A stretch of 36,443 bases of DNA. Source: a virus. Below, piece after piece: positions 1 through 36,443 of the stretch. The position numbers and the translations under genes were made by a program. Below the pieces are notes generated by a model. That model saw only the letters and a program-made list of their open reading frames with translations. It was not told the DNA's origin and ran no database searches. Numbering within the stretch: position 1 is the first letter of the stretch; each line of letters starts with the position of its first letter. The DNA lies in the IMG/VR virus record IMGVR_UViG_3300037189_009927, positions 1 to 36,443 of that record. The stretch is one strand, 5' to 3'.

Positions 1-87
1 GTTAAAACCGGAACTACGACAGCAACTGTAACCACAGATGTTGCTCATGGACTTGTAACAAACAATTGGGTGACTGTAAAAGGTAAC
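1..87. repeat. Terminal overlap, left copy
   Basis: These 87 bases are identical to 36357-36443. The reading frame running off the right edge continues in frame here, so the repeat is best explained as the overlap left when a circular molecule is written as a linear contig. A short odd-length overlap of this kind is typical of de Bruijn graph assemblies. The unit genome is then 36,356 bp. A true short terminal repeat is possible but unlikely, because the repeat lies inside a coding region. Confidence 0.93.
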
Positions 88-1404
88 AGAGACGTTACCA
101 ACTTCGCACCGCTGACGACACCCGTTCAAGTGACGGTGACTGGTGCAAATACTTTTACATTGGTTTGGGGTGCGGCTGTAACTGCTACTGGCTACGGTGG
201 TTCTGTCATTCTGACCAACGGAAACCGAGACCAGCCGGGAATTATTGGGCAAACAGTTAGCGCAGTTCAATCTATTTCGGCAGGTGGTGAAAACTGGTTG
301 CAAGTAACCGGAAATGCTAGTTGGGCTGGTGTAAACCTTGGAGACTACATTGATTTGCATGGTGTTCGTGTAGACCTGACAGGCGCAGACCTTGGGCTTG
401 ATGGTGCATGGGAGGTAGCCAACCTATCAACTACCGTAATGGTGCTTCGTCCAATATTTAACATTTTGGGAAATCGCGTTTCACCTGCTCTTGGCACGCT
501 TGGCGCTACCAACGCTGGAGGAAGTGTAATTTTGCGCCCAACTGTGCGAAGCCATGATTTGAGTGTTCGTTCTTGGCAAGAAACAAACATGGGCATTGAT
601 GGGCAAGGTAGCACTCGAATTGATAAATCTTTACCAGTTCAGGTAATCAATACTCCGGCGGTCACTGTCTCTTCGGGCACAGTAACAACTGTTAGCACCG
701 TGACTACTGTTGGGTCTGTAACTGCTGCTAACTTAAACTTTCCTCAAACAATTGCAGATATTGCATCTTCTGCATTGACTACTACAAATACTACGGCTGC
801 AATTACCCCAACATTTGGTATTGGCTATCAAGTTAATATTCCGGTAACTGCTGTTACTGGAACGACCCCAACGCTTGATGTGAGCATCGAAGAAAGCGAC
901 GATTCAGGCACTAACTGGTACAAAGTGTATGATTTCCCACGCATCACAACTACGGGAATTTATCGTAGCCCAGTTCTTCCTTTGGTAGGTAACAGAGTTC
1001 GTTATGTTCAAACAGTTGGTGGAACAACTCCAAGTTTTACTCGATCACTGAACCGTTTGCAAAGTAGCTGGCCTGCTTTAATTCAGCGTCAATTGATTGA
1101 TCGTTCAATCTCACTTACCACATTAAACAGCACTACGCCAGTTATATTGGCACGTGATGCCGGAAATGCAACGCAGCTTGTTATTAACATTGGTGCCGCC
1201 ACTACCCCACCTGCTTTGCAATTGGAAGGCTCGGATGACTTTGGTGCTACGTGGTACGCCATTGGCTCGCCATTGTTGGCAGTTGCTTCATCCACTGTGC
1301 AAACAACTGTTACTGATGTAAACGCAGCGGCATTACGTGCTCGTGTATCTACTGCTGGCGCTGGGGTTACTGCTGGTTATGTAATGATTAAAGCTCACGA
1401 TTAA
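1..1404 (+). CDS. Large virion structural protein, C-terminal part (gene spans the contig junction)
   Basis: This is the 3-prime part of the gene starting at 35265; joined across the 87-base overlap it encodes 831 residues. The frame is open from base 1, so the GTG at 70 is not a real start. The composition is rich in Thr, Val, Ala and Gly with short beta-strand-like stretches. Two related segments, SDDSGTNWYKV (about 897-932) and SDDFGATWYAI (about 1230-1263), look like repeated beta-sandwich domains. The gene lies directly after the portal and before the scaffold and capsid genes, so a virion protein is likely. I do not recognise the family; appendage, fibre or head-associated roles are all possible. 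Confidence 0.85.
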   Translation, partial: VKTGTTTATVTTDVAHGLVTNNWVTVKGNRDVTNFAPLTTPVQVTVTGANTFTLVWGAAVTATGYGGSVILTNGNRDQPGIIGQTVSAVQSISAGGENWLQVTGNASWAGVNLGDYIDLHGVRVDLTGADLGLDGAWEVANLSTTVMVLRPIFNILGNRVSPALGTLGATNAGGSVILRPTVRSHDLSVRSWQETNMGIDGQGSTRIDKSLPVQVINTPAVTVSSGTVTTVSTVTTVGSVTAANLNFPQTIADIASSALTTTNTTAAITPTFGIGYQVNIPVTAVTGTTPTLDVSIEESDDSGTNWYKVYDFPRITTTGIYRSPVLPLVGNRVRYVQTVGGTTPSFTRSLNRLQSSWPALIQRQLIDRSISLTTLNSTTPVILARDAGNATQLVINIGAATTPPALQLEGSDDFGATWYAIGSPLLAVASSTVQTTVTDVNAAALRARVSTAGAGVTAGYVMIKAHD

Positions 1405-1413
1405 GGAAAAATA

Positions 1414-1575
1414 ATGGTTACTAAAGAAATTATACGTTTATTAAACAACCGATTAGCATACCAACACAACCAGAGGCTGCAAGCGGAACAGCGCGGAGAT
1501 ATTGCATCGATAAATTTAATTGATGCTGATATTGCAGAAACTGAACGTGCTTTGTTAGCTTTACAAGAGGTTTAA
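1414..1575 (+). CDS. Small protein of the head gene block, 53 aa
   Basis: The protein starts MVTKEIIRLLNNRLAYQHNQ and ends LALLALQEV-like, with heptad-like spacing that suggests one long amphipathic helix or coiled coil. The start follows an AAGGAAAA ribosome-binding stretch 10 bases after the preceding stop. Its stop TAA (1573-1575) directly abuts the GTG start of the next gene. The family is not recognised. Position between the junction gene and the scaffold suggests a virion or assembly accessory role, which is inference. Confidence 0.7.
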   Translation: MVTKEIIRLLNNRLAYQHNQRLQAEQRGDIASINLIDADIAETERALLALQEV

Positions 1576-1911
1576 GTGCCTATCTATCAGACTAAGTGCT
1601 TAAAATGCGGCGCTGAAACTGAAATTTATAGAAGCGTTGCAAATAGAGAAAATACTGATACGTGCTGTGGTGACAAAATGAGTTTGGTTATCACAGCACC
1701 TATGGTTATGAGCGATATACAACCTTATCGCTCAATGATTGATGGTAGCTTAATTACTTCACGATCACAGCATCGAGCCCATTTGAAAGCAAACGGGTGT
1801 GTTGAAGTAGGAAATGAGCCTATGAAAGCTAAAAAACCGTCATGGGTTGATGATAAACGGCAAAAAGAAAGTTTGCGCCGCGAGATTGCAGCACGTTTAG
1901 ACACTATTTAA
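1576..1911 (+). CDS. FmdB-like zinc-ribbon protein, 111 aa
   Basis: The start is GTG, supported by AAGAGG five bases upstream and by direct abutment to the previous stop. The N-terminus MPIYQTKCLKCGAETEIYRS carries a CxxC knuckle (C8, C11) and a second cysteine pair follows at about 31-32, as in the small FmdB-type zinc ribbons common in phage genomes. The C-terminal half is basic and probably helical (KAKKPSWVDDKRQKESLRREI). Function in phages is unknown. It is translated in the head gene cluster just before the scaffold gene. Confidence 0.75.
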   Translation: MPIYQTKCLKCGAETEIYRSVANRENTDTCCGDKMSLVITAPMVMSDIQPYRSMIDGSLITSRSQHRAHLKANGCVEVGNEPMKAKKPSWVDDKRQKESLRREIAARLDTI

Positions 1912-1920
1912 GGACATAAA

Positions 1921-2904
1921 ATGGCAAATTTGGAAACCCAAACAAACCAAGAAGAAGCATTAGATACTCGTGATGTAGTTGCACAAGAGCTTGACAAATT
2001 GGAGCAAGCAGAAACAAAAGAAGAGGTTGAAGCAAAGCCAGAAGAAGCTACAGAAGAGAAAAAGGAAGAAGTAGCACCGGAAGAAAAGCCACAAGAAGAG
2101 AAAAAAGAAGAAGTTGCCCAAGAAGAAGTAAAGCCAGAAGAACCACGCCGGAATCCGTTTTCTGCTTGGAAAAAAGAAGCGCAAAGCGTTTTATCACAAT
2201 TGCCGCCTGAGACTCAGGAATATATTATTGAGCGAGAGCAGCAATTCCATAAAGGAATCCAAAGCTATAAAAACGATGCAATGTTTGGGCGCTCTGTTTT
2301 TAATGAGGTTAAGCCGTACCTTGAAGAAATTGAAAAACAAGGCTTGACAATTGAAAAAACCGTAGCTCATTTGTTAAAAGCAGAAAAGATGCTGCGGCAA
2401 GGTAGCCAAGAAGAAAAAGCAATGGCTTTTGTTGCTTTAGCACATGATTACGGTATTGATATCAATCACATGGCAAGTGTCAATTTCAATCCCAAAGAAC
2501 ACCAAATCCAGCGTCAAATTGCCCAACAGCAAATGATGCTAGAACAGTTATCTCAGTCTCGACAGGCTGAACAAGAAGCGCAACTCGGTCAAACAATCGA
2601 GCAATTTGCGCAAACCCGTGAGCATTTTGAAGAAGTGCGCGAAACAATGGCCGATTTATTGGAAAAAGGCCTTGCTAGCGACTTAGATGATGCTTACAAC
2701 AAAGCAATTCGCTTGAATGATGATTTATTTAGTCGTGTTCAACAACCGAAAATAGCCAACATTCAGCAAGCAAATCAAGCAGCCAAAGCAGCTAAAGCAG
2801 CCGCCGTATCTGTAAAAGGTTCACCTGTCGGAGTTACGCGTTCAGCGGAGCCAAAATCAACAGAAGAAGCGGTGCGAGAAGCTATGGCTAATATGGGAAT
2901 TTAA
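1921..2904 (+). CDS. Capsid assembly scaffolding protein
   Basis: A 327-residue protein with a Glu/Lys-rich, low-complexity N-terminus (about residues 10-75, many EE and KEE repeats), a helical middle and a Gln-rich coiled-coil segment (about 195-235). The C-terminus is small and charged (TEEAVREAMANMGI). Such acidic, helical proteins directly upstream of the capsid gene are the usual scaffold of tailed phages; it would fill the procapsid interior and leave before or during packaging. AAGGA lies six bases before the ATG. No protease gene or protease domain is visible nearby, so removal without cleavage, as in P22, is plausible. Confidence 0.8.
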   Translation: MANLETQTNQEEALDTRDVVAQELDKLEQAETKEEVEAKPEEATEEKKEEVAPEEKPQEEKKEEVAQEEVKPEEPRRNPFSAWKKEAQSVLSQLPPETQEYIIEREQQFHKGIQSYKNDAMFGRSVFNEVKPYLEEIEKQGLTIEKTVAHLLKAEKMLRQGSQEEKAMAFVALAHDYGIDINHMASVNFNPKEHQIQRQIAQQQMMLEQLSQSRQAEQEAQLGQTIEQFAQTREHFEEVRETMADLLEKGLASDLDDAYNKAIRLNDDLFSRVQQPKIANIQQANQAAKAAKAAAVSVKGSPVGVTRSAEPKSTEEAVREAMANMGI

Positions 2905-2918
2905 TTAGGAGTTAAATC

Positions 2919-3920
2919 ATGCCTTTCGCAAACTCGGCAATTAGCGATATTATTGCTACCACCATCGAGAGCCGTACCAAATCGGCTCAAGATAACTTAA
3001 CAGCAAACAACCCTTTGCTGACACGCTTGAAAGAACGCGGAAACATCAAAACGATTTCCGGTGGTTCAACTATTCTTCAAGAGATTTTTTACAACGACCC
3101 AGCAACTAACTTTGCGGCTTCGTATAGTGGTTATGAGACACTAAACATTAGTCCAGATAGTCCTATTTCTGCTGCTCAATTCAGCATCAAACACTATGCT
3201 GATGCGGTAACTATTAGCGGCCCTGAAATGCTGGCAAACAGTGGCAAAGAGCAGATGATTGAATTGCTTGCTACTCGTGTTGAAATTGCACAATCACGCT
3301 TGATGAATAAAATCGACGTTGATTTGCATTTAGACGGTACAGGTAATTCTGGTAAGAATTTAGTAGGTCTAGCAGCCATGATTTCTACCTCGCCTACTTC
3401 CGGTACTTATGGTGGTATTGATCGTTCTGCTTATGTTATGTGGCAAAATGGCGCATATACTGGTACTGGTTTGACTGGTGGCGCTTTGACTGCTGCTAAC
3501 ATTCAAAACGCAATGAATACTGTTGCGCTTTCTCGTGTTCGCGGTAACGATAAAATTGACTTTATCTATGCTGGTGCAACTGCCTACAACCTTTATCTGC
3601 AATCGTTGCAAGCAATTCAACGTATTACCGATGAAACTAAGATGGGCGCTGCTGGCTTTACTGCATTGAAATACTACGGTGCGGGTGGTTCTGCTGATGT
3701 TATCCTTGGTGGTGGTATCGGTGGCAATCAGTCGGCTACTCGTATGGACTTTATCAATACCAAGTTTGTGCATTTCCGTCCTCATAAAGACCGTAACTTT
3801 GTTCCTATTGGCGGCGACCGTCAAGCAGTGAACCAAGACGCTGTTGTTCGTTTGCTGGGCTGGTCTGGTGCATTAACTTGCTCTGGCGCTCAGTTTAACG
3901 CCGTTCTGACTACAACTTAA
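2919..3920 (+). CDS. Major capsid protein
   Basis: A 333-residue protein beginning MPFANSAISDIIATTIESRT with a strong AGGAG site. The N-terminal part (SAQDNLTANNPLLTRLKERGNIKTISGG) and the C-terminal DAVVRLLGWSGALTCSGAQF pattern match capsid proteins of podoviruses that pair this gene with a scaffold and a small decoration protein. An HK97-type fold is expected for the family; no delta-domain or maturation protease is seen. It would form the icosahedral shell. It sits between scaffold and decoration genes with 14- and 12-base gaps, so all three are surely co-transcribed. Confidence 0.88.
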   Translation: MPFANSAISDIIATTIESRTKSAQDNLTANNPLLTRLKERGNIKTISGGSTILQEIFYNDPATNFAASYSGYETLNISPDSPISAAQFSIKHYADAVTISGPEMLANSGKEQMIELLATRVEIAQSRLMNKIDVDLHLDGTGNSGKNLVGLAAMISTSPTSGTYGGIDRSAYVMWQNGAYTGTGLTGGALTAANIQNAMNTVALSRVRGNDKIDFIYAGATAYNLYLQSLQAIQRITDETKMGAAGFTALKYYGAGGSADVILGGGIGGNQSATRMDFINTKFVHFRPHKDRNFVPIGGDRQAVNQDAVVRLLGWSGALTCSGAQFNAVLTTT

Positions 3921-3932
3921 TGGAGAAATAAC

Positions 3933-4415
3933 ATGCCTTATACCATTACCTCTCATATTATCGGCCCTCAGCCTATTGAGGTTACTGATACCGTTCAAAA
4001 TCATCCAATTGGCACAGTTGTTACTGCTTCTGATCCTGTTTATGGTGCTGGTGAATTTATTTATCTAAAAGGCGTTGCATCTACTGCTGCACGAGATTTA
4101 GTAATTTATGATACTTACGCAAACACCACAAAACGAGCAGTTGCTGGTGATCGCGGCCCCGCTGCAATTGCCATGTCGGCTAACGTAGCTAACCAGTTTG
4201 GTTGGTATCAAATTGGCGGTGCGGCAGTTGTTAACTCTGGCACTGTTGTAGCAAACGGTAACGTATATGTAACTGCTACCGCAGGTCGTGTTGATGATGC
4301 TGTTGTGTCTGGCGATAAAGTGGATAGCGCACGATTTAAAACTGCCGATGGTACGCCGTCTGCTGGTTTTGCAATTGTTGCTCTAGCACGTCCGTCACTG
4401 AACGCTAACGGCTAA
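3933..4415 (+). CDS. Capsid decoration/cement-like protein
   Basis: A 160-residue Val/Ala/Gly/Thr-rich protein with beta-strand character and no membrane segments (for example VVNSGTVVANGNVYVTATAG). Its size, position directly after the capsid gene and composition match head decoration or cement proteins that trimerise on the capsid surface. GGAG lies eight bases before the ATG. A terminator-like hairpin follows immediately, which closes the scaffold-capsid-decoration group and could favour high expression of these abundant proteins. The assignment rests on position and composition, not on a recognised motif. Confidence 0.65.
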   Translation: MPYTITSHIIGPQPIEVTDTVQNHPIGTVVTASDPVYGAGEFIYLKGVASTAARDLVIYDTYANTTKRAVAGDRGPAAIAMSANVANQFGWYQIGGAAVVNSGTVVANGNVYVTATAGRVDDAVVSGDKVDSARFKTADGTPSAGFAIVALARPSLNANG

Positions 4416-4424
4416 TGTTAGTAT

Positions 4425-4455
4425 GGGGCTGGCATGGTGCTGGCCCCGTCTTTTT
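4425..4455 (+). terminator. Intrinsic terminator after capsid/decoration genes
   Basis: GGGGC (4425-4429) pairs with GCCCC (4443-4447); an inner GCA/TGC pairing shortens the loop, and five T residues follow at 4451-4455. It lies between the decoration gene and the next gene, whose AGGA ribosome site follows directly. It is probably partial, dropping transcript level after the capsid genes rather than stopping it, because no promoter is visible downstream. Confidence 0.65.
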
Positions 4456-4466
4456 AGGAAAAAAAA

Positions 4467-4997
4467 ATGGCTGAACAAATTACATACGTAGGCGAAACCG
4501 CAGGCGATGAGTTTTTAAATGTGCAATTTTATTCCCGTTATGTTGACGGAACAGAATTTACTCAAGGCGGTGAAGTAGATTTCATTAAAATTGAGATTCC
4601 GGGCGATAAAACATTATCTATCGATGTGCCAGTTGAAGATAACCATAAATTGCGCTTTCGTCGTAAATGGGAAGCGTATCAGCAATTAAAATCAATTACT
4701 GGTACGCCTTTGGCTGAATGGGACGAAGTTCCAGAAGGTTTAAAACGTGAATTTGAATATCGCGGATTTTTATACGTCGAACAGCTTGCAAGTGCGCCGG
4801 ATTCGGCATTAAATAGCATTATGGGCGGGGCTTCATGGCGTAAAAAAGCCATTGCATTTTTAGATCGTGGTAAAATTCCTGCTGATGATTTAATTAAAAA
4901 ACAGCAAGAACAAATTGAAGAAATGCAAAAACAACTTGCTGAATTGTTAGCAACAAAGCGCAAGAAAAAAGACGAAGTAACTGAACAAGCGGAGTAA
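4467..4997 (+). CDS. Virion-region protein with C-terminal coiled coil, 176 aa
   Basis: The N-terminal 110 residues are mixed alpha/beta (VDFIKIEIPGDKTLSIDVPV), and the C-terminus (about 143-176) is a charged coiled coil (IKKQQEQIEEMQKQLAELL) ending in a Lys/Glu tail. AGGA precedes the ATG. The gene lies between the decoration gene and the tail adaptor gene, where podoviruses often encode a conserved head-completion or unknown protein. I do not recognise a specific function. Confidence 0.75.
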   Translation: MAEQITYVGETAGDEFLNVQFYSRYVDGTEFTQGGEVDFIKIEIPGDKTLSIDVPVEDNHKLRFRRKWEAYQQLKSITGTPLAEWDEVPEGLKREFEYRGFLYVEQLASAPDSALNSIMGGASWRKKAIAFLDRGKIPADDLIKKQQEQIEEMQKQLAELLATKRKKKDEVTEQAE

Positions 4998-5002
4998 TTA
5001 AA

Positions 5003-5911
5003 ATGGCAACCCTATTAAGCAATATTCAGGATGTTTGTTTAGAACTAGGGTTGCCAGTTCCTAACGCTGTAGCAACATCAAATGATGAAGCTACATTACA
5101 ATTACTAGCCTTGATGAACCGGGTTGGTAGTTTACTTACCACTGAAACAAATTGGCAATTTTTAGCTAAAGAATACCGATTTCAAACTCAGTATTATCAA
5201 TACACAGGTAATTCCACATTAAATAGCCAAACATTAACAAGCATGTCCAGCATTACTGGCTTGACTTCTGATTTTATGGTGATTGGTGATGGTGTAATGC
5301 AAGACACATTTGTAACTAACGCGGTAGGAAACACGGTATCTATCAGCATCCCTGCAATTGGCACAACTACGGGTAGTGCGTACACTTTTGGTCAGGTTAA
5401 TTATGCTATGCCGTCAGACTATGAACGGATAGTTAATAAAACCCAATACAACAAGTCTAATCGTTGGTCTATTATTGGCCCTAAAGATGCACAAGAATGG
5501 CAATGGCTAAAAGCTAGTTATGTTACTACTGGCCCGCGTATGCGCTTTAGGATTATTGGCAATAAGTTTTCTATATGGCCCGCCCCATCTGCTAAATTGG
5601 TTTTAGGATTTGAATATCAATCAAACGCTTGGGCGGTGGATTCATCTGGCAATACTAAGCAAAAATTATCTGCCGATGATGACACTAGCTTATTTCCTGA
5701 TAAATTATTGGTTCTTGGAACAAAGTTAAAATACTTTGAAATTAAAGGTTTTGATACTACAGCATTGCAAAATGATTTTAACCGAGAATTAAGCAAGTTT
5801 ATGGCTCAAAATTCTGGCGCAGATACAGTTTCTTTGGCTCCAAAATATCCAGACATTCTACTTACTCAAAACAATATTCCTGATACTGGTTACGGGAATG
5901 TATCATCATGA
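5003..5911 (+). CDS. Head-to-tail adaptor / tail tube-like protein (gp4/gp11-type)
   Basis: A 302-residue protein. The helical N-terminus (LLSNIQDVCLELGLPVPNAV...LLALMNRVGSLLTTETNWQFLAKEY) and later YAMPSDYERIVNKTQYN and WPAPSAKLVLGFEYQSNAW stretches are characteristic of the adaptor proteins that dock under the portal ring in short-tailed phages. The C-terminal part is helical again. CGGAG precedes the ATG, and the stop overlaps the next start as ATGA. It should act in the neck of the virion, joining portal and nozzle. Confidence 0.7.
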   Translation: MATLLSNIQDVCLELGLPVPNAVATSNDEATLQLLALMNRVGSLLTTETNWQFLAKEYRFQTQYYQYTGNSTLNSQTLTSMSSITGLTSDFMVIGDGVMQDTFVTNAVGNTVSISIPAIGTTTGSAYTFGQVNYAMPSDYERIVNKTQYNKSNRWSIIGPKDAQEWQWLKASYVTTGPRMRFRIIGNKFSIWPAPSAKLVLGFEYQSNAWAVDSSGNTKQKLSADDDTSLFPDKLLVLGTKLKYFEIKGFDTTALQNDFNRELSKFMAQNSGADTVSLAPKYPDILLTQNNIPDTGYGNVSS

Positions 5912-6240
5912 TAGTAGCAAACGTAAAAGGCACGCCCAAAAGGCTTTGCCAAAAGGCTGTTGGAACAACCTCTACGCTACTGTACACGGCACCGGCTGAT
6001 GGTAAAGCCGCCATTATAGACATGCGATTTATAAACACCACAGGCGCAACCATTGGCCTTAGTTTATATATTGGTTCTGTTGTTTCTGGAAATGAATTTG
6101 CGTTTTCATCGTCTGATGTTGTAAAAAATAGCTCAGTCAGTTTTTCTGGCTTTCAAATATTAGACGCAAATGAATCGCTTTATGCTGTAGCAACAGGAAC
6201 TGGTGTTTCTGCAACTATTTCAGGATTAGAAAGAGTATGA
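5908..6240 (+). CDS. Small beta-rich virion protein, 110 aa
   Basis: Translation is coupled on both sides by 4-base ATGA overlaps with the adaptor and nozzle genes. The sequence (TTSTLLYTAPADGKAAIIDMRFINTTG...) is beta-rich with an Ig-like look, and no membrane segments are present. Similar small proteins beginning with a statement of physical data, VGTTSTLLYTAPAD, are often found in tail gene clusters. It probably is a tail or neck component; the exact role is unknown. Confidence 0.7.
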   Translation: MIVANVKGTPKRLCQKAVGTTSTLLYTAPADGKAAIIDMRFINTTGATIGLSLYIGSVVSGNEFAFSSSDVVKNSSVSFSGFQILDANESLYAVATGTGVSATISGLERV

Positions 6241-7778
6241 GGCAAGTTTCTAATATCGTTTCAATTCCAGCGCCTATTCAGGGCTGGAACGTACGCGACC
6301 CTTTGCCGACAATGCAGCCGACTTATGCGCCAATTTTAGATAATATTTTTTGTCTACCATCTGAGTTGATGGTTAGAAAAGGGTACACAAAATGGTCAAC
6401 ATTTACAGGAACATGTGAAACAATTGTTGACTACGCCACCAATACGGGCACAAGAAAAATTTTTGCTGCTGTAAATAATTCTGGGGCATGCTCAATTTAC
6501 GACGTTACATCTGGTGGGGCAGTTGGCGCTGCTGTTGTTTCTGGTTTAACGAGTGCAAAATTTAAGTACGCTTATATTTCTAATTCTGGCGGGAATTTTG
6601 CTTATTACGTAAACGGCTTGGATTCTGCTCGATTATATGATGGTACTACTTGGCATACAGTAACTAACGTGTCGGCTCCATATGCAATTACTGGCCCAGC
6701 TAACACGCAATTTAAAGATGTAATTTTACATAAACGTAGGTTATGGTTTTTGCCAGAAAGCTCAACAAAAGCATGGTATTTGCCAACGGATCAAATTGCC
6801 GGTGCAGCGGTTCCGTTTGATTTTGGGCCTATTTTTCCTCATGGTGGGAAAATAACAAAAATTGACACTTGGTCATTAGATGCCGGTTTAGGGCTTGACG
6901 ATAATTTTGTTGTTTTTACTAGCGAAGGTGAGGTCGCAGTATATACCGGAACAGACCCGGCATCTGCCTCAACATGGTCTCTTCAAGGTGTATTTTATAT
7001 AGGACCCCCGTCTGGAACTGGACAAACGTGTAAATACGGTGGTGATTTACTTATTATTAACAAAGATGGCATTGCTCAGATGTCAAAGTCTTTAATGTCC
7101 AGTAGAGTGAATACATGGCTGCAGCTGACAGATAAAATTCAACCAAGACTGGCTGACGATACGACTTTGTATCAAAATAATTCTGGTTGGGATTTAATGT
7201 TGTACTCGCCAATGAACATGCTTATTGTAAATATTCCTGTTAGCGGTTCGGATTCGTATCAATACGTAATGAACACTATCTCAGGTGCTTGGTCTAGGTG
7301 GACTAACATTCCCGCTAAATGTTGGATTTACAGTAAGGACATGCTTTTGTTTGGTGCGAATGGTTATGTCGGATATATGTGGTCGGCGCAAAACGATAAT
7401 GGCGCTGAAATTGTTGCGGAAATTTTGCCTGCATATCAAAGTTTTGGCATGCAAAGTAGATTAAAACGCTGGACAATGGGACGCGTACTTATTGGAAGCG
7501 ATTCTGATGCGGTGTATGGCTCAAGGGTTGAAGTAGATTTCAACTTAAACAACAAAGCACTTACCTTGCCTTTTAACTTTCAAACATCCACCGCTAAATA
7601 TGGTTCTGCGGTGTATGGTTCGTCTATTTATGGCGGCTCTATTGTAATTAAGAGCCAATGGAAAAATGTTACGGGCATAGGATATTGGGGAAGTTTGCAC
7701 ATGAAAATAAGTACAAAATTTGCTGATGTTCGTATTTATTCTTATGATTTAGTCATGGAATCTGGCGGCAATATATGA
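6237..7778 (+). CDS. Tail nozzle / hub protein, beta-propeller-like
   Basis: A 513-residue protein opening with PAPIQGWNVRDPLPTMQPTY and containing repeated beta-strand blades (LYDGTTWHTVTNV, FTSEGEVAVYTGTDPA, MNTISGAWSRWTNIPAKCW, GANGYVGYMW). This pattern matches the nozzle or head-closure proteins of podoviruses, which extend the channel below the adaptor. Both ends are coupled by ATGA overlaps to the neighbouring virion genes. The assignment comes from sequence style and gene order; a tail hub role is the main alternative. Confidence 0.68.
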   Translation: MRQVSNIVSIPAPIQGWNVRDPLPTMQPTYAPILDNIFCLPSELMVRKGYTKWSTFTGTCETIVDYATNTGTRKIFAAVNNSGACSIYDVTSGGAVGAAVVSGLTSAKFKYAYISNSGGNFAYYVNGLDSARLYDGTTWHTVTNVSAPYAITGPANTQFKDVILHKRRLWFLPESSTKAWYLPTDQIAGAAVPFDFGPIFPHGGKITKIDTWSLDAGLGLDDNFVVFTSEGEVAVYTGTDPASASTWSLQGVFYIGPPSGTGQTCKYGGDLLIINKDGIAQMSKSLMSSRVNTWLQLTDKIQPRLADDTTLYQNNSGWDLMLYSPMNMLIVNIPVSGSDSYQYVMNTISGAWSRWTNIPAKCWIYSKDMLLFGANGYVGYMWSAQNDNGAEIVAEILPAYQSFGMQSRLKRWTMGRVLIGSDSDAVYGSRVEVDFNLNNKALTLPFNFQTSTAKYGSAVYGSSIYGGSIVIKSQWKNVTGIGYWGSLHMKISTKFADVRIYSYDLVMESGGNI

Positions 7779-8173
7779 TTGTTACCGATGGCTATAATAT
7801 GGCCGATTGGTTGGCAAACAAATTAAAACAATGCAAACTTAGCCAAGATTCAACATATATCGGTTACGTTATAAACAATAATTTAGTTGCTTGTGTTGGG
7901 TATGAAAGTTTTACAGGAAATTCAATTACAACTCATATTGTGATTGATGGTTATGTTAATTATAATTTTTTTAAATTCATTTTTTATTACCCATTTAATC
8001 AATTAAAAGTAAAAAAAATTATTGCTCCTGTTTCGTCAAAAAATATAAAAAGTTTAAAATTTTGCAAAAAATTGGGGTTTAAAAAAGAAGCTGAAATAAT
8101 AAGTTATTTTAAAGATTCTGATTTGTTTTTATTGACAATGCAAAAACATGAATGTACTATTCATTTTGAATAG
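7775..8173 (+). CDS. GNAT-like acetyltransferase in the tail gene cluster
   Basis: A 132-residue protein with a GNAT-type C-terminal pattern SKNIKSLKFCKKLGFKKEAEI (split here as NIKSLKFCKKLGF at about 89-101) followed by a final beta-strand pair. This is the acetyl-CoA-binding end of the fold; a clear Q/RxxGxG/A pyrophosphate loop is not visible, so catalysis is uncertain. The start overlaps the nozzle stop as ATGA. Its local base use is very AT-rich compared with the flanking virion genes, which hints at separate acquisition. GNAT-like genes in the same place are known from other podoviruses; the substrate is unknown. Confidence 0.65.
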   Translation: MIVTDGYNMADWLANKLKQCKLSQDSTYIGYVINNNLVACVGYESFTGNSITTHIVIDGYVNYNFFKFIFYYPFNQLKVKKIIAPVSSKNIKSLKFCKKLGFKKEAEIISYFKDSDLFLLTMQKHECTIHFE

Positions 8174-8205
8174 GGCTACCCCTTTTAATTTTTTAAAGGA
8201 TTAAA

Positions 8206-9201
8206 ATGGGAAAAGGCTCATCTTCACCACCGGCACCTGATTATACATCTGCGGCTCAGGCAACAGCTCAAGGAAATTTAGAAGCTACTAGAGCCGCAAC
8301 AAAAGCTAATCGTGTAAATCAATATACGCCTTATGGTAGTCTTGTTTATAGTAAATCAAATCAAAAATCATTTGATGATAATGCTTACAAAAAAGCATTA
8401 GAACAATATCAATCTTCTTTGAATGAGTATAATCAAGGCAATTTAACTAATCGTCCCGGCCTTCCCGATATAAACAATTATTATGTAGAAGACCCAGATT
8501 CCGGTTGGGCGCTTACTCAATCTTTTTCTCCTGAACAACAAGCTCTTTTTGACCAAAATAATCGAGTAAATAAAGGCTTAGGAGACATTTCTGAACAAGG
8601 GCTTGGTTATGTGCAGTCTGCATTAAATAAGCCTTTAAGTTTTGAGGGGATGCAAGATTTGCAGGCTCCCGGACAGATTCAACAGCAAGCAAGTGATGCA
8701 GCATATCAAAATGCAATGAGATATGTTGAGCCAAGACTTCAAAGGCAGCAATCTTCACTTGAAAATCAACTTGCAAACCAAGGTATAACTCGCGGTTCAG
8801 AAGCTTGGAATGCTTCAATGCAAGACGCTCAAGCAGCTAAACAAGGTATTTACGACCAAGCTCAAAATAATGCTTACTTACAAGGTTTGCAAGGTGCTGC
8901 ACAGGCTTATAGCCAATCTTTAGGGCGTAGGCAGCAACAAATAGGAGAAGCCCAAACGTTGCGGCAAGACCCGATTAACATGCTTAATGCTGTTAGGACT
9001 GGTTCTCAAATGCAAGTTGCTCAAATGCCTCAAAACGTTGGCAATTCATTTAATCAAGCCACTACGTCTGGGGCTGATTATATGGGGGCGGCTCAAGGGC
9101 AATATGGTGCTGCTCTTGGTAAGTATAATGCAAACGCGGCTTCTGACGCTCAAGATACTCAAGCATTTGCTTCCATTGCTGCGGCTATGATGATGGCCTA
9201 A
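8206..9201 (+). CDS. Internal virion / DNA ejection-type protein
   Basis: A 331-residue protein beginning MGKGSSSPPAPDYTSAAQAT, with QYTPYGSLVYSKS shortly after and a Gln/Ala-rich helical remainder (SLENQLANQGITRGSEAWN, GRRQQQIGEAQTLRQDPINML). This N-terminal signature is widespread in podovirus genomes between tail and ejection genes. Proteins at this site are packaged in the head or tail and leave with the DNA. AAAGGA precedes the ATG. There is no enzymatic motif such as a transglycosylase. Confidence 0.65.
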   Translation: MGKGSSSPPAPDYTSAAQATAQGNLEATRAATKANRVNQYTPYGSLVYSKSNQKSFDDNAYKKALEQYQSSLNEYNQGNLTNRPGLPDINNYYVEDPDSGWALTQSFSPEQQALFDQNNRVNKGLGDISEQGLGYVQSALNKPLSFEGMQDLQAPGQIQQQASDAAYQNAMRYVEPRLQRQQSSLENQLANQGITRGSEAWNASMQDAQAAKQGIYDQAQNNAYLQGLQGAAQAYSQSLGRRQQQIGEAQTLRQDPINMLNAVRTGSQMQVAQMPQNVGNSFNQATTSGADYMGAAQGQYGAALGKYNANAASDAQDTQAFASIAAAMMMA

Positions 9202-9202
9202 T

Positions 9203-9895
9203 ATGAAATTAGGGCTTGCTTTTTCCGGTGGTAAAGATTCTTTAACGTGTATTTTTTTAAATTTACACCGAATTGAAGAAATTACGGTTTTATTTGTAAA
9301 CACTGGAAAACTTTTGCCTGAAACTTTATCAGTTGTTGACTATGTAAAAAGCATTTGCCCTAATTTTGTTGAGATTGTTTCAAACAAAGATGAGCAAAAT
9401 GCTGTGCATGGCTACCCGTCTGATATTGTCCCAGTAAATTGGACATTTAACGGACAAAAAGTAAACGGAGAAAAGCCGATAAAAATACAATCTTATATTG
9501 ATTGTTGCGTAAATAATATTGCTTTTCCTTTGTATAAAAAAGCTAATGAGTTAGGTATAACTGATTTAATTTGTGGTCAAAGGTCAGATGAAAGCCATAA
9601 ATCAGCATCAAAAGACGGGGATATGTTATTTGGCATCAAAAGATTGCACCCAATTGAAAACTGGACAGCCGAAAATGTGATTGAATATTTAAATGAAAAA
9701 ATTAAATTACCTGAGCATTTTAATTTAAATCATACATCTATTGATTGTTATGATTGCACCGGATATTTAAGCAAGACAAAAGACATTAAGTTAATGCTAA
9801 AAGAAAAATATCCGGAAAAATTTAACGAGTTTAAGCACAAAGTAATTCAAATAAAACAAGCTATTGCAAGCGAGGCCGATAATGAATGGGTATGA
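9203..9895 (+). CDS. PAPS reductase-like / PP-loop ATPase family protein
   Basis: A 230-residue protein with the PP-loop SGGKDS at residues 8-13, placing it in the adenine nucleotide alpha hydrolase superfamily that includes phosphoadenosine phosphosulfate reductases. Further family-like segments are CGQRSDESHKS (about 123-133), a Cys pair CYDC near 180 and ENWTAENVIEYL. The typical C-terminal ECGIH motif of CysH is not seen, so sulfate reduction is not assured. The gene interrupts the ejection genes: it starts two bases after one and overlaps the next by 14 bases. Metabolic help, nucleotide chemistry or DNA modification are all possible; known phage homologues are functionally unsettled. Confidence 0.75.
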   Translation: MKLGLAFSGGKDSLTCIFLNLHRIEEITVLFVNTGKLLPETLSVVDYVKSICPNFVEIVSNKDEQNAVHGYPSDIVPVNWTFNGQKVNGEKPIKIQSYIDCCVNNIAFPLYKKANELGITDLICGQRSDESHKSASKDGDMLFGIKRLHPIENWTAENVIEYLNEKIKLPEHFNLNHTSIDCYDCTGYLSKTKDIKLMLKEKYPEKFNEFKHKVIQIKQAIASEADNEWV

Positions 9896-11078
9896 TGAGT
9901 TTGGTCAAAAAATTATAGGCTTGCAGCGCCAACAAGAAACCGCTAGAAAATTGCGAGAGCAATCTCTTACTCCAGAAGAAGGAAGGATGGTTTCTGGCAT
10001 TTACGTTGCCCCATCAAAATTATCTGGAATTGCCAAAGCATTAAATTTGTATAATGCGTACAATCAAGAAAATGAAGCCACAAAAGGCATTCAATCTGCT
10101 TTAGACGAACGCAAAACGCAGCGTCAAGACTGGCTTTCTCAAATGCCAAAATCTCAGATTCAAGCAGAACAATTGCCATCTGATATTCAAGGTCCACCAC
10201 AATCTCAAGTTGTTCAGCCAAAGACTGAGGACTATCTAAACTGGGCTACCCAAGGGATGAATATTGACCCGCAAGCCGCGCAGATGGGTATGAATTTTGC
10301 AAACTTAGCTGAAAATCGCAATTCACGTAAAGATATGATTGCTTCTCAGCTTTCAGCAAAAAAAGAAATGCAAGATGCAAACATTTCCGCTGCTGCTGAG
10401 CGTCAAAGAGAAAAAATTGAAGCAGACGCAAGAGCAAGGCAAGAAAAAATTGATGCAGAAGAAAGAATGAAGCGGCTTGCTTTTGCGCTTCGCCAAGCTC
10501 AACAGCCTCAATCACCTGTTTCTATTATGGGGCCAGATGGCAAGCCTATGTTTGTCCATCCCAGTATGGCGTATGGAAAGCAGCCGTATAATTCAGCTTC
10601 AGAGGCGAAAGATATTGCTTTAAATGCTAAAGAAGAAGCAAAAAAAGAAGGCGCAAGCATTGTAGACTCTAATATAGCAATGCTTAGAGACGCGTACGAT
10701 AATTTAAACAAAAATAACGGAATTGTAAGCAGTAAAAATAATACGCTATCAAACCTTGGAGCCGCTGTAAGCTCTAGCGGATTGGGGCAGATCGCTGGTG
10801 GCGCAATAGGTTCAAAAAATCAAACAGAGCGCGATAAAATAGCACAATCTAGGCCGTTATTGTTGCAGTCGATTATGAAAGCAACGGGGATGAGTGCTAA
10901 GCAAATGGATAGTAATGCAGAACTTAAATTATGGCTTGCTACCGCAACAGACCCAACAAAGTCTTTAGAGGCCAATAGATCTGCCCTGGATAACATTGAA
11001 AGAATGTATGGAAGCCGAGCAAAAGATAGCGTAAATCAAATTGGCGGTGGAAATGTTAAATTTTTAGGGTTTGAATAA
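9882..11078 (+). CDS. Ejection-type internal virion protein with coiled coil
   Basis: I choose ATG 9882, six bases after GAGG, rather than a TTG at 9864; the protein has 398 residues. It starts MNGYDEFGQKIIGLQRQQET and contains a long charged coiled coil (about 165-205, AAERQREKIEADARARQEKI). The C-terminal part is helical (LLLQSIMKATGMSAKQMDS). The gene overlaps its upstream neighbour and shares a single base (TAATG) with the downstream gene. Length, helicity and position fit one of the three internal proteins that build the trans-envelope channel of podoviruses. Family identity is not certain. Confidence 0.65.
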   Translation: MNGYDEFGQKIIGLQRQQETARKLREQSLTPEEGRMVSGIYVAPSKLSGIAKALNLYNAYNQENEATKGIQSALDERKTQRQDWLSQMPKSQIQAEQLPSDIQGPPQSQVVQPKTEDYLNWATQGMNIDPQAAQMGMNFANLAENRNSRKDMIASQLSAKKEMQDANISAAAERQREKIEADARARQEKIDAEERMKRLAFALRQAQQPQSPVSIMGPDGKPMFVHPSMAYGKQPYNSASEAKDIALNAKEEAKKEGASIVDSNIAMLRDAYDNLNKNNGIVSSKNNTLSNLGAAVSSSGLGQIAGGAIGSKNQTERDKIAQSRPLLLQSIMKATGMSAKQMDSNAELKLWLATATDPTKSLEANRSALDNIERMYGSRAKDSVNQIGGGNVKFLGFE

Positions 11079-12727
11079 TGCCTATTGCTAAATTTCAAAT
11101 GCCCGACGGACGGATTGCACGATTTGAAGTGCCAGAAGGCACTACGCCTGAACAAGCACATTCGTTAATTCAGAATAGTTTATCGCCACAAAATGAACAG
11201 CAAAACGCAAAAGAAAAAAGCGGTTTACTTAATTTGGGTGAAGGCGTTTTGATAGGAGCCGGAGGTGTTGGTCGCACTTTACTTGCGCCAGTGAAAGGTA
11301 TTGCTGATTTTATTTCTCCACCAGAATCAACATTAGAAACTTTGGTTACTGGCAAAAAAAAGTTAAATCCAGTTAGTTCCTATATTAATCGTATAGATGA
11401 GGGTTTAAAACAATTAGATACTGAGAATAAAGATTCTGTTTTATATCAAATAGGAAAAAATGGCTCACAAATTGCCATGACCGCACCCGTTGGCGGGGTT
11501 TTGGCTAGTGGATTAACAAAATTAGCCCCAAGTGCTGTAAACCTTGCTCAAGCGCTTAGAACTGGTGGGTTTTCTGGTGGTAATTTAGGGACTAGAATGG
11601 CTGGAGGTGCTATTTCTGGCGGCGCAAGCGCTGGATTAGCAGACCTAAAAGAAGCTAAAGCAGGCGCATTGATTGGAGGCGGTATTCCGTTGGTTGGAAC
11701 GGCTGTTAAAGGTATTGGTAGAGCATTAAGAGGCGCGGCTGGCATGCAGTCTGGCGCTGGCTCTGATGCATTAAAGATTGCTTATGAAGCTGGACAAGAG
11801 GGCGGGCAAGCAGCCAAACAATTTAAAGAAAATATTGGCGGCAAAGCTGATTTTGCTGATGCATTAGATAATTTTAAGCAAAACATTTCAAACATGCGTC
11901 AAGCTGCACAGGCAGAATACCGCTCAGGCATGGCGAATGTCTCAAAAGATAAAACCATTTTAGATGTTCAACCAATTTATGATGCTGTAAAAAATGCAGC
12001 AAAATCAAATGCATTTAAGGGTATTTCAAAAGACGATAAAGCCGCAGAAGTGCTTAAAAAGATTAAATCAGAAATTAATGATTTTCAATTTTTAAACCCT
12101 GCTGAATATCACACACCGGAAGGTTTGGACGCTTTAAAACAGCGTGTTGACAGCATTATCGAAAGCATCCCTATTGAGGATAGAAACTCATTAAGGGTGG
12201 CTAATAATGTCAAAGGTGCTATTAAGCAGCAAATTGAAAAGCAAGCGCCTGAATACAGTAATGTAATGAAAAAATACAGCGTTGCGGCTGATGAAATTGA
12301 CCAAGCGCAAAAAGCATTGTTATCTGGTCGTGGTGAGAATGTTGAATCATCTATTCGTAAATTGCAGTCACTAATGAGAAATAACGCAAATACTAATTAC
12401 GGTATGCGCGGAGAAATGGCAAAGAATATCCAAGAGGCTGGCGGGAATGAGTTTATGCCAGCATTAGCTGGGCAGGCTTTAAGAGAATGGACACCTAGAG
12501 GCTTACAAAAAGCCGCTGCTGCGCCGTCTGCCGCGCTTGGCTATATGGCGGGGGGTGTTCCTACTGCCTTAATGGGCGCTGCGTTATCTTCTCCACGATT
12601 AAGTGGTGAAACTGCGTTTATGGCAGGCCAGATAGCAAAAAAACTAAGAAATCCAACTGTTTTGAACGCTAGAGAAACAGCAGTAAAAATAACACCTACT
12701 TTTGCAAGCCAATACTATGAAGACTAA
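11078..12727 (+). CDS. Large ejection-type internal virion protein with Gly/Ala-rich membrane-active region
   Basis: A 549-residue protein. The N-terminus MPIAKFQMPDGRIARFEVPE resembles the short domain that begins many phage ejection proteins (GTTPEQAHSLIQ). Residues about 50-75 and 130-225 are Gly/Ala-rich and weakly hydrophobic (GLLNLGEGVLIGAGGVGRTL, GGAISGGASAGLADL), fit for membrane insertion. The rest is helical, ending with another Ala/Gly-rich stretch (LGYMAGGVPTALMGAALSSP). It probably inserts in the host envelope during DNA delivery. No lytic transglycosylase motif is visible. Confidence 0.68.
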   Translation: MPIAKFQMPDGRIARFEVPEGTTPEQAHSLIQNSLSPQNEQQNAKEKSGLLNLGEGVLIGAGGVGRTLLAPVKGIADFISPPESTLETLVTGKKKLNPVSSYINRIDEGLKQLDTENKDSVLYQIGKNGSQIAMTAPVGGVLASGLTKLAPSAVNLAQALRTGGFSGGNLGTRMAGGAISGGASAGLADLKEAKAGALIGGGIPLVGTAVKGIGRALRGAAGMQSGAGSDALKIAYEAGQEGGQAAKQFKENIGGKADFADALDNFKQNISNMRQAAQAEYRSGMANVSKDKTILDVQPIYDAVKNAAKSNAFKGISKDDKAAEVLKKIKSEINDFQFLNPAEYHTPEGLDALKQRVDSIIESIPIEDRNSLRVANNVKGAIKQQIEKQAPEYSNVMKKYSVAADEIDQAQKALLSGRGENVESSIRKLQSLMRNNANTNYGMRGEMAKNIQEAGGNEFMPALAGQALREWTPRGLQKAAAAPSAALGYMAGGVPTALMGAALSSPRLSGETAFMAGQIAKKLRNPTVLNARETAVKITPTFASQYYED

Positions 12728-13082
12728 CGTGCAAGAATTTATTGGGCTTTTGTTTGCATCGCGTGATTATGCTCACAAAGCTCATTTAAACACAAAAAGC
12801 TATGCACAACACATGGCGCTTAATGCGTTTTACGATGAAATTATTGATTTAGCCGATAATTTTGCGGAAGCGTGGATGGGCAGGAATTTACAGCAGATAG
12901 GTGACATTCCTTTGCTAAAAACTCAACAAGGCGAGCCTTTAAGTGTTTTAAAACGTCATTTAGATATTGTTGAAGAAACACGAGATTTTGTGCCAAAAGA
13001 AGATACCGGATTAAACAATATTATTGATGAAATTGTTGCGTTGTATCTTTCCACTTTGTATAAATTGAAATTTTTGGGGTAA
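12717..13082 (+). CDS. DUF5856-like small helical protein, 121 aa
   Basis: I choose ATG 12717 (MKTNVQEFIGLLFASRDYAH), which lies inside the end of the preceding gene; an in-frame TTG at 12702 is the alternative. The sequence HLNTKSYAQHMALNAFYDEIIDLADNFAE has the His, Asp and Glu spacing of ferritin-like helical bundles and matches proteins I recall as DUF5856, found in several podovirus genomes near the tail fibre. Its role is unknown. Overlap with the ejection gene indicates coupled translation. Confidence 0.7.
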   Translation: MKTNVQEFIGLLFASRDYAHKAHLNTKSYAQHMALNAFYDEIIDLADNFAEAWMGRNLQQIGDIPLLKTQQGEPLSVLKRHLDIVEETRDFVPKEDTGLNNIIDEIVALYLSTLYKLKFLG

Positions 13083-13085
13083 AAA

Positions 13086-14489
13086 ATGCCATTTGACGGA
13101 AGCGGAAATTACAACTTACCCGGCCCTGCTTTAGTTGACGGTCAAACGGTATCGGCAACTGAACATAATACGTTTAGAAATGATATTGCTGCTGCAATGG
13201 ACATTACAGTAACGCGGGATGGTCAATCCCCTGCTACTAATAATCTTCCGATGGGTGGGTTTAAACATACTAACGTGGCTGACGGGACTGCTTTAACTGA
13301 TTATGCTAGTATTAAACAATTACAAACACGCGCCACTAATTTTTTAACGTCTGTCAGTGGTACTAATACGATTACAGGCTTGGCATCTCCTGCACCGTCT
13401 TCTTATCAAGCAGGTCAAGAATTTAATTTTTTATCTACTGGCGCTAATACTGGTGCAGTTACATTAAATATAAATTCGTTAGGTGCAATATCTATTAAAA
13501 AATCCGGAAACGTTGATTTAATTTCCAATGATATTCCAAACGCAGGAGCATTGATAAAAGTTGTTTATGATGGTACCAATTTTCAATTGGTTTCGCTTTA
13601 TTTAACGGATTTTTCTGTTACTACAGCAAAAATTGCTGACAATGCCGTTACTACAGCAAAAATTGCTGACAATGCCGTTACTACAGCAAAAATTGCTGAC
13701 AATGCCGTTACTACAGCAAAAATCTTAGATAACAATGTTACCGCAGCTAAATTAGCAAATGATGCAAAACCAAATAATTTGCAATCAATCACTGTTGCTT
13801 CTTCATCAAATACATTAGTTGGTACATACAACAGCGGAATGTTAGGCTTTCGTTCTACTACTTTAGGCACTGGAACACCAACTGTTTTAAACGTTGGTTC
13901 AATAGCTATAACAATACCAGCAGGTGCAACTTTAGGGGCTGCTAATGGAATAGCTGCGCGTTTTATTTATGCAGTTGCAAATAACGGTGGCACTCCGGTT
14001 CTTTGCGTGGCCAATATTTCTGGTGGCTTGCAAATGGATGAAACAAATTTAATTAGCCCAACAACGATAAGTGCTGGCGCAACTTCCGCTGCGACTTGGT
14101 ATTCAGCTTCATCTGTCGCAGCGAATAGCGCATACAGAATTGTTGGGTTTGCTGATAACACACAAGCAACGGCAGGAACTTACGCCGCGCAACCTAGTTT
14201 AGTTCAAGGTGTGGGTGGGCAAGCATTTGCGGGAATGTCTTCGTTTGGGTATGGGCAGACACGTCAAGACTTAACAGGAAGTAGGTCTTTATCTACAACT
14301 TATTACAACACCACAGGCAAACCAATATTTGTAGAAATGTCTTCTGTTAGTTCATCAACAATAACGGTAACAGTGCAAGGTGTTGCGGTTGCAATGTTAG
14401 CTACTAATGTTGCCTTCCCTGTTGGGCCGTTTGAATCTTATTCAATTGCATCAACTAATCCCCTTCAGAAATGGGTAGAACGGAGATAA
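13086..14489 (+). CDS. Tail fibre / receptor-binding protein
   Basis: A 467-residue protein. The N-terminus (MPFDGSGNYNLPGPALVDGQ, then SATEHNTFRNDIAAAMDITVTRDG) is the usual virion-attachment segment of podovirus fibres. Residues about 178-220 contain tandem VTTAKIADNA decapeptides typical of fibre shafts. The C-terminal half is Ser/Thr/Ala/Gly-rich beta structure (LQSITVASSSNTLVGTYNS...), ending with FESYSIASTNPLQKWVERR, and should carry the receptor-binding head. It is followed by a small gene that looks like a fibre chaperone. Host specificity most likely resides here. Confidence 0.82.
   Translation: MPFDGSGNYNLPGPALVDGQTVSATEHNTFRNDIAAAMDITVTRDGQSPATNNLPMGGFKHTNVADGTALTDYASIKQLQTRATNFLTSVSGTNTITGLASPAPSSYQAGQEFNFLSTGANTGAVTLNINSLGAISIKKSGNVDLISNDIPNAGALIKVVYDGTNFQLVSLYLTDFSVTTAKIADNAVTTAKIADNAVTTAKIADNAVTTAKILDNNVTAAKLANDAKPNNLQSITVASSSNTLVGTYNSGMLGFRSTTLGTGTPTVLNVGSIAITIPAGATLGAANGIAARFIYAVANNGGTPVLCVANISGGLQMDETNLISPTTISAGATSAATWYSASSVAANSAYRIVGFADNTQATAGTYAAQPSLVQGVGGQAFAGMSSFGYGQTRQDLTGSRSLSTTYYNTTGKPIFVEMSSVSSSTITVTVQGVAVAMLATNVAFPVGPFESYSIASTNPLQKWVERR
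13617..13736 (+). repeat. Tandem 30-bp repeats in the fibre gene
   Basis: Three identical 30-base units start at 13617, 13647 and 13677, and a fourth degenerate unit starts at 13707. Each encodes VTTAKIADNA. Because the unit is a multiple of three, copy-number change by slippage would lengthen or shorten the fibre shaft without breaking the frame. Identical nucleotides across three copies suggest recent expansion. Confidence 0.9.
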
Positions 14490-14493
14490 TTAT

Positions 14494-14661
14494 ATGTATT
14501 ATAAAGCGCCTAATAATTCCATTCATTTTCTTGAAAGTAGTAGCTTTACTTATCTACTACCCATCGGAAGTGTTGAAATTACAGATGAGGAAGCTAAAAA
14601 AATTATTGATTTGGCGAAAAAAAAGAACGAAACAGATTTATTGACTACTGTTAAGCTGTAA
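14494..14661 (+). CDS. Tail fibre assembly chaperone-like small protein, 55 aa
   Basis: It begins MYYKAPNNSIHFLESSSFTY and continues LLPIGSVEITDEEAKKI. The GxVEITDEEA motif is typical of tail fibre assembly proteins and short proteins that follow fibre genes in proteobacterial phages. GGAG lies eight bases before the ATG, just past the fibre stop. It would assist trimerisation of the fibre; the short length argues for a minimal or accessory chaperone. Confidence 0.68.
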   Translation: MYYKAPNNSIHFLESSSFTYLLPIGSVEITDEEAKKIIDLAKKKNETDLLTTVKL

Positions 14662-14699
14662 TAAATAACAGCTATCAATTTTTACAGGTATAGAGCAAA

Positions 14700-15113
14700 A
14701 TGAAAGTGGCATTTTACAAGGGAAAAAAGCGGCTATTTAATAAACTCGTTTCATGGTGGACACGAGGGCCATATTCTCATTGCGAGTTGGTATTTTCAGA
14801 TGGCCAAAGTGCTTCATCTTCTTTTATGGATGGCGGTGTGCGCTATAAGCGTATTTTGTTTGACAACGGTCATTGGGATTTTATTGAGTTAGGACCAAAA
14901 TTTGACGAGCAAAAAGCGCGTGAATGGTTTGATAAGCATTTAGGTGATGGATATGATGTTGCTGGGATTATTGGATTTGTAAATCCACGTGTTTCACAAG
15001 ATAAGCAAAAAGAGTTTTGCATTGAAGCTGTTTTAAGTGCATTAGAGTTTACAGAATCATGGCGATACAATCTTAACACCGCTTATTCTGCTTTGTTACG
15101 GGTGAAAAAATGA
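14700..15113 (+). CDS. Permuted NlpC/P60-type (YiiX-like) protein, putative lysis or cell-wall enzyme
   Basis: A 137-residue protein with RGPYSHCEL (H27) near the start and EFCIEAV (C107) near the end. This His-then-Cys order is that of circularly permuted papain-like NlpC/P60 enzymes, which cleave amide bonds in peptidoglycan or lipids. The family is frequent in phage tail-lysis regions. The next gene overlaps its stop by ATGA, and all following genes belong to the lysis block. It may open the wall during entry or aid lysis; the direct substrate is not known. Confidence 0.68.
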   Translation: MKVAFYKGKKRLFNKLVSWWTRGPYSHCELVFSDGQSASSSFMDGGVRYKRILFDNGHWDFIELGPKFDEQKAREWFDKHLGDGYDVAGIIGFVNPRVSQDKQKEFCIEAVLSALEFTESWRYNLNTAYSALLRVKK

Positions 15114-15466
15114 GCGATGAATTGAAAAACATTGCTTTACAGCGTTTAGAGCGGTTTGCTATTTGGGTTTGCACTTCTGCTGTATTGGTAAGTTCTTGGG
15201 CTATGTGGGAAAACTACAAGACAAATCAACGTCTTGTCGCTATTGTTGAAAACCATGACAAGGAATTAAACTCACTTAAAAACCAAGATGCAATAATCGA
15301 AAGCAAGATAATCGCTTTAGAATCTCGCATGATTTCTATGGAGATGTTTAAGCGAATCGAACAAAATCTTAGCATCCTTTCTTATCAAAATAAGTCCAAT
15401 GAGGCAATGAAAGTTATTTCTCAAGTTTTGCGGACTGAAATAGAATCGAAAGAGAAGAAGCAATGA
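15110..15466 (+). CDS. Single-pass membrane protein with coiled coil, lysis region
   Basis: A 118-residue protein with one hydrophobic segment (about 16-33, AIWVCTSAVLVSSWAMW) followed by a periplasm- or cytoplasm-facing coiled coil (DKELNSLKNQDAIIESKI...). It overlaps the NlpC-like and the peptidase genes by ATGA junctions. The layout is similar to small membrane proteins placed beside endolysins in many phages; it could be a holin partner, an antiholin or a structural envelope protein. Confidence 0.7.
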   Translation: MSDELKNIALQRLERFAIWVCTSAVLVSSWAMWENYKTNQRLVAIVENHDKELNSLKNQDAIIESKIIALESRMISMEMFKRIEQNLSILSYQNKSNEAMKVISQVLRTEIESKEKKQ

Positions 15467-15909
15467 AAATATCTAGCAACTTTCATATTGAAGAATTTGA
15501 AGTATCTGAAACCGCCGAACGCTTGGGATTGGACAACTCAATCCCCGCAAGTTTAGTACCTAATATTACACGAGTTGCAATGCTATTAGAGCAGGTTCGT
15601 ATTGTGTTGGGCGGTTTACCCATCACAATCAATAGTGGCTATCGTTCCCCAGTAGTGAATAAAGCTGTTGGCGGCGCTACAAACAGTCAGCATTTAAAGG
15701 CGCAGGCCGCAGATTTTATTTGTCCCAAGTTTGGCTCACCAAAGAAAATTGCTGAATCTGTCATGGCGGCTAATCTTAACTATGACCAACTTATTTTAGA
15801 GTTTGGGCGCTGGGTGCATATCAGTGTAGCCGAAGAAGGTAAGCAACCACGAAAGCAAGAATTAACATACATTAAAAGCGGTCTACCACCAGTAGAAGGT
15901 ATTGTATGA
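15463..15909 (+). CDS. M15-family peptidase endolysin
   Basis: A 148-residue zinc peptidase. SQHLKAQAAD (residues 75-84) provides the SxHxxxxAxD zinc motif (H77, D84), and WVHIS (H119) gives the third ligand. NSGYRSPVVNKAVGG is the characteristic stretch before the zinc motif. Such enzymes cut peptide cross-links in peptidoglycan and act as endolysins of Gram-negative phages. There is no signal peptide, so it needs a holin for release. ATGA overlaps link it to both neighbours. Confidence 0.88.
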   Translation: MKISSNFHIEEFEVSETAERLGLDNSIPASLVPNITRVAMLLEQVRIVLGGLPITINSGYRSPVVNKAVGGATNSQHLKAQAADFICPKFGSPKKIAESVMAANLNYDQLILEFGRWVHISVAEEGKQPRKQELTYIKSGLPPVEGIV

Positions 15910-16118
15910 AATGGTTAAAAGGAAGCTTTAAATCTGTAACAGTATGGTTTAATAGTGTTTTTATTTTATTATTACCATTGTTTGAGTATTTTAAGGATTC
16001 ATTGCCACAGCTTCAAGAATGGTTAGGCGATGATTTATATAAAAAAGTTGGTTTGTTTGTAGTTGTTGCTAACATTTTCTTAAGATACAAAACAAAAAAG
16101 CCGGTAAGCGAAAAATGA
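15906..16118 (+). CDS. Holin-like small membrane protein, 70 aa
   Basis: A 70-residue protein with two hydrophobic segments (about 11-28, VTVWFNSVFILLLPLFEY; about 47-60, VGLFVVVANIFLRY) and a charged C-terminus (KTKKPVSEK). Size, topology and place between endolysin and spanin genes make it the best holin candidate. Both ends overlap neighbours by ATGA. No dual-start motif is visible. Confidence 0.72.
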   Translation: MKWLKGSFKSVTVWFNSVFILLLPLFEYFKDSLPQLQEWLGDDLYKKVGLFVVVANIFLRYKTKKPVSEK

Positions 16119-16606
16119 TTAAAGCATTTATTATTCAATATAAAACTTATTTTTATAGCGCGCTTGCTGCTGGTTTGTTTATGGCTGGCTGGTCGGTCAA
16201 CGGATGGCGGCTTAATTCAAAGATTGAAAGCATGAAAGCTGACCATGCACACAAAGTATTGGAAACTGAAAGAACGGCTCATGATGTCGTTATGCAAGCC
16301 GAAGCATTATCCTTAAAGAACATTGAAGCGGTACGAAGGGAACGAGACAATGCATTACAATCACTTAAAAAACTTCGCGGCGTTACTATTGATAGTCGTA
16401 TTGTCGGCGTGCTGTCACACTACACCAAGACTACCGGAAGCCCCGCCGACGTTACGGACAATTCCAGCCCCGCTGATACCACATACGATGCCGAAGAACA
16501 GACTCGGATTATCCTTGAAAACTATGCCAAGTTTAACGAGTGTAGAGAGCAAGTAATTGGATGGGGTCAGTTTTACGATTCATTGCTTAAAGAATTTAAT
16601 AAATAA
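16115..16606 (+). CDS. Rz-like inner-membrane spanin
   Basis: A 163-residue protein with an N-terminal signal anchor (about 12-29, FYSALAAGLFMAGWSVNGW), a long charged coiled coil (about 33-90) and a hydrophilic C-terminus with a late Cys. This is the layout of the inner-membrane half of two-component spanins. A lipoprotein gene lies wholly inside it in the +1 frame, as in lambda Rz/Rz1. Together they fuse inner and outer membranes in the final lysis step, which is strong evidence for a Gram-negative host. Confidence 0.88.
   Translation: MIKAFIIQYKTYFYSALAAGLFMAGWSVNGWRLNSKIESMKADHAHKVLETERTAHDVVMQAEALSLKNIEAVRRERDNALQSLKKLRGVTIDSRIVGVLSHYTKTTGSPADVTDNSSPADTTYDAEEQTRIILENYAKFNECREQVIGWGQFYDSLLKEFNK
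16350..16556 (+). CDS. Rz1-like outer-membrane lipoprotein spanin, embedded in Rz
   Basis: ATG 16350 opens a 68-residue frame within the Rz gene, preceded by AAGGGAACGAG. The N-terminus MHYNHLKNFAALLLIVVLSACC is a signal peptide (shown here up to its lipobox; LSAC is the cleavage motif), and a Pro-rich stretch follows (RLPEAPPTLRTIPAPLIP). Proline-rich short lipoproteins nested in a spanin gene are diagnostic of Rz1. It would sit in the outer membrane and bind the C-terminus of Rz. Confidence 0.85.
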   Translation: MHYNHLKNFAALLLIVVLSACCHTTPRLPEAPPTLRTIPAPLIPHTMPKNRLGLSLKTMPSLTSVESK

Positions 16607-16608
16607 GA

Positions 16609-16776
16609 TTACAACTTTAAAAGTTGTATAAAATAATCAGAAATTGAAAAAATTCCACAAACAAATACAAAATAAGTTATAAAATCAAATAAAACGTGTC
16701 TTTTTTGTTCTGATAAGACATAACAAATACAATATAAAAAATAAAAAACAGTATAAATAATAAATTTTACAATCAT
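16609..16776 (-). CDS. Two-pass small membrane protein at the end of the leftward block, 55 aa
   Basis: The frame begins MIVKFIIYTVFYFLYCICYV and later has DFITYFVFVCGIFSISDYF, so two membrane segments are likely. Its ATG overlaps the stop of the upstream nuclease-like gene by ATGA, and its stop lies two bases from the convergent Rz stop, filling what looks like an empty gap. An inverted repeat (ACAACTT/AAGTTGT, 16611-16627) at its end could act as a weak bidirectional terminator but has no T-run. The family is not recognised. Confidence 0.6.
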   Translation of the reverse strand: MIVKFIIYTVFYFLYCICYVLSEQKRHVLFDFITYFVFVCGIFSISDYFIQLLKL

Positions 16777-17075
16777 CGTTTCACCTCAATCAATCCATTT
16801 TCAATCATATAAATAAGCGTGTAGTTTATCGCCTCGTAAGTAAACTCTCTGCGATCTTCTTTGCTCATATCCTTGCCTTGGTCTAGCATCATATGATGCT
16901 CGCGGCATAAGGCCATAATAGCTGCGTCACTGGCTTTTGTGCCCATACCTTTACCGTGTACTTGTAAATTGCTGTGGCATGGTTCGCTATTAGCACCACA
17001 AACAAAACATGGAACGTTATAAACCGCATCAAGTAATTTTCTATTTCTATACTTTTCTTTGTGCATTTTTATCAT
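16773..17075 (-). CDS. HNH/YbcO-like nuclease domain protein
   Basis: A 100-residue protein with CFVCG (about 23-27), CHSNLQVHGKGMGTKASD and ALCREHHMML. The Cys pair plus His-rich middle matches small phage nucleases related to YbcO (DUF1364) or HNH proteins. Such proteins work in phage recombination or DNA processing. The first ATG lies 29 bases inside the upstream broken gene; a second in-frame ATG at 17066 is also possible. It belongs to the long leftward early operon. Confidence 0.68.
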   Translation of the reverse strand: MIKMHKEKYRNRKLLDAVYNVPCFVCGANSEPCHSNLQVHGKGMGTKASDAAIMALCREHHMMLDQGKDMSKEDRREFTYEAINYTLIYMIENGLIEVKR

Positions 17076-17427
17076 TTAAAATAAATCGATATGGAAAAAA
17101 CTCACCAGATATTACATTTTTAAAAATTGCTGTGTTATGTATTCTTTCTATTGGCGTTGATAAAAATTCATATTTGCAAGCGTATCCATTTACAACATCT
17201 TCAATAATCATGCTTACATCTAAATCACGCGCCCATTTTCCATATGCAAACCCATTTGTTAATTTATCTACTTTACCAATTCCTTTAGATTCGTATAAAT
17301 ACAATTCTGTTAATTCTTTTTTTGTAAATTGATGCAATGAAGAATTTATCTTTTTTGCAATTCGTCAATATAATGCAGCTTTTAAAGCATATTTTTTAGA
17401 TATTTTTTTTAATTTAAATAATTTCAT
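17047..17427 (-). pseudogene. Broken 126-codon gene with premature TGA at codon 21
   Basis: ATG 17427 overlaps the upstream stop as ATGA, the usual junction in this operon. The frame reads MKLFKLKKISKKYALKAALY, meets TGA at 17367-17365, and then continues open in the same frame to 17047 (RIAKKINSSLHQFTKKELTE...). Only a TTG at 17337 could restart. A single substitution (for example TGG to TGA) explains it. The downstream part shows NGFAYGKWARDLDVSMIIED and is of unknown family. It may be a decaying gene, a sequencing error or a short peptide plus a re-initiated protein. Confidence 0.6.
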
Positions 17428-17630
17428 TTTTTATCTTCTTTTTGTTTATTTTTAACTCTTTTAATTGTGCAATTAACACATGAGCGTGTAGTAACGTATT
17501 TCATTGTATTGCCGCAATGCTTGCAGCTTATGCCGTGATAATAACGCTTTCCTTTTTTTTTGGCCTCATCTCTGTTTAAAACAGATATTTGTTGTTGCGT
17601 TAATTCCACTCCGGTAAAAATTTTACTCAT
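17424..17630 (-). CDS. Small zinc-ribbon protein, 68 aa
   Basis: The start is ATG 17630 (MSKIFTGVELTQQQISVLNR), which overlaps the previous stop by eight bases; an in-frame TTG lies further upstream. Two CxxC knuckles (CKHCG and CVNC, 18 residues apart) define a zinc-binding module, followed by a very basic tail (KRVKNKQKEDKK). Small proteins like this accompany HNH-type nucleases in phage genomes. A nucleic-acid-binding role is inferred. Confidence 0.7.
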   Translation of the reverse strand: MSKIFTGVELTQQQISVLNRDEAKKKGKRYYHGISCKHCGNTMKYVTTRSCVNCTIKRVKNKQKEDKK

Positions 17631-17730
17631 CGTCGTTTTTATCAAAAAATGAACCTATTTTGCGAATAGCAGCAGTTAAACAGACAATAACAAACCCGCC
17701 GATTAAAATAATTAAATCAAACTTACTCAT
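17623..17730 (-). CDS. Single-pass membrane micro-protein, 35 aa
   Basis: The frame begins MSKFDLIILIGGFVIVCLTA and ends with a charged tail (AIRKIGSFFDKNDDE). It overlaps the upstream gene by ATGA and the downstream zinc-ribbon gene by eight bases, so translation is coupled throughout. A small inner-membrane effector is possible; the family is unknown. Confidence 0.58.
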   Translation of the reverse strand: MSKFDLIILIGGFVIVCLTAAIRKIGSFFDKNDDE

Positions 17731-17897
17731 GGCAGATACATCCACAAAAATTTAATAAATCCTGCTGTTATTAATATAATTCCAGTAGCGCATAACCAAT
17801 CTTGAATTTCTTTAACTGATTCTTGGCTAAAATAACTAATAAGAAAAACCTCAATAAAGTAAGAAACAATGCACAAAGCTACGCCAATCGCAATCAT
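17727..17897 (-). CDS. Two-pass membrane micro-protein, 56 aa
   Basis: The frame begins MIAIGVALCIVSYFIEVFLI, has a short hydrophilic middle (SQESVKEIQDW) and a second hydrophobic part (CATGIILITAGFIKFLWMYL). It starts two bases after the preceding stop and shares ATGA with the next gene. The topology is holin-like, but position in the early leftward operon suggests another membrane function. Confidence 0.6.
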   Translation of the reverse strand: MIAIGVALCIVSYFIEVFLISYFSQESVKEIQDWLCATGIILITAGFIKFLWMYLP

Positions 17898-17899
17898 AG

Positions 17900-18295
17900 T
17901 TATGGTCTGTAATTTTCTACTGCATCAATAGCAACTTGTGCAATCTCGTGCGCTGATTTATGCGCAAACCATGTAGGTAGATTCCCGTTTGCTTTTGCTA
18001 TTTCTTTGCGAAAACGCTCAATAATTGATAATTGCTTTTTAGTGTATTTTTTCCCGTCAACAGGTAAAGGAATCGCGGCTTCTGAAATTTGCCTTGCCAT
18101 TTCATCTTTGGCAATCTTAGCCGCTGCCGCCCATCCTGCCGTATCTGGCTTAACGCCGTACTGATACATGCGTCCCCCGTCTGTATAAGCATACACAAGC
18201 ATAAATTCGCCGACTTTTAGTGTTATGCCTACATCGCTCCAATGCACGGAATGTGGCACATATTTGCGGCCTTTCTTTTCGTATAGCGTTTCCAT
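17900..18295 (-). CDS. Conserved phage protein of unknown function, 131 aa
   Basis: The second ATG (18295) has GAGG five bases upstream and is preferred over 18298. The sequence METLYEKKGRKYVPHSVHW... and then TDGGRMYQYGVKPDTAGWAA is of a kind common in phage early regions. It is soluble, with a helical C-terminal half (KYTKKQLSIIERFRKEIAKA). No catalytic motif is evident. Confidence 0.72.
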   Translation of the reverse strand: METLYEKKGRKYVPHSVHWSDVGITLKVGEFMLVYAYTDGGRMYQYGVKPDTAGWAAAAKIAKDEMARQISEAAIPLPVDGKKYTKKQLSIIERFRKEIAKANGNLPTWFAHKSAHEIAQVAIDAVENYRP

Positions 18296-18326
18296 CATTG
18301 CCTCGCTTTTTTATTTCTGCATCGAC

Positions 18327-18437
18327 TTATTTTTTAAGTTCAAAGATTGCTTCATAGTCTTTTCTCATGCTGGCCAACTCTTTTTCTATCATTCGCATTA
18401 GTGCTTGCAGTTGTTCCAGTGTTTTATCTTCAAACAT
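18327..18437 (-). CDS. Small helical protein, 36 aa
   Basis: The frame begins MFEDKTLEQLQALMRMIEKE and ends AIFELKK. An excellent AGGAGGTGA ribosome site precedes the ATG, which overlaps the upstream stop as TAATG. The sequence suggests one amphipathic helix or helical hairpin. The strong ribosome site makes it more convincing than its length alone would. Confidence 0.62.
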   Translation of the reverse strand: MFEDKTLEQLQALMRMIEKELASMRKDYEAIFELKK

Positions 18438-18778
18438 TAGTCACCTCCTTTATCAACCCAGTCACATACTGCTTTAACAAACAGCACTTTCTTCGCCTTC
18501 CCAATTTCAGCCGCTAACCGTGTAACTGCGTGCTTACGTGCTTTTTGTTTGTCGTTGTTGTGATCGGCGTATTCAACAGCATGTACAACAACAAATTTTT
18601 TCTCTTGCACTTCTACAAAATCATCGTACCAAAACACATCAATCCCAAGCGCAGCCTCAAGCCTTCCGCAGTCGCCGTCGTCTTCGCGTGGATTCCAGAA
18701 ATCGCGAGATATAATGATGAATTCCAATTCTTTTCCGATAGCGTTAGCCGCATATTCAAGTTCTTCACGTTCAGTCAT
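18437..18778 (-). CDS. Conserved phage early protein, 113 aa
   Basis: It starts MTEREELEYAANAIGKELEF and carries WNPREDDGDCGRLEAALGIDV, a recurrent motif of uncharacterised phage proteins. The middle is mixed alpha/beta and the end is helical. Its ATG overlaps the preceding DUF551-like gene by one base and its stop gives TAATG with the next gene. The function is not known. Confidence 0.75.
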   Translation of the reverse strand: MTEREELEYAANAIGKELEFIIISRDFWNPREDDGDCGRLEAALGIDVFWYDDFVEVQEKKFVVVHAVEYADHNNDKQKARKHAVTRLAAEIGKAKKVLFVKAVCDWVDKGGD

Positions 18779-18987
18779 TATTCATTCTCCGGTGGTGGTG
18801 GGAGTGGCATCCAACGAGTAGCTTCCCAATTTCCGTGATAACCATCGGCAACCACAATAAAGCCACCTTCGTAGTCGTCGTAAACTTTGCCAAAAGCTAC
18901 GCCTGCATTTTTTAACCATAAAATCAAACGCACAGGGTTATGAAAATCACTTCTTGGTGATGTTTCAATTGGTTGCCATTTGCTCAT
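18778..18987 (-). CDS. DUF551-like phage protein, 69 aa
   Basis: The pattern MSKWQPIETSPRSD...WEATRWMPLPPPPENE is the DUF551 signature: an N-terminal WxPIExxP and a C-terminal THWMPLPxPP-like segment. It is a frequent small protein in proteobacterial phages and prophages, usually next to proteins ending in the same kind of module. The role is unknown. The start overlaps the previous stop by four bases. Confidence 0.78.
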   Translation of the reverse strand: MSKWQPIETSPRSDFHNPVRLILWLKNAGVAFGKVYDDYEGGFIVVADGYHGNWEATRWMPLPPPPENE

Positions 18988-19415
18988 ATGTTTAGTTCCT
19001 TTAGCTTGGTTTCTGTTTCTTCAATAAGCGCAGTCCGCCATGATAAATGGGCATTTTTTTCTAAACGCAATTCTGCTCTGCGTGATATTTGTTCTTGGTC
19101 GCAAAGTGCCAGACCAACCCACTTGCGCTTTGGTAGGTGCGTGTAGAGTCTACGAATAGGCCAAGTGCCATCTGCAATGGTGTCTAGCTTATGTTTTTCA
19201 TTAATAAAACAATGCCATGCTCCATCGCGGTCTTGGTATTGATATTCGACAGGCTCTTGCTTCTCGGCTTCTTCGATGGCGGCACTGATGCTCGGCAATA
19301 TTTCGCGTGCCAGTTTGCGGGCGCTCTCAATTGATAACTCGTCGCCTCTAACCATTAGGTACTTTGAAATGCGTGAAAATACATCACGCGCTTTCTTCAA
19401 CGCTTCAATGCTCAT
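18984..19415 (-). CDS. Phage early protein with EAEKQEPV module, 143 aa
   Basis: ATG 19415 follows AAAGGAGGCAGC, so a longer frame starting at 19457 is rejected. It begins MSIEALKKARDVFSRISKYL, contains AIEEAEKQEPVEYQYQDRDG and LYTHLPKRKWVGLAL, and ends KLKELNI. The gene at 23226-23627 is a paralogue with the same start, the same EAIEEAEKQEPV segment and the same ending. Such modular proteins are common in gamma- and betaproteobacterial phages; their function is unknown. A promoter lies just upstream. Confidence 0.78.
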   Translation of the reverse strand: MSIEALKKARDVFSRISKYLMVRGDELSIESARKLAREILPSISAAIEEAEKQEPVEYQYQDRDGAWHCFINEKHKLDTIADGTWPIRRLYTHLPKRKWVGLALCDQEQISRRAELRLEKNAHLSWRTALIEETETKLKELNI

Positions 19416-19445
19416 GCTGCCTCCTTTGTTTTGTTTATGCAATAC

Positions 19446-19474
19446 ATAATAAGGCAATAAACCACAAATAACAA
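19446..19474 (-). promoter_or_regulatory. Leftward sigma70-like promoter
   Basis: On the minus strand, TTGTTA (19474-19469) and TATTAT (19451-19446) are separated by 17 bases, and the gene starting at 19415 follows. The word ATGCAATACATAAT (plus strand 19437-19450) overlaps the -10 and start region, and occurs again at the 24750 promoter. This suggests a shared regulator site and an internal start of the leftward operon. Confidence 0.55.
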
Positions 19475-19484
19475 GTAAAAAATA

Positions 19485-19643
19485 TTACTGTTGTTTATTT
19501 GCTAATACTTTAAATTCTTTTTCTAGCTGTGTCCGTAACTTGTCCAGCCGACCATCTGAAAATAGCGCGACACGTTGTTTTTCTGTTAAGCGGATAGTAG
19601 TCGATTTCATCTTTTCTTCGTACTTTAATTTTGGCCCACTCAT
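19485..19643 (-). CDS. Small ribbon-helix-helix-like protein, 52 aa
   Basis: It reads MSGPKLKYEEKMKSTTIRLT then EKQRVALFSDGRLDKLRTQL. A short beta-like stretch (KSTTIRLT) followed by helices is the layout of Arc/CopG-type DNA-binding proteins, though I see no decisive residue. AAGGA lies upstream, inside the preceding gene. Another open frame over the same bases gives no plausible protein. Confidence 0.58.
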   Translation of the reverse strand: MSGPKLKYEEKMKSTTIRLTEKQRVALFSDGRLDKLRTQLEKEFKVLANKQQ

Positions 19644-19645
19644 TT

Positions 19646-19804
19646 TTAGTTATCCTTAGTATGTTTTGAATCGCTTGCTGCATTTTCTTCTTTGTTAGTT
19701 TTGGTGTCGTGATTATTACATACGCCAGCACATTCACCAATAGGATATGAGCATAAGTAATAATCGCATAGTTGCCGTTTATTTTGGTTGTAAATAGGTA
19801 TCAT
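19646..19804 (-). CDS. Cys-rich small protein, 52 aa
   Basis: It begins MIPIYNQNKRQLCDYYLCSY and continues PIGECAGVCNNHDTKTNKEE. Four Cys residues (13, 18, 25, 29) could bind a metal ion; the C-terminus is hydrophilic and probably disordered. ATGA overlap with the upstream gene supports the start. The family is not recognised. Confidence 0.6.
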   Translation of the reverse strand: MIPIYNQNKRQLCDYYLCSYPIGECAGVCNNHDTKTNKEENAASDSKHTKDN

Positions 19805-20184
19805 TCTTCTATCTCTATTTCTGTGTGTGGTAGTGGTTTTATTGGAATGTAAAAAAAATCTATTACTGGGGTTTTTCCTTTTTCATAAAATTTACCTCCA
19901 ATCAATAATTCACCATCATTGCTTTTAAAAAGCCACTGAACCATTTTTTTTGTCTTTTGTTTTTTTGTCTTTTGTTTTTTAAAAAAATCTTGTGGTGTTC
20001 TATCAATAGGTTTAATTTGATTTTCTTCTAAACGTACATTTTTATTTAATTTGCGTACTTCGTCTGCACAAAGAAAATCTCCCAAATCTTTAATTTTATA
20101 CCAAAAGCAAGGGCCAATATAAATTCTGTACTCGCATTCATTTCCATTCAGCCAATAAATAATTTCATCTTTGAATTTATGCAT
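19801..20184 (-). CDS. Hypothetical early protein, 127 aa
   Basis: ATG 20184 lies eight bases after GAGGTGAT and overlaps the upstream stop by eight bases (ATGCATAA). The sequence has an aromatic N-terminal half (NECEYRIYIGPCFWYKIKDL), a Lys-rich linker (KKQKTKKQKTKKM) and a beta-rich end (LLIGGKFYEKGKTPVIDFFY). The linker is made of a duplicated KQKTKK. The function is unknown. Confidence 0.68.
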   Translation of the reverse strand: MHKFKDEIIYWLNGNECEYRIYIGPCFWYKIKDLGDFLCADEVRKLNKNVRLEENQIKPIDRTPQDFFKKQKTKKQKTKKMVQWLFKSNDGELLIGGKFYEKGKTPVIDFFYIPIKPLPHTEIEIEE

Positions 20185-20320
20185 TTGCAATCACCTCTTC
20201 GACTGTTCTCTCACACAAACCAAATAAGCTTTGAATGCTGGCCTTGGCTTGATCTTCATTCCAGCCGCTGTTAATTAGCTGGTGGTATTTGTTCTGTATT
20301 GTTTGTTTGCTTACTAACAT
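20177..20320 (-). CDS. Small helical protein, 47 aa
   Basis: It reads MLVSKQTIQNKYHQLINSGW then NEDQAKASIQSLFGLCERTV and ends EEVIANA. It starts five bases after the lipoprotein stop and overlaps the next ATG. It could be a small HTH-like regulator, since a two-helix pattern (NEDQAKASIQSLFGLCERT) is present, but this is only a guess. Confidence 0.58.
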   Translation of the reverse strand: MLVSKQTIQNKYHQLINSGWNEDQAKASIQSLFGLCERTVEEVIANA

Positions 20321-20324
20321 TTAG

Positions 20325-20705
20325 TTACCGCATCTGAACATCTGGAATGATTATTGATGGCTTAAAGGTGACTCGATAGTGATAAACACTTGCTTGTGCG
20401 GCATCTAGCTGTTCAATAAAATAAGTGACGTTATCTGATACCCCTAGATAATGTTTCTTATATGTAGATGGCCCGGTTTTGCATGTAACTGCAATTTTTG
20501 GGTAGCCGCTTGCATCAAGGCTGCATAAGCCTTCGATGGTAAGAATGTAAGCATCTGTGATGCCGTTGTAAAAAATAACTCTGCGGTTAATTTCAAAATT
20601 GTCCGCAGCTTTTGATAGGTTAGAAGAGGCAACACGGGCATCATCTGCGCAGCCAGATAGAGTTATGGTCGCAAAAATTGCGTTTAGTAAAATAAGCTTT
20701 TTCAT
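20325..20705 (-). CDS. Phage lipoprotein (beta-sandwich type)
   Basis: A 126-residue precursor with signal peptide MKKLILLNAIFATITLSGCA; LSGC is the lipobox. The mature part has the motifs NLSKAADNFEINRRVIFYNG, LTIEGLCSLDASG and VTCKTGPSTYKKHYLG seen in a widespread family of phage and prophage lipoproteins with a beta-sandwich fold. It would be anchored in the periplasmic face of a membrane. Superinfection exclusion is a common guess for such genes but is not shown. AAGGA precedes the ATG. Confidence 0.82.
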   Translation of the reverse strand: MKKLILLNAIFATITLSGCADDARVASSNLSKAADNFEINRRVIFYNGITDAYILTIEGLCSLDASGYPKIAVTCKTGPSTYKKHYLGVSDNVTYFIEQLDAAQASVYHYRVTFKPSIIIPDVQMR

Positions 20706-20707
20706 GT

Positions 20708-21036
20708 TTAATCCTTTACAAAAACACCGTTTTCTAACAATGTTCCTTTGCGGTCTTTAATTTGTATATATGCTGCTTCTAGGCATTCTCGGATGTGCAA
20801 ATCATACAGTGCTAGATAATTGATAAGGTAGACAATTACATCGCCAGCGCCGTCAATAATGTCGTTTATATCTCCTTTAATTTCTGCATCTGCCAATTCT
20901 CCTAATTTAGAAACGGCTTTTAATAGCTGAGTGTGTGGCTTTGCGTTTTGAATAATCTTTTGTGCTTTAGCCCAATCAATTACAAGGCAAGATAGCTCGT
21001 CTGTTGTGTATGATTTGTATGATATTTTTGTTCCAT
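20708..21036 (-). pseudogene. MazG-like nucleotide pyrophosphohydrolase gene with frame break after the start
   Basis: The coupled ATG (21036, TAATG with the previous gene) reads MEQKYHTNHTQQTSYLAL and stops. A frame offset by one base, without any start codon, encodes VIDWAKAQKIIQNAKPHTQL then LKAVSKLGELADAEIKGDIN and DIIDGAGDVIVYLINYLALY, a MazG-type sequence with the expected ExxE/ExxD helices. One added A in the A5 run near 21027 joins both parts into a 109-residue protein. It may be inactive, expressed by -1 slippage, or affected by a sequence error. Confidence 0.68.
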
Positions 21037-21533
21037 TACTTAATCTCCAATCGTTGCGTTTTAATCAATCTTGCACCTTGCACTTCTTTTCCGGCCTCGA
21101 TAGCTTCTTTTATGGCTTTCTTGTCCGGCTGTGGCGATGGTGGTTCTGGTTGTCGCATAAACTCACTAGGCAAAAATTTCGCATCGTAAATATCAACTTT
21201 AGCCGGATTGTTTTTCAACTTAATCTCAAACTGAGGGAAGCTAATACTTGTAATGCCAGCTTGTTGCATGTTTGCCAGTAAATACTCATTAAGACGATTT
21301 AACTTATTCTCTACCACTCGCTTGCGTTCTTGCATATCTTTAAGTGCTGCATCAATCGCACAAACATGAGCCGATAGTGTTTTTTGAACAAAGCCAATGC
21401 TTATGGCCTTGTTCTCAAAATCACCTTGCAAACTTTCGAGAGTATCTTTTTTTGTTTCGTCGTCAAAATTCATCGATTCTAACAACTTTACATTTTCAAG
21501 ATACTCTGCGGTAATTCTATAAAGTGAGTTCAT
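21036..21533 (-). CDS. Siphovirus Gp157-family protein
   Basis: A 165-residue protein with the usual layout of the Gp157 family: MNSLYRITAEYLENVKLLES, a long helical coiled-coil middle (AIDAALKDMQERKRVVENKL) and the conserved ISFPQFEIKLKNNPAKVDIY...LPSEFMRQPEPPSPQPDKKA (given in parts), ending GARLIKTQRLEIK. Members are linked to phage recombination cassettes. It follows directly after the SSB-like gene and the ATPase gene, which supports a role in the same DNA process. Confidence 0.85.
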   Translation of the reverse strand: MNSLYRITAEYLENVKLLESMNFDDETKKDTLESLQGDFENKAISIGFVQKTLSAHVCAIDAALKDMQERKRVVENKLNRLNEYLLANMQQAGITSISFPQFEIKLKNNPAKVDIYDAKFLPSEFMRQPEPPSPQPDKKAIKEAIEAGKEVQGARLIKTQRLEIK

Positions 21534-21534
21534 A

Positions 21535-22146
21535 CTAAAATGGTATGTTAGAATCTAAATCTTCAATTGCCACAGCAGAAACATTGCTAGGCTTTGCTTT
21601 TGCTTTTAATGGGCGATGGCGAAGCGTTGCAACAACCTTTTCTAGTTGCACTGGTTTTGTTTCGCTGTTAAGAATTTCAGTAGCCATAAGCTCTGTACTA
21701 GCTTGAAAAAACGCTTTAATAACTGGCTTTATTTTAAGTTCGCCGCTTGAGTTTTCATATTCCTCAGTCTCAATTAACAAACCAATTTGGTTATTAACTA
21801 AATCATTAAAAACGCTACCATCTTTAATTACTTTTTCTTTTAAATCATAATCATAAGCAGATATTTTCCCATCTGTAGGCGACAAGTTTTTAATTTTGAA
21901 ACAAGTCATAAGCGCCATTAGTTGCTTGTAACCAAAAATAGGTTCACCATCTTTGTTTGTTGTGTACAAAGTAAAGTTTGCTGTTTGTTTGTTATCGCTT
22001 TCAAATTCTAAATGGATTCCTTTAGCGCCTGATTTTGCGTCAACGTGATAAGCTTGAGTAAACTTACCTACATATTTGCCAATCTCTGTAATCTGGCTGC
22101 TAAATTGTTCGGCTTCTTTTGCTGCTGCTGCGTTTAGTTGGTACAT
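21535..22146 (-). CDS. Single-stranded DNA-binding protein-like
   Basis: A 203-residue protein with a beta-rich core (AKSGAKGIHLEFESDNKQTA, FTLYTTNKDGEPIFGYKQL) and the acidic C-terminal tip EDLDSNIPF. An acidic tail ending in IPF is the hallmark of SSB proteins, used to recruit partner proteins. The gene lies between a Sak4-like ATPase and Gp157, a known recombination set. GGAGAG precedes the ATG. The family is a phage SSB variant rather than standard bacterial SSB. Confidence 0.75.
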   Translation of the reverse strand: MYQLNAAAAKEAEQFSSQITEIGKYVGKFTQAYHVDAKSGAKGIHLEFESDNKQTANFTLYTTNKDGEPIFGYKQLMALMTCFKIKNLSPTDGKISAYDYDLKEKVIKDGSVFNDLVNNQIGLLIETEEYENSSGELKIKPVIKAFFQASTELMATEILNSETKPVQLEKVVATLRHRPLKAKAKPSNVSAVAIEDLDSNIPF

Positions 22147-22149
22147 TTA

Positions 22150-22806
22150 TTACTCTCCAATGTTATAAAATTCACAGATTGCTTTATCTACTGCTTTTAA
22201 GTCATTCGGTATATGCTCAGATTCAAACATTCCGATAGGGCTTTTTGTTGTATCGTTTCCGCTATTTTGAGTTGCAAAAATATAATTTTCATTTACTCGA
22301 AGCGTGCGTAGTACGATTGTTACTAAACCTTCTAATACAATTTTATCGTCTAACAATTTTCCAATTGTTTTAATCTTTGTGTGGCCTGATTCGTTGGTGT
22401 CGGTGTGGCTTAAGATGTAAACCCGTTTATTTTCAGGCAAATTTCCAGCCGTTGTTAAAATGTCCCAAGCATTACGAGCAATTTCATTGTACTTTTGAAA
22501 TGCTTGATTGCCTGAAACTTGGTCTGTCACACGGCGCATAAATTCGTTAGCTAAAATGTATTGAAAATCATCAATAACAATCACATTTTTTTTAGTCTTG
22601 TTTAGCGCAGCACAAATTTGTGCGCTATTGTCTGTCCGGTAAATGTTGCCTGTTTTATTTTCTGACGAAACTAACGACCAGTCACATTTAAATGGTAAGG
22701 GTTTTGGCACTGGCTGAATTAAAAGCAAATCGTCACGTTCAAAATTACGCAAAGATGTACTTTTTCCTGTCCCACTTTCGCCTAAAATCATACTTGTTAT
22801 TGACAT
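22150..22806 (-). CDS. Sak4-like RecA-fold ATPase (recombination)
   Basis: A 218-residue P-loop protein: Walker A GESGTGKST at residues 9-17 and Walker B VIVIDDFQYI near 75. The compact RecA-like core is the size of phage Sak4 single-strand annealing ATPases. Further stretches such as YILSHTDTNESG (sensor-like) fit. With the SSB-like protein and Gp157 it forms a DNA-recombination module. The start overlaps the upstream small gene by eight bases. A generic AAA NTP-binding protein is the alternative. Confidence 0.78.
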   Translation of the reverse strand: MSITSMILGESGTGKSTSLRNFERDDLLLIQPVPKPLPFKCDWSLVSSENKTGNIYRTDNSAQICAALNKTKKNVIVIDDFQYILANEFMRRVTDQVSGNQAFQKYNEIARNAWDILTTAGNLPENKRVYILSHTDTNESGHTKIKTIGKLLDDKIVLEGLVTIVLRTLRVNENYIFATQNSGNDTTKSPIGMFESEHIPNDLKAVDKAICEFYNIGE

Positions 22807-22967
22807 TTATTTTCCTCTTTATCAAAGATTGTTTTTATATTTATAAGTTCTTGGTGTTTTTTTTTGCAACTTATTTTTACTAAGTCATAAAAATCAAGAT
22901 TATTATTTGCAAACTCTAAGTATTGCTGCTCATCTTGTGCTTGCTGTTGTTGGTAATCGTATCGCAT
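22797..22967 (-). CDS. Small helical protein at the head of the recombination module, 56 aa
   Basis: It begins MRYDYQQQQAQDEQQYLEFA and ends KTIFDKEENKCQ. GAGGA lies just upstream of the ATG, and the stop overlaps the ATPase start. It is hydrophilic with a Gln-rich N-terminus; the family is not recognised. Confidence 0.6.
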   Translation of the reverse strand: MRYDYQQQQAQDEQQYLEFANNNLDFYDLVKISCKKKHQELINIKTIFDKEENKCQ

Positions 22968-22990
22968 TGCATCCTCTTACGTATGGCGTA

Positions 22991-23023
22991 ATTATACAAT
23001 AAACCAATAAAAGCGTATTGCAT
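22991..23023 (-). promoter_or_regulatory. Possible leftward promoter of the recombination module
   Basis: A perfect TATAAT occurs on the minus strand at 22996-22991, about 25 bases before the start at 22967. No good -35 is present at 16-18 bases; instead ATGCAATAC (minus strand 23023-23015) lies there, a word found at other leftward promoters. This suggests an activator-dependent promoter. Confidence 0.4.
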
Positions 23024-23025
23024 TT

Positions 23026-23229
23026 TTACTTAAAAACAACACTTTTCTTTTTTAATAACTCCGCATTAAAGTATGATATTTCACTTGCCAGCATATCTAA
23101 TTTTGCCTTGCTTGCGCCTTTACGTTTTGCGCGTAGCCGTTCAAGATGTGCTTGTATTTCTTCTTCTGTAAGCGAATCGCCGAAGAAACTGAAAGCAAGC
23201 CAGAGGTAAATACTTTTTAGTAGGCTCAT
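23026..23229 (-). CDS. Small hypothetical protein, 67 aa
   Basis: ATG 23229 (MSLLKSIYLWLAFSFFGDSL) overlaps the upstream stop as ATGA and has AAGGA nine bases before. A hydrophobic N-terminus is followed by a charged helical region (TEEEIQAHLERLRAKRKGAS). It could be a short membrane-associated protein. The family is unknown. Confidence 0.66.
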   Translation of the reverse strand: MSLLKSIYLWLAFSFFGDSLTEEEIQAHLERLRAKRKGASKAKLDMLASEISYFNAELLKKKSVVFK

Positions 23230-23627
23230 GTGTTTAGTTCCTTTGTCTTGGCTTCTCCCCATTGAACGCCCGCTAAGAAAGACATATCCCCGCCTCGCAT
23301 AGCTGGCAAATCCTTATAATCAATATCAACCCACTTTCGCTTTGGTGGATGCGTGTAAAGTGGAACGCAATAATCTTGGTAGTTTACGTGCCCAATAGCG
23401 TTTTTTTTAAAAAATTGAGTACATACGTCTCCCATTTCAGTCATCCACGCAACAGGCTCTTGCTTCTCGGCTTCTTCGATGGCTTCTTCCAGCAAAGATT
23501 GGGCATAGCTTATTTTTTGAAGCGTCCCAACACTAACTTCGCAAAGTCCATCTTCCGAAAATGCGCCACGACATTTATGAAATTCAGCCAATAAACTTGA
23601 AATTTTTTTCATCGCTTCAATGCTCAT
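23226..23627 (-). CDS. Phage early protein with EAEKQEPV module, second copy, 133 aa
   Basis: It begins MSIEAMKKISSLLAEFHKCR and contains EEAIEEAEKQEPVAWMTEMG and VPLYTHPPKRKWVDIDYKDL, ending KTKELNT. It is a paralogue of the gene at 18984-19415, with a perfect 32-base match between both genes. GAGGG precedes the ATG, which overlaps the upstream stop. The function is not known. Confidence 0.78.
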   Translation of the reverse strand: MSIEAMKKISSLLAEFHKCRGAFSEDGLCEVSVGTLQKISYAQSLLEEAIEEAEKQEPVAWMTEMGDVCTQFFKKNAIGHVNYQDYCVPLYTHPPKRKWVDIDYKDLPAMRGGDMSFLAGVQWGEAKTKELNT

Positions 23628-23950
23628 GCTTTGCCCTCTGCTTTTGCGATTGCTGCGCGGGCTTTTTCAACTGCATAGCTATACGCAAACATCATCGTAA
23701 TAAAATCATCCTCTTTCTCACCATCGTCATATGCAACAAATGCTTTGCAAGCTTCAAGCAATTCAGGTGCGGCAGAAATTAGATGCCAATCTGCTTCGTT
23801 TATTGGACAAGTTGGATAGTATTCTTCATTGCACATAATGATTTCTTTAGTTTTTATACAAACATCTATTGGCGGAGCAATTATTTGTTGATCTCCAAAT
23901 TTACCGTCTGAAAGCTCGTATTTCCACGGCCCCGGCGTATATTTTTTCAT
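23624..23950 (-). CDS. Conserved phage protein with TPGPW/ISAAPELLEA motifs, 108 aa
   Basis: It begins MKKYTPGPWKYELSDGKFGD and contains NEADWHLISAAPELLEACKA. These two motifs define a very common family of short phage proteins of unknown role found in early regions of proteobacterial phages. The C-terminus is helical (YAVEKARAAIAKAEGKA). ATGA overlaps exist on both sides. Confidence 0.8.
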   Translation of the reverse strand: MKKYTPGPWKYELSDGKFGDQQIIAPPIDVCIKTKEIIMCNEEYYPTCPINEADWHLISAAPELLEACKAFVAYDDGEKEDDFITMMFAYSYAVEKARAAIAKAEGKA

Positions 23951-24069
23951 ACCACACCCAAATCAAAAGCAGTCAGCATAGCAGCGTGCAGAAAGAAGCC
24001 AACGGCTAAAACGATTAGCGCGGTTTTAGGGCTGCATAGTGGGCGGTTGATGTTAAATAGCTTATTCAT
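23947..24069 (-). CDS. Single-pass membrane micro-protein, 40 aa
   Basis: ATG 24069 (MNKLFNINRPLCSPKTALIV) has AAGGG upstream and overlaps the previous stop by eight bases; a longer frame from 24180 is mostly noise from the other gene. The C-terminal half LAVGFFLHAAMLTAFDLGVV is a membrane segment. It shares ATGA with the next gene. The function is unknown. Confidence 0.62.
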   Translation of the reverse strand: MNKLFNINRPLCSPKTALIVLAVGFFLHAAMLTAFDLGVV

Positions 24070-24391
24070 CGAATTGCCCTTCCTCGTATTCAACGCGGAC
24101 GCAAGCAATACGGGTTTCGTAAGCATGGTTGTCTGCAAGACACTTTGAATCGTGTGCTGCGACGGTATTTTGGTAAACATTCAAATAAGCGCTTTTTTTT
24201 TCTTTTACTTCTACTATGTCAAGGTGATTAAGAATAATTCCAATATTGAAAACTCCGTCCTTTGTCCATGTTTTTACATATTCATCATCATGAATAAATC
24301 CAATAATAGGATATTCTCCGCGTCCTTTGTCGCTAATCAGTTCAACATCAATTCCATCTCTGGTTTTGTACTTCTTTGTAATGTCAACCAT
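24062..24391 (-). CDS. Hypothetical early protein, 109 aa
   Basis: It begins MVDITKKYKTRDGIDVELIS with a pattern VELISDKGRGEYPIIGFIHD...VKTWTKDGVFN (in parts) that recurs in small phage proteins built of short beta-strands. The C-terminus is acidic (VEYEEGQFDE). AGGGAAA precedes the ATG. No enzyme motif is visible. Confidence 0.73.
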   Translation of the reverse strand: MVDITKKYKTRDGIDVELISDKGRGEYPIIGFIHDDEYVKTWTKDGVFNIGIILNHLDIVEVKEKKSAYLNVYQNTVAAHDSKCLADNHAYETRIACVRVEYEEGQFDE

Positions 24392-24393
24392 GT

Positions 24394-24750
24394 TTAATTT
24401 CCCTGCCGTTTTGATTCAAATTTATGTTCTTCCGCATCTTCTTTTGCTAGTTCTAACCAGTGTCTAGGCTCTGGTTCTTGTTCAATATAACCGTGTATTT
24501 CCGCTTCGTCACATACACGCTCACGAATATAATGTACAAGTTTAATAAGCACCTCGTTTCGTGCGTTAAGCAATAACCACCCAATATCAGCGGCTTTTAA
24601 ATTAAAATCGTGTAAAATATGTTTGCCAAGATAAACAGAAATTTCCACTTCTTTAATAAAAGAATTGGCATTTTTTTCCATTCCGTTTAATACGTATTCA
24701 TTTAAAACTTCACGCGCTGCACTTGTTGCTAAAAATTTGTCATTATTCAT
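24394..24750 (-). CDS. First gene of the main leftward early operon, 118 aa
   Basis: It begins MNNDKFLATSAAREVLNEYV and is almost wholly helical (FIKEVEISVYLGKHILHDFN, WLLLNARNEVLIKLVHYIRE). AGAGGAAAAA lies before the ATG. As the first gene after the main leftward promoter it would be among the earliest products made. I do not recognise the family. Confidence 0.72.
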   Translation of the reverse strand: MNNDKFLATSAAREVLNEYVLNGMEKNANSFIKEVEISVYLGKHILHDFNLKAADIGWLLLNARNEVLIKLVHYIRERVCDEAEIHGYIEQEPEPRHWLELAKEDAEEHKFESKRQGN

Positions 24751-24783
24751 TTTTTCCTCTTTGTTGTTTGTTTCAGTAAATTA

Positions 24784-24812
24784 ATTATGTATTGCATTTA
24801 CACTTACCGCAA
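24784..24812 (-). promoter_or_regulatory. Main leftward early promoter
   Basis: On the minus strand TTGCGG (24812-24807) and CATAAT (24789-24784) lie 17 bases apart, upstream of the gene at 24750. The word ATGCAATACATAAT covers the spacer and -10, the same word found at the 19415 promoter. Two GTTGTATTTTTGCA copies lie directly behind it, so this promoter and the rightward one at 24830 probably share control. Confidence 0.6.
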
Positions 24813-24842
24813 GTTGTATTTTTGCATCGTTGTATTTTTGCA
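24813..24842 (+). promoter_or_regulatory. Tandem operator-like repeats GTTGTATTTTTGCA
   Basis: Two identical 14-base copies lie at 24813-24826 and 24829-24842, 16 bases apart. They occupy the gap between the leftward and rightward early promoters; the second copy supplies the -35 of the rightward promoter. Related copies occur at 29312-29325, 29330-29341 (minus strand) and 31679-31692. A repressor or activator site is likely; the small HTH protein at 28502 is a candidate binder. Confidence 0.6.
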
Positions 24843-24857
24843 ATAGTGTGATATTAT
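24830..24857 (+). promoter_or_regulatory. Rightward early promoter
   Basis: TTGTAT (24830-24835) and TATTAT (24852-24857) are separated by 16 bases, which predicts a start near 24864. The -35 lies in an operator-like repeat. The transcript would first meet a terminator at 24913-24940. Confidence 0.55.
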
Positions 24858-24863
24858 TTGCTT

Positions 24864-24940
24864 GTCATAGCATCTTTGCTTTGTCTCCTCTAGCCGTCAC
24901 ATACGGCAATTTGCCCTGCACTGGTTGCGGGGCTTTTTTT
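24864..24940 (+). ncRNA. Possible short leader RNA ending at a terminator
   Basis: From the predicted start at about 24864 to the T-run at 24940 the RNA would be about 77 nt. It folds into a hairpin GCCGT/ACGGC (about 24892-24906) followed by the terminator stem. No ORF is seen. It may be a free small RNA or an attenuated leader of the replication genes, similar in position to short leader transcripts of lambdoid phages. Confidence 0.42.
24913..24940 (+). terminator. Intrinsic terminator in the early rightward leader
   Basis: GCCCTGCA (24913-24920) pairs with TGCGGGGC (24926-24933) with one G-T pair, and seven T residues follow (24934-24940). It lies 250 bases before the initiator gene and so would stop most early rightward transcripts unless read through. 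Confidence 0.75.
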
Positions 24941-24942
24941 GC

Positions 24943-24970
24943 TTGCAATTATTGTTTGAATATGTAGAAT
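24943..24970 (+). promoter_or_regulatory. Second rightward promoter candidate
   Basis: TTGCAA (24943-24948) and TAGAAT (24965-24970) are 16 bases apart, directly after the first terminator. It could supply the replication genes separately from the promoter at 24830. Match quality is only moderate. Confidence 0.35.
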
Positions 24971-25010
24971 AGCTTTTGTACCTTGGCGGGTATATTGTAT
25001 TTAATAGGTG

Positions 25011-25096
25011 GCCTTTGGCCTCTTGTCTGCTTCGCGCCTATCGAAGTCCGCCAACTCATAAAAAATGAGAGACAGGAGACCAAAGGCTTTTTTTTT
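25011..25096 (+). terminator. Y-shaped attenuator/terminator before the replication genes
   Basis: GCCTTTGGCCTCTTGTCT (25011-25028) pairs over 18 bases with 25070-25087, with one mismatch and one G-T pair. Inside are two more hairpins, CTTCG/CGAAG (25030-25046) and CTCAT/ATGAG (25055-25069), giving a three-way junction. Nine T residues follow (25088-25096), and the ribosome site GGAG of the first replication gene comes right after. This is a strong terminator with a structured loop, so a regulated attenuator is likely. Confidence 0.75.
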
Positions 25097-25108
25097 GGAG
25101 TTTCATAA

Positions 25109-25267
25109 ATGACTAATTGGCAATTAGCACACGAACAGGCGCGGCAGATTAAGCGCATCAAAAACAAACAGGCAAAACGTCAGCAGATACGGCTATTGCT
25201 TTCAGTTGTTAAGGATTGCTTGTTAACTGCTAACGAATCCTTAGTGGTTGGAAAGGTTAATCAATGA
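25109..25267 (+). CDS. Small basic helical protein, 52 aa
   Basis: It begins MTNWQLAHEQARQIKRIKNK and continues QAKRQQIRLLLSVVKDCLLT. GGAG precedes the ATG, and the stop overlaps the initiator start as ATGA. It is Arg/Lys/Gln-rich and probably one or two helices; nucleic-acid binding is a possibility. The family is not recognised. Confidence 0.62.
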   Translation: MTNWQLAHEQARQIKRIKNKQAKRQQIRLLLSVVKDCLLTANESLVVGKVNQ

Positions 25268-25965
25268 GCTTTCAAGCAATGGCGTGGGCAGTAAAACAAA
25301 AAACAGGAAATGCAGGGCAAAAATTAGCGCTTATTATGCTTGCTAATTACTGCAATTCGCACACAGGGCAATGCAATCCTAGCCACAAAAGACTAGCGGA
25401 TGAGTGCAGCATGGGAGTGTCAACTCTAAAGGCTCATTTACAGGCATTAGAAGAAATTGGACTATTGCAGATAGTTCATAAATCAAATGATGGCGTTCAA
25501 TTACCAAATCAATACTATCTAAATCTTGAGGGGGTGGGTCAGAATCTGACTGGGGGTGGGTCAGAATCTGACGGGGGGGTGGGTCAGAATCTGGCTACAA
25601 ACCTAGAAGTTAAACCTATAAAAGAACCTATAATATATACACCGTTAGAAAAACAAAAAAAACTATCATTAAAAAATTGGATTGAAAAAGTATTGGAAAA
25701 AGGTGAAAAGCCTATTTCTACTTACAAACCAGTATATGAGTATGCTGAAAAAATAGGATTGCCAATTGATTACCTTGAGTTATGCTGGCTAGAGTTTAAG
25801 CGTAAGAATTTAGACGACGATACAAAAAAGTATATTGACTGGCGCAGAGCTTTTTATAATTGTTTACAAAACAATTGGTATAAATTATGGTGGCTTGGTG
25901 ACAGTGGCTACCAATTAACAACTGCTGGACAACAGGCAGACAAATATCACGCGGGACAAAAATGA
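25264..25965 (+). CDS. Replication initiator, lambda O-like
   Basis: A 233-residue protein with an N-terminal winged-helix domain (MSFQAMAWAVKQKTGNAGQK...LANYCNSHTGQCNPSHKRLA DECSMGVSTLKAHLQALEEI, given in parts), typical of phage initiators that bind iterons. The middle (residues about 88-115) is Gly-rich and encoded by DNA repeats, and the C-terminal half is helical, as expected for helicase loading. The stop overlaps the DnaB gene by ATGA. It would bind the repeats in its own gene and load the phage helicase. Confidence 0.82.
   Translation: MSFQAMAWAVKQKTGNAGQKLALIMLANYCNSHTGQCNPSHKRLADECSMGVSTLKAHLQALEEIGLLQIVHKSNDGVQLPNQYYLNLEGVGQNLTGGGSESDGGVGQNLATNLEVKPIKEPIIYTPLEKQKKLSLKNWIEKVLEKGEKPISTYKPVYEYAEKIGLPIDYLELCWLEFKRKNLDDDTKKYIDWRRAFYNCLQNNWYKLWWLGDSGYQLTTAGQQADKYHAGQK
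25530..25595 (+). repeat. Three iteron-like repeats inside the initiator gene (putative origin)
   Basis: Three near-identical 21-base units start at 25530, 25552 and 25575. Each has GGGGGTGGG followed by TCAGAATCTG, the centre of which is a perfect inverted repeat TCAGA-A-TCTGA in copies one and two. Start distances are 22 and 23 bases, so the copies fall in different reading frames: the DNA, not the peptide, is repeated. An AT-rich stretch follows (about 25600-25680). This is the arrangement of the lambda origin within gene O. Confidence 0.75.
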
Positions 25966-27311
25966 GCGAACAATTATATTCAATTGAGGCTGAACAGTCC
26001 GTTCTAGGTTCTTTGCTTATTGATAACGATTCAATAGATAGAATTGGTCAATTAGAGATGAGGCACTTTTACGATGCTAACCATAAGCGAATTTATGCTT
26101 GCATTGTAAAGTTGATTACTGATAGTAAACCCGCCGACGTTATTACTGTTTATGAGTCATTGCAAGCATCTGGCGAGGCAGAAAATATAGGGGGGTTATC
26201 TTACCTTAACCAGTTATATAAAAACACTCCTAGCACGTCTAATATAAGCCGATACTCGTCTATTGTTTTAGATAGAGCATTGATGCGTGGTTTGTTGCAA
26301 GTGACTGATAAGCTAAACAATTTAGTACATGAGGCAAACGGTAAAAAAGCGGATGATATTTTAGAAGAAGCACAAACTTTAATAACCGGATTAGCTGAAC
26401 GCAGGTCGAGAAATGAACCTAAAAAAATGGATGAATTGCTATCAATTTTTATTGATGAGCAGGGTAAATTAGCGGATGGCCTAAATAAACCAATGCCAAC
26501 TGGTATTTTTAGTTTAGACGAGGCGCTTAATGGTGGTATTAGAAAATCTCAATTATTGATTTTAGCGGGGAGACCTTCTCACGGGAAAACTGCCTTAAGT
26601 TCTGAAATAGGTTTGAATTTATCAGATACTTATTCAGGTTTATTTTTTAGTCTTGAGATGGGTTCTCAAGAAGTGGTGCAGCGTGCTATTGCAAATAGGG
26701 GACAAGTTCATCTAGGAAAATTACTGAACGGTGTTCATGAAAAAGATGATGAATCTTGGAATAGGGTAACTAAATCAATTAGCCAATTACAAAATATAAA
26801 TTTTGCTATTGATGATACTCCCGCTATGTCTTTGCTTGACATTAAATTAAAGTCTAAAGCGTGGAAACGTAAGCACGGATTAGATTTTATTATTGTTGAC
26901 TATATTAGCTTAATGTCTGGCGGTGAAGGCGATAGGCACGAGCAGGTAGCAGCATATTCTCGCGGATTAAAATCATTGGCAAAGGAATTGGATATATCTG
27001 TAATATGTTTAGCGCAATTAAATAGGCTTGTTGAAAGCAGGGCAGATAAAAAGCCTATTTTGAGTGATTTGCGTGAATCAGGCCAAATAGAGCAGGATGC
27101 AGATATAGTAATGCTAATACATAGACCAGAAATGTATGCGCCAGAAAATCAAGATTTAAGGGGTTATGCAGAGGTTTTAATACGAAAACATAGAAGCGGA
27201 AGCCTTTCTGATGTGCCTTTGCAATATATCGGCCCTAACTGCAAGTTTGTACCTTGGGTTGGCGCTACCCCTAGCATGAATTTAAATCGTGGGCGCGGGA
27301 TGAGTGACTAA
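25962..27311 (+). CDS. dnaB-like: Replicative DnaB-type helicase
   Basis: A 449-residue protein. The N-terminal domain (MSEQLYSIEAEQSVLGSLLI DNDSIDRIG, in parts) is that of DnaB. The C-terminal RecA fold shows Walker A GRPSHGKT near residue 203, LDFIIVDYISLM near 306 (Walker B), and QLNRLVESRADKKPILSDLR ESGQIEQDADIV near 350-380, the H3/H4 signatures. It unwinds DNA at the fork and is loaded by the upstream initiator. ATGA and TAATG junctions link it to both neighbours. The phage uses its own helicase but apparently the host polymerase. Confidence 0.93.
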   Translation: MSEQLYSIEAEQSVLGSLLIDNDSIDRIGQLEMRHFYDANHKRIYACIVKLITDSKPADVITVYESLQASGEAENIGGLSYLNQLYKNTPSTSNISRYSSIVLDRALMRGLLQVTDKLNNLVHEANGKKADDILEEAQTLITGLAERRSRNEPKKMDELLSIFIDEQGKLADGLNKPMPTGIFSLDEALNGGIRKSQLLILAGRPSHGKTALSSEIGLNLSDTYSGLFFSLEMGSQEVVQRAIANRGQVHLGKLLNGVHEKDDESWNRVTKSISQLQNINFAIDDTPAMSLLDIKLKSKAWKRKHGLDFIIVDYISLMSGGEGDRHEQVAAYSRGLKSLAKELDISVICLAQLNRLVESRADKKPILSDLRESGQIEQDADIVMLIHRPEMYAPENQDLRGYAEVLIRKHRSGSLSDVPLQYIGPNCKFVPWVGATPSMNLNRGRGMSD

Positions 27312-27493
27312 TGTGTGATTCATGCAACAAGCTAGGCCGATATAACTTTAACTGTTTACAGTGTTGCGCTAGACTGATTAAAGACAGCCGGCCTAGTAAA
27401 AAAAGGCAGGAAGCTATGTTTGAAGTGTTGGCAAAATATCGAAATTCACCAAGCCGTGAGCAAATTTTAGAGGAATTAAAAATTGGAAATTGA
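27311..27493 (+). CDS. Small zinc-finger-like protein, 60 aa
   Basis: It begins MCDSCNKLGRYNFNCLQCCA, with C2/C5 and C15/C18/C19 able to bind zinc, followed by a helical tail (KKRQEAMFEVLAKYRNSPSR). The start overlaps the helicase stop as TAATG. Such small proteins are common between dnaB and nin-type genes in phages; function unknown. Confidence 0.7.
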   Translation: MCDSCNKLGRYNFNCLQCCARLIKDSRPSKKRQEAMFEVLAKYRNSPSREQILEELKIGN

Positions 27494-27686
27494 GGATAAG
27501 GTAATTGCTGAAATCAAAAAACGTCAGCAGGTTGGCATTAAAAAGTACGGTCTAACACTGTCACAAAACATGCAAGAATTAGAAGCACGTTTGCAGCACT
27601 TAAAAGAGGAATTGCTGGACGGTGCGCTGTATTGTCAATGGGCTATTGACCAGATAAAGGCTAAAAATGAAAATACTAGCGCTTGA
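27483..27686 (+). CDS. Conserved phage protein, KKYG motif, 67 aa
   Basis: The start is TTG at 27483, with GAGG nine bases upstream within the previous gene; no in-frame ATG gives a sensible length. IAEIKKRQQVGIKKYGLTLS and EELLDGALYCQWAIDQIKAK are the typical parts of a small family found in replication regions of many phages. It is helical. The role is unknown. Confidence 0.72.
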   Translation: MEIEDKVIAEIKKRQQVGIKKYGLTLSQNMQELEARLQHLKEELLDGALYCQWAIDQIKAKNENTSA

Positions 27687-28116
27687 CCTTGGAAATAAAA
27701 TGGGATTTGCATTATCAAATGATGGCGTTATTTCATCTGGAACAATCAAGCATAAAAATTCAAAAAGCGCGGTAGGGCATCAATACTTGCATTTTCGTTA
27801 TTGGCTTACTTCTCGTTGTGTTCTTTTTTGCCATGATGTTATTTATTACGAGGATGTTAGACGACATTTAGGTACAGATGCGGCCCATGTGTACGGTGGT
27901 TATTTGGCTATTTTGCAGGCTTTTTGCTATGAAAAAGGTATTAATCTAGCCTCTGTTGGTGTTGGAACGATTAAAAAGCACTGGACAAGTAAAGGCAATG
28001 CTAACAAATACGAAATGATACAAGAAGCACGGCGGCGCGGGTTTGAGCCTAGTGACGATAACGAAGCCGATGCGCTGGCTATTTTAGACTATGCGAAAAC
28101 TCACTTTAATAAATAA
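27667..28116 (+). CDS. RuvC-like Holliday junction resolvase
   Basis: A 149-residue RNase H-fold protein. MKILALDLGNKMGFAL supplies the first acidic residue (D7), YYEDVRRHLGTDAAHVYGG contains the next (E62-D63 region), and DDNEADALAILDYA the last acidic pair. This is the RuvC-like layout of small phage resolvases. It would cut branched DNA during recombination and before packaging. It overlaps neighbours on both sides. Confidence 0.82.
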   Translation: MKILALDLGNKMGFALSNDGVISSGTIKHKNSKSAVGHQYLHFRYWLTSRCVLFCHDVIYYEDVRRHLGTDAAHVYGGYLAILQAFCYEKGINLASVGVGTIKKHWTSKGNANKYEMIQEARRRGFEPSDDNEADALAILDYAKTHFNK

Positions 28117-28459
28117 CGATGTTCGCCAGCGTGCTATAGATGCTGTGCGAGATGCGCCGGATGGGTGGGAAATTATTGTGCGGCCTAAACGTAGAAGTTT
28201 AGACCAAAATTCTAAGTTGCACGCCTTAATACAAGAATTTGACGGACTAGAATTTTCAGGCCAAAAACGAAACGCGGAGGATTGGAAGGTAATACTCGTA
28301 TCAGGCCATACGCAGGCCACAAAGGGCGAATCCGAGCTTATTACAGGTATTGAAGGGGAAATGGTACAGCTTAGAGAAAGCACTGCTAGAATGTCTAAGG
28401 AACGCTCTAGCAGTCTTATTGAGTATGTTCAAGCTTTCAAAGAATCATTTGTATCGTAG
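28091..28459 (+). CDS. ninB-like: NinB-like recombination protein
   Basis: A 122-residue protein with APDGWEIIVRPKRRSLDQNS then KLHALIQEFDGLEFSGQKRN, which matches NinB: a conserved QNxxxHALI stretch and the WKxxLVSGH motif (DWKVILVSGHTQATKGESEL). NinB binds single-stranded DNA and takes part in recombination. It is the last gene of the replication block and converges on the leftward HTH gene. It overlaps the resolvase gene by 26 bases. Confidence 0.87.
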   Translation: MRKLTLINNDVRQRAIDAVRDAPDGWEIIVRPKRRSLDQNSKLHALIQEFDGLEFSGQKRNAEDWKVILVSGHTQATKGESELITGIEGEMVQLRESTARMSKERSSSLIEYVQAFKESFVS

Positions 28460-28501
28460 CCTTGTAAAAAAGCACGTTTTCAATTAGTTTTTTGTTCATC
28501 G

Positions 28502-28693
28502 TCAAATTTTCCTTTTGGCTAGTCGTTCTAAAACCATTGCTTCGGCTTTACTAATTGCAACGTTATTTTTTGGGTTTTTAAAGTTGGTTTCTTTTTTTTG
28601 CCAACCGTAAAGAGATAGCCCAAACATTTCTGCGCACTCTCGCTGTTTTAAACCTGCTTTAATACGCAAGGCCCGTACTTGTTGTGGTGTCAT
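28502..28693 (-). CDS. XRE-type HTH regulator, 63 aa
   Basis: MTPQQVRALRIKAGLKQREC then AEMFGLSLYGWQKKETNFKN is a clear Cro/CI-type helix-turn-helix. It is short and lacks any protease or dimer domain, so it resembles a Cro-like or YdaS-like regulator. It could bind the operator-like repeats at the divergent control regions. It is last in the 29238-28502 leftward operon. Confidence 0.78.
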   Translation of the reverse strand: MTPQQVRALRIKAGLKQRECAEMFGLSLYGWQKKETNFKNPKNNVAISKAEAMVLERLAKRKI

Positions 28694-28709
28694 TTAGATA
28701 ATTTCTCAA

Positions 28710-28996
28710 TTATTTTTCATCTATATAAGAAATTCGGTCTAACAATTCATCAACGTCAGATTCCGTTAGGTTTATTTCTACGTCGTTAGTAATTGGTGTG
28801 TCGTAAGTTATACTCCAGTCATAAATTGATTCTGACTTGAACTTGATGACAGCAAGCCCCCATAGTCCAATATCTCCCCCATAACTAAACGGGCATTGAA
28901 TAACGCTTGCTCCGTATCCATTCTTAAATCTATAAATTCCCTGAATGCCCCCCCCAAGACTGCTGGATGCGCTCTTTCAATTTGAGGTTTTTTCAT
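28710..28996 (-). pseudogene. Conserved small phage gene split by a -1 shift at a G8 tract
   Basis: ATG 28996 (after AAGGAAAAAGC) encodes MKKPQIERAHPAVLG up to a run of eight G (minus strand; C8 at 28948-28955). In frame, a poor sequence follows and stops at 28808. Shifted by -1, or with a ninth G, the frame reads GIQGIYRFKNGYGASVIQCP then FSYGGDIGLWGLAVIKF and ends at 28710 (95 residues in all), a typical phage sequence. The shifted part has no start of its own. A slippery G-run could allow programmed frameshifting or phase variation; a homopolymer error is the plain alternative. Confidence 0.7.
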
Positions 28997-29019
28997 GCTT
29001 TTTCCTTGTTTTTGCGTGT

Positions 29020-29238
29020 TCATACCAAACCTTTCATTTGTTGTTTTTTTGGTGGCTTACCATAGAATCTGTGATAGTTTTTACCGTCCACTTTCTTTTT
29101 AGTAATAGACCATCCTGCGTCACGCAAATCACTCAGTCTTCGACTGGGCGAAACTGAGCCGCATACAATACAAACCTCAAACATTGTCACGCCTTGGCGA
29201 CGTTGTAGAAGTTTTTTTAGTTTAGATGCTTGGGTCAT
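29020..29238 (-). CDS. Winged-helix-like small DNA-binding protein, 72 aa
   Basis: ATG 29238 begins MTQASKLKKLLQRRQGVTMF. The next part, EVCIVCGSVSPSRRLSDLRD then AGWSITKKKVDGKNYHRFYG, has the helix-turn-helix plus wing pattern of small phage proteins of this kind. It is first in a leftward regulator operon under a promoter at 29267-29295. The stop overlaps an ATG at 29023 (ATGA). A role as regulator is inferred. Confidence 0.7.
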   Translation of the reverse strand: MTQASKLKKLLQRRQGVTMFEVCIVCGSVSPSRRLSDLRDAGWSITKKKVDGKNYHRFYGKPPKKQQMKGLV

Positions 29239-29266
29239 AAATATCTTTATTGATGTTGACAAGTAA

Positions 29267-29295
29267 AATATACGCCGCCTAGTATGTAAAAGCAA
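29267..29295 (-). promoter_or_regulatory. Leftward promoter of the regulator operon
   Basis: On the minus strand TTGCTT (29295-29290) and TATATT (29272-29267) are 17 bases apart, upstream of the gene at 29238. The spacer holds TTACATACTAGGCG, which occurs in opposite orientation at 31632. Two GTTGTATTT(N)TGCA-type sites lie behind it. Confidence 0.5.
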
Positions 29296-29311
29296 TACAT
29301 TTTTTTAATTT

Positions 29312-29341
29312 TGCATAAATACAACGTGGTGCAAATACAAC
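29312..29341 (-). promoter_or_regulatory. Operator-like sites between regulator operon and large RNA
   Basis: On the minus strand GTTGTATTTATGCA (29325-29312) and GTTGTATTTGCA (29341-29330) are variants of the repeat at 24813-24842. They lie between the leftward regulator promoter and the rightward promoter of the large RNA, so both could be controlled together. Confidence 0.5.
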
Positions 29342-29360
29342 TATGCAATGTGTGATTTTT

Positions 29361-29369
29361 TGCTATGAT
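29361..29369 (+). promoter_or_regulatory. Extended -10 promoter of the large RNA
   Basis: TGCTATGAT is an extended -10 (TGN plus TATGAT) with no good -35. It predicts a start near 29376, exactly where the first RNA helix (GTTAG) begins. The operator-like sites lie 20-50 bases upstream, so activation or repression there is plausible. Confidence 0.55.
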
Positions 29370-29375
29370 TCTATT

Positions 29376-29983
29376 CGTTAGCTGCGTTCCAAATGTAATG
29401 AAAACTAACAAGGCAAAAGCGGATGTTTGAGGGGACTGCTGTCTAAATGGCATATGTAGAAAAGTGCAGAGAGTAGCCGTCCATTCCAGCGACGTAAAAG
29501 GCTGGGGCCAAGATTGAAGCGGCGGCGTTGAAGGAAACGCGACCAAGGTAGCTGACTCATCCTACCTGACGATGACTGGTAGATTCCGGTTGATTCGTTG
29601 GGAATGTGCTCTGTAATCAGCGAGCAGGTATTAACCCCTGCCCGCTTCAATGTTGGTTAGTCAGGGAAGCCCAAGCAGGTACATGCTACTGGCCTGCCTA
29701 TACAGGAATGCCCACCAACACCTAACCTGACCGGGTAAGAGTCAGGGCCAAAACGCATGCGCACTTCTGCAAGTACCATTGCAGCCCTTGGTACAGAAAT
29801 AGCCACCATAAAAACGGTAAGCAAATAGTGTGCAGTCGTGTTGGTGAATGTGTGTAAGCTGACACACTGAGGAAATCTGTAAATATGGCTCTCCGACACA
29901 GGCGGAAACGCGCCAAAAGGCTTTGGAGGCAGATATTGTGGTGCCATAGCCGGAGATCAGCACCTGTAACCAACAAAATTTAA
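29376..29983 (+). ncRNA. Large structured RNA (GOLLD/ROOL-like candidate), about 608 nt
   Basis: No convincing protein is encoded on either strand, yet hairpins are dense. Examples: GTTAG/CTAAC (29377-29409); CCAGC/GCTGG (29486-29505); GCGTT/AACGC (29525-29540); GGTAG/CTACC (29547-29566); ATTCC/GGAAT (29583-29605); GCGAGCAGG with CCTGCCCGC (29620-29645, one mismatch); TGTTGG/CCAACA (29651-29720); CCTGAC/GTCAGG (29726-29746); a pseudoknot at 29767-29794; and a 3-prime domain closed by TGTTGGT/ACCAACA (29839-29975). G+C is locally higher than nearby genes (34 of 60 at 29521-29580). A tRNA follows directly, as with GOLLD and ROOL RNAs of phages. Class membership is unproven. Confidence 0.78.
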
Positions 29984-30069
29984 GTGGAATCGGCGAAGTT
30001 AGAGAGTCGCGGCAGACTGTAAATCTGTTCACTATGTGCTAGTAGGTGCGAATCCTACATTTCACACCA
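29984..30069 (+). tRNA. tRNA-Tyr (GTA), class II, divergent, with encoded CCA
   Basis: Acceptor GTGGAAT (29984-29990) pairs with ATTTCAC (30059-30065); discriminator A and CCA end at 30069. D stem GCGA/TCGC; anticodon stem GCAGA/TCTGT with loop CTGTAAA (anticodon GTA at 30019-30021); long variable arm with CAC/GTG pairing, as expected for tyrosine; T stem GTAGG/CCTAC. Two usually fixed bases differ: position 8 is C instead of T, and the T-loop is TGCGAAT instead of TTCGAAT. It may work in translation, or mainly fix the 3-prime end of the large RNA through RNase P cleavage at 29984. Confidence 0.88.
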
Positions 30070-30110
30070 AATTATCATTTTCAAAATAATTTAGAATAAT
30101 TTTATTATAT

Positions 30111-30329
30111 ATGACAGAATACCTTGACATCTCAGCGTTAGAAAAAAACGACATTTTGTATTTGCTGGAAGGTTTTGCACAGATTTTAAGTGACTATGAA
30201 ATGTATCGCGCTGGAACTTATCCTGAGTTTCTAAGCGATAAATACGGGGTAACGGTAGTAGAGCAATCATTGGACAATCTGGAAAAATTAGAAAAAAAAA
30301 TGAAGTTTGTCGGTATTCCTAGCTTGTAA
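30111..30329 (+). CDS. Small acidic helical protein co-transcribed with the large RNA, 72 aa
   Basis: It begins MTEYLDISALEKNDILYLLE and continues GFAQILSDYEMYRAGTYPEF then ends LEKLEKKMKFVGIPSL. The ribosome site is weak, with AT-rich leader DNA. It is the only ORF in the unit formed by the large RNA, the tRNA and the terminator at 30388-30464. It could be an RNA-associated or independent protein; the family is not recognised. Confidence 0.62.
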   Translation: MTEYLDISALEKNDILYLLEGFAQILSDYEMYRAGTYPEFLSDKYGVTVVEQSLDNLEKLEKKMKFVGIPSL

Positions 30330-30357
30330 TTGTGTTGTGTTTGTGCTAATGTGTGCA

Positions 30358-30472
30358 GGTCAAATGCGCACTCATTAGACGATTAAGGCCTTTAAGCCTT
30401 AGCTTTGTACCCTTAATTGGGCGGTGGGTGCGCACTGAAAAGCTAAGACTTAAGGGCTTTTTTTATTTGACC
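30358..30472 (+). terminator. Strong terminator within a pseudoknot-like structure
   Basis: An 18-base arm (30388-30405) pairs with 30440-30457 with one mismatch and one G-T pair, and seven T residues follow (30458-30464), so this is a strong intrinsic terminator. Its loop contains GTGCGCA (30428-30434), complementary to TGCGCAC (30365-30371) outside the stem, giving an H-type pseudoknot. GGTCAAAT (30358-30365) and ATTTGACC (30465-30472) are exact complements and enclose everything. It ends the unit that begins with the large RNA. Confidence 0.75.
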
Positions 30473-30716
30473 GTAATCTACACGATAGAAACGGGCTTGC
30501 ATGGGCTGCTTAGAATAAAACACCGGCACGCGATACACCCCGCGATGTCCGACTGAGCTAGGATTAGGTATCAGTTAAAGCTAACGGTAACTCAGGTGGA
30601 AACTAGGCCGTTTGTATAAGAAAATAATCCCGTCAAGCGAACTTGGTATTTTTAATTGTTTCTTTATTAAAGATATGGAGATGAGTGGATAATGATTGTA
30701 TCCACCCTAGTATAAT
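30473..30716. other. Non-coding gap of 244 bases, weak structure only
   Basis: No credible gene is seen. CTGAG/CTCAG (30553-30595) with inner GTTA/TAAC, and GTGGATA/TATCCAC (30685-30705), are possible hairpins; the latter could end leftward transcription of the HTH gene at 30717 but lacks a T-run. Comparisons with tRNA and group I intron motifs were not convincing. Confidence 0.5.
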
Positions 30717-31052
30717 TTATTGTTGTTTATATTTATTTTGATAAGCAATCTTCTTTTTAAGCTTAATCACAGCAGCAAATTTGGTTTTGTATGTTCGACT
30801 AACTTCTAGTTTAGTCTTCGGCGACGGCTTATTCTTTGCACGACCAAAACCATAAACCGGTGCATTACCTTGTTTGTGTGGCTGCCAATCAATGATTTTT
30901 ACCCCTACCTCGGCCCATAATTTTAAATACTGAGTGACGTTACGGCGATTTATACCGAGCTTTTCTGATAATTCTATGGTTGTTAGCCCGTGTTCTTCTT
31001 CTAAGTATTTCAAGCCTAATTTATATTCCGGTTTTAGTTGTCGTTTTATCAT
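30717..31052 (-). CDS. Winged-helix/HTH regulator-like protein, 111 aa
   Basis: MIKRQLKPEYKLGLKYLEEE then HGLTTIELSEKLGINRRNVT and QYLKLWAEVGVKIIDWQPHK show an HTH (TTIELSEKLGINRRNVTQYL) with a following wing. The C-terminus is very basic (KLKKKIAYQNKYKQQ). It is last in the leftward operon upstream of the terminase genes, so it may regulate late genes. The start overlaps the broken 46-codon gene. Confidence 0.74.
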   Translation of the reverse strand: MIKRQLKPEYKLGLKYLEEEHGLTTIELSEKLGINRRNVTQYLKLWAEVGVKIIDWQPHKQGNAPVYGFGRAKNKPSPKTKLEVSRTYKTKFAAVIKLKKKIAYQNKYKQQ

Positions 31053-31160
31053 TTAGTTTGTAATATATTGCAAAATCATCTAATGCGGCTTTTTCAGCTT
31101 GTTTTCGTGGTTGCAGTCCGTCATACTCACGAATCGCGGCGCGTTCTTCTATTCATTCAT
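31021..31160 (-). pseudogene. Small phage gene (46 aa) missing one base after its start
   Basis: The coupled ATG 31160 (TAATG with the previous gene) reads only MNE and stops. One base later a frame without a start encodes EERAAIREYDGLQPRKQAEK then AALDDFAIYYKLNDKTTTKT, a kind of small protein frequent in phages. Inserting one A (GAA-ATA-GAA) restores MNEIEERAAIREYDGLQPRK in a 46-codon gene. It overlaps the HTH gene by 32 bases. Decay or a sequencing error are the main explanations. Confidence 0.58.
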
Positions 31161-31357
31161 TATTCTTTTGTGGTTTTGTTTGCATTTTCGCTCAAGAATC
31201 GATCAATATCACGTAATAAGTCTAATTCTTTTCCGGTAATCCAATTGTTATTTTGTTCGCACATTTTTTTTAAAATGTTTAAATGTTTACTGTCATTTTC
31301 AAATTCGGATTCTATTTCTGCGTCAATTAGTGCGTACTTAAGTGCGATGTAGTCCAT
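31160..31357 (-). CDS. Small acidic helical protein, 65 aa
   Basis: It begins MDYIALKYALIDAEIESEFE and continues NDSKHLNILKKMCEQNNNWI. AGAGGATAAA precedes the ATG. It is hydrophilic and helical, with no recognised domain. It lies in the leftward operon opposite to the terminase genes. Confidence 0.65.
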   Translation of the reverse strand: MDYIALKYALIDAEIESEFENDSKHLNILKKMCEQNNNWITGKELDLLRDIDRFLSENANKTTKE

Positions 31358-31377
31358 TTTATCCTCTATTTTTTTTA

Positions 31378-31590
31378 TTAAATGCGATTTAACCCGCCAT
31401 TTTGATCTATGTAATATGTTGGAATATTTCCTAAATTTGCCGCTACTCTAAGATTTGAAGATGCTGGAATAATTTTATATTTACCAGATGTAACGTAAAT
31501 TAAGTTTTGAACTTTAGATTTGTGTGCGCGAATACGCACAAATGACTGAAACCCAATTTCTTTTTTTGCCAATTGCAAGTATGTGTGCAT
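31378..31590 (-). CDS. Small hypothetical protein, 70 aa
   Basis: It begins MHTYLQLAKKEIGFQSFVRI then RAHKSKVQNLIYVTSGKYKI. AGAGGAAGATAAA precedes the ATG, and a promoter lies at 31629-31657. It is a basic alpha/beta protein of no known family, first in the leftward operon. Confidence 0.65.
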   Translation of the reverse strand: MHTYLQLAKKEIGFQSFVRIRAHKSKVQNLIYVTSGKYKIIPASSNLRVAANLGNIPTYYIDQNGGLNRI

Positions 31591-31628
31591 TTTATCTTCC
31601 TCTTTGTTTGTTTTGCTGCGATGTATGC

Positions 31629-31657
31629 ATATTACATACTAGGCGACATAAAATCAA
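31629..31657 (-). promoter_or_regulatory. Leftward promoter of the 31590 operon
   Basis: On the minus strand TTGATT (31657-31652) and TAATAT (31634-31629) are 17 bases apart, 39 bases before the start at 31590. The spacer contains GCCTAGTATG, also present at the 29267 promoter in the other orientation. Confidence 0.55.
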
Positions 31658-31674
31658 GTATTATTTTAGATTTG

Positions 31675-31703
31675 TTGTGTTGTATTTTTACAAAAAATAT
31701 GAT
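31675..31703 (+). promoter_or_regulatory. Rightward late promoter upstream of the terminase genes
   Basis: TTGTGT (31675-31680) and TATGAT (31698-31703) are 17 bases apart. The spacer contains GTTGTATTTTTACA (31679-31692), 13 of 14 matches to the repeat at 24813. This is the only evident promoter for the long late block, which runs through the junction to 16606. Confidence 0.58.
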
Positions 31704-31757
31704 ATATGTAGATGTGTGACTATTTCCTAAAATGACTTTTAGAATCAGGTACTTATT

Positions 31758-31985
31758 ATGGCGGGGAAAGCTTTAAGCCCAAATTGGCGTTTGAAAATAC
31801 AATCTGCACGGCTTATACAGTGTTTAGAAGACCACGTTTTTGGTAAAAACGACATGAAAGCAACTCAGATTAAGGCTGCTGAAATTTTGCTTAAGAAAAC
31901 GCTGCCTGACCTTGCTACCATTCAATCTACGGGCGATTCTGATAATCCTGTGCATATTACCTATACATGGCAGGAACCAAGTTAA
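31758..31985 (+). CDS. Small terminase subunit-like protein, 75 aa
   Basis: MAGKALSPNWRLKIQSARLI then QCLEDHVFGKNDMKATQIKA and AEILLKKTLPDLATIQSTGD follow the pattern of very short small-terminase proteins: a helical HTH-like core with KATQIKAAEILLKKTLPDL. Placement directly before and overlapping the large subunit (19 bases) supports DNA recognition for packaging. It is shorter than most small terminases. Confidence 0.72.
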   Translation: MAGKALSPNWRLKIQSARLIQCLEDHVFGKNDMKATQIKAAEILLKKTLPDLATIQSTGDSDNPVHITYTWQEPS

Positions 31986-33295
31986 TCACTATTGATTACA
32001 GTCCTCGCAAGTTATTGATGCCTTTTCATTTAAGGGCTGAACGTTGGGCTGTTGTTGTTGCACATCGTCGATGCGGGAAGACTGTTGCGTGTGTTAATGA
32101 CCTTATTAAGCGTGCATTGACAGAAAACAAGCCTAACGGTCAATACGCATACATTTGCCCTTTCTTGACCCAAGCTAAATCTGTTGCTTGGATGTATCTA
32201 TTAAGATACAGCTTGCTTTGCCGTTCAAAGATGAACGCCTCCGAGTTGTGGGTAGAGCTGCATAACGGTTCAAGAATTCGTCTGTTCGGCGCGGATAATG
32301 CTGAGGCGCTGCGTGGTATGTATTTGGACGGAATCATTCTTGATGAATATGCGGATATGAAGCCTAGAGTTTGGGGTGAGATTATCCGGCCCTTACTTGC
32401 CGATAGAAGGGGATGGGCTGTCTTTATTGGAACCCCAAAGGGTAAGAACAACTTTTGGTCGCTTTATGATTTTGCCAAAAAAGATGAAAACTGGCACGTT
32501 ACAACATTGAAAGCAAGCGAAACGGGACTGCTTCCGCCTGAAGAATTAGAAGACGCACGCTCAATGATGAGTGAAGACCAGTATCTTCAAGAATTCGAGT
32601 GCAGTTTTGAGGCCGCTATTCTTGGGGCGTACTATGGTAAAGAAATGCGACTCGCTCAAGAAGAGGGTCGAATCACTGAGGTCAACTACGACCCGATATT
32701 AAAAGTATACACAGCTTGGGATTTAGGTTATTCAGATGATACAAGCATTGTATTCTTTCAGATTGCACGCAATGATATTCTAGTGATTGACAATTATGCT
32801 GGCTCTGGATTGGCTATGAGTGATTACTTATCAATAGTCAAATCCAAAGGCTATAACTACGCTACACATTATCTACCACATGATGCGAGGGCAAAGACAC
32901 TTGCCTCAGGAGGAAAATCAATTCAAGAAATGGCAGAAAAAGAACTTGGTATTTCTAATGTGCGGATTGTGCCTGAGCTTTCATTACAAGACGGCATTCA
33001 GGCAGTTCGTTCTATATTCCCTCGTTTATGGTTTGATGAAAAGAAATGCAGTGAGTATGACTTGCTTGAATCTTTGCGCCAGTACCAACGGGAATGGGAC
33101 GACGACAAGAAAAAGTATAGAGACAAGCCGCGTCATGACTGGACTAGCCACAACGCGGACGCTATCCGTTATATGGCTCTTGCTTGGAAAGAAGAAGCCA
33201 GCTTGCAGCCCAAGCCTAAACCAAAATTCTGGAATGATTTGACTATCAATGAATTGTGGGAGCAAACGGATAAAAAGAAACATTCGCGCATTTGA
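31967..33295 (+). CDS. terL: Terminase large subunit
   Basis: A 442-residue packaging motor. The ATPase domain has the Walker A variant AHRRCGKT (about 32-39) and LDGIILDEYADM (about 118-130, Walker B). The nuclease domain shows AWDLGYSDDTSIVFF (about 248), YLPHDARAKTLASGG and the final HDWTSHNADAIRYMA (about 388). These are the typical acidic residues of the RNase H-like nuclease. The enzyme cuts concatemers and pumps DNA through the portal. P22-like headful packaging would fit a circular map but is not shown here. Confidence 0.93.
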   Translation: MAGTKLITIDYSPRKLLMPFHLRAERWAVVVAHRRCGKTVACVNDLIKRALTENKPNGQYAYICPFLTQAKSVAWMYLLRYSLLCRSKMNASELWVELHNGSRIRLFGADNAEALRGMYLDGIILDEYADMKPRVWGEIIRPLLADRRGWAVFIGTPKGKNNFWSLYDFAKKDENWHVTTLKASETGLLPPEELEDARSMMSEDQYLQEFECSFEAAILGAYYGKEMRLAQEEGRITEVNYDPILKVYTAWDLGYSDDTSIVFFQIARNDILVIDNYAGSGLAMSDYLSIVKSKGYNYATHYLPHDARAKTLASGGKSIQEMAEKELGISNVRIVPELSLQDGIQAVRSIFPRLWFDEKKCSEYDLLESLRQYQREWDDDKKKYRDKPRHDWTSHNADAIRYMALAWKEEASLQPKPKPKFWNDLTINELWEQTDKKKHSRI

Positions 33296-33340
33296 TACAA
33301 ATGTGTTATTATTGCCACAAATCATCAAAAAGGGCTTGCA

Positions 33341-35263
33341 ATGGCTTACGATTGCGAGTTTTGGCGTTCAGAGCTAAAACGATACAAAGATGACTATTTA
33401 CAATTTACTAAGTCTGGCCGAGATTTAGTTAAACGCTTTCGTGACGAAAGAAAAGACAGCGAGAACGCTGACACCAGATTCAATATATTCTGGTCGAACA
33501 TTAAAACGCTTAAGCCTGCTGTATATTCCCGCGCCCCAAAAGTTGAAGTTTCACGACGATTTGACGATCAGAACCCTGTTGCTCGTACAGCTTCAACTAT
33601 TTTAGAGCGTGCGATTGAGTTTGAATTAAAACAATATCAAGATTATCATTCTGCGTTGTCTAATTGTGTGGATGATAGATTGATTGTTGGTCGTGGCATT
33701 GCTTGGATTCGATATGAGCCGCAGATTGAGACAGTAGAAGAACCGACAATCACGGATGATATTGAGATTGGTGAATATGAGCCATTAGAGCGTGTTGTTG
33801 ATGAACGCTGTCCGGTAGATTATGTTTTTTGGGATGATTTCTCCCATACTCCTGCTCGTACATGGGAGGAAGTAACTTGGGTAGCGCGTCGAGTTTACCT
33901 GTCTAAAGAAGAAGGTTTAGAGCGGTTTGGTGACGTTTTCCGTGATGCGCCGATGACCAACGTTCCAAACAAAGATGGAGAAGAAACAAAAAGCGCAGAA
34001 ACACTGAAAAAATCTCCGGTGTGGGAAATTTGGTGCAAAACAAGTAAAAAACTCTATTGGTATGCTGAGGGAATGGAAGTTTTGCTTGATGAGCGTGATG
34101 ACCCGTTAGAATTAGAAAACTTTTTCCCTTGCCCCAAGCCAATTTACGCAACAATCACAACTAATAGTCTCTCTCCTGTTGCAGATTTCAAAATTTATCA
34201 AGATCAAGCCAACGAGATTGACGATATTACTGCTCGAATCAAGCATTTAACCCGTGCCCTTAAGGTCCAAGGTATTTATGCTGCGGATGAGCCTTCGCTT
34301 CTTCGTTTATTCAAAGAGGGTAACGACGCGGTAATGATTCCGGTTGAGAATTGGCCTCGGTTTGTTGAGCATGGCGGTTTGTCTCAAGCGGTTCAATTTA
34401 TGCCTCTTGGTGAGATCATCCAAGCATTACAGCAACTATACCAAGCACGCGAATCTTGTAAGCAAATCATTTATGAGATTACTGGCATTAGTGACATTTT
34501 GCGCGGGTCTTCGATTGCAAGCGAAACAGCTACAGCACAACAGATCAAATCTCAATACGCAGGTATTCGCCTCGGTGAAATGAAAGATGATGTTGCTCGT
34601 TTTGCTCGTGAACTGTTGCGAATGAAAGCCGAAGTAATTTGCTCTAAGTATCAGCCAGAGATTATTTTGCAGATTTCTGGTATCGCTTACACAAAAGACG
34701 CTCAATTCGCGCCAGAAGCAATTGCGTTGCTGAAAAACGAGACTTTGAGAAATTTCCAGATTGATATCCAGACAGATACTTTAGTGGAACTTGATGAGGC
34801 CGGAGAAAAGCAAGCTCGAATCGAGTTTTTGACTGCTGCGGGTGGGTTTTTAGATAAAGCTGTCAAAGCTGGACAAGCTGCGCCAGAATTGCAGCCATTG
34901 TTACTGAGCATGTTGTTATTTGGTGTTCGCGGGTTCAAAGTTGGACGTGAACTGGAAAACGATTTTGAGCAGATTGCCGAGCAGTTGAAGCAAAAAGCCC
35001 AAACACCACCGCCACCACAGCCAAATCCAGAAGAAATGAAAATTCAAGCTGAACAACAAAAATTGCAGCAAGAAATGCAAGCAAGACAAATGATTGAAGC
35101 TGCAAAATCTCAAGCAAATTTACAGCTTGAGCAAGCAAAAATGCAGCACGAATTACAACTTGAGCAGACTAGGCAGCAATTTGAGATTCAAAAAGCTGAA
35201 TTAGTCGAATTAATTAAACAACAAACCGCAATCAGAGTCGCGGGAATGAACGAAGGGCGTTAA
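33341..35263 (+). CDS. Portal protein (P22-like podovirus type)
   Basis: A 640-residue protein with MAYDCEFWRSELKRYKDDYL QFTKSGRDLV (in parts), then FWSNIKTLKPAVYSRAPKVE and FKIYQDQANEIDDITARIKH, motifs of P22-type portals. The C-terminus (about 555-635) is a long Gln-rich coiled coil (QQKLQQEMQARQMIEAAKSQ), as in large podovirus portals with a barrel. It forms the dodecameric ring at the packaging vertex. AAGGG precedes the ATG. Confidence 0.9.
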   Translation: MAYDCEFWRSELKRYKDDYLQFTKSGRDLVKRFRDERKDSENADTRFNIFWSNIKTLKPAVYSRAPKVEVSRRFDDQNPVARTASTILERAIEFELKQYQDYHSALSNCVDDRLIVGRGIAWIRYEPQIETVEEPTITDDIEIGEYEPLERVVDERCPVDYVFWDDFSHTPARTWEEVTWVARRVYLSKEEGLERFGDVFRDAPMTNVPNKDGEETKSAETLKKSPVWEIWCKTSKKLYWYAEGMEVLLDERDDPLELENFFPCPKPIYATITTNSLSPVADFKIYQDQANEIDDITARIKHLTRALKVQGIYAADEPSLLRLFKEGNDAVMIPVENWPRFVEHGGLSQAVQFMPLGEIIQALQQLYQARESCKQIIYEITGISDILRGSSIASETATAQQIKSQYAGIRLGEMKDDVARFARELLRMKAEVICSKYQPEIILQISGIAYTKDAQFAPEAIALLKNETLRNFQIDIQTDTLVELDEAGEKQARIEFLTAAGGFLDKAVKAGQAAPELQPLLLSMLLFGVRGFKVGRELENDFEQIAEQLKQKAQTPPPPQPNPEEMKIQAEQQKLQQEMQARQMIEAAKSQANLQLEQAKMQHELQLEQTRQQFEIQKAELVELIKQQTAIRVAGMNEGR

Positions 35264-35264
35264 G

Positions 35265-36443
35265 ATGATTGATAGTTATTCAAATGGCATGCCGTTTATC
35301 GGTGAAAGACTTGCAGTTTTTGGCTCGGATGGAGTAACTCAAGCAATTCCTGATAGTGAAGACAATGCAACAATTGCCGCTCGGTGGAGTAATTTTTCTG
35401 GCGTTGACACAGCTGGCGGTGATTTTGTCACTAGCGTTTCTGGGTTAAATGGGCAAGCTATTACAGCCATTTCCGGTTCCCCTTTAACTTCTGGGGAGTC
35501 AGTTGCCATTAATACAAATCAAGCTGTCCAGCAGCCGTGCGCTTTGGAGATTGCCGGTTCATTTGTAAGAACTGGCGTAAGTTTTGCAACAATTTCATTG
35601 TTTTCAAATGGGCCAAATGGACCAGACTCAGTGCCAGCTAACATCAATATTGTTGATGTTAGTCAGTCTAACGCGGTACAGGGCGCGGCTTATAGCGCTG
35701 TGGCTGGAACTATTTTGAGAATAACACTAGCGTCTGCTTTGCCTGCAATCGGTGCAAATAACGCTGTTTTTATTGGCGACTGGGTAAACATTACTGGATT
35801 GGTTGATAACAGACTAAATTATCCAAATTCTTGTATCAACTATATCAGTCCAGACCGTACTGTAATTACAGTTGGTTTTTCTGATGAAGTTGCGCTGCCT
35901 TCTCTGGCTGTTCCGACAATTACTCCCACCCTTGGAACTGCACAAGTTAATTTTTATAATAACATGTCCGGTGCCCGAAATGGTTTCGGTCTAAGATTGA
36001 CTGGCACTACAGCAACGAGCGCGGCAATCGTTTCCATATTTGGTGGCGAAGATAATCAAGTTAGTGGCACTCTTCTTGGCGATCATCGAGTAACTATTGG
36101 GACAACCGCCCCAACTTACGTCTCTGGTGGAAATTGGGGTCAATATGAAATTCGTCCAAGCACCCGTTATTTACTTGAATGCACTCCGAGTTCGGCAGTT
36201 TTACAAGACAAAGCAGAACAATCATTTACAAGTTGGACTGCCCGCGATAATCCAAGAACAAGCGTTAAGCCCGGTGATGAAGCGTTGATGTATCCGCGTT
36301 TTCGTTTGTTGAAGCCTGTTAGTATGTCGCGTCCTGTTGCAAAAATCGTTAGTGCCGTTAAAACCGGAACTACGACAGCAACTGTAACCACAGATGTTGC
36401 TCATGGACTTGTAACAAACAATTGGGTGACTGTAAAAGGTAAC
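35265..36443 (+). CDS. Large virion structural protein, N-terminal part (gene spans the contig junction)
   Basis: ATG 35265 follows the portal stop by one base. It begins MIDSYSNGMPFIGERLAVFG and is open to the window edge; with 88-1404 it makes 831 residues. Early segments (ARWSNFSGVDTAGGDFVTSV, QPCALEIAGSFVRTGVSFAT) and the Asn/Ser/Thr/Gly-rich pattern suggest beta-sandwich domains. No enzyme motif is evident. Between portal and scaffold genes a head-associated or appendage protein is likely. Confidence 0.85.
   Translation, partial: MIDSYSNGMPFIGERLAVFGSDGVTQAIPDSEDNATIAARWSNFSGVDTAGGDFVTSVSGLNGQAITAISGSPLTSGESVAINTNQAVQQPCALEIAGSFVRTGVSFATISLFSNGPNGPDSVPANINIVDVSQSNAVQGAAYSAVAGTILRITLASALPAIGANNAVFIGDWVNITGLVDNRLNYPNSCINYISPDRTVITVGFSDEVALPSLAVPTITPTLGTAQVNFYNNMSGARNGFGLRLTGTTATSAAIVSIFGGEDNQVSGTLLGDHRVTIGTTAPTYVSGGNWGQYEIRPSTRYLLECTPSSAVLQDKAEQSFTSWTARDNPRTSVKPGDEALMYPRFRLLKPVSMSRPVAKIVSAVKTGTTTATVTTDVAHGLVTNNWVTVKGN
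36357..36443. repeat. Terminal overlap, right copy
   Basis: Identical to bases 1-87. The frame from 35265 passes through it and continues in phase on the left side, which supports circularity. See the left copy for the interpretation. Confidence 0.93.

Follow-up and report, generated by a model that had tools for sequence, protein, structure and literature searches.

A modular structured RNA with tRNA-like elements beside a tRNA gene in a phage genome

Analysis of the window (the whole stretch of DNA studied here, an IMG/VR virus record of 36,443 bases) revealed a structured non-coding RNA region on the plus strand (pos. 29376–29983), which very probably represents an uncatalogued modular class of RNA, in which A-domains alternate with interchangeable clamped modules. 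The A-domains follow the scheme ACG-CAU-helix ... helix-AGY-CGU, and the clamped modules comprise the KL (kissing-loop) module, the S-motif, several unnamed types, tRNA-like folds and real tRNAs. Judged from sequence comparison, the region is a modular array, not a single unique fold.

A conserved non-coding locus with an optional tRNA

All listed ORFs between 29247 and 30032 are on the minus strand and no longer than 99 aa. In a codon-position test against two homologues, G001 (71% identity over about 500 nt, at the distal end of the contig bearing the nearest terminase relative) and L092, substitutions were distributed evenly over the three positions, gaps broke the frame, and the corresponding frames of the homologues nearly always contained stops. 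On these grounds 29376–29983 is regarded as non-coding, with no conserved frame, in agreement with the original prediction of about 608 nt without credible coding; minus-strand coding within it was ruled out by the same comparison. The folding energy of the RNA was unremarkable (z = −1.46; 2 of 20 shuffles were equally stable), so minimum free energy was dropped as proof of structure, and the case that the RNA is structured rests on comparison.

The block immediately upstream (29310–29375, plus strand) is nearly invariant in the window, G001 and L092 and more conserved than the RNA downstream of it. It contains TATGAT at 29364–29369, repeated GCAWAAATACAAC-type words and TTGCAT/ATGCAA half-sites, and looks like an operator with an unusual promoter. 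A scan with the sigma-70 consensus did not list a promoter exactly at 29310–29375, so we only infer a promoter role for this block; the putative start of the RNA at 29376 was placed from it.

Directly 3′ of the RNA, as predicted, lies a tRNA-Tyr (GTA) gene with encoded CCA (29984–30069, plus strand), recognized by ARAGORN and by the Rfam tRNA model (39.8 bits). In L092, which lacks it, KL runs straight into the A/T-rich sequence found 3′ of the tRNA in the window; by this comparison, tRNA-Tyr is a removable, optional neighbour of the RNA. ARAGORN recognized no tRNA beside the RNA in L092 or G001.

Three further features of these contigs were recorded. Downstream of a 72-aa ORF located 3′ of the RNA, a further stretch also shows little credible coding (30330–30716); it contains the inverted repeats TGCGCACTCATTAG .. 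GGTGCGCACTGAAAAGC together with a run of T near 30460, and is possibly another structured RNA or a terminator. The contig that includes L091 and L092 (IMGVR_UViG_3300042868_007361) has two diverged copies of the 72-aa protein, one at each end, with 92% and 86% identity to the window protein. Amid the structural genes of the window lies a phosphoadenosine phosphosulfate reductase-like gene (9203–9895; phrog_424, E = 2e-17).

Modules of the 5′ and middle parts

The 5′ part of the RNA contains an S-motif (29412–29478; this and all following modules are on the plus strand), which in the window takes the form GGC-AAAAGCGGAU ... GCAGAGAGUA-GCC and was defined comparatively as a P1 helix (GGC/GCC), the conserved stretches AAAGCGGAU (29416–29424) and GCAGMGAGUA (29466–29475), and a variable P2. 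The pattern AAAGCGGAT-N18..48-GCAGCGAGTAGCC was found in at least 120 IMG/VR stretches. Among 66 non-redundant S-motif copies, pairing reached 301/330 for P1 and 298/330 for P2, against shuffle maxima of 259 and 242, respectively; P2 pairing is weak in the window copy.

A hairpin, UUCCAGC/GCUGGGG (29484–29507), is retained in G001 and precedes a tRNA-like fold (29513–29651) identified by comparison and by folding (z = −2.72 for this sub-domain). Its 10-bp acceptor-like helix AUUGAAGCGG/CCGCUUCAAU (29513–29522/29642–29651) is invariant between the window and G001 around a diverged interior, which establishes the domain-closing helix of the original prediction as real. A T-arm–like hairpin (29624–29628/29637–29641) abuts the 3′ strand of this helix with no linker, in a tRNA-like manner. 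In L208 the CCGCUUC end of the fold likewise occurs after a canonical T-arm, and in L118 and L205 the GAAGCGG/CCGCUUC helix closes KL. The next module (29651–29720) is clamped by UGUUGGU/ACCAACA, 7 bp with a one-sided change in G001, and has an unconserved interior; it is followed by a hairpin, CCUGAC-CGGGUAAGA-GUCAGG (29726–29746), that is near-identical in G001.

The A-domain (29753–29839; ACG-CAU-GCGCAC ... GUGUGC-AGU-CGU) has a covarying inner helix and encloses an H-type pseudoknot (29767–29794) composed of S1 (29767–29771/29780–29784) and S2 (29773–29778/29789–29794). S2 is GUACCA/UGGUAC in the window and CUGCCA/UGGCAG in G001, two two-sided changes that substantiate the predicted pseudoknot. 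Inner helices of at least 5 bp were present in 34 of 87 ACGCAT/AGYCGTG pairs, the window copy included, compared with a mean of 4.6 and a maximum of 11 in 500 shuffles.

The KL module

The 3′ part of the RNA is the KL module (29839–29975), which consists of a closing helix (UGUUGGU/ACCAACA), two arms and an insert. The 5′ (D-like) arm is GUGUG-UAAGCUGA-CACAC (29850–29867), and the 3′ (T-like) arm, which contains one mismatch in the window copy, is GCCGG-AGAUCAGCA-CCUGU (29949–29967); their loops, GCUGA (29858–29862) and UCAGC (29957–29961), are complementary. Starting from a weak match of 41 nt to an Enterobacter plasmid, the module was traced to the string GCCGGAGATCAGCACCGG, which matches at least 120 IMG/VR stretches; a first string search with the window's own variant gave zero matches, because in the T-like arm the window departs from the string by a letter. 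A GCGCAGGCTGATGCGC-like arm precedes the string in 114 of the 135 sites examined. The closing helix spans both arms, at offsets that are typically constant and with letters that differ among phages.

Analysis of 42 distinct KL sequences with the insert removed revealed that 97.8% of cells were paired and that 12 of 22 pairs had two-sided changes, values reached by none of 500 shuffles; pairing fell to 30–50% when the partners were slid. Since the KL string had a fixed T-like arm, the search was rerun with the 5′ arm as the sole anchor, and the T-like arm was recovered by structure alone in 45 of 71 sites. The recovered arms had mostly UCAGY in the loop and a covarying stem (GCCGG/CCGGC, GCTGG/CCAGC, GCCAG/CTGGC, GTCGG/CCGAC and GCCCG/CGGGC). 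A strict structure-only descriptor detected 81 copies, all with AUCAGC in the T-like loop, in 2.06 Mb of loci that had largely been gathered with the KL string itself, and zero copies in a block-shuffled control; a loose descriptor allowing G-U pairs was discarded because it gave more than 1000 chance matches. As GCUGA/UCAGC is almost invariant, covariation neither proves nor disproves contact between the loops. Covariation among homologues, proposed with the original prediction as a check, was thus found in KL, the S-motif and the A-domain, assessed by shuffles, and in pseudoknot S2, as two-sided changes between the window and G001. Note that the shuffle statistics for KL, S and A ignore shared ancestry, with non-redundant sets that retain sequences of up to about 90–93% identity, and that the KL and S collection counts are lower bounds, partly biased by the query strings and taken from loci of which many are fragments.

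The order of elements in KL is that of tRNA: an acceptor strand, a 3-nt linker, the D-like arm, the insert, and the T-like arm set directly against the acceptor 3′ strand. A canonical T loop is absent from KL; the Rfam tRNA model (E up to 10) did not match the module and found only 29984–30066, and no encoded CCA was seen 3′ of the window KL. An alternative reading of this topology would be a three-way junction whose arms run parallel, like that of purine riboswitches.

Exchange of modules and tRNAs in one slot

Arrays vary in the number and order of their modules; their 5′ content differs and KL is conserved. The conserved flank CAGYCGTGWTGG, which opens up to three modules per locus, was followed by KL in 14 cases, by S in 2 cases and elsewhere by other module types. 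Recurrent modules in this slot also include those beginning 'GYGTYAAGCCAGCATTYGAGGATG..', 'CGTTACGGGGCGGGGCGCTGTCATGGCGCG..' and 'TGACGACCA..' (L198, L455, L168, L161 and L423). The slot accepts tRNAs as well: behind the same CAGCGTTGTGG flank, E. coli has KL whereas Salmonella phage SPN9TCW has a real tRNA-Arg, and behind the same CAGTCGTGTTGG flank, the window has KL whereas G001 has a degenerate tRNA with a UUCGAUU T-arm and a GUUGGC/GCCAAC acceptor (a weak tRNA-Sec match, E = 0.2). Recognized tRNAs occur within the KL insert (L212), immediately 3′ of KL (L161, L177 and the window) or at the array head (L455), and also near the arrays of P1, L205 and others; L177 carries six tRNAs 3′ of KL. 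In L212, the ARAGORN tRNA-Pro overlaps the KL insert (522–746). Outside recognized tRNAs, T-arm hairpins numbered 10 in 56 kb near KL, compared with 2 in the remaining 429 kb of these loci, a density about 38-fold higher near KL.

Distribution in phages and prophages

A scan of GTDB genomes with the KL string gave 118 stretches, of which 16 had the whole module. The full module was missing at 104 of the 120 genome-contig places that had the string, so string matches alone are not taken as evidence; such places are presumably chance or coding. Genera with full KL are Enterobacter, Pectobacterium, Pantoea, Pseudocitrobacter, Pseudomonas, Stutzerimonas, Xanthomonas, Stenotrophomonas, Pseudoxanthomonas and Burkholderia, in addition to a few MAGs. 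The predicted Gram-negative host was borne out for these relatives, as all named full-KL hosts are Pseudomonadota except one MAG labelled Phycisphaerales; the Gram-negative host and podovirus morphology predicted for the window phage itself are putative.

HK620 and P1 are among the named phages with full KL. E. coli prophages carry KL between a cI-type repressor and yfdP, and a 501-nt E. coli array query (KL with upstream modules) had near matches, many of them partial, in 1593 of 5426 complete E. coli genomes. In P1 (AF234172, about 68.9–70.2 kb), the array holds tRNA-Asn and tRNA-Thr as well as a KL module. The annotated P1 ORFs plp and upl (L236 963–1532) run on the strand opposite the structured array, with plp overlapping tRNA-Thr; both may not be real genes. 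The genes trnT, plp, upl and trnI, situated within the array copy, over it or close by, were scored as non-essential in a P1 CRISPRi study (PMC10695390), so the array is probably accessory under laboratory conditions.

Comparison with known large RNAs

Rfam detected only a tRNA in 29200–30110 at E values up to 10, neither GOLLD nor ROOL in the window at the gathering score, and only tRNAs in ten loci with homologous arrays (P1, HK620 and others), besides C4 and isrK elsewhere in an E. coli locus. All Rfam families, GOLLD and ROOL included, were thereby rejected as the identity of the array. Of the two options in the original prediction, membership of GOLLD or ROOL fails, and a new class of similar architecture is upheld: the RNA is large, structured and intergenic, with a variable 5′ part and a conserved 3′ module, beside tRNAs.

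In GOLLD, conservation is universal in the 3′ region and lower in the 5′ region, and the linker sometimes contains tRNAs (PMC12286853). The array resembles it as a large phage or prophage RNA that adjoins tRNAs and sometimes holds one inside, with KL conserved at the 3′ side and variable 5′ content. This likeness is one of analogy, not homology, since the array differs in its lack of an Rfam match, in its variable length and order, and in its relatives in phages of Pseudomonadota. With ROOL the array shares a length of about 600 nt, ornate folding, pseudoknots and a phage location near tRNA islands (PMC12286853), yet a tRNA within 1.5 kb is missing from most KL loci, the conserved modules are others, and there is no fixed architecture. 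The resemblance raises an RNA-only assembly, in which copies would be joined by kissing loops into a ring or cage that might hold tRNAs; the size, phage context, layout and adjacent or embedded tRNAs fit such a reading, and the near-invariant complementary KL loops would suit intermolecular kissing. Nanocages are characteristic of both known classes, a 14-mer for GOLLD and a closed homo-oligomer for ROOL. We nevertheless consider such an assembly unlikely, as neither sequence nor covariance models related the array to GOLLD or ROOL and the variable number and order of modules suit a closed symmetric cage poorly.

The roughly 800-nt non-coding RNA of Vibrio phage ICP1 is likewise a large, orf-less and very abundant phage transcript (PMC7567579). 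The orf-less region of this RNA, which is the most abundant transcript of ICP1, (L360 6097–7109) contains GCAGAGAGTAGC, identical to window 29466–29477 of the S-motif, an identity of 12 nt that occurred in 0 of 2000 shuffles, and GGCGAAATGCAAAGTG lies about 580 nt upstream of it. No KL was seen there, and the relation consists of these 12 nt and a possible helix; a tie between the two RNAs is a lead only. Our literature search, which covered mainly the main texts of freely accessible papers, found no description of the module class, so that an earlier report is possible.

Possible functions of the array

The best overall explanation, which in our estimate falls slightly short of an even chance, is that the array is a new modular RNA class acting as a tRNA-mimicking scaffold or decoy. 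The tRNA-mimic scaffold is suggested by the exchange of tRNAs, T-arm folds, KL and S in one slot. Each clamped module would offer an acceptor-like closing helix, to which KL adds the arm order of tRNA; like tRNAs, the modules share the slot position and, in some copies, T-arms. A stable, accessory scaffold acting in trans might in this way present tRNA-like shapes to a tRNA-handling factor of the host or the phage, with a processing enzyme, a translation factor or a tRNA-cutting defence nuclease as candidates. We regard this trans-acting mechanism more guardedly than the explanation as a whole. The diverse gene neighbours of KL fit a free-standing RNA, and the array would be transcribed independently of neighbouring genes. 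The non-essential scoring of the P1 genes (PMC10695390) fits an accessory role. Against mimicry stand the failure of KL to match the tRNA model, the scarcity of tRNAs near most KL loci, and the more cis-like position of the S-motif.

The last point leads to the reading of KL and S as cis-acting mRNA elements, 3′-UTR or leader structures that would set the stability, processing or termination of operons; the window would then contain a run of such elements ahead of the terminase operon. Many S-motif copies start 2–12 nt past a stop codon, and 18 of 66 follow a protein with an SSB-type tail, of which the three tested are SSB by Pfam. Many freshwater phages also have stand-alone S-motifs 2–12 nt past the stop of ssb or of other genes (L436–L552; e.g., L213, L451, L496 and L546), a position that suggests a 3′-UTR role for these copies. 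Terminator-like hairpins occur downstream of KL in 10 of 53 loci, compared with 5% of random positions, and the HK620 KL lies between the late promoter pR′/qut and the terminator tQ. The latter position resembles that of lambda 6S or late leader RNA; other array copies, however, are in unrelated places, and the array is much larger than that RNA and modular. This reading is improbable as a general account: a search for a fixed gene partner found diverse neighbours and none that was constant, and a plain stability element does not predict swaps of KL, tRNA and T-arm folds in one slot.

Still less probable is a tRNA-gene nursery, with the modules as remnants of tRNA arrays that aid adjoining tRNAs through a shared promoter and processing by RNase P or RNase Z. 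The tRNAs at array ends and inside arrays, including the tRNA-Asn and tRNA-Thr of P1, and the enrichment of T-arm hairpins near KL agree with it, but most KL loci are without a nearby tRNA, L092 and G001 keep the RNA without one that ARAGORN recognizes, and the conservation of KL and S is far above what decaying remnants should show. An element acting at the DNA level (a recombination cassette, or a signal for integration or packaging), with palindromes that only resemble RNA helices, would account for cassette-like exchange at shared flanks and for several copies near terminase genes, but is very improbable given the common wobble pairs (U-G in 18 of 66 copies at one S-motif pair), the highest conservation in loops and internal loops, and the covarying H-type pseudoknot.

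Returning to tRNA mimicry, a broader proposal, which we put forward as speculative and rather unlikely in its full form, is that phages of Pseudomonadota share an RNA cassette system, an A-domain backbone with KL, S, other small folds and real tRNAs as interchangeable plug-in modules, whose stable mimics would shield phage translation from tRNA-targeting host defences. Rfam and the literature searched both appear to lack a conserved RNA module that occurs in more than 100 IMG/VR stretches as well as in E. coli prophages, P1 and HK620. The role of large ornate phage RNAs is a long-standing question that could become testable in P1, and tRNA mimicry is the concrete hypothesis that arises from finding KL, S and tRNA interchanged in one slot.
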